NCBI GenBank assembly: GCA_020975725.1
Contig: QXJR01000003.1
Location: 620,001-684,000, forward strand
Direction: 5' to 3'
Source of the DNA: Picocystis sp. L7
Lineage: Eukaryota > Chlorophyta > Picocystophyceae > Picocystales > Picocystaceae
DNA length: 64,000 nucleotides
Positions 1-64,000 of this stretch are shown here, piece after piece. A program made the translations under genes and the position numbers. The notes beneath the pieces were generated by a model. That model saw only the letters and a list, made by a program, of their open reading frames with translations. It ran no database searches and was not told the DNA's origin. How positions within the stretch are numbered: position 1 is the stretch's first letter; each line of letters starts with the position of its first letter.

Positions 1-2035
1 CCTATCACGGAGTCAACGAGGCAACCGGGTGGATATGCCCAACGGTTTCTAGGACGAGCCCACTCTTGGGTGAGCGCATTGGTCTCCCGTGTAAAGAAGG
101 CTAGACATTGGGCATTGTTTGGCGAGGCAAACAAGTCCCAAGTGAATGGCCCGAATATAATTGAGAACCTCTCAAAAGCCTCACGATTGAGTGCATATTC
201 CACATCGTCGAAGGACAACCTCGGCAAGACAGGTGTCTCGAGAGGGTTGGGGGCAACAAATGTAAGGGTGGACTCGTTAGGGAATGGGTATCAAAGGAAG
301 GTTACTCTCCTCGACCAAGGGGAGATACCAAGTTGCGGTATTGTTGTGCTTGTACGAATGGTCTTGCACGTTTGAGGAACGATGTAATGCTACGTAGGTG
401 TACATCCCCCGTAATGAAGGTGCAAATATGGATGTAATTGATTCGTTGAGTCTTTGCAAGGTCAGGCACCCTCCACCAAACGGGCGTGAGGGTATCACTT
501 CCAAGTGAGATCAAAAGAGAACAGGTCCATTCGAGAGAAGGGCAAGGTACCCGTTGACTAAAAGAAGAGGTAAGTCAATTGAGCTTGAATTCGATACATG
601 GCCGTCCAACTAATTGGGAGACCGAGAGGGCGCTAGAAGTACAACTCTTCCATAGGTCAAGTTGGAAGGAGGAGCATACGCTTGAGTGGAAAGGGTCAAA
701 ATGTGGCCGCTACAAAACCATACGATCCGGACGTGGGGGCCACGTGGCCTTTCACTAACCTTGGCGTTTGGTGGCACTTGCTGCACCTCCTAGTGTGTAA
801 GAAACCACTAGAAGCAGTTCCCGCTTACTTTGGACTCGACTCATCTTTGCAAGCAAAAAGCACGCATCCACGACCCCCACACGACTTTGTTGAGGTTCGT
901 GGACGTGAGGAGGAGACTCACGAATCCTTTCGAGCTACCCCTAAACGAGCAAAGCTGTTTGGTGTGAGCTTCCTAGTTCTTGAGCTCCACCAGTGTGGAG
1001 GAAGTTGCCTTGGAGGTCGTGGAGACGCTTGAGAGGCGGCTCTACCTTCTCCGTTAAGATCGACGTAATGACAAAAAGTGTGTTGGGGGGAATTAAGCAC
1101 TCCTCCCATAGAGGGGCAACCATGTATTGAGGGGTTACAATGGATGAGGAACCAAGAGAGGACAGTGGTTCCTAACAAAAGCTCAAGAGGCGTGGGCTTG
1201 AGTTGACGACTCATTACGGAGATGGAAGGGCATGACTGAAGCCTTCCCCGAGTCAAGCTTTCGCCAAAGATCGCGTGTGGTCTGGCGCGGACGCATCTCC
1301 CATTGTGTAAGAGTGCGGAGTAGTTTGGGTGGATAGAATTTGGTGAATGCTTCGTTGAACACGTAGACCAAGGGGTCGACAAGCGGGGGGTTTATAGTGG
1401 GGACAAGGCGGCGGAGATGGTGTCCCTCGTGCATTTGATCGTAGGAGTGCGTGATGGACGCCTTGTCGATCGCGTGTTGCGCTTCAACCGAGCGAACCCC
1501 GTAAATGGGGCATCGATCACGTGTCTGCCGAGACGTAGTAGGGGGAAACACGTCTCAACAAACGACCACCCACCCAGGTCGGGGATCTTCAATCGACTGG
1601 ATGAAACCGGGGTGGCAAATGTGGGAGAAACCGACCTCCCGCGAAGCCCTAACCGTACAATCTTGCTGACGAGAAAATGGGGGGCGTTCCCCCGTCCGAT
1701 TGCCCCAGGGGCGGTTTATGGTCGATCCAACGGCTTTGCCCGATGATCACGAATCGGCCCTTGTCGCGATTTTTACACCCCTTTTGTGAGCGCATTCCGC
1801 TTTTGCAGCATCGTGTCGGAAGCAACGAGGCGGAACAAGGATTGGCGGTCGACCCATTCGAGGCTAATTGAACGGAACGCAACATACAGGCTACGAGGAC
1901 GCGCATACCGGAAGGTGCTTGCTGCCTGACGCGAGCGCTTTGGAAAAAACTGCACTTCGAAGGTACGAGCAGGGAAAAGACCACAACAAAGGACAGTGAC
2001 ACCTAGTCGACCAGCGTAAGAAAGCCTTACAAGAG
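1..2035. other. gene-poor left end, nothing recognised
   Basis: No open frame here has a family signature I recognise. Short open stretches occur on both strands. The one with the most protein-like composition is on the minus strand at about 1183-1551 and contains the run FNEAFTKFYPPKLLRTL. It has no convincing start or neighbouring exon and could be a remnant of a mobile element or chance. The last 100 bases before 2036 are presumably the promoter and 5' leader of the next gene. Confidence 0.4.
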
Positions 2036-3562
2036 ATGACCGTCCATTCTTGGATGGCGCTCCGAACGAGAATGTGGTTGATCCTCTTGCTTACTGCTCC
2101 ACTGGAGCTGAAGAAAGTGCTTGCACAGGGCCCACTCCCCGCGCCAGGCGCCAATGCCGGATCAAGTGCAGATAGTGAGTCCATGTCTCCTTTTTGGTCG
2201 GCGAATGTGAGTGCTATCAACAATTTTTTTGCTGATGCATTCAACACGGATGTTGTGATAGAGTCGGATCTCTGGGATGAAAGCCCAAAGATGCTCTCTG
2301 CTGGTCTCGGCTTTCTGGACATAATAGGCATTGATACTACCGACGAAACGACTGTCCGAGCTGGTGGTGGTACATGGGAAGCTAATGTTACATGTGCTGA
2401 TGGCGAGGACCCACCAATTGGAGCACTGACTTCGGCAGTATCGCCAACGGTCAATCTTGGTGGATTCAACTGTATCGCAATCGGGTATGGTGGCCTACCA
2501 ATATGCTTCAGTTGGCCAGTTAGACCTCCCACTATCCATCCATCTGCGTTTCTGATCACCTTCAACAATGGGAGCACAATGCAGCCCCCTTGTGCCGGCA
2601 TCCTCCCTAATGTGGAGTACAATGAAAGACACTGCGTGGTGATCTATGGAGACTTTGGCACAAGAAAGCGTTCCACTGATCCACTGGCTGTTTACCCAGT
2701 GAAAGTAGAGGTTGTGCAAAGGTTGCAGCTGATTGGGCCAGATGGGCCCTTTAATGCCACAGGTTTGTCCTTTGAAGGTGGGAGCTCCCCCTATGATACA
2801 GGCAATGGGCCTTATTTCACAGCTGCAAAGCTGAGCAAACTATCAGATGTTGGTGAGGGTGTATTTGCACCTGCGTTCATCAATACCAATGCTTATCCGA
2901 ACGATGGTGTGTCTTTGTATGGCGACAAAGAATCCTTGTACAGGATCCGTCTGTTTTACAGTGGTGGAATGACTCCTGGTGGGGTGAAAGGATTGCAGCC
3001 GGTGGACTTTGCAAAGCACTTTTATCTTGCAGCAACCCACAGCAATGGCGAGCAGATGAACATTACTGAAACTACAGAGTCTTACGACGTTGGTGCTGGC
3101 ACCATTTCAGTCCTAGGTCTGGCGGACACAGGTATTGCTCAGGCGCAGTACGATGCTTGCTATATTGAGGACACAGATAACTATATTGACATCATTGTCG
3201 ATGCTTCTAGCAAAGCAGCAGCAAGTGCAATCACTGCAGTTGAAGCTTTTCAAGAGGGTTACACAAGTCTTTACAATCCCGGTGGCCCCGGGAATGACCC
3301 TACCCCAGACGTCCTGTTCACTGCTCCGACATCTCCACAAAGAGTTGCGGTCAAGAATGCCATTGACGTGCCTCTGACTGTGACCTACTGTACAGATGTC
3401 AATGGTAGAGTGAGCCGGGACCCTGAAGTGTGTTCCCAAGTGTATGGTCCAGATGGTGGTGAAATACCCGATGATTCGAATAACGCTCATAGGTTCATGC
3501 ACTTTGCACTGTCATGGGTCAATCTTGCAGGCTTGTTTTGCGTGACGGTGCTTGCTTTGTAG
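2036..3562 (+). CDS. secreted, probably GPI-anchored protein of unknown function
   Basis: A 508-residue protein starting at an ATG. Residues about 8-31 form a hydrophobic signal peptide ending near LAQG. The last 20 residues are hydrophobic (HFALSWVNLAGLFCVTVLAL) and follow a small-residue and Ser/Asn-rich segment, as in a GPI-attachment signal. Several N-glycosylation sequons (NVS, NVT, NGS, NAT, NIT) and paired cysteines fit an extracellular or wall-associated protein. I recognise no catalytic motif or named domain. The signal and tail are seen; cell-surface location is inferred; function is unknown. The next gene is on the same strand 480 bp downstream. Confidence 0.8.
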   Translation: MTVHSWMALRTRMWLILLLTAPLELKKVLAQGPLPAPGANAGSSADSESMSPFWSANVSAINNFFADAFNTDVVIESDLWDESPKMLSAGLGFLDIIGIDTTDETTVRAGGGTWEANVTCADGEDPPIGALTSAVSPTVNLGGFNCIAIGYGGLPICFSWPVRPPTIHPSAFLITFNNGSTMQPPCAGILPNVEYNERHCVVIYGDFGTRKRSTDPLAVYPVKVEVVQRLQLIGPDGPFNATGLSFEGGSSPYDTGNGPYFTAAKLSKLSDVGEGVFAPAFINTNAYPNDGVSLYGDKESLYRIRLFYSGGMTPGGVKGLQPVDFAKHFYLAATHSNGEQMNITETTESYDVGAGTISVLGLADTGIAQAQYDACYIEDTDNYIDIIVDASSKAAASAITAVEAFQEGYTSLYNPGGPGNDPTPDVLFTAPTSPQRVAVKNAIDVPLTVTYCTDVNGRVSRDPEVCSQVYGPDGGEIPDDSNNAHRFMHFALSWVNLAGLFCVTVLAL

Positions 3563-4045
3563 GCTATCGTGTTACTTCTTCACGCCAAGGTTGCCCCTGG
3601 AAAGCTTGGGTTGGGCACACTCTTCAGCATTTCTTGGTCGGGAACATCCTACACACGTACAGAGCTGTGCCGTTTGTGCTTTTGCATTTGCCAAGGGCGC
3701 TTTAAGGTTGGTTTGATTTTCTGTTAATCTTTTCGCTCCTCGTCCTTGTGTCTTGAGAAGCATCCACATCAGGAAATGCAGGATCCTGCTTGGGTCCTTT
3801 CCCATGTTCCTGCCGGTTGTTTCTTTCTCGCTGCTTCACCACCGCGCCTTCGAAAGGCACGATCCATCCGGTCTAAAACCGGATCCCTTCGGGTTCAGAC
3901 CTGGTGATCCTCCAATCGGCTCCGGTTGGGGATCCACCCTCGCAAGTCGATCCATTGGAGAAGAAACTCCCGTCGAGGTCCGTTGCGCGTCGCGTCGGCA
4001 TCGTCGACGCGCTTCCACGGCACCTGCCTCTTGATTGTTGGCGAT
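3563..4045. promoter_or_regulatory. intergenic region, 3' UTR and promoter of the EEP gene
   Basis: 483 bp without a supported gene. The part from about 3850 to 4020 is GC-rich, with repeated GGATCC and GGTT/AACC pieces and a GTCGAC site, resembling the 5' regions of other genes in this window. No tRNA or ncRNA structure was recognised. Confidence 0.4.
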
Positions 4046-5077
4046 ATGGCGCACGTTCCTGTTCCACCTCCAGGCACATGGATCCAGGAAGACTTTCGAC
4101 GGGGAAGGATTGGGCGGACGGCGGAGGAGAGGGACGCGAACGGTAAGATAAGAGCAGTGCAGTGGAATGTGGAACGTGGATACCAACTCCAAGGCGTGGT
4201 GGAAGAGCTACGACAGGTGGACGCAGATGTTGTCTGCCTGCAAGAGATTGACATTGGATGCGAAAGATCTCAATGGAAGGACACGGGCAGGGAAATTGCA
4301 CAGGCGTTGGAAATGAACTATTGCTACGTGACGGAGTTCGAAGAAATACACTCCAGGACAAGGAGCCCCGAACAACAAGGAGGTGGCGTGCACGGAAACG
4401 CCATTCTCACACGATACGACATTGAAGAGGTTTACGTGATCCACCACAAGTTCCATCCAGTCGACTGGGAAAAGGATGGAGAGAACCTGCATGGAGAACC
4501 AAGGAAGGGAGAGAGAGTGCAGATTGCAGCAAGGATAAAAACACCCTTCACCGAATTCATGGCCTATTCAGTGCATCTCGAGGTCTTCTGTGGAATGCTG
4601 GCCAGGTTGAAGCAGTTTGCCGATGTGGTCGAACACGTAAAGTCATCCATTGGCAAGGGGCATGGAAACATACTTATTGGTGGGGATCTCAACACCATGG
4701 CGCATGGGATAGCCAGGCTCAGTCCGCGGTACTGCTGCGACCGGATGCGTTTTCGAACCCTCGGAACCACAGAGGGCGAGTGGTTTAGGAAGAATTTTCT
4801 CGAGGTCAAGGAAAGCAGGCCACCGACGAATCACCGTCAAATGCTGACATCGTTTGGATTTTCCAACAGCGAGTGCATGGTCCTCACAAACCCAGATCTT
4901 ACAGACCCGTTTGACTGTGTCAAGGACTACACCATTTACAATCACTGGGGGTTGATGAAGGCAAAGGTTGACTGGTTGTTGACACGGAACTTTCTGGTAA
5001 AACGCAGCAAGATGGGCAATCTGGACTTTGCCTCCTCTGACCACCGTTGGCTGATGGTCGAGGGAGAGTTTCAGTAA
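4046..5077 (+). CDS. endonuclease/exonuclease/phosphatase (EEP) family protein
   Basis: A 343-residue protein of the EEP/DNase I-like fold, metal-dependent phosphoesterases that cut nucleic acid or phospholipid phosphodiesters. Seen in order: WNVERG (residues about 40-45, substrate/metal Asn), LQEID (65-69, metal-binding Glu), GVHGNAILTR (114-123), YSVHLE (174-179), GGDLNT (212-217, catalytic Asp/Asn) and SSDHRW (330-335, general-base Asp-His). All canonical catalytic residues are present. The ATG at 4046 is preferred because it gives a short leader before the domain; the frame stays open further upstream. Substrate is not predictable; the closest feel is to uncharacterised plant and algal EEP proteins rather than APE1 or CCR4. 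Confidence 0.85.
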   Translation: MAHVPVPPPGTWIQEDFRRGRIGRTAEERDANGKIRAVQWNVERGYQLQGVVEELRQVDADVVCLQEIDIGCERSQWKDTGREIAQALEMNYCYVTEFEEIHSRTRSPEQQGGGVHGNAILTRYDIEEVYVIHHKFHPVDWEKDGENLHGEPRKGERVQIAARIKTPFTEFMAYSVHLEVFCGMLARLKQFADVVEHVKSSIGKGHGNILIGGDLNTMAHGIARLSPRYCCDRMRFRTLGTTEGEWFRKNFLEVKESRPPTNHRQMLTSFGFSNSECMVLTNPDLTDPFDCVKDYTIYNHWGLMKAKVDWLLTRNFLVKRSKMGNLDFASSDHRWLMVEGEFQ

Positions 5078-5317
5078 CGCAAGAACTGAGGCTTTCCAAA
5101 ATGCAGCGGAACGCTCGACTTTTATTTTTATAACAAAGAAATTTTTATCAGTTGGAGTGAAGAGACACAAGGGGTTCGCAATGAGAGTTGCTGTTCCCCT
5201 TGTGTTGTCAGTGCTTTGATATGAAAGTGCAATTGGGATATTCATGAATGCTCACATTCGAGGCAATCCAAGATAAAAGTGCTGATCTTTGCAGTTGTTG
5301 CAAAACTGAGGCTTTGG

Positions 5318-6724
5318 CTAGCCGACTGCAGTGGTTGGATTGAAAAATTCGTGCTCCAACAGGTTCCTTGCGGATGGCCTGTCTTTGGGGTCATACTGTA
5401 GGAGTTTGGCCAGGCAATCACTAACCGTGGTCACCATATCTGGATCATTGACGACCGTTGCGATCATTTCCCTGAGTGGCAACATCTTGGCAAGTGCCTT
5501 CCTGCATCGTTCTGCTCTGGGGCTGTTATCAGGGTACATGGGCTTGCCTTCTCCGATGCAGTCAAAACCATTCTCCCTTGCTCTCTCCACAATATCTTGG
5601 GGGCATGGTCCTAAGGCAGCGTTCATCATGGCCAAGTGCTCGGTGTCCTCGTGAGTTTGGAAGAGTGCTTCTCCCGATATAAGCTCAAACAGGACGCAGC
5701 CGATGCTCCACATGTCGCAGGGGAAGCTCCAACCTAGGCCAAGAATTATTTCAGGTGCTCTGTAGTGGCGTGTGGAAACCACCTTGGGATGGTGGCCGTC
5801 TTTAAAGGCAGTGCTTCCAAAATCAATAAGTTTGATTCCGTTGCTCTGTGGTTCTCTCAATGTGCGTGTCCCATACTTGACTTTCTTCCATGCCTTTTCG
5901 AAGAGGATGTTCTCAGGCTTCAAGTCTGTGTGTATCATTTCCAAATCGTGCATACTGGATACTGCTTGCAGCAGCTGTTTTCCGAGCTCCTTGACAATTT
6001 CCAGTCGAAAGGGCAGGTATCCGTTCTTTCGGAGGAGATCATACAGGGTCGGGCCCAGCTTTTCAAACACAATGCAAATGTATCCCCTGTAGTCGAACCA
6101 TCCCAAGAGCTCGACCACGTTCTTCGCTTTGATGGCCTTCAGCATGGCCAGCACGTCGATTTCGAGCAAGGCGGCTTGCCTATACTTTTCGATGCTCTTG
6201 ATGACTTTCAGGGCCACGCAGCTGCGTTCCACCCGATCCCAGCACTCAAAGACCCTACCGAAGGTTCCCTCTCCAATCTTCGCGAGTATTTTGAACCTCG
6301 GAGTGATGTTTTCTCCCAGTTCGTAATCGTAATGTCCGTCCTGCAGCGTCCGTTGGTTCGGTGCACCCGATTGGGTCAGTCTCACGGATCCACCCGTCGG
6401 CTGTGCGTTTCTCCGTTCTTCGCGCGCGTTTTCCCTCACCTTTCCTGGCTGTCGTTCTGGTGGGGATCGTTTGTCCTGGAGTCCTGGATAGGCTTCCTTC
6501 TGCGTGGGCAGAGGTGGCGGGATGGCGGTGCGCAGCACCTTGGGTCGTTTCATCGCCGGTCCGTCGCTCACTTCCGGCGCTTCCTGGCTTCGTTTTCGAT
6601 CCCTCTCGTTCCTGTGCGTTCCCGCCGATTCCACCTCTTCCCTGCACCCTCGCCATCTCTTCCTCGTCCGCTCTTCGAGCCCGTTCCTCGTCCCATTGGC
6701 TGCGTCGGTTCGCCGCATCGCCAT
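5318..6724 (-). CDS. LAMMER/CLK dual-specificity protein kinase
   Basis: A 468-residue kinase. Residues 1-135 are a charged, Arg-rich tail, as in CLK kinases that phosphorylate SR splicing factors in the nucleus. The catalytic domain fills the rest: G-loop GEGTFGRV (about 151-158), VAIK-like ALKVIK, catalytic loop HTDLKPEN (265-272), IDFGS (300-304) and RAPEIILG. The LAMMER signature is present in diverged form, EHLAMMNAALGP (362-373), where the classic text is EHLAMMERILGP. The Thr in HTDLKPEN, in place of the usual Arg of HRD kinases, is typical of the family. The first in-frame ATG at 6724 is the chosen start. It diverges from RAD9 across a 685-bp shared promoter. Confidence 0.92.
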   Translation of the reverse strand: MAMRRTDAANGTRNGLEERTRKRWRGCREEVESAGTHRNERDRKRSQEAPEVSDGPAMKRPKVLRTAIPPPLPTQKEAYPGLQDKRSPPERQPGKVRENAREERRNAQPTGGSVRLTQSGAPNQRTLQDGHYDYELGENITPRFKILAKIGEGTFGRVFECWDRVERSCVALKVIKSIEKYRQAALLEIDVLAMLKAIKAKNVVELLGWFDYRGYICIVFEKLGPTLYDLLRKNGYLPFRLEIVKELGKQLLQAVSSMHDLEMIHTDLKPENILFEKAWKKVKYGTRTLREPQSNGIKLIDFGSTAFKDGHHPKVVSTRHYRAPEIILGLGWSFPCDMWSIGCVLFELISGEALFQTHEDTEHLAMMNAALGPCPQDIVERARENGFDCIGEGKPMYPDNSPRAERCRKALAKMLPLREMIATVVNDPDMVTTVSDCLAKLLQYDPKDRPSARNLLEHEFFNPTTAVG

Positions 6725-7409
6725 TCCAGGGTCAGACGGTTGTGTGGTTCGCCGAGTCTCCACCCCACACCCCTAGGCCCTCCTCTGCAGCACGCGATGA
6801 AACGGAGGAGCAAGAGGGGGAGAGGGACCCCACACGGGACGAAGATACGGACGAATGGCGTGGAGGAAAGAAAGGGAACGTCTCAGATCCCCCCTGCGAG
6901 ACGTCGGATGGGCTCGGGGACAAGCCGGGAGGGAGGAGGGTCGGGGGAGGGTTTGAGACGCACCGAACCCGAGGCCGGGAACGCCCCGGTGTCGTGCGGT
7001 CCCACCACGCCCCCACCCGAAGGGGTTTGCGACGAGGGGCTTTCTTTTTCCATCGCTCGCAGAGGCGCGCTCTTTACCAAGGATTACTCCTGTCAATCCC
7101 AAACTCCTCGGCGGTACGTGTCGCCCCTTCGTCGACCCATCGGAGACCCTCCCCGGCTTCTCCCCGAAAGTTCTGCGGTCCATCGAGCCCCCCCGATCCG
7201 CTGTCCAATGGGAAGCCTCCGATCTGCCAGCTCATCGATCCCACCTGGTGGATCGGATGAGACCTCCACCTCGGGTGCCCGGGATCGCATCCACCTCACC
7301 GAAACGTGGTACCGTGTCCCCTTGGGTGAACTTCTGGGGGTTAACCTCGGGGAAGGCGACGGTTTCCCGCGAGAAACAGAAACCGTCCGTCGCGCGAACG
7401 GACCACGCC
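6725..7409. promoter_or_regulatory. divergent promoter between LAMMER kinase and RAD9
   Basis: 685 bp between two divergent start codons. It is very GC-rich, with runs of C and G, GGATCC/GGATCG and AACCCGAGG/GGGTTCG-type pieces. Long open frames here have no protein-family features and are composition artefacts. No TATA box was recognised. Confidence 0.5.
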
Positions 7410-8522
7410 ATGACGATGCGGTTCGCGTGCGACAGCGGACAGACGAGGCACCTCTCCCGCGTGTTGCAGACGATGGGGAGGGTGGGAACCGAAGTCACCC
7501 TCGAAGCACTGCCGAAAAAGATGGTCCTGCGATGCATCAACACCTCGAGGACCGCCTACCTCGCGGCTACCTTCCACGAAGGTTTCTTCGAACAATACGC
7601 CCTGCAGGACACGAACAGCCTCCAGACGGGACTGATCATCAAGTCCTTCTGGAATGTGTTCAGGAACACCAAGGTCAATCGTATCAGCGCGGAGTTGAAA
7701 GACAAATCCTCTCGGATGGACGTCGTCGTCAACTGCCAGAACGGGCTCAAAAAGTACTACGGGGTGCTCTGCATCGATGCGGAAGTGCTCTGCTCCGCCC
7801 TAGACAGGCAGGCGATGCCCAACTCGCTACTCGCGGACGCCAAGGAGTTCAGCAGGCTCCTGGCTCACTTCGACAACCACCTCGACGAAGTGACGCTCGT
7901 TGCCACCCCACAAGACGAGGCACGAAGGACAGATGGGCCGACCTTGCAGCTCAAGAGTTTTATTGATCCAGAAATGAAAAACTGGGAAAATATTCTGCAA
8001 ACAAACATCACCATGGATGCAAGAGACATGCTTTTAGAATTCAAACACACCACCGATGAGGCGTTCGAAGCATCCTTCAATCGGAGCGACTTCAAGGCCA
8101 TGGTCGTCTACTGTGAGCTGATCGGAGCGCAGGTCCGCATGTACTACCACTCTCCAGGAATGCCAGTCTTCGTCACGCCAGAAATGCCTCATGGCCATTC
8201 ACCAGATGTGCATGTGGACGCAGAACTGATGTTGTCCACGCAGCACGAGCCAGAAAATCACGAGCAAGCGGCACCACTACCACCGACCCAGATAGAAGGA
8301 GAGGACAATTTTGAAGATGCACCCACCCTCACACCATCAAACGGCTCAGCAGGCAACAAAAGGAAGGCCTCCAGCCAAGCCAACGGTAGCAAACGAAGCA
8401 AGACCCCTCTTGGTTTCGACACGTTGGAAGGGAATGACCACAGCACCCCCTCGCTCGAACCTTCAGACGAAGAAGAGCTGCCTGCCACCCCACCTGAAGA
8501 ACGCACAAGATTTTTGGAATAA
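7410..8522 (+). CDS. RAD9: RAD9 subunit of the 9-1-1 checkpoint clamp
   Basis: A 370-residue Rad9 homologue, a PCNA-like subunit that with RAD1 and HUS1 is loaded at damaged DNA to signal the S/G2 checkpoint. The N-terminus (MTMRFACDSG, then LEALPKKMVLRCINTSRTAY and FFEQY) matches the conserved first PCNA fold of Rad9. Two PCNA-like folds span roughly residues 1-270. The remainder is an acidic, Ser/Thr/Pro-rich tail ending near residue 370, the usual site of checkpoint-kinase phosphorylation and TopBP1 binding. A basic cluster (KRKASS, KRSKTP) resembles a nuclear signal. The start at 7410 begins exactly where homology begins. AATAAA overlaps the stop, and the convergent neighbour ends 15 bp away. 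Confidence 0.88.
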   Translation: MTMRFACDSGQTRHLSRVLQTMGRVGTEVTLEALPKKMVLRCINTSRTAYLAATFHEGFFEQYALQDTNSLQTGLIIKSFWNVFRNTKVNRISAELKDKSSRMDVVVNCQNGLKKYYGVLCIDAEVLCSALDRQAMPNSLLADAKEFSRLLAHFDNHLDEVTLVATPQDEARRTDGPTLQLKSFIDPEMKNWENILQTNITMDARDMLLEFKHTTDEAFEASFNRSDFKAMVVYCELIGAQVRMYYHSPGMPVFVTPEMPHGHSPDVHVDAELMLSTQHEPENHEQAAPLPPTQIEGEDNFEDAPTLTPSNGSAGNKRKASSQANGSKRSKTPLGFDTLEGNDHSTPSLEPSDEEELPATPPEERTRFLE

Positions 8523-8523
8523 A
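8518..8523 (+). terminator. AATAAA overlapping the RAD9 stop codon
   Basis: The hexamer AATAAA contains the TAA stop of RAD9. Its role as a polyadenylation signal is inferred from position; cleavage would then fall inside the 3' part of the convergent methyltransferase gene. Confidence 0.45.
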
Positions 8524-8537
8524 TACAATAGCTGGCG

Positions 8538-9560
8538 CTATTTCTCTCGAGTCATACGGACAGGGCAAAACAATGCCACGTGTCCTTCCTGCAGGCAGAG
8601 GTGGCAGGTTTCGTGATCGTAGGGACAAGTGCTCCTCTTCTTGCAACCTTCCCTTGTGTAGTTTTGATACCGGCAGATGATGTTTCCTGCAGGGTTGCAC
8701 TTTTTGGGGGCCTTGAGGGGATGTTGATACCAGCTCCTCGTGACGCGTTCCTGCAGTCTTTGCCACCATTTGTGTGGCTCTCGAACCCGTCCGCTTTCGT
8801 CTGCCCACGTTTGCACGCCGTTGCACTTCTCTCTCATCAACGTGGCGTGCATCGCCTGGCTCTTGACCACAATCAACCGGGGATCGAGGTGCTCCTCCAC
8901 CCATTGGACTAGCCGCACGACGGCGCTGAGTTCTCGGTTCCCGCCAATGTCCAGGAACACCACGTTGTACCCTTGGGCCAGCTGCAGGACTTTGTCTGGT
9001 TCCAGAAAAGGATCCGATCTTTCGAATTGAAGCCATGGGAAATCTTCTCGGGTCTTGTTCACGTTCTCCTTGGAGTTGTCCACGCCGATGACCCATCGCG
9101 CATGCTGCGCCAGCGTCTGCGTGCACAGTCCTAGCGACGATCCCAGCTCCAGCACGTAGTCTTCTCTCGTCACTTCCGAACGCGCAAGCTTTCGATATGC
9201 GTCGGTGCTGGCGGTGACCACACCGCACCGTTGTAGGGACGGCTGGCTGCGCACTGGCGCCATCCTGGCAGGTCTCACGTTTGCTTCCAATCCACAGCAG
9301 TCGAACTTCACCTTCACGCGCGCGTCTGCGACGCCTCCGTTCTCTCCTGGCGGTGTGCATTCGACCACGTGTGCGCGTCCTGTGTCGCGTTCGGACCGCA
9401 GCGACACGTACGTCGGGTCTCCTGCTCGCCATCGCGTCGGTCCAGGCGCAGGTGCGACGAACCACGTGCGCGGCTCCTCGCTGGTGCGCGGCCTCGGAGC
9501 CAGGAGCACCTCCTGTGGCGTAGGTGCTTCGTAGCGCGTCCTCCCGCAGCCGCACGGCAT
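8538..9560 (-). CDS. SAM-dependent methyltransferase with CCCH finger and zinc knuckle
   Basis: A 340-residue protein. A Rossmann-type methyltransferase core is visible: motif I VLELGSSLGLCT (residues about 136-147), motif II GVDNS, and an acidic/hydrophobic strand VVFLDIGG. The last 45 residues carry a CCCH-type finger (C-x9-C-x5-C-x3-H) immediately followed by a CCHC zinc knuckle (CHLCLQEGHVALFC, C-x2-C-x4-H-x4-C). Fingers of these types bind single-stranded RNA, so an RNA methyltransferase is a reasonable inference, but neither substrate nor family name is known to me. The ATG at 9560 was chosen as the nearest start to the conserved body. It is convergent with RAD9. Confidence 0.75.
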   Translation of the reverse strand: MPCGCGRTRYEAPTPQEVLLAPRPRTSEEPRTWFVAPAPGPTRWRAGDPTYVSLRSERDTGRAHVVECTPPGENGGVADARVKVKFDCCGLEANVRPARMAPVRSQPSLQRCGVVTASTDAYRKLARSEVTREDYVLELGSSLGLCTQTLAQHARWVIGVDNSKENVNKTREDFPWLQFERSDPFLEPDKVLQLAQGYNVVFLDIGGNRELSAVVRLVQWVEEHLDPRLIVVKSQAMHATLMREKCNGVQTWADESGRVREPHKWWQRLQERVTRSWYQHPLKAPKKCNPAGNIICRYQNYTREGCKKRSTCPYDHETCHLCLQEGHVALFCPVRMTREK

Positions 9561-10626
9561 GGCGACCGCCAAGTCTCGTCCTGTTTCCTCATGGACGTGG
9601 AAGGGGGCTTGGGTTTGGGTAGATGAACTGCAAATTCCACCCACCAACACCAACCCAAGGCATGAACCGAACCCACCATGTCATGACCACGTCCAAAACA
9701 TGGCACGGATGGAAGCGATCAAACAAAAGGTTCGATCTTCTTTCGCAAGGCGACGCACCGTGGCGAACGCGGTCAGACAGGCCATGCCAAGAACTGCACC
9801 GCAGGCCACACCCAATCGTGCCAAGCATGGCTGCCTCAGAACTCAAAGGAACAAGGTGTAGCCATGTACCAAGTTGGGGATATGACACACAGAAAAACAC
9901 GCAACAGGGGGGCTTGCACGAAGGAGCTCAGATCTATGGCAATGCCAACACTCACCATAAAAAGATGGGATACATAATCCCAGCTGTTTCACCAGCGCTG
10001 GAATGCGAGTGTAGTGAAGATTGCAGATTCCGGAAGGCGGACGCCGCTCCATGCTACGCACCCCCACTAGCTGGCCATCGACACCTCTTCAGGGCCATTC
10101 CTGAAGTGGTGTCCTACCGAGGCTTAGATGTGACAAGCAAATGAAAAAACGGCCCACTGTATCTGCTTGTAACCTGCATGCTCAGACTACTTATTGATTA
10201 TCCGAGAACTTCTCGGGGGATCGTTCATTGCCTTGTCTAAAAAGCAAAACAAGTCCGACTCCTGCAGCAAAGCTCTCCCAGACTATCTGAAGTGATGCCT
10301 TGACTTATCGGCCCCATTTGGTGCAGCTTTGTTGACAGGTTCGCTTGGGTGTTGTCATGGACAATGGAACTGTTCGTGGTTCGTTTCTTGCATCTCCACG
10401 CCCCGGCATCCATGCAAACCTTCCTTCTCGCGTCAACACTGTGTAAGCCTGGACTCTTGACTGGCATGATTTCATCCAAACATTGCTTTGCTGCTGGCAA
10501 CAACCTCTACTTGGGCAATATTGAGATCGGCTGCCAACAGTTGACCTCGCTTCAAAGCATCCACAGGGATAATGGATGTGGATACGCCCTTGCTGGTACC
10601 ACGGAGGAATTGCCTGGTGCTATTTC
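9561..10626. other. 1.07-kb intergenic region
   Basis: No supported gene. Plus-strand open frames reach 173 codons, but their composition (many His, Pro, Arg and no domain) is that of non-coding sequence. The right end downstream of the CWC24 stop is the 3' flank of that gene; the left end is the promoter of the methyltransferase gene. Confidence 0.45.
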
Positions 10627-11427
10627 CTAACCCTTATATTTTTTCAGTACCTCAAACGCCGTGTTGAACACACCAGAAGTTGGCTGGTTGCATACGAAGC
10701 ATTTTTTGCTGGTGGCATTATGCTTCAAAGCGCAGTGTTCGCAGAAGAAGTGCCCACATCGTGTGACCACTGGGTCTCCTAGCGAGGAACCAAAGTCCTT
10801 CCATGGGGTCCGACACATCAAGCATGCGAAGGGCAACGGTTCTTCTTCTTCCTCTTGATCTTCGTCTTCGCTCACCTCGGCCAATTCCCTCTCCCTCTTC
10901 ATCTTTTCTTCCCAGTCGCGGTCGAGCTGCCAGCCCAACTTGTAATCTCCACGGTCGTGCAGGAATTTGCACGAGTCCCCGTACCCGCAGTACCCCGTCT
11001 CTTTGTAGTCCTTGCAAATGTCGGGTTGGTAATCGACGAGCACTGTTCTCCTCACGTTGTCTGGTGCACGCTTCGGACCGTATTTATTGGCCGCCTTGGC
11101 GGTGTCTTCTCGGCGAAAGCCAGCTCGATAATCTTTGTATTTCGCCATGCCGTGGTACAATCCATCCGCATCCTCCTTTTGGATCTCTTTTGCATCTACC
11201 GTGTCCTTGGAAACGCCTTGGAGTTCCTCCAGGTTCGCTGCTGTGCTTTCCTTCTCTTGGCCACCTTCAACCGTCTCGTGCTCGGCTTGGACCGCGGCTT
11301 TTCTCGCACCCAAACCGCGCCTCCTCTTGGAGAAGGATTCCACCGTCCTTTCTGCATCCTCTTCCTCCTCTTCCACCGCAGTGCGGGTCTTTCGAAGCGC
11401 ACCGCGTCGCGAAGTGGCGCGGAACAT
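10627..11427 (-). CDS. CWC24: CWC24/RNF113 spliceosomal CCCH-RING protein
   Basis: A 266-residue homologue of yeast Cwc24 and animal RNF113A, a splicing factor that joins the activating spliceosome, with a RING domain of E3 type. Seen in order: an acidic and basic N-terminus (residues 1-90), the conserved [13 protein letters not shown] segment, a CCCH finger (C-x8-C-x5-C-x3-H, about 143-162), a linker beginning [13 protein letters not shown] that is diagnostic of the family, an acidic tract, and a C3HC4 RING (CLMC ... CGHFFCEHC ... CFVC) near the C-terminus. Length matches the family. The first in-frame ATG is at 11427. Confidence 0.92.
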
Positions 11428-12461
11428 CGCGCCAAGCCGTGCTCGCTCCAAAATTTATGACAAAGTTAACCACGTTCGAGGGGATGGGGACGTTCCTCTT
11501 TTGAACATGACAAATGTGTGGTTGGACGACGGAACCTACGAAGTACTCATTCCGGCGAGACGGACGAAGGCACACGTCGTCGTGGACACGATTGGACGTG
11601 GTGTTGGCAAGGCCCTTTGCGTGGGATGTGTGGAGAGAAGGCTGTCCCATCGGATGCCAACGTCCTTCTCATGTGGCAAGCAATCCCCACCATTCCCATA
11701 GGAGACCCTCGAGAGCCACAAGCGCATCGAACGCATCTTGTTCCTTCTCTTCCTCGTGCTCGGCTCGCGGATGCTTCACCTTGGCTTCGTCATTCCACCT
11801 TGATGGTGCCATGCTCTCATCCCCCTCCACCGGAAGAGAAGAAACTCCCCTTGCAACCCGCTCGCCATGCCTTCCCCTGGTTGTTTGAATCGTCGTTGTG
11901 GTTGGTTTGGGACGTGAGATATCGATCACGATCCTCCGTCCTTCAATGCCTGGCACGGTCCTGCCGAACGCACCAGCAGGCGGACCACCCAACACTAGGT
12001 TCCGATGGCGAGTGCACGGGTATCGATGGTGTCTCGCGTTGCCGTGTCCATCCGATCCCTCTCGTCGGTCCATGGTTCCAGCACATCCACGAGCGTCCAC
12101 CCTCGTCTCTCCCGCACCTTCTGTCCCTCCGCTTGAACAAATCCATCCGTTTTGAGGCAGTGCCACCGTGTCCCATGCACTCCACACCGCCTCTCCTTGC
12201 TGCACAGGGAACCGGCCAGTCGGATCCCTTTCCAGACCGCCCATCTCCCTCCTTTCAGAAGGGGTGGGCGTCTCTTTTCCACCCTGGGTCGACCCGACTG
12301 AACCACCGGGACTGCACCGCGGTTACAAGTCATGGATTAACACTCTCGCTGGGTTGGGTCGGGTCGACCGATGAGGTTAACTTCGGTTTTTAATCGAAGG
12401 GCAGAAAGGGGACTCGGACGTGTTTCGGTTCTTTCGAAGGCGAGCGCAAGCGTCGGCAGAG
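11428..12461. other. intergenic region with an unresolved minus-strand open stretch
   Basis: 1.03 kb between divergent start codons (CWC24 minus, NOL-like SDR plus). On the minus strand one frame is open from about 12333 to 11995 and another from about 12244 to 11669. The second ends in an acidic, Trp-rich segment (DAFDALVALEGLLWEWW). A gene with introns is possible, but I could not assign exons, a start codon or a family. The rest is probably promoter, including GGGTCGACCC-type palindromes near 12288 and 12352. Confidence 0.3.
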
Positions 12462-13427
12462 ATGCGCGTCGCAACGCTTCCAAGGCGGACGAAACGACAC
12501 GTAAACGAATGCCAGGGCAGGAGAAGGAGTGGAAGAAGGCGTGGCGTGAAAGTGGAGGCCAGCGTGTCCGTGAGACCGCGCCTGGAGGGCGGGAAGCGCG
12601 TGCTCATCACCGGTGCGACGAAAGGACTCGGAGCGGCACTCGCCAAAAAGTTCGTCGAAGACGGAGACTGCGTGTGCCTGTGCTCGAGGAAAGAGAAGCA
12701 AGTCATGCAAGTGGTGCAAGAAATCTCGAATGATGGAGGGTTGCGAAATGTCTGTGGCACCACGTGTGAGGTCAGCGACGAAGCGTCGGTCGCTTCTCTG
12801 TTTGCCTTTGCCAAGGAACAGATGGGAGGCATCGACATAGTCATCAACAACGCAGGTACCAATGCGTACGTTTACGAAAATTTGGCCGACGCAGATGTGG
12901 AAAAGGTGCGGGAAGTCGTCTTGACCAACGCCCTCGGAACGGTCCTCTGCTGCAGAGAAGCGCTGAGGAACTTCAGGGAACAACCAGAAGGTGGACACAT
13001 CTTCAATCTAGAAGGTGCTGGATCGGATGGGAAACCAACGAAAAAGTTTGCGGCCTACGGTTACACCAAAGCTGGCATGGGACAGCTCAGCAGGACTCTG
13101 CAAGTCGAGGTCAACGAAGCAGGAGGACCTAGCGTTGGTGTCCATACGATCTCCCCGGGGATGATCTTCACGGAAATGATTGCTTCCGGACGATACTCGT
13201 TCGGCGAAAGGGGCAGGTTCTTTGTCAACCTGCTGGCTGAGGATGCAAACGTGGTGGCAGATTCGTTGGTGCAGCAAATCAGGGCGGTTGTCGCGAAGCC
13301 TGAAGCGAAGTCAAAGACACAGAGCATCCAATACTTGAAACCACCAGACGTCTTCAAGCGGCTGCTTGCGCGTCTAGTGTGGGGGAAAAACAAGGACAGG
13401 TGGTACCCAGAGGTAGAGCAAAAGTAA
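12462..13427 (+). CDS. short-chain dehydrogenase, NOL/NYC1 (chlorophyll b reductase)-like
   Basis: A 321-residue SDR. Residues 1-45 are Arg/Ser-rich and look like a plastid transit peptide. Motifs: cofactor loop TGATKGLG (about 50-57), NNAG, and catalytic YGYTK (Y-x3-K). The segment IFNLEGAGSDGKPT followed by AAYGYTKAG and VGVHTISPGM is characteristic of NOL and NYC1, plant reductases that convert chlorophyll b to 7-hydroxymethyl chlorophyll a at the start of chlorophyll breakdown. No membrane helices were seen, so it resembles NOL more than NYC1. The first ATG in frame is 12462. It is convergent with SCO1, 50 bp away. Assignment to chlorophyll b rather than another pigment substrate is family inference. 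Confidence 0.8.
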   Translation: MRVATLPRRTKRHVNECQGRRRSGRRRGVKVEASVSVRPRLEGGKRVLITGATKGLGAALAKKFVEDGDCVCLCSRKEKQVMQVVQEISNDGGLRNVCGTTCEVSDEASVASLFAFAKEQMGGIDIVINNAGTNAYVYENLADADVEKVREVVLTNALGTVLCCREALRNFREQPEGGHIFNLEGAGSDGKPTKKFAAYGYTKAGMGQLSRTLQVEVNEAGGPSVGVHTISPGMIFTEMIASGRYSFGERGRFFVNLLAEDANVVADSLVQQIRAVVAKPEAKSKTQSIQYLKPPDVFKRLLARLVWGKNKDRWYPEVEQK

Positions 13428-13477
13428 ACGAGATAATGGAGAATCTTACAATCCAACGGGGCCTGGGCCAGACGACC

Positions 13478-14269
13478 TCAAGCTTTCTTCCAAGTAGCCA
13501 TGCTCTCTGCCATTTTTTCAGCTAGTTCATCGGCTGTATTATTCTTTCCGTAGAATGTGATGAACTCCCCCTCTGGATCGAGGAGGTACATGATGATAGA
13601 GTGATCGACCAAGTAATCATCTCCATCCTCCGTTTTATTGAAGTACACACGGTACTGGCGTGCCGTTTGCTTGATCTGATCCATTGTTCCTGTCAGGCCC
13701 AGAAGCCGAGGATGGAACTCGGTGCAGTATTCTCTTATTTGCTCTGGCGTGTCCCGCTCCGGATCTACGGTGATGAAAACAGGCTGCACCTGTTTCCCTG
13801 TCTTACCCTCCACTTTGTCGATCGCTTCTGCCATCTTGGTCAGCTCGTCGGGGCATATGTCCGGACAGTAGGTGAATCCGAAATAAAGCAGCGAGAACTG
13901 GCCCAAGAGATCCCTGTCCGTGAACGGCTTCCCGTGCATATCTACCAGCGAGAAGGGTCCTCCGATCGCAGCACGACCCACCGATCTCGGCTTGTACGTC
14001 CTCTGTATCTTCTTTTGCTTCTCTTGATCGAAATAGTACACCACTCCCGCTCCTGTTATCAGCACGAGTGCCAAGCTCAGCACGCCCACGGGACCTCGAC
14101 CGACCCCTGGAGGCGGCTTGGCCCCTTCCGGATCGCTTTCGGCGCTGAATCCGCGCTTCTGTCTCCTCCATCCCACCTGTGGCTCTTCCCACAACGCAGG
14201 ACACGCACGTGCGCGCACGCATCGGTTCGCGAGCGTGCGCAACGCGCGCATGCCGTCGCGCGACGCCAT
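13478..14269 (-). CDS. SCO1: SCO1-type copper chaperone for cytochrome c oxidase
   Basis: A 263-residue SCO1/SenC protein that delivers copper to the CuA site of mitochondrial complex IV. An Arg-rich presequence covers about residues 1-50. It is followed by a single membrane segment (GVLSLALVLITGAGVVYYF). The thioredoxin-like domain carries the copper-binding pair in TYCPDICPDE and the distal copper-ligand His in VDHSIIMYL. The order presequence, transmembrane, Cx3C, His places the domain in the intermembrane space. The first ATG is 14269; an upstream extension would begin without ATG. Confidence 0.95.
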   Translation of the reverse strand: MASRDGMRALRTLANRCVRARACPALWEEPQVGWRRQKRGFSAESDPEGAKPPPGVGRGPVGVLSLALVLITGAGVVYYFDQEKQKKIQRTYKPRSVGRAAIGGPFSLVDMHGKPFTDRDLLGQFSLLYFGFTYCPDICPDELTKMAEAIDKVEGKTGKQVQPVFITVDPERDTPEQIREYCTEFHPRLLGLTGTMDQIKQTARQYRVYFNKTEDGDDYLVDHSIIMYLLDPEGEFITFYGKNNTADELAEKMAESMATWKKA

Positions 14270-14599
14270 CGTCTTCCGACGTGTCGCCTGGTCTCTTCCC
14301 CGTCTCTCCCTCCCTCCTTCCCCTCGCCCGACGAGGACTCTCCCTCTTTGCCCAACCGCGTCCTCGACGCACCGCGGTCGGGACCCCGCCCCCCCTCGAT
14401 CTGCTCCAGGGGCGGAAGAAAGAGGGGGGGTCGATGGGGGTGAACTCGTCACTTAACTCGACCTCGACCATCGGCCATGCGCATGGCGCAGCGCGCCACG
14501 GTTTCGACGCGAGCTGGCGTCGCGAAGCTCCTCCCATGGCGTGCTGAGGACCCGTGAGAACCTCCAAGACCTTCCCTGGAAGCACCCGGGACAGCCGCG
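14270..14599. promoter_or_regulatory. divergent promoter between SCO1 and metallophosphatase
   Basis: 330 bp between two divergent ATGs, GC-rich, with C-runs and TCGACC/GGTCGA pieces. No conserved core promoter element was recognised. Confidence 0.45.
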
Positions 14600-15820
14600 A
14601 TGGGACACGCGGGAGAGGTGAGGAGGTGGACGCCTGTCCAGACCACGTGTCGAAGGAGAAGAAGCGTCCGCGACGAGCGAGCGCTCCTTGCTCGAGCTGG
14701 ACGGGTGCTCGCGGTGAGTGACGTGCATGCAGATCGACCGGAAAACTGGAAGTGGGTGGTCGAGCGCTTGGCGGATCGCCAACGAAACGAAGACGTACTC
14801 CTCCTCCCAGGTGACCTCTGCGAGGACGAAATCACGTTCCGGAACGTGCTTTCGCGCGTTCGTCCGCTCTATCGAGACGTGTTCTTGTGCTTCGGAAACC
14901 ACGACTTGTGGGTGCACCATCGAGGGTCCGATGAAGACGCAGCAGACGACTCGCTGTCCAAAATGGATCGTTTGGAAGCGATCTGTCGCGAAGAAGGCGT
15001 GAAGACCAAGCCGGATCGGATCGAAAACGTGTGGATCGTGCCGCTGCACTCTTGGCACCACAAATCCTTCGACAAGGAAGGACCAGAAGCGGATTGGGAA
15101 GCGAAACTCTGGTCCCATGGCTGGACACGTCCTGCACCACGCGACTACGAAGCGTGTGTGTGGCCCGGCGCGCTCGGCGAGCTGCCAGCTGGAGACGAAG
15201 GCGTGGCCCGTCACTTCGACGAGCTGAACGACGAATCTTGGGAACGAAAGAGGAAGGTAGATCAGCACGTCATCACCTTCTCGCACTTTGTCCCCGACAC
15301 GAGGCTGAATCCAGAGAAGCGGATGCTGACACATCCGTCCCTCCTCGAAGTGGTGGGATCCGACTTCCTCGGACGTCGCGTAAGGCGCATTGGTCCCGAT
15401 GTGCACGTATTCGGTCACAGTCACTTCGGATGGGACATGGTGTTGGAAGGGACGAGGTACGTGCAACCGGCGTTGGGATATCCGAGGGAACGCTCGCTGC
15501 GGCTCCGGTCGCTGGCCATCTCACCCTCAGGCACCGACCAAAGAAGATTGCGACAAGCGTTGCTTCCACACATGGCACCAAGGAGCAAGTACGTGCAGCC
15601 TGCAGACGTCCCTCGACCCGCATGGCTCCCTTTGCCGGTATACGACCTGGAAGACGGACTTTTGGAGCCAAGGGTGGCGCTCTGGAGCAATTATTACGAA
15701 AAAATTGGACGCCATCCCCATGTGAAAGAGCTCCCGCCGTGGACCAGGGCCCGAGCTCAGCGCATTGAAAAATGGGTCAGACAAAGACAGATCCGCCAGT
15801 CAAGGAATCAGAACACCTAG
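14600..15820 (+). CDS. calcineurin-like metallophosphoesterase
   Basis: A 406-residue protein with the full metallophosphatase motif series: SDVHAD (about 40-45, in place of GDxHG), PGDLCEDE (69-76), GNHDLW (98-103), ITFSHF (a single His) and FGHSH (about 274-278). These ligands hold a di-metal centre that hydrolyses phosphomonoesters or diesters. The type with SDxH and an insert between GNHD and the SH motif occurs in uncharacterised plant and algal proteins. The C-terminal 90 residues beyond GHSH contain a conserved-looking YVQPALGYPRER element and a basic tail. Substrate unknown. It is convergent with HST, 271 bp away. Confidence 0.85.
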   Translation: MGHAGEVRRWTPVQTTCRRRRSVRDERALLARAGRVLAVSDVHADRPENWKWVVERLADRQRNEDVLLLPGDLCEDEITFRNVLSRVRPLYRDVFLCFGNHDLWVHHRGSDEDAADDSLSKMDRLEAICREEGVKTKPDRIENVWIVPLHSWHHKSFDKEGPEADWEAKLWSHGWTRPAPRDYEACVWPGALGELPAGDEGVARHFDELNDESWERKRKVDQHVITFSHFVPDTRLNPEKRMLTHPSLLEVVGSDFLGRRVRRIGPDVHVFGHSHFGWDMVLEGTRYVQPALGYPRERSLRLRSLAISPSGTDQRRLRQALLPHMAPRSKYVQPADVPRPAWLPLPVYDLEDGLLEPRVALWSNYYEKIGRHPHVKELPPWTRARAQRIEKWVRQRQIRQSRNQNT

Positions 15821-16091
15821 ACCCAGAGGATAGCACACGACAGAGAGCATGGGACCTGGCAATCGGCAAACTCGATGATCCTTTTCAAAGCTATGGTTGG
15901 CAAAAGAGAGAACAGTAGAGATGCCTCCCCGCTTTGTTTTGCTACCCTCACTGAACATGTGCAGCTTTGCTGTGGATAAAAAGGTTGCCTCATTGTCTAC
16001 TGAAGCATTTATTCATTGAGCCGTGGTGTAGAGAGCTGGGTCAAGCAGACTTTGCCCATCAATCTTCTTTGTGAGGGGGTGAACCATTCTC

Positions 16092-17222
16092 CTAGATGAA
16101 AGGGAAGATGAAGTACTCCGAGTAGAAGAGGTTCCAAATGGCACGGTAGTACTCCTGAACTGACTCCTTGGTATATTTTGCTTTGTCAAGTGCCATGGTG
16201 GACTTCACCAGCATTGCCGCAAACAATGAGTGTGCTCCCACCATCACAACCATGCGGAAGGTGCCTTGACCTGCCAGGAACGCTGCAGCAATTGCACCTA
16301 TGTAATTCGCTAATAGTAAACCCGAACCCAGAAATGCCACCCCACGCACCCCTAATGCTGTAGCAAAGGTGCCAATGTTGAACTTCTTGTCCCCTTCTAC
16401 GTCGGCCAGGTCCTTGGTGATTGCTATTACGGTTGCAAAAACAGTGGCAAAAAGAGTGATGAATGCTGCAGCTGGGCTCCACATGAAGGGAAGCAGGAGG
16501 GCTTCTCTGGTAGCATGGTACACTCCGAAGTTCAGCAACACGCCACGTACAGTTGCTATGATCAGGAAGGCCGGCAAGGCATACTTTTTCAGCCGAAAGG
16601 GTGGCACGGAGTAGATCGTTCCCAAGACCAACCCCAGCGTGTACAACTTGGCCGTTAGCGTGCCAAACTGTGTAAGTACGGCGGCTAAACCACCTCCAGC
16701 CAGAAGAACCACCAGGACCCATGCTTGGGCCTTGGTAAGATCGCCTGCTGCCACGGGAAGAAAGGGTTTGTTCACACGATCGATTTCCTCGTCGTAGATT
16801 TGGTTGATACCCACAATGTAACCATTTCCACACAACAGTGCGAGCAGACCGATCATAGCTCGAGGCATCAAGGTCCAATCGATGCTGGAAGGATTTTCCA
16901 TGAGCACACGTGCCACTAGAGCCGTAGTTCCGAGCACTGTGCCTCGTATTGTGTGTGGACGAAGAAACCTCCAGAACGCGTTCAAGGCCGAAGCAGTGCC
17001 GTTTTGCGCCTGATCCATGGATCCGAAATCCGCCGAAGCTCCTGATGCCGAGGATGCGATTTCCACACGCCTCTTTCCTCCATCCACGTGTCCATCGGCG
17101 CAGGTCGAACCTCTCCTCGCCGTTCTCCAGGTCGTCGCTTGGGTCGTTCCGTTCCTCTTCACGCCACGTGGCAGGGTCGCAGGCACGCCCACGGCATCCC
17201 CTCCGCACCGGACGCACTTCAT
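16092..17222 (-). CDS. HST: homogentisate solanesyltransferase (plastoquinone-9 synthesis)
   Basis: A 376-residue UbiA-type prenyltransferase with about eight to nine membrane helices. Residues 1-70 are Arg/Thr-rich, consistent with a plastid transit peptide. The first Asp-rich motif lies in [17 protein letters not shown] and the second in [30 protein letters not shown] and [15 protein letters not shown] match plant HST rather than the tocopherol enzyme HPT. HST condenses homogentisate with solanesyl diphosphate in the plastid envelope to give the plastoquinone precursor. First ATG at 17222. A minus-strand AATAAA lies at 16008-16013, about 80 nt past the stop. Confidence 0.88.
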
Positions 17223-18303
17223 GCTTTTCCACGTGTTCCTACGGCCACGTTTTCCTCGCGAAGCGGACGTGAATCGGGCTTGGTTCCTTGCGCCTCGGAC
17301 CGCCGTCGTCGAAGCCACGTGGACCAAGTGACGAAAGGGTTGATGGCTCCCTCATCCACAAGGAACCACTGGTGCGAAGATAGGAAACGATCCACGAGCC
17401 AACCCGGGTTGCCCAAGGACCAGGTCCAATCAGGCTCCAGGGTGAAAGGAAAGGCGACCCGGTGGAAGCACTGCACGAATGGGGATGTCCCCAGAGGGAG
17501 ACCGAAGAACCGAAGAAGGCGGTGTTGGATGACGCTTGGTTCATGGCCACGGGTGGAAGATGCGTGCAATAGGACGGTGATTGGAGGGTGCGTCGAAAAA
17601 TATAGCGTGGTTGGCCCGAACATTGCACACAAACGGGGCGGGTTCGTTTCAACCCTAACATATCATGACCAACATCCAATCATCGACAACGAAGCAAGAG
17701 TGGTGGGAACGAGCGGATCGCATGCGTTCCGCAGGGGGGTTGGGTCACACCGAGCAAGCGTGGCACACGTGGCCACACCAATCTACCATTTGCGTCCGGT
17801 GTGCATCGAAAGGAGTTCACTTCGACGGGATTTCGTGGTGGAGGTGGGTGAATTCGTTCACCCCATTCAAAGGTACTCGTGTTGTTCTAGAGACGAAAAG
17901 ATGCACGAGTGGGTTTAGTTTCGTTGCACATCTCTCCATCCGACCGAGGCGCGATCCTGCAAGTGTTCCTTTCCTTCAATGCATCGGAGAACCAGAGCAC
18001 CTGCTACCACCGGGTCTTGCATCGCAGAAACCTGGTATTCGAGCCAGTCCGCCGATCTGCCATCGTTCGCTCTCCTTGCAATTCGTCCATCGGTTCGTCT
18101 CCGATTCCGTCCTCACACCCCATCGGATGCCGCCCCCATATCCGTCCGAACCGTTGCAGCTCGTTATGATCCCCACACCCGTTCTTCTGGACGGATAAGA
18201 GGGCGAAATGGGTCCGGTCCCTTTTCGCGGTCAATGCACACAATTCCACGTTCGAATCTGCGACCGCTGCACTGGCGCTTCCGGAACTAGAAGCCCCCCT
18301 GGG
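17223..18303. promoter_or_regulatory. divergent promoter between HST and the UBA protein
   Basis: 1.08 kb without a supported gene. It contains GCCACGTGG-type G-box cores (for example near 17314), which in plants are bound by light-responsive bZIP/bHLH factors; a role here is inference. Open frames on both strands have no domain signature. Confidence 0.4.
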
Positions 18304-19290
18304 ATGGGAGAAGCAGCTCCGAAGCGAGGTCCCAAGGTTGGCGACGCAGCTTCGCTGTGGAACTTCACACAGAGCCCGGGATGGACGCTGGAGGAGGCAG
18401 ATGTGCTGCGCTACGCACTGATGGCCATCGGTGTGGGACGCTGGGTGCAGATCGTGGAATCGAATGTGTTGCCTGGGAAACTCATCCAGCAGCTGTACGG
18501 ACAGACGCAAAGGCTCATTGGACAACAGTCCCTGGCTGCATATACAGGTTTGTGTGTCGACGTGGACCGGATCCGGGAAGACAACCTTGCCAAGAAGGAT
18601 GTCGACAGGAAAGCTGGACTCGTCATCTACTCGGGACCGAACCCCACCAAAGAGATGAAGGAGAGTTGGAGGATAGAGGCAGTGCAGAAATACGGACTCA
18701 CAGGGGAGCAGGTGAAACTTGCAGAGCAAAAACTCCTCGAACTTGTCCCTCTAGAGCAGCGCCGTGCGTCCAACTCTCTTGCACGAGAAGTGCTGTCGTT
18801 GGACCTGCTTAACTCGGACACCAGCAATCTATCAAAACAGCACAAAATCGAACTCCTCACACGCTTGCGAAGATACTCAGAAACTCTTATGGACAGAATG
18901 GAGCGACTCCCGGCTGCCAGTGGTGAAAACAAATCCGTACGGAAGGAAACCATAGCTGTAACTGAAGAGATGGCAAACCCACCTTGTGCTCCAGACACAG
19001 AAGTTTGCGCAGCACAAGACAGTGCAGATAAAGCTGGAAAACGTAGTAGAAAAGAGAATGACTCAGCCGCTGCTAATAAAAAGGGCCCTAGTGCAAGGCC
19101 GTCCCGCCGTACTTGCCCTTCAGCAGGAACAACTCAACTGGATGGATGTGCAGAAGATGCATTCCAAGCAGGGGATATCGAGACTCTTGTTGCCATGGGG
19201 TATCCCCGGGACAAAGCTCAGGACGCACTTGGCGCCACGGGCAACGTTCAGTTGGCCATTGAGTGGTTATTGACAAATTGTGCGCCGTAG
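18304..19290 (+). CDS. SANT-like N-terminal domain plus C-terminal UBA domain protein
   Basis: A 328-residue protein. Residues about 15-85 begin with a Trp-centred helix pattern (GWTLEEADVLRYALMAIGVGRWVQI) resembling Myb/SANT or homeodomain-like folds, and continue through a helical part. The middle is charged and low-complexity, with Lys-rich runs (KAGKRSRKEND) suggesting nuclear location. The last 35 residues (DIETLVAMGYPRDKAQDAL to WLL) are a good UBA domain, a ubiquitin-binding three-helix bundle with the MGY/F loop. Domains are seen; a role linking chromatin or transcription with ubiquitin is inference. The ATG at 18304 excludes a GC-rich leader. It is convergent with the NDUFAF2-like gene, 32 bp away. 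Confidence 0.75.
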   Translation: MGEAAPKRGPKVGDAASLWNFTQSPGWTLEEADVLRYALMAIGVGRWVQIVESNVLPGKLIQQLYGQTQRLIGQQSLAAYTGLCVDVDRIREDNLAKKDVDRKAGLVIYSGPNPTKEMKESWRIEAVQKYGLTGEQVKLAEQKLLELVPLEQRRASNSLAREVLSLDLLNSDTSNLSKQHKIELLTRLRRYSETLMDRMERLPAASGENKSVRKETIAVTEEMANPPCAPDTEVCAAQDSADKAGKRSRKENDSAAANKKGPSARPSRRTCPSAGTTQLDGCAEDAFQAGDIETLVAMGYPRDKAQDALGATGNVQLAIEWLLTNCAP

Positions 19291-19322
19291 CGCAGGGCAG
19301 ACGGGGATAATTCCTGTACCCT

Positions 19323-19890
19323 TCATGGTTTCCATGCCTCTGGTTTCCACGCCAGATCCTGGTCCTCTTCCTCACCGTTATCTCCGGGTCCAATCTTTGC
19401 CTTGTGGCCCAGATCTTGCAATAATGAATCCAATCCCTGTTCCATCCCTTGCTCATCCCCATGCGGATGTGTGGAATTTCTTTCCGCTCTTCGCTTGAGT
19501 TCTTCTATCTTCAGCGCCGTTGCCTTCGCCTTCGTAGACTCCCTCATTCGCTCGATTTGTTCCATCAGTTCTTCTGTAGGTGGTTCTCTTCTGGACATGC
19601 TCAACCAGCTCCACCATTCAGGTGGGACGGTCTTCGGGTCGTACTCTCCGTCGACGTACTGGACGCATCTCTTCTCCACCTCTGCATTTCCACGAATCCA
19701 ATTCCACGTCAGCAGGTGTCTCCTGCTTACTTCCTAGTGCTTTTCCTTGATTTCGCAAGGTTCGACGCTCACCTTCTCCGTCTCGTCCCTGTTCCTTCCA
19801 TCGGTAGTACTGGTTCCCCAGGGAGTCGGTTCCCACGTGCTCTTTCCTCCAAGCACGCGGCATCAGCGACGTGACCAGCCTTCGCCACAT
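19323..19890 (-). CDS. NDUFAF2: NDUFAF2-like complex I assembly factor (one intron)
   Basis: Two exons: 19890-19773 and 19681-19323, giving 158 residues. The intron 19772-19682 (91 nt) begins GTGAGC and ends TGCAG; the join restores one frame (phase 1). The protein has the family pattern: HVGTDSLGNQYYRW, then KRCVQYVDGEYDPKTVPPEW with WSWL and RREPPTEE. NDUFAF2 (mimitin), a paralogue of subunit NDUFA12, binds late assembly intermediates of mitochondrial complex I. The PPT-E-E ending and extended C-terminus favour NDUFAF2 over NDUFA12. Translation is chosen from MWRRLV at 19890. The frame change without splicing is the direct evidence for the intron. Confidence 0.82.
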
Positions 19891-21653
19891 GTCCAGGCAC
19901 TTCCCACCTCTTTCACCTCGATCTGGTCTTTCTCTTTCAACGGCAAGCGCGCGTGACAAGTGCGTGTTGGCTGCACCGAAACCACGTGTAAGAATGTCGG
20001 TTCGATGCCCCCTTCCCTCGATTCTCCCATGTCAGGTTCCCTTCTCCATCGAACCAATCCCTTTCAGAAGCCCAGGTTTGAACCAGGGATCCGTCCGGTA
20101 CAGTTCACGATCCCAGGATAGACACGGTTGTGAACCAAGAGCGCATGGATGTGAACTCCACGTACGCCACGTGGAGTGGCTGCCATGGAGACAACCAAAG
20201 CAAGTGTAGGGGGAGGTAGAAGTCCATGCAGGATTTCGTGTCAGGTTCTTCGGAGCCCATGATGTGCCGTTTTGTGTTGTTCACGAGTTGATCGTCATGT
20301 AAGGTTGCTACGGGCGCATCCATTTCCCTTCGTTCCTTGGGATTCATCCTCTCCCATTCATTGTGACACGATTCATCGTATTGCCAAACATGATCGCTTT
20401 CGCAAGGTGGCTTGCGCCGAAGGAGATTCCTCCTTATCCTCCCCCCATAAATCGATAGGATCATCTTCGCTTTGCATGTTCGATATCTCGGTGTAACTGT
20501 TTCGATTCGATACTCCTCCAAGTGTGGACGCTAGTGCATCTCCATTTTGCCCAAAGAAAGTGCTCCGATTCTCCTAAACCGGATTTGCATAGGGTGGGTC
20601 CCTTCCCGAGTGCTCGAACTTCCCTCTCCTAGAGGTAGCGAATTCATGCTTCCTTGTCGCTTTGCATCGCCATCCAATGAAGAATTGCTTCGCATTGCAT
20701 CCCCTTCTTCCCCTTGGTAAATCTTTAATCACCCCCTCACCTCTCCATCCGATGGGGAGTACGTCGAGCCTACAAGGGGCTCACACAGGGGAAGTCTTGG
20801 GGTATCGAGTTTTCGTCCCATCCACTCGAGGTGGTGAAATCGTGGTGGATCATTCGAGGCAAAGCAAGCCACGCAAAGGACGAGATACTACTGAAGGATT
20901 TCTATCGTGTTGATGCAGGTGATGAATTGGTCAGTAGTGGATGTTTGCCTTTTGTATGAGAGGAATAATTCAGCTTGCAACTATTAGAGGCAAAATTGCA
21001 AGTTTGGAGGACAATGGCATCTATTCCCATGGCCAGGAAGCTTCATTTGAACGGTAGAAAATTGGAGATTTCTTAAAAAAGAAAATTTCCGAGTCCATTG
21101 GAATGGTGGGAGAAATACTTCTTCCCAAGCACTTTCCCGGTGTTGATGTATTAGCTACCAAAGATTTGGCCATTCCTGCCCCTTTCGCAAGCACTGAGTG
21201 CCAATTTTCAAAGGCGATGGCAATTGGAACGACGTCGAGGATGAGAGAAGGACAAGATAGGGTGGAAGAACGGACTTGGTTGCTGCCCTTGTTGCTCGTT
21301 GCGTTTGAGATGGTGATTTCATAGGATCGAAACATCATGGGCTTCGTACGAGAATGTCAACCCTGGCATGTATTATTTCCGTCGGATGCAACGCGTTGTC
21401 GATGTACGACGAGACCAAGAACGCACACAACCGCTGGCATCCATCCCAAACCACTCCAAGCCGTTCGAGCCTTCTTGATAGAGACCACGTGGGATACGGT
21501 ACACACGTCTGGTTCGAACCCGATCGATTTCCTTTCAAATCTTTGGTCAGACCCGATTGGAACGGGATTGCAGGTAGACATTCCCAACGTCGTGTTCGAG
21601 CGCCATCACACGTGAATTGGCGATGGATGCGAGCTCCTGATCGACATTAGAGC
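19891..21653. other. 1.76-kb gene-poor region upstream of ALKBH8
   Basis: No supported gene. It is less GC-rich than neighbouring promoters and open frames stay below 140 codons. The stretch 20105-20521 minus has mildly protein-like composition but no domain. GGTTCGAACC lies at 21511-21520, about 135 bp before the ALKBH8 ATG. No tRNA was found around the B-box-like sequences. Confidence 0.4.
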
Positions 21654-23477
21654 ATGAAGGACGTACGTGAACAAAGAGAGGATGCTTTGGATGGGACCAG
21701 ATGTGGCGCAGACCCGCGGGCGCAGGACGGGACACGTGGCGAGGCATCAGGAGAAGGTGAACGAAATGGATGGGAAGCAGAGGATTTCATGCCGCCGAAG
21801 AAGCGTGGAGAAGCCACGAGGTTCCTGTACGTCGCCAACTGCGGCACAGCTGTGGGTGTGGACTTGGAAGACGTGAAACGAGCCTTCGAAGACTACGGAG
21901 AAGTGGAACAGGTGGTGGACGGATGCGTCGGCAAAGGTCGAGGTGCGCTCGTCTACGTGGTGTTCAAGAAGGAGGAAGATGCAAGAAAGGCTCAAGAGGA
22001 GTGGAAGCGAAGAGAAAACCCTACTCTAGGTGGAAGAAAAATCAACGTGCAATTCGCCAAAGTTGTGACTGAATCGGAATCCCAGCAGCTGGAAACGGCG
22101 GCCGTCGAAGACCCTGGCAGTTTGGACCTACCAGGAATGCAGCTCTATCCAGAGTTCGTCACCGCAAAAGAAGAGGAAACAATGCTTCAGGCAATCGACA
22201 CTGGGTCGTGGGAAAGGCTGGCCAAGAGGAGGGTCCAACACTACGGCTATGCTTTTGACTATGGTACCAGACAAGTGGACACCCAGAAGCCGTTGGGATG
22301 TCTTCCAATATGGGCGGTTCCAGTCCTCGAAAGAGCAAGAAAAGTGGATCCTAGACTGGTGGGATTCGATCAACTGACGGTGAACGAATACAGTAAAGGT
22401 GTTGGACTTTCCCCCCACGTAGACACGCATTCCTCCTTTGGGGATGCTATACTATCTCTTACGATCGGGGGGCACACTGTGATGGAATTCAGAAAGGATG
22501 GTCTTCGCAAAAGTTTGCTGTTGCCATCCAGATCGCTTTTAGTCATGGCTGGAGAGTGTAGGTATGGTTGGCAACACTACATTCCACACAGAAAATTCGA
22601 CCTCATCGGTACTGAACTGGTTGCCAGGCCTCAGCGCAGAGTATCTCTCACTTTCAGACAGGTGCGACAGACACCATGCGAATGCAGCTTCCCGAACCAA
22701 TGTGATACTGCCAGAGATGCAAGTAAATTACCTCTCATTGAACAAAACTTTGTACAGAACATGTACAATAGGATTGCACCCCATTTTAGCTCAACCAGGT
22801 TTGCAATTTGGCCGAAGGTTAAGCTTTTCCTAGAGTCTCTCAGACCACATTCTCTGGTTGCTGATGTGGGTTGTGGGAATGGAAAATACTTGGGAATTCG
22901 ACCAGACTTGGCAGTGCTTGGAAGTGACATTAGTGAAGAGCTCCTCAAAATCTGTGCCACCAGGGGGTTTGATGTCGTTGTCGCCGATGGAGTTCATCTG
23001 CCTTACCGGGATGATTGCCTGGATGCGCTGATTTCTATTGCTGTCCTTCACCACATTAGTACTTTCGAACGAAGACAGGCTGTGATCAAGGAGTTCCTAC
23101 GCGTAGTACGGCCTGGGGGTAGAATTTTTATCACGGTCTGGGCATTAGAGCAAGATAACCCAGACAAAACCATCAATAAGTGGCTTCCGTTGCCGCAAAA
23201 GGAAGAGAAAGGAAGAGACTTCTTCGTGCCTTGGCATTTGCCCCTGCATCGCCCGGAAACAGCTGCTGCTGTGAAAAAAACAATGGACGCAGCAGGAGAG
23301 GAGACTTTGGGAGAGTTCGACAAGGAGAAGAAGACTGTAGTATTTAAACGATTTTACCATGTCTTCGAGAGGGATGAACTACCAGATCTTGTCAATTCTG
23401 TCCAACACACAGAAGTTCTGGACACCCTTTACGACAGGTCGAACTGGTGCGTTTCATTCAGGAAAAACATTGATTGA
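21654..23477 (+). CDS. ALKBH8: ALKBH8-type tRNA wobble-uridine methyltransferase/hydroxylase
   Basis: A 607-residue three-domain protein. Residues about 55-135 form an RRM (FLYVANCG ... GRGALVYVVF). Residues about 150-340 form an AlkB dioxygenase with iron ligands H255 and D257 (SPHVDTH) and a distal His in YIPHRK, plus the oxoglutarate Arg in RRVSLTFR. Residues about 365-605 form a SAM methyltransferase (ADVGCGNGKYLG, 403-414; PYRDDCLDALISIAVLHHIS), the Trm9-like part. In animals the methyltransferase with TRM112 makes mcm5U at the tRNA wobble position and the AlkB part hydroxylates it. All three domains appear intact in a single frame. It is convergent with AP-4 epsilon, 25 bp away. Confidence 0.95.
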   Translation: MKDVREQREDALDGTRCGADPRAQDGTRGEASGEGERNGWEAEDFMPPKKRGEATRFLYVANCGTAVGVDLEDVKRAFEDYGEVEQVVDGCVGKGRGALVYVVFKKEEDARKAQEEWKRRENPTLGGRKINVQFAKVVTESESQQLETAAVEDPGSLDLPGMQLYPEFVTAKEEETMLQAIDTGSWERLAKRRVQHYGYAFDYGTRQVDTQKPLGCLPIWAVPVLERARKVDPRLVGFDQLTVNEYSKGVGLSPHVDTHSSFGDAILSLTIGGHTVMEFRKDGLRKSLLLPSRSLLVMAGECRYGWQHYIPHRKFDLIGTELVARPQRRVSLTFRQVRQTPCECSFPNQCDTARDASKLPLIEQNFVQNMYNRIAPHFSSTRFAIWPKVKLFLESLRPHSLVADVGCGNGKYLGIRPDLAVLGSDISEELLKICATRGFDVVVADGVHLPYRDDCLDALISIAVLHHISTFERRQAVIKEFLRVVRPGGRIFITVWALEQDNPDKTINKWLPLPQKEEKGRDFFVPWHLPLHRPETAAAVKKTMDAAGEETLGEFDKEKKTVVFKRFYHVFERDELPDLVNSVQHTEVLDTLYDRSNWCVSFRKNID

Positions 23478-23502
23478 CTTCCCAAGACGAATTGGAAAAT
23501 GT

Positions 23503-26453
23503 TCATCCCAACAAGTCCTGGAAAGGATCTTTCTTTTCTGTCAAAGTTGGCCCTTTCCCAGGCCTCATGGCACCCGGCTTGCTGGGAGCAAGACTTTTAT
23601 TCCCCTGGGCCTCAGAGGGAGTTGTTAACTGCGATGGCAGGCCGAACAAATTGGGTGACATCAGGTTATCTGATCCCGAAAGACCCTTCTCACCTCCAGC
23701 TGGCCGATACATCTGCGAAGAGTCATGCTGGAAATTCGAAGGGCCATAATGCCCTGAGGTATCCCCTGCCTGAAAGTCCCCCATGAGTAGATCGATGCCA
23801 TGCCCTGCAACTCCGACACCAGAAGCTTCATTTAGACGCCCATCAATATCTGCTTCGCTGCTCGTAATTGTTGGGTCTCCGACCGCGAGAGACTCAAGCT
23901 GAGAAAAAATATCATCGGCGGGGTGCTGCATCGTAGGTTCTGTCGGTGCATCTAGATCAAGCAGATCGACTACTTGTTCAGTAGGACCCCCCCCTGCGCT
24001 TTGCGTCCTTGCGTTGTTTTCATCAACGCCAGTCCCTGTTGGTGGAGATGCGTTCCGTTTACCTCTCGCCCCGAAGAGAGAAGCTGCCAATCGTTGCCGC
24101 TCAGACGGGAGGGCGTCTTCCGAAATCCTCTGATGTGTTCTCTGCAAGTTGTAATGGTCCCTCTCATCCCAGGTTGCTTGCGTATCCTGATGTGCGACAT
24201 GCTCCGGTTGGATGCTGCTTGGTGTCTGTTGACCCCACCGCCTTCTCCTTGGATGAAGGGCAAGCTTCGCTTCATGCTCTGGGAAGGATGGAGCTTGTAG
24301 AACCAAGGAGTCCTCCTGATTGTTAGCAACTGCAAGCGATGAAGCAGGCTCTGGACGTTGATAAGCTTCCACCTTGAGTTTAGGCTTTGAGGTATGGGCA
24401 GCTCGGTGCTTCACTTCTAACCTATCTTGCTGGGCTTGATCTGTAACTGAACCCACGACCATTTGTTCGTCCACAAACTTGTCCATTTCTGCAAATTCTA
24501 CATCTTGGACCATCTGGCTACCGCCCCCTGAAGGACAAATTGCCTTGAACGCCTGAGCGGAGAAGGAAAAAAATGTTTGCAACTCGTGAGCAATCTGGCT
24601 TAACAGGGTCGATTGTGCTCCTGCCATTCTACTAACAGCCATTTCTGCCTCTTGAGAAAGTGAACCTGGTCCACCGTGAGCGCAGACCTTCATAATGCCA
24701 ATGATGACATAACAAAGCAAATCTTCATTGTGTGGCTTCCTATAACCTATATCACAGAGCATATCTATCACTTGTTTATGTGAGAGCTCGGAATACATCA
24801 CAGCGAATTCCCCCAGCACCCAACTTATAACTTTCAACATTACTGCAGGCAGCTCTGGTTTTTCCAAAAGTTTGATGTACGACCGCACAGCAATTTTCCT
24901 GAGCTCATCACTTCCATCACTTCCTCCTCCTGCAATAAGGCGTATCAGGTTGTGTGCCAGCACGTCTTCTACTTCTCCCCCACCTGCTTCAAAGATACGG
25001 TTCATGGTAGACAGGAACCACGAATCATCTGGAGAGAATCGCTCAACGAGGGCGCTAACTCTACTGACAATATCACGCTTCACAACTTCATCTGTGATCC
25101 CATTTAAAAATTCAAGCATTCTCTCAACGATCACATCCACATTATCTGGAGAAGTCATCTTCTCCAGTAGTTCCAGTGTTTTCTTTCGCAGGGAGTCGTC
25201 CGGATCCTCCAAGCAGTCTATGACTGTCATTTGGTGCTGTTCCACAAACACAGAATCAACTTGAACGATGCAAATCATTGCTGAAACCCCAGCATACCTC
25301 AAGTTGCTGCTCCCACTTTTCAACAATCTAGAGGTCAATTCCTCAGCAGAGGAAAGCAGCTGCTGATTGGGATATATGCAAGTGATGGTCTTCACACACT
25401 CGTACAAAATTGAATTGGAGATAGTTGTGGACCCATTCGTACCACGAAGGACATCGGTAAGGACAGGGTAGATTTGAGAGCTGCACTGTCGGTCATTGGC
25501 CCCCAACAGTGCCAAGATCTTCAGAATCCTGATTTGTATGAACGGGGCTGGGCTTTTGTGGTAGTCATACGTCTTCGGCAGTCTTCCGCTGACCACTTGC
25601 TTCAGAATGGTCACAAAGCTTGTTGTGAGCCCCTTGTAAGCCATGCAGTCCGCAGCAACCAGGCTGTGCAATGCGCAAATTGCTGCCGACATGACACTTG
25701 GATCTTTATCGCACAGCAGTTCCTCGAAGTGGGACAAAGAATCTTCCACGTAGGTTGATTTCTGGTGCATGCGATGCAAAGCCAGCACTGCCTTTTTCCG
25801 AACGATTTCTTTGGGATGTTTCAGTAGGTCCAAAACCAGGGGCAAAATTGCAGGTACCACATCCTCGCTGCACAGGTTGCAGATCGTGTCCAACGCAGCG
25901 CAAACAATGAGGATGTTGTCCGACCTCAGATCGTTTTGAATGGTGTTGATCATGAGGAAAATGAGCTCGTCGTCGTCGTTGAGGAAGATGGAAGACGCCA
26001 AGTAGCCCACCTGTACATAGGACGTGTCCGGGAACCCAATCAACGCTTCGGTCAGCTTCTCTCGACACTCATTCCCTTTACTCTTTTAGCGAATCGTATT
26101 GTCGTAGGCTTCCATGCGTCTCGTTCGTATCTCGCTCAGAGCGTGGTTGGACGTACCTTTTTGGCCAGCAGGTTGTTTTCGTGCGTCGCTTTGACGGCAA
26201 ACACGTAGCCGAAGGAGGCGTCGTGTCCCAGCATTTCCACGTACATGAGACGCACGATGTACTCTTTGATTTTCCCTTTGTCTAGCTTGGGTTCTGCGAG
26301 TCTCGCTTTGAGCAGCGTGGCTTCCCGTTTGACGATCCCATCTTCTTCTTGCTTGGACTTGCACTCCCCGATCGCTCGCACCAGATCCGTGAATTCCCTC
26401 GAGAAGATCAGCGTCTTTCCCACCCTCGTGGCCACGGCAGACACGGACGCCAT
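23503..26453 (-). CDS. AP4E1: AP-4 adaptor complex epsilon subunit (one intron)
   Basis: Two exons: 26453-26157 and 26010-23503, about 934 residues. The intron 26156-26011 (146 nt) starts GTACGT and ends TACAG; the join in phase 0 rebuilds the adaptin text NNLLAKK then VGYLASSIFLN. Exon 1 carries FTDLVRAIGECKSKQEED and the adaptin hallmark RLMYVEMLGHDASFGYVFAVK. Exon 2 is a HEAT-repeat trunk (NTIQNDLRSDNILIVCAALD) followed by a low-complexity hinge with DLLDLD and no clear appendage (ear) domain. Epsilon is the AP-4 large subunit for coat assembly at the trans-Golgi. It might be another large adaptin, but the N-terminus fits epsilon best. ATG at 26453. Confidence 0.88.
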
Positions 26454-26876
26454 CCTCGCGTGTCGATGCGCTCCTGCGTGCGCGTGAAACAGAAAAAAAA
26501 AAGAAAACTGCGCGTTGTCGAAGCCGATCCCAAGCACGAAACCGCCGTACGGTACGTGCCGTCCGCCGTACGGCCCTTTCGGGGATGGGACGAGAAGGGG
26601 GATGGGTTCCGGTTCGATTGGGACGCGAACGTCCGATCAGACCCGATCGTAGTCGGGAGGAGGAACCGACCGGTCGTCGTGGAAGAGATCGCGATGCACG
26701 ATCGATATCTTTGCGAAAAGATATCGATGATCGTCGGGGGGAGGAATCGATCCCGAAAGAACCGGACCGAGATCTCGATCAAACGATCCCAACATCGCGA
26801 TCTCTCTGCCCCTGGCATCGATATCTTGGGGTTCAAAGGACGGTCTGTGCAGGCGCCTGGCGCATCGCCTTCGAAC
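26454..26876. promoter_or_regulatory. divergent promoter, AP-4 epsilon / arginine decarboxylase, with palindrome
   Basis: 423 bp. A perfect inverted repeat at 26701-26728 has 12-bp arms ATCGATATCTTT around GCGA. The arm core recurs at 26817-26827 inside CATCGATATCTTGGGG (26816-26831), 46 bp before the decarboxylase ATG. The region is dense in CGATC/GATCG. A factor-binding site is inferred. Confidence 0.5.
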
Positions 26877-29042
26877 ATGCGGCGTCACAGCCGCACTCGT
26901 TGCGCGTTCGCTCTTCCTCGAGCGCCGAGAAACGTCCCCTTCGATGGTGAAAGGAGGTGCTTCGCTCGTGTGCCCCGAGATGAGAAGGGAGAGGGAAGAT
27001 GGACGCCGAAACCATGGACCTCGTGCCTGAAGAAACCGACAAGTAGAGGTGGGACCACTCGCCGTTGCAACGGGATCGACGAAGTCAGAGAATCGGCACC
27101 GACGTTCGAAAACCCAATCGGAGGAGATCTGAAGGCGGAAACCAAGCCCACTCCGGCGTACAACATCGAGGGATGGGGAGGAGCGTACTTCAAGGTGAAC
27201 GAGAACGGCAATCTGGCCATTCGACCGCTTGGAGACCGTGGACCAGAACTCGATGGAATCGAAATCGTCGAGCGCCTGGAATCCGTGCATGGCATAAAGA
27301 TGCCTCTCGTACTCAGGTTCCCCGAGATCCTGCTGCATCGTCTTCAAGAACTTCAGGATTGCTTCGATGTGGCCATTCAACGGTACGAGTACGAAGGCAG
27401 CTACCAAGCAATCTTTCCCATCAAATGCAACCATGACAATGGGCTCTTGAGGGACCTCATGGAAGGAGGGAAGAAGAATCACGTGGGTCTCGAGGTGGGC
27501 TCACGCCCCGAGCTGTTGATTGCGATTTCACTGTTTCCGTTGGCATCCGAGCGATCTGTAGTTATTTGCAACGGGTACAAGGATGAGACGTATATCAAGA
27601 CAGCGTTCCAGGCTAGTCAATTAGGTATACATGTTATTATTGTGTTAGAACACCCAGAGGAACTTGCTCATGTGGTCAAATTATCATCGGGTTATGAAAG
27701 GGTGCCGGACTTGGGTGTTCGCGCTCGCTTGAATGCCAAGCACAATGGCCACTGGGGATCTACCTCTGGGGAAAAATCGAAATTTGGGTTGGGACCTGTG
27801 GAAATATTGTCTGTTGTTGAGCAGCTAAAGAAGGAATGCTTGCTTTCTCATCTCAAGTTGCTTCACTTTCACATTGGATCCCAGATACCCACTATCTCCT
27901 TGATCAAGGAGGCTATGAGGGAGGCTAGCCACATTTACTCTGAATTATACAAACTTGGAGCGCCGATGGGTAACATAGACGTAGGGGGAGGTCTGGCTAT
28001 TGATTACGATGGCCACAGCACAGAGTTTGGCTCTACCATAAATTACAATATGCAAAATTATGCCAACGATATTGTTGCTTCTTTGCAAGATGTGTGCTTA
28101 CAGCGCTCCATGCCCCCTCCTCGCATCTTAAGCGAGAGTGGGAGAGCTTTAGCCTCCCATCACTCGATTCTTGTGTTCGATGCAAGGGGGCCCAAGTCGA
28201 AACCAAAGTTGACGAACACTTTTGGAGCGCTTGATTTATCGGACGAAAGCATTCCCAGCCATTTCTTGCTAAAAAATTTTGAAGCCGTTTATCAGACCAT
28301 TGAACCAAATAATGTGCAGGAGAGTCTCAATGATGCTCAGCAGTTTGTTGGAGAGGCAAGGAGCCTTTTCAAGCTGGGCATGATGTCGTTAGAGGAGCGT
28401 GCATATGCTGAGAGTCTGTTCGATGCATGCTGTGAAGCCGTTCACGATTTTGTTGCTCAAGATGCCTCTAAAAGCCCGGAAGATTTCGCATCTGCACTGT
28501 CCAGCGAGAGATCTGTTTGGTACCATGCCAACCTAAGCATCTTTCGGTCTGCCCCGGACGCTTGGGCCATTCAACAGGTATTCCCAGTGATTCCTATGCA
28601 GAGGCTTCACGAACGCCCGGTTGTTTCGGCCACCTTTGCTGATCTGACGTGTGACAGCGATGGCAAAATCGACAACTTTGGGGGTGGGAACCGGAGCTTA
28701 CCGCTTCATGCACCTCATCCTGACTCGAAGTACGTGCTTGGTCTGTTTCTTGGAGGGGTGTATCAGGAGGTGATGGGGTCCAATCACAATATGTTCGGGA
28801 CCACTAATGTTGCTCACATTACCACCACTTCGGAAGGCTTTCGGGTGAAACGATTGGTTCGTGGGCAGAGCATTGGGGAGGTCCTAAGCACTTGTCAGCA
28901 CTATCCCGAGGACATGCGCTCTGCCTTTGCATCGGCGGTGGAAGGGGCCGTGTCATCTGGGCACCTGAACGCTTCTCAGGGCGCCGAGGTGTTGCACCAC
29001 CTTTCCGCATCGCTGGATTCGTACACCTACTTGCAGCCATGA
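26877..29042 (+). CDS. ADC: biosynthetic arginine decarboxylase (SpeA/plant ADC type)
   Basis: A 721-residue PLP-dependent decarboxylase that converts arginine to agmatine, the first step of one route to putrescine. The PLP lysine lies in AIFPIKCN (K183), followed by GLEVGSRPELL, LLHFHIGSQIP, GNIDVGGGLAIDY and SESGRALASHH. Near the C-terminus LTCDSDGKIDNF carries the substrate/PLP Cys-Asp motif. The length, the YNIEGWG opening and IRPLG resemble cyanobacterial and plant enzymes, so plastid origin is likely. The first 90 residues are Arg/Ser/Pro-rich and may act as a transit peptide, though the exact start is uncertain. Confidence 0.93.
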   Translation: MRRHSRTRCAFALPRAPRNVPFDGERRCFARVPRDEKGEGRWTPKPWTSCLKKPTSRGGTTRRCNGIDEVRESAPTFENPIGGDLKAETKPTPAYNIEGWGGAYFKVNENGNLAIRPLGDRGPELDGIEIVERLESVHGIKMPLVLRFPEILLHRLQELQDCFDVAIQRYEYEGSYQAIFPIKCNHDNGLLRDLMEGGKKNHVGLEVGSRPELLIAISLFPLASERSVVICNGYKDETYIKTAFQASQLGIHVIIVLEHPEELAHVVKLSSGYERVPDLGVRARLNAKHNGHWGSTSGEKSKFGLGPVEILSVVEQLKKECLLSHLKLLHFHIGSQIPTISLIKEAMREASHIYSELYKLGAPMGNIDVGGGLAIDYDGHSTEFGSTINYNMQNYANDIVASLQDVCLQRSMPPPRILSESGRALASHHSILVFDARGPKSKPKLTNTFGALDLSDESIPSHFLLKNFEAVYQTIEPNNVQESLNDAQQFVGEARSLFKLGMMSLEERAYAESLFDACCEAVHDFVAQDASKSPEDFASALSSERSVWYHANLSIFRSAPDAWAIQQVFPVIPMQRLHERPVVSATFADLTCDSDGKIDNFGGGNRSLPLHAPHPDSKYVLGLFLGGVYQEVMGSNHNMFGTTNVAHITTTSEGFRVKRLVRGQSIGEVLSTCQHYPEDMRSAFASAVEGAVSSGHLNASQGAEVLHHLSASLDSYTYLQP

Positions 29043-29266
29043 AACGAGTTTCTCTTGCCCTTCCTTGGTCTGCATGATGATGGGGTCCACCACCCACGTC
29101 TCTGGTGCATGGTGGGTCGGTTCGTCTCCCTCGAGGGTTCCCAGCTGTCCTTCCCTTCTATCCCCACCTTGACCCTGGGTCACGAGTCTCGTATCCTCCG
29201 AACTCGTACGTGTCGAGAGGTGTGGGAGAGACCGACGCAGTGGGCAACGTCGGAGAACACGACGAC

Positions 29267-29875
29267 ATGAAGACCAAAGGCGCAGTCGAAGACGTCGTGG
29301 AAGTGCCCTACGACGCCTGGGAACGGATACGAGCCGAAGCGTCCGACGTGTTCGGACAAGTGGTCGCCACCACAGCGGGCATCGCCGCTTTGCAAAGGAA
29401 ACTGGCCAAAAGGTGCCACGCCGAAGAGGAGAAGCTCGAGGAGGCGATTGCAGAGACCGAACGGACGTCACGCGCGGAAGAGAAGGATTTGCTGAAGGAA
29501 ATCGAAGAAGAAGAGGAAAAGTGCGCACTCGTCCAACGAGAACTGGAACAACTCAAGTCGGTGGCGGGCGAGGAAGAAAGCTGGCGAAGGAGAGTGGAAG
29601 CCTGGATGAAGATCAAACTTGCCAAAGAGAACGCGATTCTGTCCAAACTGGAGGTGGAAAACCAACGCTGCAACGAGAATCGTGTCATCAAAGGCCGAGG
29701 GAACAAGCAAACCAAGGCACTCGTCCATGGGGACATGAATTCAAAGGAACAGCGAGGAAGTGTGATGGATCCGAATGTAGTAGGGGAGACTGGTCCAGCA
29801 CAACAGCGGACAGGTAGGGAAGCTTATTTGCGTTACAGGGAGAGGCATGGAATGAGACAAAACACCCGGACCTAG
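29267..29875 (+). CDS. coiled-coil protein of unknown function
   Basis: A 202-residue protein starting MKTKGAVEDV. Residues about 25-150 are strongly helical and charged, with heptad-like Leu/Ile/Ala spacing and Glu/Lys runs (EEEKLEEAIAETERTSRAEEK), so a coiled coil is almost certain. The tail is Asn/Gly/Lys-rich and ends with EAYLRYRERHG. Size and helical layout would fit kinetochore, SNARE-tethering or basal-body subunits, none of which I can support. It lies on the same strand as ADC, 224 bp downstream. AATAAA occurs at 29987-29992, 112 nt past the stop. Confidence 0.65.
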   Translation: MKTKGAVEDVVEVPYDAWERIRAEASDVFGQVVATTAGIAALQRKLAKRCHAEEEKLEEAIAETERTSRAEEKDLLKEIEEEEEKCALVQRELEQLKSVAGEEESWRRRVEAWMKIKLAKENAILSKLEVENQRCNENRVIKGRGNKQTKALVHGDMNSKEQRGSVMDPNVVGETGPAQQRTGREAYLRYRERHGMRQNTRT

Positions 29876-31597
29876 CATGCTTGGTATCTATCTATTCACC
29901 TCCCGCAATTGGAATGGCACCACTGGAGCGATGGCTCGCACGATCCCAGAAACAGAAGTCCCCGTCCAAGTCCATGTATGCCATTTAATAAAACAACGAA
30001 AACTTGTTTGATACACCTGTTCTAGTGCTGCAGACACAACGGCATCGGTTGGTAATTTGCCTTGTGCATTCTTTCCGTTCCATACCGTGTTTCCATGTGT
30101 TGTAATTAAACATCATTTTCTTCGCAAATCACGGATAGAGAGGAAACCAAAGGCTCCGTTTGGACCAAGTCACAACGTCATGCTAGCTTGGCATATACAA
30201 GGAAAGGGTAAGGTGCTAGCACCCCTCGCGAAAATCACTTACGCAAATGTGACAAAATTGTAAGTTCACCATGGAGGCATCTTGCGATTGTCTTGCCATC
30301 TTTCGCAACCAAATCTTGCACTTGGCAAGTGAATGGATGGCACTTTGAACCATAAGAGATGACTTCGTCCTTGCATCGTGTCGTGTTCAAGCCTATTTGT
30401 CCTAAAAGGAACCGTCAAATCTTGTAGCTTTCATACTTGTTACAATGGAACTATTCCGTTGACAAGAGGCTTCGTAAATATCTTGCCAAGGGAACTTGCA
30501 TGATCGTAATGCTTGCCTCTTTGGATGCGGGGTCGTTTTCGTGTCCCGATGGACAAGTCCGGAATTGTTGCCCCCTGCTGCACTTAGCCGGTAGCAATCG
30601 CGGTTGCTCTTTCTACGACAAGGGATTGCTAACGTCTTCTACGTCATAAGGTAAACGTTCTCCCATTGTAAAATATGTAATGGGTGACCATGCGGATCCA
30701 AATATCATTGCTATGCCGATCGAGGTGTGAGATACATGAATTGTTGGCCTTTTATCCGTTTTTACCTTCTCTATGGCTTTCTTCCACGCGATTGAATCAT
30801 CCTTATTTCGCAAACTTCACATGCTCTTGCACTAGTCATGAGGCTTTCACTGCTCTATTGCATGAGCAACACAATCAATGCTTGTTCATTCGAAGATCGG
30901 TCCTCATTATCTTGAGCTTTACTCTCTTTGGAGTTGGAAACGTGTCCTTTGTGTGTTGAACATCCTCGCCCGACGATGGGTGTGTCCGGTTTCCTCTCCT
31001 CACGACGAGCTACGGCCCATGCTATCACGACTCACAAGAGTCCTTGCGGGCGCGACAGTGCGGCGGTGAGAACCCCAAGTGAACGCTTGGTCCACCTCGT
31101 CCAGCTTCGATCTTGGGAAATCCAACCGTTCCCGATCTTTCGTGCTCATCTTGCTTACTATTCCACCCTCGGTCGGTTCCACCGCTTCGGCTGTCCTCGA
31201 TTCGACGTTTTCGAGTTCCTTTCAGAAGGAAACTTGTCTTCTTTGGAGACGGACGTCGAAGATAGGAACGCTTCGATTCAAAGCGGAATGGGGCGCCCCC
31301 CACCATCCAGACGGGGATAACGACCCCCCTCTGTTGATCTTTCCTGACGATGGGACGTAACCGCAGACGGGTATTTGGACCCCCCTTTGCGCCTCTTCGC
31401 CGACCCAATCCACGTCAGAGAAAAGACCGGTGTGCTTTCCTCGCCGCTGTCTCCGAATCCCACGGTCTCCCAGGGAAGTCTCCCTCCCGATCGGTTCGAT
31501 CGGGGCATCGCCCGCAGAGGATCGTGGCGTTTGCTGGCTCGCCTGCTTCGATGTCACATCAGATCGCGCCTCAGATCGCTTCGCGTTCGCGAGGAAG
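29876..31597. other. 1.7-kb intergenic region upstream of beta-amylase
   Basis: The left 1.1 kb is AT-richer with no open frame of note. The right 0.6 kb is GC-rich and resembles other promoters here, with GATCGG and CGATCGG runs near 31480-31500. No RNA gene or repeat was recognised. Confidence 0.45.
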
Positions 31598-33178
31598 ATG
31601 CGCACGTGTGGCGCGTCGAGATGTCGCGTGAGGGCCTCGGCGACGATGCCTGCATGTAAGAAACGAGAAGCGGCGTCTCCCGCCGCGGCCGCGCCCGCAC
31701 CCGCGCCCTCGCGCGCGAGACGAGACGCAAGCACGTCCATGCCGGTGTTCGTGATGCTTCCCTTGGACACCGTGAAGCTGTGCGTGGTTGGTGAAGAGCA
31801 GATCCCGCAGCTGCAGCGTTCCAAGGCACTGGAGGTGGCAATGAAGGCGCTGCGTGCGGCTGGCGTGCGTGGCGTCATGGTCGACGTTTGGTGGGGACTC
31901 GTCGAGGCACGCTCGAGAACGTATCGCTGGGAGGCGTATGCGGAGCTCTTTGCCATGGCCGAACGGGTCGGACTCACCGTGCAGCCGGTCATGAGCTTCC
32001 ATTCTTGTGGAAACAACGTGAATGATGACTATGGCGTCTCCCTGCCCAGGTGGGTGCACGAGATTGGAAAGGAGAATCCAGACATCTATTTCACCGACCG
32101 AAAAGGCCACAGAAATCAAGAGTGCATTTCGCTTGGTTGTGACTTGGTACCTGTACTTGAGGGAAGGACCCCGGTGGACGTGTACAGAGACTTCATCGAA
32201 GCGTTTTGCTCCAAGTTTGCCCCTCTACTTGGCAACGTTATCACAGAAATCACGGTAGGGTTAGGCCCTGCTGGGGAACTTCGCTACCCCTCTTATCCGG
32301 AGGGTGATGGGAGGTGGAGCTTTCCTGGGATTGGCGAATTTCAATGCTATGATAAGTACATGCTTGCAGCTTTGAAAAAAGCAGCTTCCGACATAGGCAA
32401 ACCTGAGTGGGGGAAGGGGGGACCGCATGATGCTGGGCATTACAACAGTAGGCCATGGGAGACATGTTTCTTTCATCCTACCCACGGCCGATTCGCTTCA
32501 GACTATGGTGACTTTTTTCTGGACTTTTATTCCTCACAGTTGGTTTCGCACGCCGATCGCATCCTATCAGCAACATCTAGTGTCATCTCAAAGTTTGACA
32601 CACCATGTCAACGCTTCAAAATCGATGGCTCTGATGCCATGCTCTATTCTTTTGGGGATGAAGAGTGCAACTTGGAGCTCGGGGCCAAATTGGCGGGTGT
32701 TCATTGGTGGTATAACTCTCGATCACATGCTGCCGAATTAACGGCTGGGTACTACAACACACGGGACCATGAGGGCTACACTGCTGTCATGGACGTTCTG
32801 AAGAAGCACAACGCTGTTCTGAACTTCACTTGCGTGGAGATGAACGATTGTGAACATCCACCAGAGGGTCAATGTGGCCCTGAAGGCTTGTTTTGCCAAG
32901 TTGCAAGTGTTGCAAGAGAGAAAGGTGTTGATGTAGGAGGTGAAAATGCACTGCCAAGATACGATGCAGCAGCATGGAGCAGGGTCGAAGCCAATGCTTT
33001 TCATGACCTACCAGGATCTCCCAGTGTAGCTGCTTGTGACCAACTAGGCTGCACCAATTGCACAAGACTTGCAAAATTGACCTGGCTCCGCATGGAGGAC
33101 TCCATGTTTGATGGCCCAAACTGGGATGCTTTCACCCGTTCGATAGGTCGCTTCAGTGGTTACAGTGCTGCTACATAG
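31598..33178 (+). CDS. BAM: beta-amylase (GH14)
   Basis: A 526-residue glycosyl hydrolase family 14 enzyme that releases maltose from the non-reducing ends of starch. Residues 1-48 are Ala/Arg/Ser-rich, consistent with a plastid transit peptide. Then PVFVMLPLDTV, GVMVDVWWGLVE, the flexible region near SFHSCGNNVND, catalytic acid E227 in GLGPAGELRYPSYP, KIDGSDAMLY, AGVHWWYNSRSHAAELTAGYYN, and catalytic base E414 in NFTCVEMND. Both catalytic Glu are present and spacing matches plant enzymes. ATG at 31598 is the first giving a reasonable transit peptide; a second at MPACKK is possible. Confidence 0.95.
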   Translation: MRTCGASRCRVRASATMPACKKREAASPAAAAPAPAPSRARRDASTSMPVFVMLPLDTVKLCVVGEEQIPQLQRSKALEVAMKALRAAGVRGVMVDVWWGLVEARSRTYRWEAYAELFAMAERVGLTVQPVMSFHSCGNNVNDDYGVSLPRWVHEIGKENPDIYFTDRKGHRNQECISLGCDLVPVLEGRTPVDVYRDFIEAFCSKFAPLLGNVITEITVGLGPAGELRYPSYPEGDGRWSFPGIGEFQCYDKYMLAALKKAASDIGKPEWGKGGPHDAGHYNSRPWETCFFHPTHGRFASDYGDFFLDFYSSQLVSHADRILSATSSVISKFDTPCQRFKIDGSDAMLYSFGDEECNLELGAKLAGVHWWYNSRSHAAELTAGYYNTRDHEGYTAVMDVLKKHNAVLNFTCVEMNDCEHPPEGQCGPEGLFCQVASVAREKGVDVGGENALPRYDAAAWSRVEANAFHDLPGSPSVAACDQLGCTNCTRLAKLTWLRMEDSMFDGPNWDAFTRSIGRFSGYSAAT

Positions 33179-33369
33179 GTTGTTTGTTTTCAGATATTTA
33201 CAATGGGTTGTTAAGAGGATTTGTCTGTTGAATTGTTTACGTGCTACGAGTCCATTCAAGGCTCGCGGTAGCTTGTCTGTGAATTTTATTGACTTCCAAT
33301 TCATTCTGGAAGGTAGAACGGTTGTGAGCTGACTTGTTCACTGTAAGAAAAATCTGTACAATTGCGCTC

Positions 33370-34527
33370 CTAAGAGTTTGTGCTGTCGTTATATCCCAAT
33401 TCGATGGCAACCCTCCTTTTAGCTTCGCCCTTACTCCTTCCCACCTGATAAACCAGGTACGCAGTGACGGTGACACCGACCAGGACCAGTCCCGCTCCCT
33501 CCAATGCAGTATTGATCGCTTCGTCAAGAACAATGTAAGAACCCACTACAGCACTTATTAGCCTGGTTCCGAAGAACATGACTGACAGCGTGGCACCAAT
33601 GTGTCTAATGACTAACTGTGCAAGAGAATTCGCACCCACGTAGATGAGGATAGCGAAGGCCAGTAGCATGGCCCAGTCCTTCGGGGCCAGTCGGGCAAAA
33701 GCTTCCCAATGCCACCCTCCCGTGATCAGGGAGGTAGGGAAGAGAACAACAATGATGGTGATGAATGTGTTGAAAAGCAATTCTTCTTGTGTGAGCAAGT
33801 TCTTGGTCTTCTGCACCAGCACCATGTAGCAGGACAATGCAAGCGTGCTCACAAGTGCAGAGCAAATCCCACCAACGATCTGTATGCCACTAATTGATTC
33901 TCTTTCGGTCACTGTGGAATCCATGGAACCTCCCACCACAGTCATGACAGACCCAATGAATGTCATCAGAACTGTGGGTACCAGGTACGGAGGCAGTTCC
34001 TTCCCAAACGCCATGTAGGAGAGAAAGGACACACACATAGGCGTGAACATCTGCACCAGCTGCGACCAGAATGCAGGGATGAGCCTAGCTGCGTACACAT
34101 TGGTGGACGCACGCAGCGCCAGCAGCATCGAGAAGGTGAGCATGTATCGTACACGGGCTTTCCAATCATCCCTCTCATGGAGTTCCTGATGCAGTCGGTT
34201 TTCTCGCCACCAGCTCCAGATGCGCACCGGTATGGAGTACGAGACGACAATAAAGACAAGACACACTGCGTTAACCATCACCAGCAGCTGCAGGGGTCCA
34301 AGCGGAAAGCTTGCTTGTGTCTGCAGGTACCTGGCGAAGACGGCGTACAATCCCCAACCCATGTGTGCGACCACAGCCAACACGAGCCAAGGTGCATCTC
34401 GTTTCGCCTCTTCGTACACATCTGCATGATCGTTCTCTTCGTCTCCTCCCTTGTTCGGATTCGACTCCCCTTCCTTCGACGCTATCAATTGTCGCTGTTC
34501 TTCTTCGTCTCCATCCGACGCCATCAT
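33370..34527 (-). CDS. EamA/DMT-family membrane transporter
   Basis: A 385-residue drug/metabolite transporter-type protein. After an acidic hydrophilic N-terminus (about 50 residues) come some ten hydrophobic helices in two EamA-like halves; the second half includes GANSLAQLVIRHIGATLSVMFFGTRLISAVVGSYIVLDEAIN, the usual pattern of the last helices in this family. Substrate could be a sugar phosphate, nucleotide sugar, purine or other metabolite; the sequence does not decide. No clear organelle signal. Two ATGs lie side by side at 34527 and 34524. It diverges from MenG. Confidence 0.8.
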   Translation of the reverse strand: MMASDGDEEEQRQLIASKEGESNPNKGGDEENDHADVYEEAKRDAPWLVLAVVAHMGWGLYAVFARYLQTQASFPLGPLQLLVMVNAVCLVFIVVSYSIPVRIWSWWRENRLHQELHERDDWKARVRYMLTFSMLLALRASTNVYAARLIPAFWSQLVQMFTPMCVSFLSYMAFGKELPPYLVPTVLMTFIGSVMTVVGGSMDSTVTERESISGIQIVGGICSALVSTLALSCYMVLVQKTKNLLTQEELLFNTFITIIVVLFPTSLITGGWHWEAFARLAPKDWAMLLAFAILIYVGANSLAQLVIRHIGATLSVMFFGTRLISAVVGSYIVLDEAINTALEGAGLVLVGVTVTAYLVYQVGRSKGEAKRRVAIELGYNDSTNS

Positions 34528-34878
34528 CCCGTCGCCTGCACACCTCTCCTTTCTCCAGGGGACCTGTCCCAACTACCTGGATGAGCAAGCCGATGCCACC
34601 AGCTTCGAAACCGAACCCTCTCGGGTCGAAACCAAGGAGGAACCGAGGTGGGGTGGGAGGCGAGAGAGACCGAACCCGAGCCCACGGGTGAGTTTTTTCT
34701 CTCCCGGTCCGGCTCCAGGGACCCCACCTACCGCCCCTGTAGCAGAGGGGGTCCGATCTTCACAACCCTTTTCACAACCCTCGGTTCTCGCACGGAGGCC
34801 TGGATTGGACGAAGTGAGTTGTCCACGTCCATTTCCAGGACGAACACGTGGACGACACGCGCGGTTTCGCGAACGAAA
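34528..34878. promoter_or_regulatory. divergent promoter between DMT transporter and MenG
   Basis: 351 bp, GC-rich. It contains CGAAACCGAACC and CGGGTCGAAACC pieces (about 34603-34635), variants of the GGTTCGA-type motif seen upstream of other genes. Confidence 0.4.
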
Positions 34879-35625
34879 ATGGCCAGAATGGCGCCTTCCA
34901 CCTCGACCTCGACCTCCTTCGGCACGTCTGCCAGGCGCATGGCGCTCTTCGACTCCATCGCACCCGTCTACGACGGGATGAACGACGCCATGAGCCTCGG
35001 AGCACACCGTGTGTGGAAGCGAATGGCGGTGCGCTGGAGCGGTGCAAAGCCTGGACACGTGGCCATGGACGCATGCTGCGGATCAGGAGACATTGCCATG
35101 CGTCTGGCAGATGTTGTGGGACGTCACGGGAAGGTCTACGGGGTGGACTTCGCCGAAGAACAGCTTGCATACGCGAAGAAGAAGGAAAGCAGGCGTGCCA
35201 CACCGCTCTCTCGACGAGCCAAAGTGGAGTGGAGGCAAGCCGATGCGCTCCACCTGCCCTTCGAGGACGAAACGTTCGATGCAGCGACGTGCGGGTATGG
35301 ACTTAGGAATCTCACGGATCACAGGAAGGGACTAGAGGAGCTGCACCGAGTCGTGAAACCAGGTGCCAAGGTGGCGGTGTTGGACTTCAACCATGCCGAA
35401 GACGAAAAGCTAGACCAGATGCAAGCGACCTTGCTACATAGTGTGGTGGTGCCCGTTGCGCGCAGTCTTGGCGTCTCGTCCGAATACGAATACATCCGGG
35501 ATTCAATCCAAGCATACCCCACGGGTGCGGAGCTCAGGGCCCTGGCAATCGACGTGGGATTTCGTAGCGCATCTTATTACCCAATAGGCTTCGGTCTCAT
35601 GGGATGTCTTGTGGTCCAAAAGTGA
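34879..35625 (+). CDS. menG: UbiE/MenG-type quinone methyltransferase, probably plastid
   Basis: A 248-residue SAM methyltransferase of the UbiE family. Residues 1-20 (Ser/Thr-rich) may be part of a transit peptide. Core: FDSIAPVYDGMNDAMSLG, WKRMAVRWSGAKPG, motif I DACCGSGDIA, GVDFAEEQL, and CGYGLRNLTDHRKGLEELHRVVKPG. The text MAVRWSGAKPG and GYGLRN follows cyanobacterial and plastid MenG, which methylates demethylphylloquinone for photosystem I, more closely than mitochondrial COQ5, but COQ5 cannot be excluded without a tree. ATG at 34879; a longer leader would need a non-ATG start. Confidence 0.82.
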   Translation: MARMAPSTSTSTSFGTSARRMALFDSIAPVYDGMNDAMSLGAHRVWKRMAVRWSGAKPGHVAMDACCGSGDIAMRLADVVGRHGKVYGVDFAEEQLAYAKKKESRRATPLSRRAKVEWRQADALHLPFEDETFDAATCGYGLRNLTDHRKGLEELHRVVKPGAKVAVLDFNHAEDEKLDQMQATLLHSVVVPVARSLGVSSEYEYIRDSIQAYPTGAELRALAIDVGFRSASYYPIGFGLMGCLVVQK

Positions 35626-35728
35626 TCCCGCTACTTGTGCCTTCGAGCATATGCTTCGAAATACACCCCAACGGACCAAACCAGTGACATTGAATGATAG
35701 GTGCACGTCGTGGTGCAGTGCCAAAGTC

Positions 35729-36604
35729 CTACGAGGGGGTGCCATGCTTACGGAAGACTCCATGAACAAACACCCGGTCCATGATCAATTGGCGCTTGCG
35801 GTTCCTTTGGCGGACACAACAATAATCTAGTTCTTCAGATGCAAATCCTGCCCCTTCGAACATGGCTTTCAGCTCCTCGAGCTCAAAAAAGTACGCCAAC
35901 GTACCGTCTTGTCTCCTGTAAAGTTTTTCCCCCAGCACATGTTCTGGTGGGAAGCGCAGCTGCGTCAGGTCGTACATCCCATAGTCCCTGAAATAGACCT
36001 TCCCCCCCTTTGTCAACAGGCGATTGGCCGATTCGAGTACAACTTTCATGTCTTCTGGTCTCACCGCCGAGAGCATGAAGAGCATCGTGATGCCGTCCAG
36101 CCTGGGTTTTCTCTCCAATTTCTCCCAGGGATCACCACTTGGATCTGTTGGATCGTACAGCAACGGGATGAATCGCCCATCGTGGACGCCTGCGTCGGAT
36201 GCGTTTCGCACCGCTGCATCCAGCGCCGCATGGCAAAAATCTGCAGCATACACCGTTGCTGTTCGATTCTGCTGGAGCAGTGGAACGGCTGCACTGCCGC
36301 TTCCGCAGCCGAGCTCCAACAGGTGCAGAGGTGGCGCTTCCCTTCTCAAATCGCCGAACGCGGCCAGCAAGTACCTCCTCGGACGGAAGAAACGTCCTGT
36401 CGCATGTAATTGTCCATGGAACGCTTCCCATCGCTGCGCCGAAGCCTCCGTCTGTGGCGCTTCTTGTCCGTTCACGTGGACCGACGCCAGTGCTGCAGCT
36501 TTGGACCTCTGCGTCTCCAAAGCGGCTTCCGCACGCGCACGCAGGTGCGTCCATTCAAAGTCTTTCGCGTAGTACTGCACGTTGGTCTCTGCGCGCGAAG
36601 CCAT
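35729..36604 (-). CDS. METTL2/6/8-like tRNA m3C methyltransferase
   Basis: A 291-residue methyltransferase. Early segments NVQYYAKDFEWTHLRARA and FHGQLHATGRFFRPRRYL, motif I LLELGCGSGSAAVPL, and then the diagnostic YFRDYGMYDLTQLRF with RRQDGTLAYFFELEEL identify the METTL2/6/8 family, which makes 3-methylcytidine at position 32 of tRNAs. Whether it acts on Ser or Thr/Arg tRNAs cannot be read. The start is MASRAE at 36604; MTVGAV at 36637 is an alternative. The VPS54 stop (36640) is only 35 bp upstream on the same strand, so its promoter must lie inside the VPS54 coding region or the two share a transcript. Confidence 0.85.
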   Translation of the reverse strand: MASRAETNVQYYAKDFEWTHLRARAEAALETQRSKAAALASVHVNGQEAPQTEASAQRWEAFHGQLHATGRFFRPRRYLLAAFGDLRREAPPLHLLELGCGSGSAAVPLLQQNRTATVYAADFCHAALDAAVRNASDAGVHDGRFIPLLYDPTDPSGDPWEKLERKPRLDGITMLFMLSAVRPEDMKVVLESANRLLTKGGKVYFRDYGMYDLTQLRFPPEHVLGEKLYRRQDGTLAYFFELEELKAMFEGAGFASEELDYCCVRQRNRKRQLIMDRVFVHGVFRKHGTPS

Positions 36605-36639
36605 CGCGGTCCACGCACGCACGGCTCCGACGGTCATGT

Positions 36640-39285
36640 TCAGGACGGCTGCGCCACCGCACGTAGCGGCGCAAGCAGGTCCTCTCGTACCTTCCCACCG
36701 CCTGCACGCGGTTCCAGCAGCGCCTGCAAGGCTGGCAAGAGGTCTTGCGCGTCGCAAGCGAGTTGTTCGGAACGTCGCGGTCCGCGCTGTGCGTGAGTGG
36801 CAAAGGCGTGTGCCAAGCGATCGGCATACATGGCCCCCACTTGACCAAACACCATGTCCAAGTCTTCGTCCTGGAGGAGAGGGGTCAACACGTTCTGGAG
36901 AGTCTGGAGCTGCTTGCGCACCTTGCGAGCCAACGAAGAAGGCTTCACCGTATGCTCTTCTGTTAGAGGTTGTGAAGCACTTGGCTCTGGGATAGTCTCC
37001 AGGCGTTCGAGCTGAACCTCCAACTGATACTGCATGATGGTGATGAGCTTGGTCAAGATCTCCTTTCGGTGGACCTGCAACTCGATGTTCAAGCGGTCCA
37101 TCTCCTTTGACATGTGACCCCGGCGAGCATCAGGGAGCATGGATTCCAGCTCCTGCCGCATGGGAGGGAATACAATGGCCAAGGCTGTGATGTTGGCACA
37201 AGATGAACCCAAGTGTTTTGCAGTGATACTCTTCAGATCTGCCGTCTGCATTGCCTTGGCTCCAAGCACCAACTGACAAGTACGTGAATTGTAGAGTTTG
37301 CACAACTCCAATACATGTCGCATTGTCTCCGGTACATGAGATGGAAATTGTTTGGCCGTACCAATGTAGTGAACCAAGGTTTGAAGCAGCATAAGGAAGC
37401 TCCCAGTCACCAAACAATCCTTCCCAGCTAAACGAATCGTCTCAAACGTGTTACCGACAGCGTTTTTCTCCACACCTTCATGCTTGCCATCAACGGTATT
37501 CCCAAGAATGCTATCTGCTGCATGTTGAAACTGAGAAGGTACCTGAACGATTTCCCAGTGGTCTTGATCCAAAACCATTTGAACCTTTTCAACATACCTT
37601 GTGTGCGCTTTAAAAAGGTAGCTGCGGCATAATTCAGACATGCAGGACCTGAGTACGGAAGACTGTTTTGCTCCATGACTCTGTACTGCCTCCCACAACC
37701 TGTCCGTACGGTTCAGTGTCTCCACAAACTCAGACAAATCAAAGCCACAAATCAGCTCACCAGCGATCTCATATACCTCAGCCCAAACAATCTGGATATT
37801 CTCCGCAACACATTGCACTGTCTTTATGCAAGCCTGAATTGCTTCTTCCCTGTAAGACTTGGTATGACTTTTCCTCATGCTTTGCTTGCCCTTGCTTTGC
37901 GGCACACTGGACATGTCGATCACCTCTGGGTGATCCAATACTGTCCTTATACCATTGGCCACCTCTGCTACTCTTTCCAGCCTCTGCATCACCAAGAGCA
38001 TCAATTCATCCAGCAACAATAGGAGAGAGGTAGCCCGGCATTCTGGAGCCTTCTCTTGGCCCTCCTTCCCCTCTTGTTGCACCTTTCCTTTTGTACTGTT
38101 GCTTCCTACGTCGCTCACAGTGACAAGTATCTGGTCAAGCTTCAGCTCTACTTTACTGCGAAGCTCAGCCACAACCATGTCTGCATACTTGTTTAGGATT
38201 CCTGACAGCCGCCCTGTACGCAACATGCCAATGACAAGAGGTACCAAAGACTCCTTAAACACATCGTGCCTTTCCCGTGCGTCAATATCGTCGCCATTTG
38301 CTGGGTCGCAAGCCTCCAGCGAATAATTATGAATCAAGAGGAAGAAATCTTCACCAATCATATTATTGATAGCAGATGCCTTATGCTTCAATTCCTTTTC
38401 CACGCCTTGCAGGCAGCAGATCCCTACAATTCGCTGCATGTGCAGCTGTCTTTGAATATCTTCCAAGACATCCAAGGCTCCAGCATAGTCTGAAGAAGAG
38501 AGCAGCAGCTCCAAGGCTGCCTTGGCTTTCATCACGTCACTGACCCCTTCAAGCACTTCCAATACCTTCGTCAGGTTCTTCTTCTTTTGAAAGAGCTTCA
38601 CTGCCTGCTTTTGCTTCAATACCAAATTGCTCTCAACCTTTCCGACCCCACATCTCAGTCCTTCTATTCCATTGCAAAGTGACTGGATCATGTTACTAAG
38701 CTCTTGGATCTTGTACACTGCCTCGAAAAAGGACTTGGAGCGGCTTGATATTTCTTGAGTCAGATTCATCTCTACCACGTCCAAGTAATGAGTCAGTTTC
38801 TCCAACGTTTCCATCCTTGTAGCCTCGGACCCAGCTGGACATATTCTTTCAAATTCATCTGGGTTGGTGAGGGAAAAATCTGGATCGAAGTACTCGCCTG
38901 GCACCTCCTTCATCGCTTGGACGAGTCCCTGCCCGACTGTTCCCATGGTGCTAGGCGACCTGGCGCTCTGTTGGTCAACGTGCAGCGTGGGCATGATCAT
39001 GGTCCCGAGGGCTTCGTGGATGTTTACGAAGTGCTCATATTTGCCACCCATTCGCGAGAGATAAGAGTGGAAGTCTTGTTTGGACACTTCTATCATTGGT
39101 CCGGGCATCGTGGGTGCGTGGTTCGTCTCCGTCTGTTCACTCTCGCTCGTGAGGGGCCACCACGTGGACCAGGAGGTCTGTCCGAACGTTCCAGGCGCGT
39201 TCATCACCGAACTGAGGATCTGTCCGGCGCTGGACGCTTCCTCCAGGGACTCCCTCCCACTTGTCATCCTCTGCTTGCGCCTCAT
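36640..39285 (-). CDS. VPS54: VPS54, GARP tethering complex subunit
   Basis: An 881-residue single-frame protein. Residues about 130-330 carry the VPS54 N-terminal domain: YFDPDFSLTNPDEFE, THYLDVVEMNLTQEISSRSKSFFEA, matching plant VPS54 closely. The C-terminal domain has LVLGAKAMQTADLKSITAKHLG and LNIELQVHRKEILTKLITIMQ. GARP (VPS51-54) tethers endosome-derived vesicles at the trans-Golgi. The long helical middle fits the CATCHR fold. Two ATGs (39285, 39267) are equally plausible. It diverges from archease and precedes the METTL gene by 35 bp. Confidence 0.92.
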   Translation of the reverse strand: MRRKQRMTSGRESLEEASSAGQILSSVMNAPGTFGQTSWSTWWPLTSESEQTETNHAPTMPGPMIEVSKQDFHSYLSRMGGKYEHFVNIHEALGTMIMPTLHVDQQSARSPSTMGTVGQGLVQAMKEVPGEYFDPDFSLTNPDEFERICPAGSEATRMETLEKLTHYLDVVEMNLTQEISSRSKSFFEAVYKIQELSNMIQSLCNGIEGLRCGVGKVESNLVLKQKQAVKLFQKKKNLTKVLEVLEGVSDVMKAKAALELLLSSSDYAGALDVLEDIQRQLHMQRIVGICCLQGVEKELKHKASAINNMIGEDFFLLIHNYSLEACDPANGDDIDARERHDVFKESLVPLVIGMLRTGRLSGILNKYADMVVAELRSKVELKLDQILVTVSDVGSNSTKGKVQQEGKEGQEKAPECRATSLLLLLDELMLLVMQRLERVAEVANGIRTVLDHPEVIDMSSVPQSKGKQSMRKSHTKSYREEAIQACIKTVQCVAENIQIVWAEVYEIAGELICGFDLSEFVETLNRTDRLWEAVQSHGAKQSSVLRSCMSELCRSYLFKAHTRYVEKVQMVLDQDHWEIVQVPSQFQHAADSILGNTVDGKHEGVEKNAVGNTFETIRLAGKDCLVTGSFLMLLQTLVHYIGTAKQFPSHVPETMRHVLELCKLYNSRTCQLVLGAKAMQTADLKSITAKHLGSSCANITALAIVFPPMRQELESMLPDARRGHMSKEMDRLNIELQVHRKEILTKLITIMQYQLEVQLERLETIPEPSASQPLTEEHTVKPSSLARKVRKQLQTLQNVLTPLLQDEDLDMVFGQVGAMYADRLAHAFATHAQRGPRRSEQLACDAQDLLPALQALLEPRAGGGKVREDLLAPLRAVAQPS

Positions 39286-39604
39286 GGCGCCCGTGGCGGG
39301 AGGAAGCGGTCTGTCGCGCTCGAATCACGACGTGATGCGCGTCGTGCTTTGCATCGCCACGTTCTCCTTCGTCCATCGACCCTCCTTCCATCTGTCCCGT
39401 TTTCGACTCCCGATGGATCCCGACGGACTTCCCTTTCAAATCTCCTTCGAAAGGGAGATCCCATGCGGGACCCCCGGACGACCCCCATCGGACGGGATCG
39501 CGATCTCGAGATCTTCCATCGAGATCTTGGGGAGGTATCGAATGGGAGCGGGAATCCATCGAGACGAGGGGGGAATCGTTGGGCGCACAAGGCGGCCAAG
39601 GACG
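39286..39604. promoter_or_regulatory. divergent promoter between VPS54 and archease
   Basis: 319 bp. It has overlapping palindromes GATCGCGATC and ATCTCGAGAT near 39497-39513, followed by CATCGAGATCTTGGGG at 39517-39532, which differs by one base from the element upstream of arginine decarboxylase (26816-26831). Confidence 0.5.
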
Positions 39605-40249
39605 ATGGATGCGCTGCTCCAAGAAGAAGGCTTGCCACGCCGCGATCGAAGGGGGAAAAAGAGGAGCAGCGCAGCTCTGTCCGATCTGGAACGTGCAGGA
39701 GGGGATGGAGAGGGGAAGGAGGACGCCCAGCCAGAACGCGACGCATCAAACGAAGGCACGCCGTCGCGACGTTACGTGGACCAGACGGCTGGGAACGAGG
39801 AGACCGAAGAAGGGACAGATGGTAGGAATTACGAGTACAGGGATCACACGGCAGACATACAGCTTCATGCGTGGGGGAAAAACATGGCGGAGGCCTTCGA
39901 AAACGTGGGATTGGCCATGTTCAACTACATGACCCCGCTGTCTGGAGTCAGCGTCGATCCGTCCAAGGAGAAGACCTACAAGATGCAGGCGCATGACATG
40001 CAGTCGCTGCTGTTCGCTTTCTTGGACGAACTGCTTTTCATCTTCAACACGGAGTTTTTTGTCTGCAAGGAGATCCGCATCGTAAAGTTCAACCGGGAGA
40101 CGTGGGAAATCGAAGCACAGGGTCTTGGAGAAACATTCAGCCCCGAGACGCACGTGATGGGCACCGAGATCAAGGCCATCACGTATTCCGCCATGCAAGC
40201 GAACGAAAGCGAGGAGCGAGCAGAGGTGTACGTTATCGTGGATATTTAG
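39605..40249 (+). CDS. archease, activator of the tRNA ligase RtcB
   Basis: A 214-residue protein. Residues about 75-214 are a full archease domain: YEYRDHTADIQLHAWG (metal-binding Asp/His), AFENVGLAMFNYM, LLFAFLDELLFIFNTE, EIKAITYSAMQ and VIVDI at the C-terminus. Archease restores guanylylation and turnover of the RtcB-type tRNA/XBP1 ligase complex. The N-terminal 75 residues are charged and low-complexity. An alternative ATG at 39542 would extend them. TSEN2, the enzyme generating the ends RtcB joins, lies in the same window at 52533. Confidence 0.9.
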   Translation: MDALLQEEGLPRRDRRGKKRSSAALSDLERAGGDGEGKEDAQPERDASNEGTPSRRYVDQTAGNEETEEGTDGRNYEYRDHTADIQLHAWGKNMAEAFENVGLAMFNYMTPLSGVSVDPSKEKTYKMQAHDMQSLLFAFLDELLFIFNTEFFVCKEIRIVKFNRETWEIEAQGLGETFSPETHVMGTEIKAITYSAMQANESEERAEVYVIVDI

Positions 40250-40287
40250 AAGTGCTGTGGATGGCTTGCTTTCCTTTTCTTCCTGGT

Positions 40288-40293
40288 TTTATT
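40288..40293 (-). terminator. AATAAA overlapping the adenylate kinase stop codon
   Basis: On the minus strand AATAAA contains the TAA stop of the adenylate kinase gene. Position suggests a polyadenylation signal only 39 bp from the convergent archease stop. Confidence 0.45.
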
Positions 40294-41143
40294 TCGCGCG
40301 TTCCGTGTCAGATTCATGGGTGTGCCTGCCTGTGTCGATTGCCCTCAGACATGCGTCAACGAGGAAAGGAAGTGTCTCTGGTATTCCTGCAACGATTTCA
40401 AAATTGTGAAGAATTTGCTTCTTCTTGTACAATTCGAGAATGGGGCGTTGCGTTTCTTTGTAGATGCTGAATCTCCTTCGGATGACCTCTGGCGTATCGT
40501 CCATTCTCCTGACGAGATGCTCCGTGCACTTTTCGGGAGGACTGAGTGGTAATAGACGAACAGCCGGGGACTCATCTTTGGCAGGCAAGTCTACATCGCC
40601 GATGTTGTACTCCTTCCCGCAGTGCGAGCATCTACGCCTACCTAGCAGCTTGATGAGCAGTGCTTCTTCCCTCATCTGTAGGTGAAACACCGCATGCAAC
40701 GTTTCTTCCAACGCAAAGAACTTTGCTTGCTCTACAGTTCTGGGGAATCCGTCCAGCACGTATCCCAACATCCCTTGTCTCCTGCTCTTGTGGATCCTGT
40801 CGACGACAAAGTCCGACACGACCTCGTCGGGTAGGAGCTTCCCTTTCTCCATGTCTTGACACAGGATCGGATCGATGTCTCCTTCCTGCGCCCTTTTCCG
40901 AACCACTTCTCCTGCAGAGATGTGTTCCAATCCCAAGAAGCTGGCGATGCGGCTGGCGTACGTCCCTTTGCCGACACCCGGCGGACCCAGGAACGCCAGG
41001 TGTATGGGCCGTCGCACCGCTCCTTCCTTGGCCGCCTGAATTTGAATAGCCCTTTCCCGTCCCAGATCCTCCACGTTCTGTGCTCCGAACCGCGTCCAGG
41101 CCGCCATGGTGCGTCTTCTAGCGATCCAAAGTCGAAGCGCCAT
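40289..41143 (-). CDS. adenylate kinase, long-type with LID domain
   Basis: A 284-residue nucleoside monophosphate kinase (ATP + AMP to 2 ADP). P-loop GPPGVGKGTYASRI, AMP-binding ISAGEVVRKR and GYVLDGFPRT, and a LID starting LLGRRRCSHCGKEYN, a partial zinc ribbon in which only the first Cys pair is evident. The first 45 residues are basic and aliphatic, suggesting a mitochondrial or plastid targeting peptide. Length fits plant organellar adenylate kinases. The C-terminal tail is short. Confidence 0.9.
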   Translation of the reverse strand: MALRLWIARRRTMAAWTRFGAQNVEDLGRERAIQIQAAKEGAVRRPIHLAFLGPPGVGKGTYASRIASFLGLEHISAGEVVRKRAQEGDIDPILCQDMEKGKLLPDEVVSDFVVDRIHKSRRQGMLGYVLDGFPRTVEQAKFFALEETLHAVFHLQMREEALLIKLLGRRRCSHCGKEYNIGDVDLPAKDESPAVRLLPLSPPEKCTEHLVRRMDDTPEVIRRRFSIYKETQRPILELYKKKQILHNFEIVAGIPETLPFLVDACLRAIDTGRHTHESDTERAK

Positions 41144-41694
41144 CCTCGATGGTGTGTGTCTTCACCTCTGAAACTCCCTCGACTTCGTCTCGAAGGGGAG
41201 GGATCCCCCATGGGGGTTTCTTCTCTCCAGAAGCCAACGGGAGGTGGTATCGACAGCCATGGGTGCGATGCGAGGTTCAGTTCGCAGACGAACGGGATGC
41301 AGTGGCAGATCTGGGAAGGTGCAGATACGATCAGTGGATGAAATGGATGGTGGATGGATCAAAGGAGGACGTCCACCACCCGAGGACGTTCTCCTTTCAG
41401 CGATGGCCTGGCGGATGGGGCAGCGACCGCCGCGGAGGATGGGATGGGAAGCACATCCCGGAATCTCCAGATTGTGTTGCCCACACGAACAGTCCTTCCT
41501 GTGGACGAGAGACTTCCATGTGCATTCGCATCAGCATCGGATTCAGCTTCACCCCCATCGGAGAAGAAACTCCCCAACGGACTCGTTGGGTCCCCATCCC
41601 CATCGCGGGCGAGGTGGGACGAAAGGAGGACCTCCCTTCTAAGGTCCGGGTTCGAACCGGAAGTCTTCCCTTTTCGACCGAGGGTTGATGGGGG
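41144..41694. promoter_or_regulatory. divergent promoter between adenylate kinase and MRD1/RBM19
   Basis: 551 bp. GGTTCGAACC lies at 41649-41658, 46 bp before the RNA-binding protein ATG. No tRNA fold could be drawn around it, although it resembles a Pol III B box. Confidence 0.45.
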
Positions 41695-44382
41695 ATGGGA
41701 AGGGGGGAGACACCGAAGGAGAAGGAACTCGGCGGCGGGATGGCGCAGCACGATGGAACGTCGCGTCGCGCGCTCCACACGCGCGTGATCGTGAAGAATT
41801 TGCCCAAGTACCTGGACGAAAAACGTATGCGAGAACACTTCGGAGCGATGGGTGAGGTCACGGACGTGAAAATCGTGCGATTGAAGGACGACACCGGCGG
41901 GACCAAATCCAGGCAGTTCGGATTCGTAGGATACAGAACGGACGAAGAAGCTGCCAAGGCGGTCAAGTACTTCCATCGCACCTTCATCGATACCTCCAGG
42001 ATCAACGTGGATTTGGCCAGAAGGGCCGGAGACGCGGAGATTCCAAGGCCTTGGAGTAAGCATTCGGTGGGAAGCTCGGCCTTCGAGAAACGGAATCCCA
42101 CCCAGCGAGAAGAAAGGAGCGGCGTAGAACCTGTGGGACAAGAAGGAGATCAAAGGGGACAGAAAAAGCACAACGTCATCGATCCGAAACTGGAGCAAGA
42201 TCCAGATTTCCAAGAATTCATGCAAGTCATGCAACCCAGGACCACATCGAAACTCTGGGCAAACGATGACACTGCGCCAGGGCGCGAGAATGCTGGGAAG
42301 CGGATGCCAAGGCCGAAAAAAGGCGAATCGAAGAACAACAGAGAGGTTCAACTGGTTGAGTCAAGGGCACCAGGGGGGGCTGGCATGTACTTGAAGAGGA
42401 TGCATGAAAGATTCGTGGATGATGAAGACGAAAACAGTGTAGACAGCAGCGATGGAGAGTATCAAGACATGGACGAGAACGGGACTGATAGCGAAGGTGA
42501 TGCTGATGAAATACAGGAAACTGATCACGCAGTTGTAGATGAAGGTGTTACGGATTTGGATTATCTGCGTTCAAGAATGAAAAAGGCCATTGGGGAGGAC
42601 GAACAACTTCATGAGGACCCAGAGGCAATTGTGGAGGAAGAACTTCCTGCCGAATCTGGCCATGATACCCGGAGCTCTAGTTCTGAGGAAACTAGTCATG
42701 GAAACAGCGTGGAAAACGAGGAAGGGGATGTGGAGGGAGATACTCAGGCTACTGGTGGAGGAGCATCGGAATCTCCGGACAACGAAATCGAACCTGAAAG
42801 GCTATTTATAAAGAACATTCCATACACTACAACAGAAGCAGAGCTTGCAGAAGTTTTTTCCGAATTTGGAGAACTAGAAACAGTCCATATTGTACAAGAC
42901 AAAATGGCACGGAGATCCAAGGGTATTGCGTACGTGAGTTACGCTGTTCCAGAAGACTCCCGCAGCGCCAAAGAAGAAATGAACGGAAACATATTTCAAG
43001 GCCGTATCATTCATGTGCAATTTGCGCTGGCACCACCCTCAGCCAAAGCTTCCGCCGAGGGGAAGAATGATAGATCAACTTCTTACAAGTCAGAAAAGGA
43101 GGCTGAGAAAAAAGCAAAAGCAGGCACCGACTTTGTTGCCTGGAATTCGTTGTTCATTAGGCAAGATACTGCTGCAAGCGTGGCGGCTGCCCAACAAGGT
43201 ATAAGCAAATCTGAATTATTAGACCCTTCTGCTGGAGACCTTCCGGTAAGGCAGGCATTGGCAGAGACTGCAGTAATTGCTGATACCAAACGTCACCTTG
43301 GTCTTGCCGGTGTCAACGTTCCAAGCCTAGAGAACTTTGCTGCTGCTGCTGGTGCAGGTGGGGGCAAAAGGGCCGGTCGAAGTACAACAGCACTGCTTCT
43401 CAAAAATCTTCCCTTTTCTGCCGGAGAGGAGGACATCTTGCCCATATTGAACAAATTTGGAGGAGTGGCCAGAGTCGTGATCCCTCCCACTAATGCGCTG
43501 GCTATTGTGGAGTACTTGGAGCCAAGCGAGGCAAGGGCAGCATTCAAGGGGCTGGCTTACAAGCGCTTTAAGGATGCTCCTTTATATGTGGAGTGGGCAC
43601 CAGAAGATGTATTTTCTACTCCAGCCCCAACTCAGCAGCAACTTCCTGAAACAGCTGTCCAGACTCCTGGAGGCGCGGCAGTTGCTGCTGCAGCAGCAAG
43701 GAGGGCAGCTGAAGTAGCTGGTTTAGACGATGAAACTTCAACTACGGTGTTTGTCAAGAACCTCATGTTTGGCACAGGCGACGAGAAGCTAAAAGAGCAC
43801 TTCGCAACTGGGAAAGTTGGCACTTCTCTACGCGCAGCACGAGTTGCCCGGCGACAGGGCAAGAACGGGAAAATGTTGTCGCAGGGATATGGCTTTTTGG
43901 AGTATGCAACACAGGAAGATGCTGCTAGAGCAATAAAGGAGATGCAAGGAACTGTTTTAGATGGGCACAAGCTAGAGCTGCACTTTTCTGCAAAGGGTAG
44001 AGAGGAGGGTATGTCTGGTAATAGGTCGAAGGTATCCTTGAACTCACCAAAGATTATCATTCGCAATCTGGCGTTTGAAGCCAACAAGAAGGAACTCTAT
44101 CAATTGCTTACGCCGTTTAGTCAAGTAAAAAGCATCCGTCTTCCGAAAAAGTTCGACGGCGGGCACCGGGGTTTTGCCTTTGTTGAGTTCTCAACCAAGC
44201 AGGAAGCCTCAACTGCCATGGAAGCGCTTGGAAGGAGCCACTTTTACGGGCGGCACCTGGTAATCGAAAGGGCTAAGGAGGACGACACTTTGGAAGAGAT
44301 CCGAAAGCGTACGGCCAAGCAGTTTGAGGCGGGCGCCGGAATGGTTCAATCCAAGAAGCTGAAATTTCTACAAGAGCTGTGA
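41695..44382 (+). CDS. MRD1: MRD1/RBM19, multi-RRM pre-rRNA processing factor
   Basis: An 895-residue protein with five recognisable RRMs: about 29-107 (VIVKNLPKYLDE), 368-445 (LFIKNIPYTTTE), 563-635 (LLLKNLPFSAGE), 682-765 (VFVKNLMFGTGD) and 785-860 (IIIRNLAFEANK). An acidic, low-complexity region separates RRM1 and RRM2. The arrangement matches yeast Mrd1 (five RRMs) and animal RBM19 (six), nucleolar factors needed to release 18S rRNA from the 90S particle. The C-terminus ends in a short basic helix. ATG at 41695 or 41740. RRM4 has a long loop with RAARVARRQGKNGK. Confidence 0.92.
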   Translation: MGRGETPKEKELGGGMAQHDGTSRRALHTRVIVKNLPKYLDEKRMREHFGAMGEVTDVKIVRLKDDTGGTKSRQFGFVGYRTDEEAAKAVKYFHRTFIDTSRINVDLARRAGDAEIPRPWSKHSVGSSAFEKRNPTQREERSGVEPVGQEGDQRGQKKHNVIDPKLEQDPDFQEFMQVMQPRTTSKLWANDDTAPGRENAGKRMPRPKKGESKNNREVQLVESRAPGGAGMYLKRMHERFVDDEDENSVDSSDGEYQDMDENGTDSEGDADEIQETDHAVVDEGVTDLDYLRSRMKKAIGEDEQLHEDPEAIVEEELPAESGHDTRSSSSEETSHGNSVENEEGDVEGDTQATGGGASESPDNEIEPERLFIKNIPYTTTEAELAEVFSEFGELETVHIVQDKMARRSKGIAYVSYAVPEDSRSAKEEMNGNIFQGRIIHVQFALAPPSAKASAEGKNDRSTSYKSEKEAEKKAKAGTDFVAWNSLFIRQDTAASVAAAQQGISKSELLDPSAGDLPVRQALAETAVIADTKRHLGLAGVNVPSLENFAAAAGAGGGKRAGRSTTALLLKNLPFSAGEEDILPILNKFGGVARVVIPPTNALAIVEYLEPSEARAAFKGLAYKRFKDAPLYVEWAPEDVFSTPAPTQQQLPETAVQTPGGAAVAAAAARRAAEVAGLDDETSTTVFVKNLMFGTGDEKLKEHFATGKVGTSLRAARVARRQGKNGKMLSQGYGFLEYATQEDAARAIKEMQGTVLDGHKLELHFSAKGREEGMSGNRSKVSLNSPKIIIRNLAFEANKKELYQLLTPFSQVKSIRLPKKFDGGHRGFAFVEFSTKQEASTAMEALGRSHFYGRHLVIERAKEDDTLEEIRKRTAKQFEAGAGMVQSKKLKFLQEL

Positions 44383-44661
44383 CCTTGTTACATCCACGCC
44401 TTTTTGTGGAGTGACCGAAATAAGGATTCGAAGCCGGCAAATCCATCTGTTTATCTCCACCTCTATCCAAAGACCATCCTCGGATTGTTTCCGCCGCCTT
44501 ATTCTCTCCAGTTGTGCGGTAGCTTCGCCGGCCAATGCAGCTGTCCTACCAACCACATTTATCCGATCCAGCCTTCTTTCCTCGAGATCTTCTCGTCTCT
44601 CGTGGACCGACTGTCCTTCCGATGATGGACAGGAGATGGATGACCCATCCCTCACCCTCAT
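44368..44661 (-). CDS. possible small helical protein, uncertain
   Basis: A 97-codon minus-strand frame from an ATG at 44661. Residues 20-70 have helical, heptad-like spacing (RLDRINVVGRTAALAGEATA) faintly reminiscent of SNARE or coiled-coil proteins, but no membrane anchor follows. It overlaps the last bases of the MRD1/RBM19 gene tail to tail and lies in the leader region of GluRS. It may be a real small gene, one exon of a spliced gene, or chance. Confidence 0.25.
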   Translation of the reverse strand: MRVRDGSSISCPSSEGQSVHERREDLEERRLDRINVVGRTAALAGEATAQLERIRRRKQSEDGLWIEVEINRWICRLRILISVTPQKGVDVTRSQLL

Positions 44662-44936
44662 CGACGAGATCCTCTTTCGGCTGCCCTCGAATCCGGTGTA
44701 TCTGCACCACGAGGGTGCATCTGTCGGAACCCTGGGGCAGCCATCCCGGTGCATCTGCATTCTGTGGGTGCATCTGCCCCTCCAGGTGGCGGGTCCACGC
44801 CATTCCATCGTCGACGGCATCGGCGCATCACGCCACGCCAACTGCATCGCTTCGAAACCGTTCCATCGAATCGGAAGAGGGTGCAGAGGATTGGAAACGA
44901 AAGAGAAACGATCGGTCGATCGATAGGCGATCGAAA
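44383..44936. promoter_or_regulatory. spacer between MRD1/RBM19 and GluRS
   Basis: 554 bp holding the 3' end of the upstream gene, the uncertain minus-strand frame above, and the GluRS promoter, which ends in a run of CGATCGAT-type repeats just before the ATG (about 44910-44936). Confidence 0.4.
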
Positions 44937-46562
44937 ATGGCCTGCAACTTCGCATCGGCGGCGCTGCGACGCGGTGCCAGGAGAGGAGCGGCCAGAGTCA
45001 GGTGTGCGACCACGTCGGACGTGGCGGCGCGAGAAGCCTCCAGCCGCGTCCAAGGAGATTCCGATGCACGCGTTAGGTTTGCACCCTCTCCCACTGGACA
45101 GCTGCACGTCGGAGGTGCACGCACCGCCCTCTTCAACTGGCTCTTCGCACGGCAGTGTGGTGGAAAGTTCGTCGTGCGCGTCGAAGACACGGATGCAGCC
45201 AGGTCCACGAAGGAGTCGGAGGATGCCATGGTGAGAGACCTGCAGTGGTTAGGATTGGACTGGGACGAAGGACCAGAACGAGGTGGTGAGCGAGGACCCT
45301 ACCGGCAGTCGGAACGGAAGGAAATCTATCGGAAGTATGTGGACGAACTCGTGGAACAGGGACTCGCCTATCCTTGCTTCTGCACCGACGAAGAGCTGGA
45401 GGCAATGAAGAAAGAAGCGGAGGACAAGAAGTTGCCACCAGTGTACAACGGAAAGTGGGCCAACGCATCCCAAGAACAAGTCGAAGAAATGATGAGCGCA
45501 GGAGTCCCATACTGCTATCGATTCCGCGTCCCAACAGACAGGGTGGTGGAAATCGACGACGTTGTCCGTGGAAAAGTCAGCTGGAATACCAACACACTGG
45601 GAGATTTTGTCGTCCTCAGGAGCAATGGCCTGCCGGTGTACAATTTCTGTGTGGCAATCGATGATGGATTGATGGGTATATCACATGTGGTGCGGGCTGA
45701 AGAACATCTGCCCAACACGCTGCGTCAAGTCCTGATTTACGAGGCACTCGGCATGCACCCACCAGTTTTTGCACATGTTTCACTGATTCTTGCCCCCGAC
45801 CGTTCGAAATTGTCCAAGAGACACGGGGCAACCTCTGTGGGCCAATTCAGGGAGATGGGATACCTCCCAGACGCTCTCGTCAACTACTTGGCGTTGTTAG
45901 GTTGGAATGATGGCACAGAAAAAGAGATATTCACCCTTCCCGAGTTGGTGGAGAGCTTTTCCCTGGACAGGGTCACGAAAAGTGCGGCTGTTTTTGATAT
46001 AGAAAAGTTGAAGTGGATGAACGGTCAACATCTTCGGGCCCTGCCAGAGGGAACGATCACGGAGCTCATTGGTAAAGATTTAGTCGCGGCTGGGATCGCA
46101 AAGGATGCCGATGGGCAGTTTTGCAGGGATGCTTCGTTGCTGCTCCAGAACAGCTGCGATTTGGTAGCTGATTCTCGGGAGCAACTGCAAACCATCTTGC
46201 AATACGACTTCTTGTCCACCGTTGCTTCAGAAGAGGCTGCTAAAATCTTGGAGGATGATTTCAAGCAAGTCGCCGAGGCGGTGATATCTGCATACGAAAG
46301 CAAGGAACTACAAGCTGCTTTGGAGAATGGCGAGGGCGGTTGGAAATCGTGGGTGAAAGCCAACGGCAAGGCATTGAATCGCAAGGGTAAGCGCCTATTC
46401 ATGCCCCTGCGCATCGCCTTGACAGGGTGCATGCAGGGTCCCGATGTTGGGGCTCAGCTCATGCTGATTAGCAATGCGAAGGGGGCAGTTACGGACGGCA
46501 TCGAAGTGGTCGATCTGGATGAACGCATCCATATTCTTCGAGAATGGACGAACACGGCGTGA
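44937..46562 (+). CDS. EARS2: organellar glutamyl-tRNA synthetase
   Basis: A 541-residue class I synthetase of the bacterial GltX type. Residues 1-40 are Ala/Arg-rich, typical of dual plastid/mitochondrial targeting. The HIGH-like motif is in FAPSPTGQLHVGGARTALFNW and the KMSKS-like motif in RSKLSKRHGA. VRVEDTD, NFCVAIDD and ISHVVRAEEHLPNT are conserved elements. It charges organellar tRNA-Glu, and in plastids also supplies Glu-tRNA for tetrapyrrole synthesis. The last third is the helical anticodon-binding domain. ATG at 44937 is the natural start of the targeting sequence. Confidence 0.94.
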   Translation: MACNFASAALRRGARRGAARVRCATTSDVAAREASSRVQGDSDARVRFAPSPTGQLHVGGARTALFNWLFARQCGGKFVVRVEDTDAARSTKESEDAMVRDLQWLGLDWDEGPERGGERGPYRQSERKEIYRKYVDELVEQGLAYPCFCTDEELEAMKKEAEDKKLPPVYNGKWANASQEQVEEMMSAGVPYCYRFRVPTDRVVEIDDVVRGKVSWNTNTLGDFVVLRSNGLPVYNFCVAIDDGLMGISHVVRAEEHLPNTLRQVLIYEALGMHPPVFAHVSLILAPDRSKLSKRHGATSVGQFREMGYLPDALVNYLALLGWNDGTEKEIFTLPELVESFSLDRVTKSAAVFDIEKLKWMNGQHLRALPEGTITELIGKDLVAAGIAKDADGQFCRDASLLLQNSCDLVADSREQLQTILQYDFLSTVASEEAAKILEDDFKQVAEAVISAYESKELQAALENGEGGWKSWVKANGKALNRKGKRLFMPLRIALTGCMQGPDVGAQLMLISNAKGAVTDGIEVVDLDERIHILREWTNTA

Positions 46563-46935
46563 TTTCCGTGGTAAGAGCAGCTCTTCGACTAGTCTTCCCA
46601 AGGTTCCTCGAACCTGAAGGTACGGTCTTTCGATGTCTTCTTCCCATCCTTGCTCGGCGCATGTCGAAGAAGGCAGGTCCCGAGGCCTCTTCCCATCTCT
46701 TCTCTCCCACCTCGTGCAACGGACCTGCACTCCCAAGCTCTTCCTCTTGCTTGTTCTGTTTTGTCCATTGCCACAGGCTTTTCTCCTGGAACCAAGGTTC
46801 GGGGTGCTTCTCGAACCTTGCCCAGTTGCCCGATCGACGTCCGGATTGCCGTACAGAAGACGTACGGGGACGTACGCAAGCGTCGGCAAAGGCCATTCCC
46901 ATCCGCGTCGGAACACGTGCACAAGCGCACGCGAG
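46563..46935. promoter_or_regulatory. spacer between GluRS and Aha1-N gene
   Basis: 373 bp with no supported gene, containing repeated TTCGAACC/GGTTCGAG-type pieces (near 46610 and 46795-46815) like other 5' regions in the window. Confidence 0.4.
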
Positions 46936-47530
46936 ATGGCACGTTGGGGCCAAGGAGATCCAAGGTGGCTCGTGCAGCACCGCGAGGACGGAACGAACAT
47001 CAACGGATGGCACTGGGAGGAGCGAAACATGCTGCCTTGGACGAGAGAAAGGCTCCAGCACCTGTTCCAGGAAGCACCCGTCGCCACCGAGTGCGGAGAA
47101 GGAACCGTCAAACTGCTCCGCGTCAAAGATGTGTCTGGAGAGGTGCGTCACGTGGGCGACAGTCGAACCGAGGCAAACCGGAAAGAAATGGAAGCCAGGC
47201 TGACGAATGGTGTTCCTCTTCTCGCGTCTTTTGGGTGCACTGAGGTAGGCAGCGTTGACGAAGCGGAAAGGGAACAAGAAGTTTGCCTTTTACGACCTGA
47301 AACTCATCCTAGAATGGGAAGCCGAGGATGCGGCAACCGGCGACCAAGTGAAAGGTACTTGCACTGTCTCCGAATTCACGACTGGGCATGACGAAGACGA
47401 CGTCGAGTTCGAAGTGAAAGCTGAAGGCGAAGGAGAAGCCAAAGAAAGAATGACGAAGACCGTATCCCGCACCCGTGCTGCAGTGTACGACAAACTTAGA
47501 TCATTCGCGCAGGAGCTGGAGAAACAATGA
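46936..47530 (+). CDS. Aha1 N-terminal domain Hsp90 co-chaperone, Hch1-like (one intron)
   Basis: Two exons: 46936-47142 and 47249-47530, 162 residues. The intron 47143-47248 (106 nt) begins GTGCGT and ends GGTAG; phase 0. Exon 1 has the Aha1 opening MARWGQGDPRWLV and NINGWHWEERN; exon 2 continues with RKGNKKFAFYDLKLILEWEA and ends at a helix SFAQELEKQ. This is the Hsp90-middle-domain-binding part that stimulates ATPase. The C-terminal AHSA1 domain of full Aha1 (about 350 residues) is absent, so the layout equals yeast Hch1. Cytosolic location is inferred. AATAAA at 47564-47569. Confidence 0.85.
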
Positions 47531-47710
47531 CAGGACTTTCAACTTTCTGTTGCCGCGACATCCAATAAACTCGACCACCGAACTGCAAGTGGGAGGATCT
47601 CTTCAATAGCTTTGCCGGGGCACAGATGGGCGTATACGCATTGGATCATTTCTCTAACTCGTAGGCTGTAGTTGATCGCAATGGAATGAAAAAAATGGGC
47701 GTTTTTAGCC

Positions 47711-47716
47711 TTTATT
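47711..47716 (-). terminator. AATAAA overlapping the NDUFA8 stop codon
   Basis: On the minus strand AATAAA contains the TAA stop of the NDUFA8 gene; probable polyadenylation signal by position. Confidence 0.45.
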
Positions 47717-48263
47717 CCGGGCACTTCTCCTCCAGCAGCGCCTGTTCCTTCCTGCACTTTTCTAAATTGTTGCTGTGCATGCGAGAATCCGTGTGCGCCG
47801 TTTGATTTTCAGGTCAGATATTCCGTTTCTCATTCGGATCGCCGCTCGATCTAACAGCAGGCCCCGCAATCGTGTCCTTGGGCTCACCTGTGGTAGTCCA
47901 TGCACTTTACATAATTGTTGAACTCTTCCGGTGCTTCTGAGTGCAATCGTTTCAGCCTGCGCGACGTTCGCTCGTCCTCCGACAGTCAGATTGTTTGCCA
48001 TGCAAAAGGCGACCTTTCCATCCCAATCGACCTCCTGAATCGTGCTCTTCCACTCGTCATGTGGGTTTCGAAGACGGCGTCTCGTACAGTTTGAGCAGGC
48101 ATTCGGTGACGGCCTCTCCTTCTTTGAGGCAAGCGCTGGGGTTGAGATCGCGCGCCTTGCAGTCCATGAATGCCTTGTTGGCTTCCTTGCAGGACCTCGC
48201 GATGTACTTGGACGCACTCATGAGCACGGCTCCCTTGGGTGGTGCGGCTTCTGCTTCGGCCAT
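47712..48263 (-). CDS. NDUFA8: complex I subunit NDUFA8, twin-CHCH protein (two introns)
   Basis: Three exons: 48263-48088, 47956-47888, 47772-47712, giving 101 residues. Introns 48087-47957 (131 nt, GTACGA..CGCAG) and 47887-47773 (115 nt, GTGAGC..CACAG) are both phase 2. The spliced protein runs SAVLM-like GAVLMSASKYIARSC, MDCKARDLNPSACLKEG, TECLLKLLKRLH, NNYVKCMDYHSNN and KCRKEQALLEEKCPE, matching plant NDUFA8 nearly position by position (plant length about 106). NDUFA8 is an intermembrane-space subunit of complex I stabilised by disulphides. Pairs one and two (C-x9-C) are intact; in the third pair the first Cys is Ala. The intron model rests on frame changes plus this alignment. Confidence 0.85.
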
Positions 48264-48360
48264 CTCGCCTCGGTGTTCTTGTCCACGAAGACGTTGGTCC
48301 GATGAAGAGGGTGTGTCCAGTCCCTTCCATTCCCTTCGATCGGGGCAAGGTGGGTCCCTG

Positions 48361-49145
48361 CACCCCACCGCCACTTCGGGGGAGCGTGAGTCCTCTGGCT
48401 TTTTCTTCACATCAGGCCTGTTCCCCCTTCTTTTTTGTGGTGTTTCTGGGTGATTCGACGAGGAGAATCCGAATCTGAGCTTGGTTGGTCCTGGATCGTT
48501 CGTCTTTCCGGTGAACTCGGCGCGGCTGGCTCGGGGGTGTTCCAAAATTCACCCTTTTTGGGGCGTTTTGGCCAGGCGGTTGAACATGCGCTTCATGGCA
48601 CCAGGAGCATCGACTCTCGATGTGCTTTTTCTCATGAAGGTGTCCTATCTCTCCGTCTTTCCTCTCCTAAAGTTTGGCGGTCCGGTTCCTCGTGGATGCC
48701 TGGCTGCCGTTGGGAAGGTGCGAAGAAGCGGTGCCGTTTGGGCTTCCCACCACCTGCCGGTGGTTTTTCGCCTCTAGAAATCGCGCCAGGCAGAATTTGG
48801 CCGTTTCGAGAGCACCGTTCAAAAGATCGCGCCGAGATCTATCCAACGAGCCATCGTTTGTTGGATTTCAACCGATATTCGAAGAGATACGCGCATCGAA
48901 AGAAAGGAGAACCCGCCAGGGGAAACGAGGCAGGATCCAGGACCCAAAGACCCTGGGACGTACGCGGGCCTCCCGGCGCTTGCACGGGCCGAACCAGGCC
49001 GGGATCCATCGATCAAAACCGTGCAAAACAAAGTGCTCTACAACTTCGATTGGAACGGCAACGTCCGGAAAGGCCCTCCCGAGGCTCCACGGATCCCGCA
49101 GCGACACCCCCTCTCTCCCTATGAAGAAAAAGTGGCGGTGGGGTG
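48361..49145. repeat. 785-bp module, left copy
   Basis: Terminal inverted repeats of 16 bp; the right end extends to the 20-bp AAGTGGCGGTGGGGTGGGTA (49130-49149), mirrored at 51178-51197. The inside has no family-bearing reading frame; open frames are identical in both copies only because the DNA is. The left edge lies 97 bp upstream of the NDUFA8 start codon, so this copy occupies its promoter. Confidence 0.85.
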
Positions 49146-49755
49146 GGTAAGGGCTTGCTGCCGAGGCCACCGCGGACGTATGGCGCCTTGGATGGCTACG
49201 AAACTCTGGGAGACCTATGAAGTGAGCTAGAGGAATACTGTACCGGATGGGTAGCTCCTGAAACGCTGTGGTGGCTGAGAAAGGACGACCACAGTTTGGT
49301 GCTGAAAACAGGCCGAAACTCAGTGATTCAGGCCTGTCCTCCAGGGAGAGGCTTTTCGGCATACCGTACGAACCACGACGTTTTTGGCCACAAAAACTGG
49401 AGGGTAGTTGAATCACATGTCAGGAGTAGTGCTCACGGAGTTTGGTTACGATCCGCTTTCGCAAGGATCCCCGAGAGCCTGGGGAGGGAAGCCTGGGGGT
49501 GTGTCTTGAGAGGTCCCATGAGTCCCATCAACGGGGCCGAGCCCCAGGCTGGCCTTCTCAAGCCGTTTCAGCTGCATGCAAGCGTTCACAGGGGCTCCAT
49601 TAGTTGATTTGAGCTACGTGGAGCAGCTACAAGTCCGTAGGAGCCCAACACACGACTCCATGGGGGTGACTGGTTTTGAGCGAGAAACGGAAGGAAAAAC
49701 AGACAGAAACTGTCAAGTCAAATTACAAGACAAGCCATTTTCTCATGGGAGGCAA
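49146..49755. other. non-coding flank of the transposase gene
   Basis: 610 bp downstream of the transposase stop. No gene seen. I looked for terminal inverted repeats matching 50998-51181 and found none convincing. Confidence 0.4.
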
Positions 49756-50997
49756 TCAATACTTGGTGAACTCCCCACGGTTGAGGATGACCTCTTCAAG
49801 CCTCTTGGGCATGGTTTTGAGGAGCTTTGATCCAAGCCCCTCTTTGGAGAGCTCCTTCCATGCACGAAAGGTGCAGGTTTTGAGCTCTTCCAAGGTGGTG
49901 GGTCCCATGGCTTCCACCCTCCTGTCCAAGCAAGACCACACGTTTTCAATGGGACTAAGATCAGGGCTGAGAGAGGGCCAATCCAACATGAGATCCACGT
50001 GAGCTTGAGTGGAGAGCTCCACCAACTTGAGAATGGTGGCCTTCGATCGATGGGCCCCATCCCCATCCTGTTGAAAGGTCCAAGGGGCCTTCTTGTACAA
50101 CCTGGTGCCCTCCTTCATCAGCCAAGGGAGGACTTTTTCTGCGTACTCCTGCTGTCCTACACCCTTGGACACCTTCCCTTGTCCATCCTTGAAGTCACTG
50201 GGCTGCCCGGTGGTCCCCGTGACTGTCAACAGGCCTGTGAGTCCACGGGCACACACCCCACCATACACTTTGATTCGTGGGGGGGCCTTGTTGTACTCCA
50301 CGAGGGGTGTGGTACCAGGAGGGACCAGGGTTCGTTTGGAGCCTTTGTGCTTGGTGGTTCCCAGGTAAATTTGGTGGGCATCCGTGAAAAGAACCCGCCC
50401 AAAATCATCCCCCAAGTGCCGTTCCGCAAACTTCACTCTATTGGCCTTGTGCGAGGCCTGCAACTTCATCACTTTTTTTTGCACCTTGGTCTTCACCCCC
50501 AAATCCTTCAACAGCCGTTGCAAGGTCCTCAAGGGTACTCTACGTCCGTACCGTGCTTCCCACTCGCTCATGACGTCCCTTGTTCCCATGGCCTGGCCTT
50601 CAAGTGCACGAGACTTGAGCAAGTTGCACAGCCACTTGCCATGACCACGGGCATAAGAGAGGGAACGGCGTTTCGAAGAGGGGGAAGCTTTGGGCTTACG
50701 ATCCTTCACCCAAGACTTCACTGTCGCCCAACTCCGCTTCATAACCTTGGACGTGGCGGAGAGGTTCCCACTGAGCACCTTGTACGCCGCTTTGGTGGCC
50801 TGGATGGCCGCTTCCTCCATGAGGCCTGGTGATGGCTTTTTTGTGCGCTTCTTCCCCATCACGAAGCGCTTTGCCTTGAACTCCGGTCGGTGCTGTATTT
50901 GGTCTTTCCTCTTTCGATTCCACCCCATAATCCTCCCTTGCTCACCCTGTGTGCTGGGGGAGGGGAGTTGACAGCACCCCCCCTCCAAACCTGCCAT
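49756..50997 (-). CDS. Tc1/mariner (IS630)-type DDE transposase
   Basis: A 413-residue single frame. Residues about 60-110 form a helix-turn-helix-like DNA-binding part with a following basic linker. The DDE_3 catalytic core shows the first Asp in VLFTDAHQIYLG, the second in TFQQDGDGAHRSKAT and the third residue, Glu, in DWPSLSPDLSPIENVW. By my count 39 residues separate the second Asp and the Glu, so the core reads DD39E, longer than Tc1 (34). The frame is uninterrupted and keeps all three catalytic residues. ATG at 50997; an internal ATG (MGWNRK) is an alternative start. Confidence 0.9.
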   Translation of the reverse strand: MAGLEGGCCQLPSPSTQGEQGRIMGWNRKRKDQIQHRPEFKAKRFVMGKKRTKKPSPGLMEEAAIQATKAAYKVLSGNLSATSKVMKRSWATVKSWVKDRKPKASPSSKRRSLSYARGHGKWLCNLLKSRALEGQAMGTRDVMSEWEARYGRRVPLRTLQRLLKDLGVKTKVQKKVMKLQASHKANRVKFAERHLGDDFGRVLFTDAHQIYLGTTKHKGSKRTLVPPGTTPLVEYNKAPPRIKVYGGVCARGLTGLLTVTGTTGQPSDFKDGQGKVSKGVGQQEYAEKVLPWLMKEGTRLYKKAPWTFQQDGDGAHRSKATILKLVELSTQAHVDLMLDWPSLSPDLSPIENVWSCLDRRVEAMGPTTLEELKTCTFRAWKELSKEGLGSKLLKTMPKRLEEVILNRGEFTKY

Positions 50998-51181
50998 ACC
51001 TACCAGCGGTGACTCTCGGGGGCACTGCCACTCGCTGAGTGACGGCAGGACAACGAGATTTGGCAGGTGAATTGTACATCGTCCGGATCAACTACGGTTT
51101 GAATTTCAGGACCAGAAACCTCGTACTTCGGGCGCCACGGCCCCCCCAATCCAGCAGATCCCGAAACGCCCCCCACGTACC

Positions 51182-51966
51182 CACCCCACCGCCACTTCGG
51201 GGGAGCGTGAGTCCTCTGGCTTTTTCTTCACATCAGGCCTGTTCCCCCTTCTTTTTTGTGGTGTTTCTGGGTGATTCGACGAGGAGAATCCGAATCTGAG
51301 CTTGGTTGGTCCTGGATCGTTCGTCTTTCCGGTGAACTCGGCGCGGCTGGCTCGGGGGTGTTCCAAAATTCACCCTTTTTGGGGCGTTTTGGCCAGGCGG
51401 TTGAACATGCGCTTCATGGCACCAGGAGCATCGACTCTCGATGTGCTTTTTCTCATGAAGGTGTCCTATCTCTCCGTCTTTCCTCTCCTAAAGTTTGGCG
51501 GTCCGGTTCCTCGTGGATGCCTGGCTGCCGTTGGGAAGGTGCGAAGAAGCGGTGCCGTTTGGGCTTCCCACCACCTGCCGGTGGTTTTTCGCCTCTAGAA
51601 ATCGCGCCAGGCAGAATTTGGCCGTTTCGAGAGCACCGTTCAAAAGATCGCGCCGAGATCTATCCAACGAGCCATCGTTTGTTGGATTTCAACCGATATT
51701 CGAAGAGATACGCGCATCGAAAGAAAGGAGAACCCGCCAGGGGAAACGAGGCAGGATCCAGGACCCAAAGACCCTGGGACGTACGCGGGCCTCCCGGCGC
51801 TTGCACGGGCCGAACCAGGCCGGGATCCATCGATCAAAACCGTGCAAAACAAAGTGCTCTACAACTTCGATTGGAACGGCAACGTCCGGAAAGGCCCTCC
51901 CGAGGCTCCACGGATCCCGCAGCGACACCCCCTCTCTCCCTATGAAGAAAAAGTGGCGGTGGGGTG
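51182..51966. repeat. 785-bp module, right copy
   Basis: Apparently identical to 48361-49145 over its full length and in the same orientation, with the same 16-bp inverted ends. The right edge is followed by CTG, then by the leader of the TSEN2 gene and a tandem array. Confidence 0.85.
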
Positions 51967-52040
51967 CTGTCTCTCCCCCACCTGTCCCTGGTGGAGCCGA
52001 TCTGAACCACCGGATTCGTCCGAACGGACCCTTCGAAAGG

Positions 52041-52497
52041 AAGGCTTGATTGGGAAACGCGAGATCGAACCCCAACCGAGGAACCCGTCGGAGACGTCCG
52101 GGGTCCCCGGAAGATCGAAAGGAAGGCTTGATTGGGAAACGCGAGATCGAAACCAAGCCAGGAACCCGTCGGAGACGTCCGGGGTCCCCGGAAGATCGAA
52201 AGGAAGGCTTGATTGGGAAACGCGAGATCGAACCCCAACCGAGGAACCCGTCGGAGACGTCCGGGGTCCCCGGAAGATCGAAAGGAAGGCTTGATTGGGA
52301 AACGCGAGATCGAAACCAAGCCAGGAACCCGTCGGAGACGTCCGGGGTCCCCGGAAGATCGAAAGGAAGGCTTGATTGGGAAACGCGAGATCGAAACCAA
52401 GCCAGGAACCCGTCGGAGACGTCCGGGGTCCCCGGAAGATCGAAAGGAAGGCTTGATTGGGAAACGCGAGATCGAACCCCAACCGAGGAACCCGTTG
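52041..52497 (+). repeat. tandem array of 81/82-bp units
   Basis: Six copies begin with AAGGCTTGATTGGGAAACGC at 52041, 52123, 52204, 52286, 52367 and 52448. Two unit types differ in the segment after GATCGAA (CCCCAACCGAGG, 82 bp; ACCAAGCCAGG, 81 bp), in the order X-Y-X-Y-Y-X. Units are otherwise near identical and each carries the palindromic CCGGGGTCCCCGG. The array is in the 5' region of TSEN2. Confidence 0.9.
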
Positions 52498-52532
52498 GAC
52501 CTCCAATCCAAAGGTGTGTATGCCAGGACGAC

Positions 52533-53291
52533 ATGGCGCAATCCAAGGCTTGGAAACAACGCAGGAAAGAGAAAGGACCTGCTGGCAGGAAGCTGCTGGA
52601 AGACATCGCCAAAAAGAAGCTGAAAGCGGTGTGGACGGAAGACGGGATCTGGCTGCCGCTGAACGCAGAAACGGCGAGGTTGGTGGAGCGCGCGGGGTTC
52701 GGATACCGGTTGGGAAAGGGAGACGCCGCCAAGCAACATGTCCAAACCTTGCTGTCGGAGAAAGGGAAGAGCGAATGCACGTGGGTAGATTCCGTGTTGA
52801 GAATTGGAGCCGAAGAGGCCTTTTTCCTGGCACATGCCCTACAATGCTTGGAAATGCACAGGGACACAATGGAGGGGGAGCCAATGGGCAATGAAGAATG
52901 CTGGAAGGAATTTGTCCAGCAAAGAGAAAACTATGTCACCTCGTACGTAGCGTACAGCCATTTTAGGAGCAAAGGATGGCTGCCTAAATCGGGAATCCAG
53001 TATGGTTCCGATCTGGTGCTGTATAGAAACCATCCATCCGTTGCGCATTCCGAGTACGCGGTGATCGTGATGCCCATGTCCGAAGAACTTGCATCATCCA
53101 CGGGGAGGAAAATTTTTGCAACATGGAACGACCTGCAGACCTTGTCTAGACTCAGCGTTCAAGTGAAGAAGGGTCTACTTGTTCTGTACGTGCACGTGGA
53201 GAAGGGCACTGATTGTTCTACGCCGTCCTGTTTGGGGCGCTTTTCGGTTCAAGAGCTTCAAGTATCGAGGTGGAGCTCTGAAAAGGAATAA
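52533..53291 (+). CDS. TSEN2: tRNA-splicing endonuclease catalytic subunit (Sen2 type)
   Basis: A 252-residue Sen2/EndA-fold protein. The C-terminal half has the catalytic triad: Tyr in KSGIQYGSDLVLYR, His in SVAHSEYAV and Lys in LSVQVKKGLLV. SYVAYSHFRSKGW and the HPSVAHS segment are characteristic. The N-terminal half (ELVERAGFGY-like ARLVERAGFGYRLG) is the shorter regulatory fold. The enzyme cuts introns from pre-tRNAs; the fragments are joined by the RtcB/archease system (archease at 39605). At 252 residues it is compact compared with human TSEN2 (465). Confidence 0.9.
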   Translation: MAQSKAWKQRRKEKGPAGRKLLEDIAKKKLKAVWTEDGIWLPLNAETARLVERAGFGYRLGKGDAAKQHVQTLLSEKGKSECTWVDSVLRIGAEEAFFLAHALQCLEMHRDTMEGEPMGNEECWKEFVQQRENYVTSYVAYSHFRSKGWLPKSGIQYGSDLVLYRNHPSVAHSEYAVIVMPMSEELASSTGRKIFATWNDLQTLSRLSVQVKKGLLVLYVHVEKGTDCSTPSCLGRFSVQELQVSRWSSEKE

Positions 53292-53292
53292 A
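53287..53292 (+). terminator. AATAAA overlapping the TSEN2 stop codon
   Basis: AATAAA contains the TAA stop; probable polyadenylation signal by position. Confidence 0.45.
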
Positions 53293-53897
53293 TGGAAGCA
53301 CACACGCACTGCACCGCACTTGGAACCTGCCTTTCACTCGTAAACTTCTCTCAACTCAAAGGGACGGATGTTTGATGTGGCTTGGGACGATTCTTACATT
53401 GGGGAAAGGATTGCCCACGCGAAGGGATCCCTCGAAGGACATTTCCTTCCATGATCGAACATGGGACGTGCTGGTTGACCGGGCATGTTATGGAGCGGCA
53501 GGACGCCACGGGTCTCGTTCGAGTCATCCGGGGTGGTCGTTGTTTCTTCGTCTTGCTCTCGTTGGCAACCGCAGCTCGGGATATGTTGATTCCTCCCCAG
53601 TTGGGCAAAGGAGCGAGGGCGCGGGATTGGCTTTCCTCATTCTCTTCCCTCTGCAATGACGGCCTTGGGATCCACTTCTTAGGGCGATGATCGCGCACAC
53701 CGTCCTTCCTGCCTCCCTCTGCCTGGTTTTCATCCCCAGTTCCGGTCCTCCATCCTTTTCTTCCTGGTCCACCCGTGTTGGATTGCACGGATCGAGGTCC
53801 ATGCTCCTTTGCCATTCCAGCTCGGGGAGAAGGCTTCCATGGGTGGGAGGACTTGCCCAACGTTTCCTTCGAAACGACAGTTCGTCCCACGTGGAGG
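53292..53897. promoter_or_regulatory. TSEN2 3' flank and IF-2 promoter
   Basis: 606 bp without a supported gene. Frames are open on both strands from about 53350 to 53690 but show no domain. A CCCACGTGG G-box core lies at 53885-53893. Confidence 0.4.
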
Positions 53898-55856
53898 ATG
53901 GCGGCGCGATGGCTGTCGCGCGTCGCACGTGCGGTGGAATCGGCGCTGGCGAGGGGGATGGCGAACGAAGCACGTCCACGGCGACGTCCTCCGATGCGGA
54001 AGAAGGCCAAGGCGACCGCGCCGGTGGCGAAGCCGAAGCCTTCCCACGTGGTGCTGCGCGAAGGGATGACGCTGCGAACACTCGCACAAGCCATGCAAGT
54101 GTCCGTGGGTGCGCTCGAGACGACCTTGGAAGGCGTTGGCGAGACCATGGCGTCGTACGAGGAGGTCGTGCCCATCGACACGGCGGAGCTGGTGGCGCTG
54201 GAGATGGGCTACCGCACCAAAGTGATGCGTGCTGCGTCCAAGCTGGGACAAGGAAACGTGCAGCCGAGGCCGCCAGTCGTGACGGTCATGGGACACGTCG
54301 ATCACGGGAAAACCACGCTCTTGGATGCGCTCCGAAAGACCTCCATGGCCGCCAAGGAGGCCGGTGGGATCACCCAACACATCGGTGCTTTCGTGGTCCA
54401 AATGCCCAGCAAAAAAGCAAGCATGACGTTCTTGGATACCCCTGGCCATTCGGCATTCAGCATGATGCGTGCCAGAGGGGCTGCAATCACCGACATCGTG
54501 GTGCTGGTCGTGGCAGGAGACGACGGATTCATGCCACAGACCAAAGAAGCACTGGCCCACGCACAGGCCGCCGGTGTGCCCACCGTGGTGGCCATTACCA
54601 AGTGCGATGCACCAGGCGCAAATCCACAACGGGTGAGGCAACAGTTGTTGGCCAATGGGGTGATGCTCGAAGAGTTCGGTGGGGATATCCAATGCATCGA
54701 GGTCAGTGCGGTGGCTGGTACAGGGCTGCTGGAATTGGAAGAAGCCATTGTGCTCCAATCTGAAATCTTAGAGCTGTGCGCCAGGAGAGAAGGGGATGTC
54801 GAGGCAGTAGTGATCGAATCGAGGCTGGACAAAGGACAAGGGCCACTTGCATCCGTAGTCGTCAAGGAAGGGACCTTGAAAGATGGCAGCTATGTGGTGG
54901 CAGGGACAGAGTGGGGCCGTGTCAAATCCATGAAGGATGGCAATGGTGTTAAGATTTCGGAGGCCTTGCCTGCTACGCCGGTTGAGCTCTGCGGGTTAAG
55001 AGGGGTTCCATCTGCCGGAGATGTTCTTAGTGTTGTGTCCAACGAGACCCGTGCCCGTCGAATCAGTGCTGCCAGAAAGCTACGCACTGAAGACCACCGG
55101 CTCGGTAAGCTGGACAAGCTCGCCGGTGGCAATGCACTGCGATTGGAAGGAAAGTCGAGCAACGAGGGCGAGGAAGAAAAAGTGGAGCGTGAACTCAAGT
55201 TGGTGTTGAAGGCAGATGTAAATGGCACCTGCGAAGCGGTCAGGGATGCAGTTGAAAGGTTAGGCTCCGTTCAAGTACAAGTCAGGGTCCTTTACGCGGG
55301 CGTCGGACCAGTCACATCGTCCGACATAATGCTTGCTGCAGCATCGAATGCAGATGTTATTGCCTTCAATACTAGAATGGGCAAGGAAGCAGAGGCGGAG
55401 GCAAAGCAGGCAGGTGTCAGTGTTCATAAAAGCAGGATCATCTATCATTTGCTTGATGAAGTGGGGAGGTTGCTAGAAAAACGCGCTCCGATCCACAAAG
55501 TTGAGCAAGTAAACGGGGAGGCCGAGGTGCTCGCTACTTTTGACATCAAAGGCAAAAAAGGGGAGAAAGAGAAAGTGGCGGGATGCAGGGTGTCGACCGG
55601 AACTATCTCAAATTTGGAAGGAGCTTTTTTCCGTGTCATGAGGGAGGGGGGCGTGGTGCACGAGGGCCGCTGCATTTCCATTCGTAGGCACAAGCTTGAG
55701 GTAGATAGGGTAGGAGAAGGAAACGAATGTGGAGTCATGCTTGAAGGCTGGACGGATTTCAAGCAAGGGGATAAACTGAGATGTGTCGAAGTGGTTGCCA
55801 AGCCTGCCAAAATGGTGAAAGTGGACGGCGGAGGCATGAAATTCGCCACAGAATAA
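53898..55856 (+). CDS. organellar translation initiation factor IF-2
   Basis: A 652-residue bacterial-type IF-2, the GTPase that brings initiator fMet-tRNA to the organellar small ribosomal subunit. An Arg-rich presequence covers about 1-50. The G domain starts near residue 125 with VVTVMGHVDHGKTTLLDAL (G1), then EAGGITQHIGAF (G2), FLDTPGHSAF (G3), ITKCDAP (G4) and EVSAVAG (G5). Domains II-IV follow, ending GWTDFKQGDKLRCVEV. The short N-terminal region fits mitochondrial IF2 better than plastid IF2, but plastid targeting is not excluded. ATG at 53898. It is convergent with the Iojap gene, 17 bp away. Confidence 0.93.
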   Translation: MAARWLSRVARAVESALARGMANEARPRRRPPMRKKAKATAPVAKPKPSHVVLREGMTLRTLAQAMQVSVGALETTLEGVGETMASYEEVVPIDTAELVALEMGYRTKVMRAASKLGQGNVQPRPPVVTVMGHVDHGKTTLLDALRKTSMAAKEAGGITQHIGAFVVQMPSKKASMTFLDTPGHSAFSMMRARGAAITDIVVLVVAGDDGFMPQTKEALAHAQAAGVPTVVAITKCDAPGANPQRVRQQLLANGVMLEEFGGDIQCIEVSAVAGTGLLELEEAIVLQSEILELCARREGDVEAVVIESRLDKGQGPLASVVVKEGTLKDGSYVVAGTEWGRVKSMKDGNGVKISEALPATPVELCGLRGVPSAGDVLSVVSNETRARRISAARKLRTEDHRLGKLDKLAGGNALRLEGKSSNEGEEEKVERELKLVLKADVNGTCEAVRDAVERLGSVQVQVRVLYAGVGPVTSSDIMLAAASNADVIAFNTRMGKEAEAEAKQAGVSVHKSRIIYHLLDEVGRLLEKRAPIHKVEQVNGEAEVLATFDIKGKKGEKEKVAGCRVSTGTISNLEGAFFRVMREGGVVHEGRCISIRRHKLEVDRVGEGNECGVMLEGWTDFKQGDKLRCVEVVAKPAKMVKVDGGGMKFATE

Positions 55857-55873
55857 GTAATCTTAACATAAGC

Positions 55874-56815
55874 TTAAGGAAGATTATTTTTTCCTCTTCC
55901 AAGATTTTCGGTGGTCGCTGTATCCGCTGTGACGGGCTGCTGGACGAATTGGGCATTCATCCCATCCCTCTTTATCCAGAGCCCTTCAAGATCGTACTTA
56001 GCTCTGGCCTCTTTGAGAAAAACGTGGACAATCACGTCCCCAACGTCGACGAGTATCCAATCTGATCCATTCTTCCCCTCCATTCTCGGGCCTTCGCCAT
56101 CCTCCCCTCCGATGATACCCTTGGACTTGAGGTGGTGCACGATAGCCCCTGCTGCTGCATAAACCTGCTGTGTGGAGCGTGCGGTGCCTATGATCATATG
56201 ACTAGTGAAATCACAAATGTTTCGAACATCGATGATGCAAACATCAGTGCACCTTGCCCGTACTAAGATGTTGGCTGCCTCCTGTTTGGTGATGTGTTGG
56301 GAGCTATCTTTCAGGGCGCTGTAGAGATCAACAGCACCCAACAATCGCATGGCTAATTCTTCCTTGAGACCCACATTGTCTAGGTTTAGACTCTCCAATG
56401 CTTGTTGCAGCTGTTTTTTCTTCAACCTCATCAGTGCACTTTTGGAAGGCTTCATCATGGCGCGGTCCACGCCTGGAGAAAAAGGGGCAGGTCCGACGTT
56501 TCTCTCCGTTTCTTTCGCATCGAAATCCTGCGGTTGTTCCGGAACACGGTACATCTCCTCTTGAAGTTCTGGATTGGCCTCGAGGACCGTTTCAGGCGGC
56601 GGCCAATTGATTCGCGACTCCGTGTCGTGGTTTCGGTTGTATCCGATGACCACTTCCTTCCTCTTCTTTCCGCTCCCGAACGTCCTCACCGTCGCGGCAG
56701 GGTTTCCCTTTTTGTCCAAACCGATTCTGTTCCACGCATGGTACGCTTCGCTCGCCGCGAGGCGCCTCCACCACCTCGCGAGCGCCTGCTGAGCCGCCTC
56801 CATGCCCGTGCGCAT
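55874..56815 (-). CDS. SAP-domain and Iojap/RsfS fusion protein
   Basis: A 313-residue protein in three parts. Residues about 10-100 have RRL, RIGLDKKGN and VVIGYNRNHDTESRINWPPPE, faintly like NDUFA12/NDUFAF2 proteins. Residues about 130-165 (LMRLKKKQLQQALESLNLDN) fit a SAP motif, usually nucleic-acid binding. Residues about 180-300 are an RsfS/Iojap domain (CIIDVRNICDFTSHMIIGTA, SDWILVDVGDVIVHVFL), which binds uL14 and blocks subunit joining in bacteria and mitochondria (MALSU1). Domains are seen; organelle location is inferred from the family. The start is ATG at 56815 or 56803. It sits tail to tail with IF-2. Confidence 0.8.
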   Translation of the reverse strand: MRTGMEAAQQALARWWRRLAASEAYHAWNRIGLDKKGNPAATVRTFGSGKKRKEVVIGYNRNHDTESRINWPPPETVLEANPELQEEMYRVPEQPQDFDAKETERNVGPAPFSPGVDRAMMKPSKSALMRLKKKQLQQALESLNLDNVGLKEELAMRLLGAVDLYSALKDSSQHITKQEAANILVRARCTDVCIIDVRNICDFTSHMIIGTARSTQQVYAAAGAIVHHLKSKGIIGGEDGEGPRMEGKNGSDWILVDVGDVIVHVFLKEARAKYDLEGLWIKRDGMNAQFVQQPVTADTATTENLGRGKNNLP

Positions 56816-57499
56816 CGTCGCGAGTGGATCGATCCCTTCTCCCTGGGTTCAGGCCGGATCGTTTCCCTTTCGTTTCGAAGTTGAAAGGGGAGGTTCTGGG
56901 TTCGAATCTTGGACAGAAGGGGAACGAGGGGCACCGAAGTACACCAACGCACCACACACCACCAAGGCGCTCCAAGCGTAGCTGGTGAAGCTGCGGTACC
57001 GCATGGCGTGGCGCCACTGCTCGGCCATGGTCGGGAGAGGTCCGTGCCAGGACGCATACGGCTTGGACGAGCCCTTGGAGCCTTGCGTTTCGCCTGGTTC
57101 CGTTCCCATGTGCGTCTCGGGTGGCCAGCGCACCGTCGGTTTCGGAGGGAAGTCACCGCCGCGTGCACGCTTGCGACGAAGGGAAGGGTCGGTCCAGGGG
57201 GTCCTCCTGCGACCCGTGGTCGAGGATGGGAAACGCACAGCTCGGACGTGTGCGCACCTGTGCAAAGGTTGCGATGGACCACGAGCACCGCACACCGCCT
57301 GGTACGTGTCGTCCCAAAGAATGTCTGCCCACCAGCCCCTTCCCAACCAATCGAACCCGGACGTTCCCGGGTTCGATCCGGGGTCAGACCCGAGGCGGAT
57401 CCCCATGAATCGGAGGGATGTCTCGGGTCTCACCCAACCTCCATTTGGAAGGGGGGGAACCGACAGGTCCAGGCGTTTCGTGAGGAGAAAGGTGAGGAG
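56816..57499. promoter_or_regulatory. divergent promoter between SAP-Iojap and RFT1
   Basis: 684 bp. GGGTTCGAAT near 56898 and CCCGGGTTCGATCCGGGGTC near 57367 are versions of the recurrent GGTTCGA motif. No tRNA cloverleaf could be formed around either. Confidence 0.5.
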
Positions 57500-59074
57500 A
57501 TGAAGGATGGCGAAGGAAACCGCGTCGTTTGGCAAGGATTCGGATACCTGCTGGCGTCGCAGGTGATCACCCGAATGGTCACCTTCACCGTCAACGTGCT
57601 CGTAGCAAGAACGCTCGCGCCGGACGACTACGGTGTCTTCGCCGTGCAGTTCCACCTCATCACCACGGGTATCCTCTTCGTCGCAAGAGAAGGATTCCGT
57701 CGAGGATGCCTGCTCCCTGAAGAAGACACAAGGAGAGATGGAAGTGAAAATTTGAAAAATTCCGTTGGCGTGTCGTGGATATGTGTGCCATATGGATGGC
57801 TCGTTTCCTGGGTGGTGTGTAGGTCGGTCGTCGCCTGGAGAGGAGATGAAGCAAACGACGATTACAGCCATGCTGTGAGTTGGCTGGGGATGGCAGCTGC
57901 ACTGGAATTGCTCAGCGAACCGGCGTATATATTGGTGCAGAACATGATGCTCTTCAACATCAGGGTGGCCGTGGAAACATCGGCCACGATTGTCAAGTCC
58001 TTCCTGCTGTATGCAATGCTTGCAGCGGATATTTGGCCCACCGCAACCGTATTCGCGTACGCACAAGTTGCTTATGGTGTCTCCGTGTTGATTGGACACC
58101 TGATATTCTTTGGTACTTCGGCAGAGGGGAGAAAGATGGCTCCGCACCTCCTACCTTGCTTGAGTTTGGCCCCGTTGCGTTCTTCCCTTTCGCGCCTTTC
58201 CCTCATTTTCACAATACAGTCGCTTGAAAAGTTGGTGCTTGCGGAAGGTGAGAAAATGGTCATGGTGATGGTTGAAAGCAACTTTAATCAAGGGGTTTAT
58301 GGACTTGTCAGTAATCTAGGATCACTAGTGGTACGAACGCTCTACCAACCTTTTGAGGAAGCTGCCTTCACCTCTTTTCGGAAATATTCCTGTGCGGAGA
58401 GAGACAAGCACGTGCAGAGCACACACACTCAGCAGACATTGGGGCCCCTTCTGACTGCCATGCTGCGTGCTATGTTGATTGTTGGTAGCATGTTTGCAAC
58501 ATTTGGCCCGTCTTATTCGGGTTTGCTTTTGCACATTCTTTATGGCAGCACATGGAGCAGAAGTGAAGCACCTACGGTGCTCGGGTACTATTGCTTTTAC
58601 ATATTCTTGCTCGGAGCCAATGGTATCCTTGAAGCATTCATGCATGGCGTGATGATCCCAAGTGAGCTATCTAGATCGAATGCCTGGCTGGTTCTCTTTT
58701 CGATCGTGCATATTGGTGCTAGTGGTACCCTGGTTGTGCACTTTGGAGCAACAGGGCTCGTAGTAGCCAACTGCCTGAACATGGCGCTACGTATTGCATA
58801 CGCGTGTTCATACATTGCAGGTTTTTTTGGCAGCACATCAGCCCTGTCCGAAGCATTGCCTTCGCGGGATGTAGTGTTGATGTGTGGCTTGTTCGGTACT
58901 GGGACCTGCGTTTGGAAGAAGGTTTTCATGATGGACATTGCGGGTTTGGGACTGGAGTGCTTGGGCTTTGTAGCACTGGGTGCAGTTCTCTTCAGTTCTC
59001 TAGCAGGGGTCATCTACATGAAGGAGAAACACAGCTTCGCACAAATAAGGCACTTGCGCAAAAAAGCAGACTAG
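57500..59074 (+). CDS. RFT1: RFT1, lipid-linked oligosaccharide translocation protein
   Basis: A 524-residue membrane protein of the MOP flippase-like fold. Diagnostic N-terminal text: LVARTLAPDDYGVFAVQFHLITTGILFVAREGFRRGCL. Later LGYYCFYIFLLGANGILEAFMHG and NCLNMALRIAYACSYI are conserved RFT1 segments. About 12-14 hydrophobic helices. RFT1 is needed in the ER for use of Man5GlcNAc2-PP-dolichol in N-glycosylation. The ATG at 57500 starts just before the first helix. A single intact frame. Confidence 0.92.
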   Translation: MKDGEGNRVVWQGFGYLLASQVITRMVTFTVNVLVARTLAPDDYGVFAVQFHLITTGILFVAREGFRRGCLLPEEDTRRDGSENLKNSVGVSWICVPYGWLVSWVVCRSVVAWRGDEANDDYSHAVSWLGMAAALELLSEPAYILVQNMMLFNIRVAVETSATIVKSFLLYAMLAADIWPTATVFAYAQVAYGVSVLIGHLIFFGTSAEGRKMAPHLLPCLSLAPLRSSLSRLSLIFTIQSLEKLVLAEGEKMVMVMVESNFNQGVYGLVSNLGSLVVRTLYQPFEEAAFTSFRKYSCAERDKHVQSTHTQQTLGPLLTAMLRAMLIVGSMFATFGPSYSGLLLHILYGSTWSRSEAPTVLGYYCFYIFLLGANGILEAFMHGVMIPSELSRSNAWLVLFSIVHIGASGTLVVHFGATGLVVANCLNMALRIAYACSYIAGFFGSTSALSEALPSRDVVLMCGLFGTGTCVWKKVFMMDIAGLGLECLGFVALGAVLFSSLAGVIYMKEKHSFAQIRHLRKKAD

Positions 59075-59190
59075 CTGGCAATGGAAGCGTAGTGTCAATA
59101 TCACTAATTGGAAGGCACCTATTGCAGACGTGTACAGTTGAATATTTTATTGCACTTTTCAACAGCATATGATGACAGATCTTTTGACGA

Positions 59191-59925
59191 TCAGAGCTTC
59201 TTCCTGACTAGTTTGGTAACCACATCGCCCTCGATGGTGAATTCATCTTGGAGCCTGAATTTCATGATTCCACGCTTTAGTGTGTACGTCATAGTCCATG
59301 TGCCTTGCTCCGTGGGCGTCGGCCCTTCCTTCTGTATATCGGGGAAGTCCTGACCTTTGTACTGCTCCATGACCGATAGCAGCTTTGCCATTCCCGTATT
59401 GAGGCGTCGAATGACCGCAACTTTCCCTCGGAAGGTTTGCTTGTCCTGCGTGGTGAGCACGATATCTTTGTCCAAAATGTTTGCGATGGCAGGTTCATCT
59501 GCCCAAGTCTTAACTCCCTCTTTCACGGCTTGCAGGAAGGATTCTAGGAAAATCTCGGGCTGCTTGGGTCTCTCCACATCAAGCAGTTCTTTCTTTCCTT
59601 TATTTTTCTTTGCCCGCTTCTCCTTCTCAACTCTTTCGAGCTTGTGTAGGTACACCCGTCGGAGCGACGCCTCCAGCAGGGATTGGGGAGGTCTGGAAAG
59701 ATCTCCACACAGCTCTTCTTCCGTGGACATGGACTTGACCTTGGGTGGTTTCACCGGATCCAGTTTCCCGTCTGCGCCGTAGTACCTCCTCCCATTCTGT
59801 CGCATGGCTTCGTCTGCTATCTTTTGGCTCTGCATTTGCTTCGCGATGTGTTTCGCGATGTCCTGGTCCTCTCCATAGCTTCCCCACGAGCAGCAGCTGA
59901 AGGACAATCCCGTCCACGTGAGCAT
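59191..59925 (-). CDS. conserved-looking protein with C-terminal NTF2-like region
   Basis: A 244-residue protein of unknown function. The N-terminus MLTWTGLSFSCCSWGSYGED is short, hydrophobic and Cys-rich, possibly a lipid-modified or targeting segment. Next come a charged helical part (IAKHIAKQMQSQKIADEAM) and a Lys-rich stretch. The last 110 residues have alternating strands (KDIVLTTQDKQTFRGKVAVI, TWTMTYTLKRGIMKFRLQDEF) similar in feel to NTF2/SnoaL folds; that is inference. First ATG at 59925. It is convergent with RFT1, 116 bp away. Confidence 0.6.
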   Translation of the reverse strand: MLTWTGLSFSCCSWGSYGEDQDIAKHIAKQMQSQKIADEAMRQNGRRYYGADGKLDPVKPPKVKSMSTEEELCGDLSRPPQSLLEASLRRVYLHKLERVEKEKRAKKNKGKKELLDVERPKQPEIFLESFLQAVKEGVKTWADEPAIANILDKDIVLTTQDKQTFRGKVAVIRRLNTGMAKLLSVMEQYKGQDFPDIQKEGPTPTEQGTWTMTYTLKRGIMKFRLQDEFTIEGDVVTKLVRKKL

Positions 59926-61470
59926 CCCTCCGTTCACCTCTGCGTTCTCTCGAGCACTTGGACCACCACCTCGGATCCGGGTCTCGTCCTGTCCACCCAA
60001 CACGTGCGTGTTCCGGACCGCGTCTTTCGATGCACCACCACCTTTCAGCGGTGGAAGGGAACGTTCGCCTGCGCCTGTCCTGCTGCCTCGAGCGTGGTCG
60101 TCAAGACGTTCGCTTCCTCCTTCTGAGCCGCATCCATCGAGTGCAATCGAGAGGGATCCACTCCCCCTCCCTCGGGGCAGGGGGACAGCCCCTCGAGGGG
60201 AGGGGTGAGACGAACAGGGGGGGATCCGAAAAGACACGTCGTAGGGGGGGGCGAGGCGGAAATCCCGGGGTGGTCCTCGGACGGGCCGACGGCTCGCCCC
60301 GAGGAGATGCGAACCGACGGAACGGGGAAACCTGCGGCGCAGAGGACGAAAGAGGGAACGGAGGGGACTCTGCGGGGAACGGACGATCGATGGGGGGCGA
60401 GCGAGGTGCTAGGACCCCCCCGGGGAAACCCCATCCTCGACGGGTAGCGCCCTCGGAATTTCAAACCTCCGTCGATTCAGACCCCAGAAACGGACGAAGG
60501 ATCGAGGCGTGCGAAGGAAAGTCGATGCGGCGACGCGTATCCCCGGCCCCATCGACGAACCGTCCAAGGATTCCGACCCCCAACCGGCAGGGCCACGGGG
60601 GGACAGCGGGGCAGAGATGTGCTTGACATACAACACCGTTCCCCTCGCCCCTGGCTGGCGGAACAATCGTCACCGCCGAAGCTCGATGGGCCCCGATCGG
60701 GTGGGGCGAACGGCATCTCGATCCCCCCGGCTGTAGTCGCGGGGAACGAGAAGGATGGGAAGTACGGTCTGTAGCAAGGGAAGGTAGGAACGAGACCAGG
60801 GAGATCTCGAGAAGACGCCCTGCTACAGACTCCCTTCGAATGGGAACCGTCGGTTCGAATGGTCCACGGCGGCAAACGTGTGGTGGTAAATCGAAGGGGA
60901 AGAAGGAAGTGTTTCCTGTACGGTTGGGTTAGAAGCGGATCCCGTGGTCCGGGTTTCCTCGGGGATGCCGTTGGATGCCTAGGAGTCGACTCGACGAAAG
61001 ACGAATGGATGAAAGCGGGAAACGTGCTACAGTACCCGAAATAAGAGTCCCCACGTCTCGTCGAAATGTGGACGAAACTTGGGCGAGTGGATTCAGTTTC
61101 TCGTTCCACAGCTCGGAACGAGGTCGACGGGGGCGGGAGCTGCACTCGGACTGTGCATGCCGAGTTCGCGTGTGGGAGTCGACCCTCGGCATCGCACGTT
61201 CCGACTCGCCTGCAATTCACGACGACGGGCTTCGTGTCGGACCGCACGTCGACGGTCCGACTCTCCGAGTACGAGACGAAGGGTCGGATGCCGTGGTTTC
61301 GTTGGGTCGGCCGGCATCGACGGGAATCGTCCTTCGCATCGATCTCGAACTTCACTCCACGCCCACGTGCGGTTCCGCATCGCCAACATTGTTCTTCCTG
61401 GTGATCTCCAATCCATGGTGGTGGACGCCTGGCTCGTGGCGGGTTGGGCGTTGTCTTTCCACGTCTCCTC

Positions 61471-61496
61471 TCCCTCCCTCCCTCCCTCCCTCCCTC
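61471..61496. repeat. (TCCC)n microsatellite
   Basis: A 26-bp tract of about six TCCC units. Confidence 0.9.
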
Positions 61497-61681
61497 TGGT
61501 CCCTGAGGCCAGGAGGGACACGTCTACCCCACACGCCTCGATGGACGGCCAGGAGCTTCCGGTTGTACCCTCCTTCTGTACCGGTGCGTTCTCGGGTTCG
61601 AACCCGCACCCCTCCGGGTCTGTGCTCGGGTCTTCCGGGGATCTCCCCGGGCAGGAACGGCCGCCCAGCCCCATGCCCCTG

Positions 61682-61718
61682 AGGGAGTGTGAGGGAGTGT
61701 GAGGGAGAGAGAGAGGCA
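61682..61718. repeat. GAGGGAGTGT decamer repeat and GA tract
   Basis: GAGGGAGTGT is repeated in tandem and runs into a short (GA)n tract, about 70 bp before the reticulon ATG. Confidence 0.75.
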
Positions 61719-61786
61719 AGGGAGGAGTGGACGGTGGTGGAACGGATTCCACGAGGTTGTCCATCCTCAGCAGTGCGCACTTCGCC

Positions 61787-62705
61787 ATGGCGCAGGCAGA
61801 AGCGCCCAAACCCCTGGCCAAGCTTCGTGTGCCGGATGGAGGTGCGTGGAAGGAAGGAACGGGAAGCATGCGGCGATCCGAGGGAGAGGGGGACGAAACA
61901 CCGGCGCGGTGGGAACGGGAAACGGGCGATCGGCGATGGAACGATCCAATGGAGGAAACACGAGTGAAGGGCCAACGGTCGTGGATGGATGGGCCGGAAG
62001 ATGGACATCCATGGCAAGCGAAAGAAGAACGAAAACAAGGCGATTCGCGGACAATTCCGAGGCATCGACTGACACCCGCGTCAACGGACCACCACTTGGA
62101 TCGGAACGAAACAAACGCCTCTTCTACGAACAGCCTACGATCTCGTCATGTGGACCGATCCAATCAAGAGCGGAGCGGTGTTCGGAGCGACGACAGTGGC
62201 GTACATCCTGCTGGAACATTCCAGCTACACTCTACTCTCCATCCTCTCCTACACCCTGCTCTCGCTGGTGATTGCGCTGTTCGTGTACTCCAACCTGGCG
62301 TCGTTCCTCAACCGGCCGCAGCTGGCGATGCTCTCGAAAGAAAACCTGCAGATTTCCGACGAGGCAGTCAAATCCTTTGCAGAGAAAGTAGCAACGACCT
62401 TCAATAAGGCCCTAGGGATGGTGCACAGGCTTGCGTCCGGACAAGACGTGATGTTGTCGTTGAAGGTGGGGGGCGTCCTCTACCTCGCAGGAAAGATTGG
62501 AAATGCAGTGCGCCTTCTCACGCTGCTGTACGTTGTATTCATCCTTGCTTTCACCCTTCCGAAAGCATACCGCATGTATGACAAGCAGCTTGACGAAGTC
62601 CTCCAGCTCGTCAAAAAACAAATCTCCAAGCTGGTCACACTTGTGAACGAGAAAGTCTTGAGCAAAATTCCCAAGGCTAAACCGGTGGAGAAGAAGGACG
62701 AATGA
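61787..62705 (+). CDS. reticulon-family ER membrane protein (one intron)
   Basis: Two exons: 61787-61841 and 62134-62705, 208 residues. The intron 61842-62133 (292 nt) begins GTGCGT and ends ACAG, phase 1. The join creates GAYDLVMWTDPIKSGAVFG, the classic reticulon-domain opening (DL-x-W-x-x-x-x-x-SG). Two long hydrophobic hairpins follow: LLSILSYTLLSLVIALFVYS and LLTLLYVVFILAFTLPKAY. Reticulons insert as wedges and curve ER tubules. The Lys-rich C-terminus (KPVEKKDE) may act as an ER-retrieval-like tail. Exon 1 encodes only 18 residues. Confidence 0.88.
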
Positions 62706-62813
62706 AGTGGCAGAGAGGTGGACATCTACAATGCGATTCGGTTGTCATCAAGATGTACATAATCTGACCGTCCCTGGCAGGGCAACACATCCTCACTTTG
62801 AATTCCACAGCAT

Positions 62814-64000
62814 CTACACCCCGCCGCCACCACTGCATGCCTCCAGTTCTTCTTGCAGCTTCTTCATCACAACTGGCAGGAGCTTGTCTTGCCTGTGCAG
62901 AGCAAGAGCCAACCTATGCGAATCGATCCCGTGCTTCGTCACAGCAACAGAGTTGAAATGTTCCACCAGTTGCGCCTGGTACGAGTCATGTTCCCAGGAT
63001 CCGGTATGGACCTGCACATCGCCCGTGTAACCCTCCAGTGCATTGGTGATACTGTCCCTCATCTTCGAAAACCAATGTTGACTTTCGCCAGGTCGTATTG
63101 ATGAGTACACCAGGTCCACCTGGGGGCAGAAGGCAAGCACCGATGTAGCAGCCTGTGCGTACAGTAGGCATGCGCTGGCACCCATCGAATCCCCCAAGAG
63201 CAGTGTCCTCTGATATTGTGAAGCTACCTTCTTAAGTTGCTGGGCGTAATGGGAGTTCTCAGACTGGTTGCCACTGTACCAGGATCTGGAGGGATCCACG
63301 ACGAAGAGCACGTCAAAGCTATCTTGGCTGCCCGCTGGCATTGCTTTCCGCAGTCGTCCCAAAAGCCCGCCCCAGTTAGGCACTCCGGGCGCGCTCCCAA
63401 AGGCCACAATCAGTACCGGTGCTCGTTTGTCTGAATGGCTTCTTTGGAGTTTAAAGTACCCTTGCAATCCGTCGCTGTGGATTTCGCTCATTTTGACGTG
63501 GCCATTTTCTGTAGAAGAGCCGAGGGGAGGGATGGAGTGCGCCTGATCCTTGTCTATTCCGAATGACCGGAGGTGACCAATCTGTCCCAGAAGAGCCTGC
63601 AGCTTTTGCCATTCCAGAGGGTTGTTTTCAACCCAAACGTTTTGCAAGTTGGGGAGGTCTTTGAGGGACGAGGGCAAATCCTGGAGCTTGTTTCCGTACA
63701 GATATATCGTTTTGAGAGATTGGAGTCCATCTGAAGGGTCTGGCAGATGTTCAATAAGGTTATCTGCCAAGCTCAGTTCTTGCATTTCGTTCCAGTGCTT
63801 TGCATGATCTGGTACTACTCTAAGCTTGTTTCCTTGAAGATACAATGTTCTGAGTGCTGTGCAACGACAGAGTTCCAAAGGAACTTCGACCAGGTCATTG
63901 CCGTGCAAGTGCACTACTTGCAGGTTGGAGCAACTTCCGATTCCGCGAGGCAGTTCTTGAAGCTTGTTGCCTGCGACGGTCAGTTCCACAAGCGACGACA
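62814..64000 (-). CDS. leucine-rich repeat plus alpha/beta-hydrolase fusion (partial)
   Basis: The 5' end lies beyond the window; about 395 residues are visible. The first 150 or so are leucine-rich repeats of the LxxLxLxxNxLxxLP type (six visible, e.g. LRTLYLQGNKLRVVP). A linker leads to a 200-residue alpha/beta-hydrolase-like part: VLIVAFGSAPGVPNWGG, FVVDPSRSWY, the nucleophile elbow GDSMGAS (G-x-S-x-G), FCPQVDL and a late Asp/His region. Proteins with this layout occur in plants and algae; substrate unknown. LRRs suggest a protein partner. Confidence 0.8.
   Translation of the reverse strand, partial: SSLVELTVAGNKLQELPRGIGSCSNLQVVHLHGNDLVEVPLELCRCTALRTLYLQGNKLRVVPDHAKHWNEMQELSLADNLIEHLPDPSDGLQSLKTIYLYGNKLQDLPSSLKDLPNLQNVWVENNPLEWQKLQALLGQIGHLRSFGIDKDQAHSIPPLGSSTENGHVKMSEIHSDGLQGYFKLQRSHSDKRAPVLIVAFGSAPGVPNWGGLLGRLRKAMPAGSQDSFDVLFVVDPSRSWYSGNQSENSHYAQQLKKVASQYQRTLLLGDSMGASACLLYAQAATSVLAFCPQVDLVYSSIRPGESQHWFSKMRDSITNALEGYTGDVQVHTGSWEHDSYQAQLVEHFNSVAVTKHGIDSHRLALALHRQDKLLPVVMKKLQEELEACSGGGGV

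Follow-up and report, generated by a model that had tools for sequence, protein, structure and literature searches.

What kind of mobile element is formed by two identical modules, each with inverted ends of its own, which lie in direct orientation around a transposase gene in a nuclear genome? The question is raised by a locus of Picocystis sp. L7, situated in a stretch of 64,000 nucleotides (the window, positions 620,001 to 684,000 of contig QXJR01000003.1, labelled C1 in the survey below). A sequence-only reading of the window had likened this locus to a bacterial composite transposon and had offered, as an alternative, a solo element that was tandemly duplicated and then received a Tc1-like insertion. 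Judged from the comparison of sequences, the locus is most probably (at a probability of about 0.78, the proposed mechanism included) a one-unit copy of a composite-like DNA transposon family with long terminal direct repeats, residing in the nuclear genome of a member of the green lineage.

Structure of the locus and its transposase

Positions 48358 to 51969 of the window read CTG-M-I-M-CTG, where M is the module and I the interior. The left module (48361–49145, forward strand) and the right module (51182–51966, forward strand) are long terminal direct repeats of 785 bp in the same orientation, identical at 785 of 785 positions and with perfect 16-bp inverted ends. In the left module these ends are CACCCCACCGCCACTT (48361–48376, forward) and the complement of CACCCCACCGCCACTT (49130–49145, reverse), and in the right module they occupy 51182–51197 (forward) and 51951–51966 (reverse). 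Exact sequence comparison confirmed the two identical modules of the sequence-only reading, and the CTG which it had placed on both outer sides is present at 48358–48360 and 51967–51969, as the left and right copies of a 3-bp target-site duplication. The interior (49146–51181, 2036 bp) starts with the inner flank GGTA (49146–49149, forward) and terminates with TACC (51178–51181, forward), of which GGT and ACC are common to the four families described below.

The gene of the interior (49756–50997, reverse strand) has the right module upstream of it. The intact transposase gene claimed between the modules was borne out by a 413-aa ORF with Pfam matches to HTH_Tnp_Tc3_2 (E 2.4e-08, above the cut-off) and to DDE_3 (E 2.2e-06, 28.0 bits, just under the cut-off of 28.6 bits). 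A sequence search of the PDB retrieved Sleeping Beauty (E 2.7e-17), and the best fold matches of the predicted structure (mean pLDDT 80.6, pTM 0.59, residues 1–50 below 50) were Sleeping Beauty and Mos1. Both the paired helix-turn-helix and the DDE/D catalytic domain of the IS630-Tc1-mariner group are present, and the transposase is of this type. Its putative catalytic residues are D206, D311, and E351 (DD39E). The spacing of 39 between the second and the third catalytic residue applies to all four families (one protein each), the third residue being E in families A–C (DD39E) and D in family D (DD39D).

Selection was examined by the NG86 method in a 367-codon stretch of eight family-A copies (28 pairs). 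The dN/dS ratio was 0.10–0.27 in 24 pairs, three pairs showed only synonymous change, and one showed no change. On these codon comparisons, the transposase gene is under purifying selection.

Several other origins of the gene and its surroundings were considered and rejected. No Tc1-like element with inverted repeats of its own was found nested in the interior around the gene, and a 7-bp match (CTGTCAA) seen by eye on either side of it was judged to be due to chance. A bacterial or viral source was dismissed, the distant relatives (22 in genome contigs and 2 in viral contigs) being all partial matches. Eight DDE_3 matches of the genome lie outside families A–D.

The window also contains genes for Rft1, an adaptin, a tRNA intron endonuclease, and an adenylate kinase. 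Among the best 120 of 833 matches of the latter (scores were computed for the 8000 candidates with most words in common), those named by organism come from green algae and land plants with at most 46% identity, and two further proteins match at 98% and 78%.

Distribution of the units and their insertion sites

The genome surveyed was a single assembly of 20.5 Mb in 30 contigs. The window module has at least 41 matches in it, both window copies included, and the interior at least 40, i.e., 30 near-full-length copies (a minimum, which includes the window copy), one truncated copy, and 9 distant ones. The sequence-only reading had proposed a genome-wide search for the module and the whole unit; it revealed module-bounded units at many loci, with an outer 3-bp duplication at each testable one. 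The outcome that it named as a refutation, modules which occur only here, is contradicted by these matches and by the 25 loci that bear an interior.

A protein search of the genome gave 75 matching stretches, which belong to four families (A–D) and some degenerate pieces. The unit length is 2821 bp in family A, 2810 bp in B, 2466 bp in C, and about 2461 bp in D, and the transposases of the four families are 43–51% identical to one another. A search with a related protein found no family beyond these. Public sequence sets contain an exact match to the family-B transposase, and for C and D they contain proteins of 89% and 96% identity, respectively.

The plan M-(I-M)n, with n from 1 to 18, is common to the four families, and in each of them the units terminate at module ends and lie within a single 3-bp duplication. 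Single units (n = 1) are found at 14 of the 25 interior-bearing loci (seven in A, four in B, and three in C) and several units at the other 11, with n values of 2, 2, and 18 in A, 2 and 2 in B, 2, 2, 3, 4, and 9 in C, and 7 in D. In this count a duplicated locus on contig C4 is taken as one, and the copies on C8 and C18, a split copy on C3, and a relic on C20 are excluded. The longest array lies on C12 (23240 to 74803, 51.5 kb) and consists of 19 modules and 18 interiors with a period of 2821 bp. All 18 interiors are identical, as are 18 of the 19 modules, the remaining one having 1 extra base. Array lengths are given as assembled and depend on the assembly.

Transposase copies of the usual family length and without an internal stop number 66, namely 28 in A (two of which belong to one duplicated locus), 8 in B, 23 in C, and 7 in D. 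By coordinates all 66 are placed between modules, within two limits: on C25 the outer module of the last (second) unit reads as N, and what was read of the D array is its two outer modules and the beginning of an inner one, the other inner modules following from the constant period. Nine of the 75 stretches remain. One is a copy with one stop (C16:375179); two belong to a copy split in frame (C24:697175/698044), two to the split B copy on C3, and two to the degenerate copy on C20; the other two, on C8 and C18, are truncated.

The outer flanks of 54 insertions were read. Of these, 23 are interior-bearing (nine A, six B, seven C, and one D), the duplicated C4 locus, eroded at one end, and the C25 locus standing outside them. 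The other 31 are solo modules: 24 of family A with both ends at module distance (single ends excluded), four of family B (out of 13 near-full-length solos), and three of family C (out of 6). At all 23 testable interior-bearing loci the whole structure, the 19-module array included, lies within one matching 3-bp duplication. The same was found in 25 of the 31 solos (A 19/24, B 3/4, and C 3/3), and its absence at the other six counts against the preferred reading. In total, 48 of the 54 insertions match, compared with a mean of 5.7 and a maximum of 17 when the right flanks were shuffled 10,000 times. The 16-mer CACCCCACCGCCACTT, with at most one mismatch, occurs 79 + 75 times genome-wide versus 8 + 11 times for the reversed control. 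This excess, together with the matching flanks, shows that the structure is not a product of chance.

The duplications are of the form S-N-S in 43 of 48 cases (frequency of S-N-S in the window, 0.264). GGG and CCC account for 19 of the 48, and in runs of this kind the duplication has no unambiguous length. In contig C7, a family-A solo is placed inside a family-B module, and when its flanks are joined with one GTG the intact B register is restored. This nested solo is an exact comparison of a filled and an empty site, with GTG duplicated.

Module history, mechanism, and alternative explanations

The length of the modules is nearly uniform in elements that bear an interior. The A, B, and C elements compared have modules of 785 bp, and the two D modules read have 780 and 783 bp. 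For instance, 14 of 14 aligned family-B modules have 785 bp and no gap despite up to 34 substitutions. The exceptions in family A are the C5a modules (784 bp), one inner C12 copy (786 bp), and one truncated outer module of C4, and the solo modules of this family are more variable in length than those of interior-bearing elements. Modules align weakly between families, and the orientation consistent with the transposase scores higher in all six pairs of families when compared with base shuffles. The z values in the two orientations are 12.8 versus 4.8 for A–B and only 3.7 versus 3.5 for A–C; in the transposase-consistent orientation they are 6.2 for B–C, 6.0 for C–D, and 4.3 for both A–D and B–D.

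The module ends are CA...TG in the four families, and CA-N7-GCCAC is common to all eight ends. Inverted repeats measure 14–19 bp in A, B, and C, and the two ends of D match only partly. As inner flanks (A at the inner junctions read, and one element each of B, C, and D), families A and B have GGTA...TACC, and families C and D have GGTC...GACC; beyond these, the sequence differs. The shared GGT and ACC, and the recurrence of the plan, led to the rejection of two independent module insertions that trapped an interior at one locus. The modules were also rejected as protein genes: none of six module ORFs scanned has a Pfam match, and length changes of 1 bp exist in C5a and one C12 copy. Similarly, one junction-spanning ORF and three interior ORFs (from A, B, and C interiors) gave no Pfam match, and in C and D the longest stretch outside the transposase ORF is at most 344 bp. 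A small diverged or overlapping second gene may escape such a scan.

Within a locus, modules differ at 0–1 positions at 12 of the 16 loci of families A and B, and the family-C pair on C20 is identical. The unequal loci are C15 (up to 33 differences), the duplicated C4 locus (9, an end truncation), C27a (8), and C3 (4); these four, together with the outer pair of the D array (10 differing positions), count against the preferred reading. At C15, 26 of the 33 differences fall in one tract of 125 columns, and the odd module has no reciprocal partner. Between interior-bearing loci, family-A modules differ at 19–97 positions. In family B the range is 0–34, with identical modules at C16 and C27b and a single difference between C26 and the left C27a module, and this small divergence is likewise counted against the preferred reading. 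The C1 and C12 elements are nearly alike in their interiors (2 differences) while their modules differ at 29 positions, 21 of them in one 120-bp tract. On this pattern the modules appear to exchange tracts, and most loci appear to have since passed a homogenizing step.

According to the preferred reading, the inverted module ends would be the binding sites of the transposase, which would insert the DNA from one outer module end to the other with a stagger of 3 bp, for the most part at S-N-S targets. Homologous or unequal exchange between modules would change the number of units after insertion and, in analogy to LTR–LTR recombination, could give rise to arrays, to solo modules, and to near-identical modules within a locus. 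The right module, upstream of the transposase, may hold its promoter (the distance from module to first ATG is 184–344 bp in four elements), and the GGT/ACC flank may distinguish inner from outer ends. This reading is preferred because one architecture recurs at 25 loci in four families over the whole range of n; because the 3-bp duplication accompanies 23/23 interior-bearing loci and 25/31 solos, with the filled and empty site of C7; and because of the dN/dS values, the Mos1/Sleeping Beauty fold, the likeness of modules within loci, and the 6/6 agreement in orientation. Since TA is the target of classical Tc1/mariner transposases, it is by association that the present enzyme is connected with insertions of the 3-bp type.

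An unlikely alternative has as its intermediate a circle of one interior and one module, both terminal repeats being regenerated from the single module. The transposase would nick both module ends on opposite strands, the strands of the module would separate, each 3′ end would join the target, and fill-in would restore a module on either side; GGT/ACC would mark the competent inner ends, and on the outer side the 3-bp target duplication would replace it. Such a route fits the module pairs, which are usually identical while the modules of most other loci are different, and also the GGT...ACC junctions and the module length kept in four families, as well as the finding that none of the 66 uninterrupted copies is seen without a module (within the C25 and D limits). 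On the other hand, it requires the parting of 785 bp of duplex with no helicase recognized in the element, and unequal exchange by itself also makes modules alike. If true, it would be a DNA-only counterpart of the end duplication of LTR elements.

The tract exchange between modules and the existence of solos and arrays would also agree with a second route, in which full copies usually arise when a circle integrates into a resident solo module through homologous recombination, the outer duplication being kept. This corresponds to model b1 in the accessible part of the KolobokP paper (PMC9587614). The five resident solos compared (out of 24 with ends read) differ at 58–108 positions from interior-bearing modules, and such events should therefore leave reciprocal mosaics; most module pairs are identical instead, and the odd C15 module is without a reciprocal partner. 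As the main route, integration into solos is disfavored and seems rather improbable.

Still less probable is that another transposase moves the modules as non-autonomous elements, with the Tc1-type gene as a passenger. The ends of En/Spm elements, for instance, are CA...TG, and their target duplications measure 3 bp. For Tc1/mariner it is unusual to duplicate 3 bp other than TA, as far as the TA rule is given in the available text of PMC8533490. A passenger role is opposed by the constant pairing of module and gene, in that each of the four families has a module of its own together with its own version of one and the same transposase, the sole gene recognized, and by the purifying selection on this gene as estimated above. 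PF02992 (Transposase_21, En/Spm) has no match in the genome, a weak argument since no control genome matched either.

The alternative of the sequence-only reading (duplication of a solo element and Tc1-like insertion at the window locus only), or an assembly artefact, has nothing in its favor beyond the single locus and is highly improbable: the plan is the same at 25 loci in four families, the 66 uninterrupted copies share the module context, no inverted repeats were found around the gene itself, and each testable locus has its own duplication.

Relation to known systems

Bacterial composite transposons (IS-flanked) and IS26 translocatable units have direct modules with inverted ends, tandem amplification, and the transposase inside the modules. 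The likeness to them holds as architecture, since module-bounded units are found at many loci with a 3-bp duplication each. It fails in that the transposase here sits in the interior and the module ORFs scanned have no Pfam match; moreover, the recurrence of the plan in four divergent families points to an established type of element rather than to a fortuitous pairing. Similarly, LTR retrotransposons and TRIMs share identical direct terminal repeats, solo repeats, and tandem arrays with the elements described here, which differ in having a DNA transposase, with no reverse transcriptase in the ORFs scanned. LTR retrotransposons end in TG...CA, in contrast to the CA...TG modules with 14–19-bp inverted repeats of families A, B, and C.

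With Tc1/mariner elements the families share the transposase fold, the paired helix-turn-helix region, and the DDE/D triad; they differ in that the gene lies between two long direct modules and not directly within one pair of inverted repeats. Zator elements have a 3-bp target duplication. In the accessible portions of PMC7386202, Zator is a separate superfamily within the same transposase group. TA (or TAA, TAAA, TATA) duplications are given for Tc1/mariner and other IS630-Tc1-mariner elements in the parts available of PMC8533490 and PMC7386202, as opposed to the 3-bp, mostly S-N-S duplications here; among the catalytic spacings, these parts name DD39D and not DD39E. The Coe1 element of beet has an En/Spm-type gene within putative LTRs (PMC2426827, in part).

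The closest known plan is that of KolobokP (Kojima and Bao 2022, PMC9587614), the only other, and unrelated, group of transposons for which this layout was found in the open-licence literature. There, an interior lies between long terminal direct repeats with short inverted ends, and solo repeats and multimers, (LTDR-INT)n-LTDR, are usually found in target duplications (3–5 bp for solos). KolobokP encodes a transposase of the Kolobok superfamily and a His-Me finger nuclease, is reported from seven animal phyla, and has repeats of about 450 or 660 bp with constrained length and RR/YY termini. KolobokP-4N1 is represented by 46 one-sided copies and 3 solo interiors. Its authors describe the long terminal direct repeats as “unlike any other DNA transposons”, propose that a homing endonuclease induces the multimers, and discuss in part the amplification of bacterial IS-flanked composites and IS26 (all PMC9587614).

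Compared with that description, the Picocystis elements are alike in their direct repeats with own inverted ends, in solos and multimers within one target duplication, and in the constrained repeat length. The window element differs in its transposase, which is of the IS630-Tc1-mariner and not of the Kolobok type, and in that no second gene was recognized; its family has 785-bp repeats ending in CA...TG, mostly S-N-S 3-bp duplications, and a host of the green lineage. No module-less interior was seen among the uninterrupted copies of the Picocystis assembly. In the open-licence literature, repeat databases aside, no other DNA transposon of the M-I-M plan with a Tc1-type gene was found, and the best reading is that of an independent lineage of composite-like DNA transposons.

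In these green-lineage families a KolobokP-like plan is combined with another group of transposase, no endonuclease is recognized, and arrays reach 18 units. Besides, a non-TA target of 3 bp goes together with a Tc1-type transposase. Two features, the length of the module and the inner flank GGT/ACC, would be testable parts of the mechanism. By analogy with KolobokP, as far as that group is described in the part of its source available, the same plan with another transposase group, in the green lineage and with no endonuclease recognized, suggests that the architecture of long terminal direct repeats evolved more than once, and that multimers may need no nuclease.

Multimers and the repeat beside the window element

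At two multimers (loci with two or more interior-module units), one of the modules read stands out as odd, in each case the outer one on the upstream side of the transposase. This applies to the multimer of contig C15 (stretches L051 and L050) and to the family-D multimer of contig C3 (L063 and L064). Directly to the right of the window element, an 81-82-bp repeat is present in six head-to-tail copies (window 52033-52499).

Interrupted, truncated and duplicated copies

A family-B element (C3:1006257-1018743) is apparently split within its transposase by an insert of ~9 kb. The family-A element at C8:715700-717500 is truncated, and its interior ends close to a short TTTAGGG-like stretch. Two stretches of contig C4 (952872-957908 and 467593-472629) form a single inverted duplicate pair; each carries one and the same family-A element, truncated at an end, and the two have their near flanks in common.

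DDE_3 matches outside the four families

Beyond families A-D, the genome contains eight DDE_3 matches (C2:48710, C2:209132, C2:254607, C6:250163, C7:242998, C7:654482, C8:471997 and C27:405923), some with stops. These are possibly relics of other Tc1-like elements.
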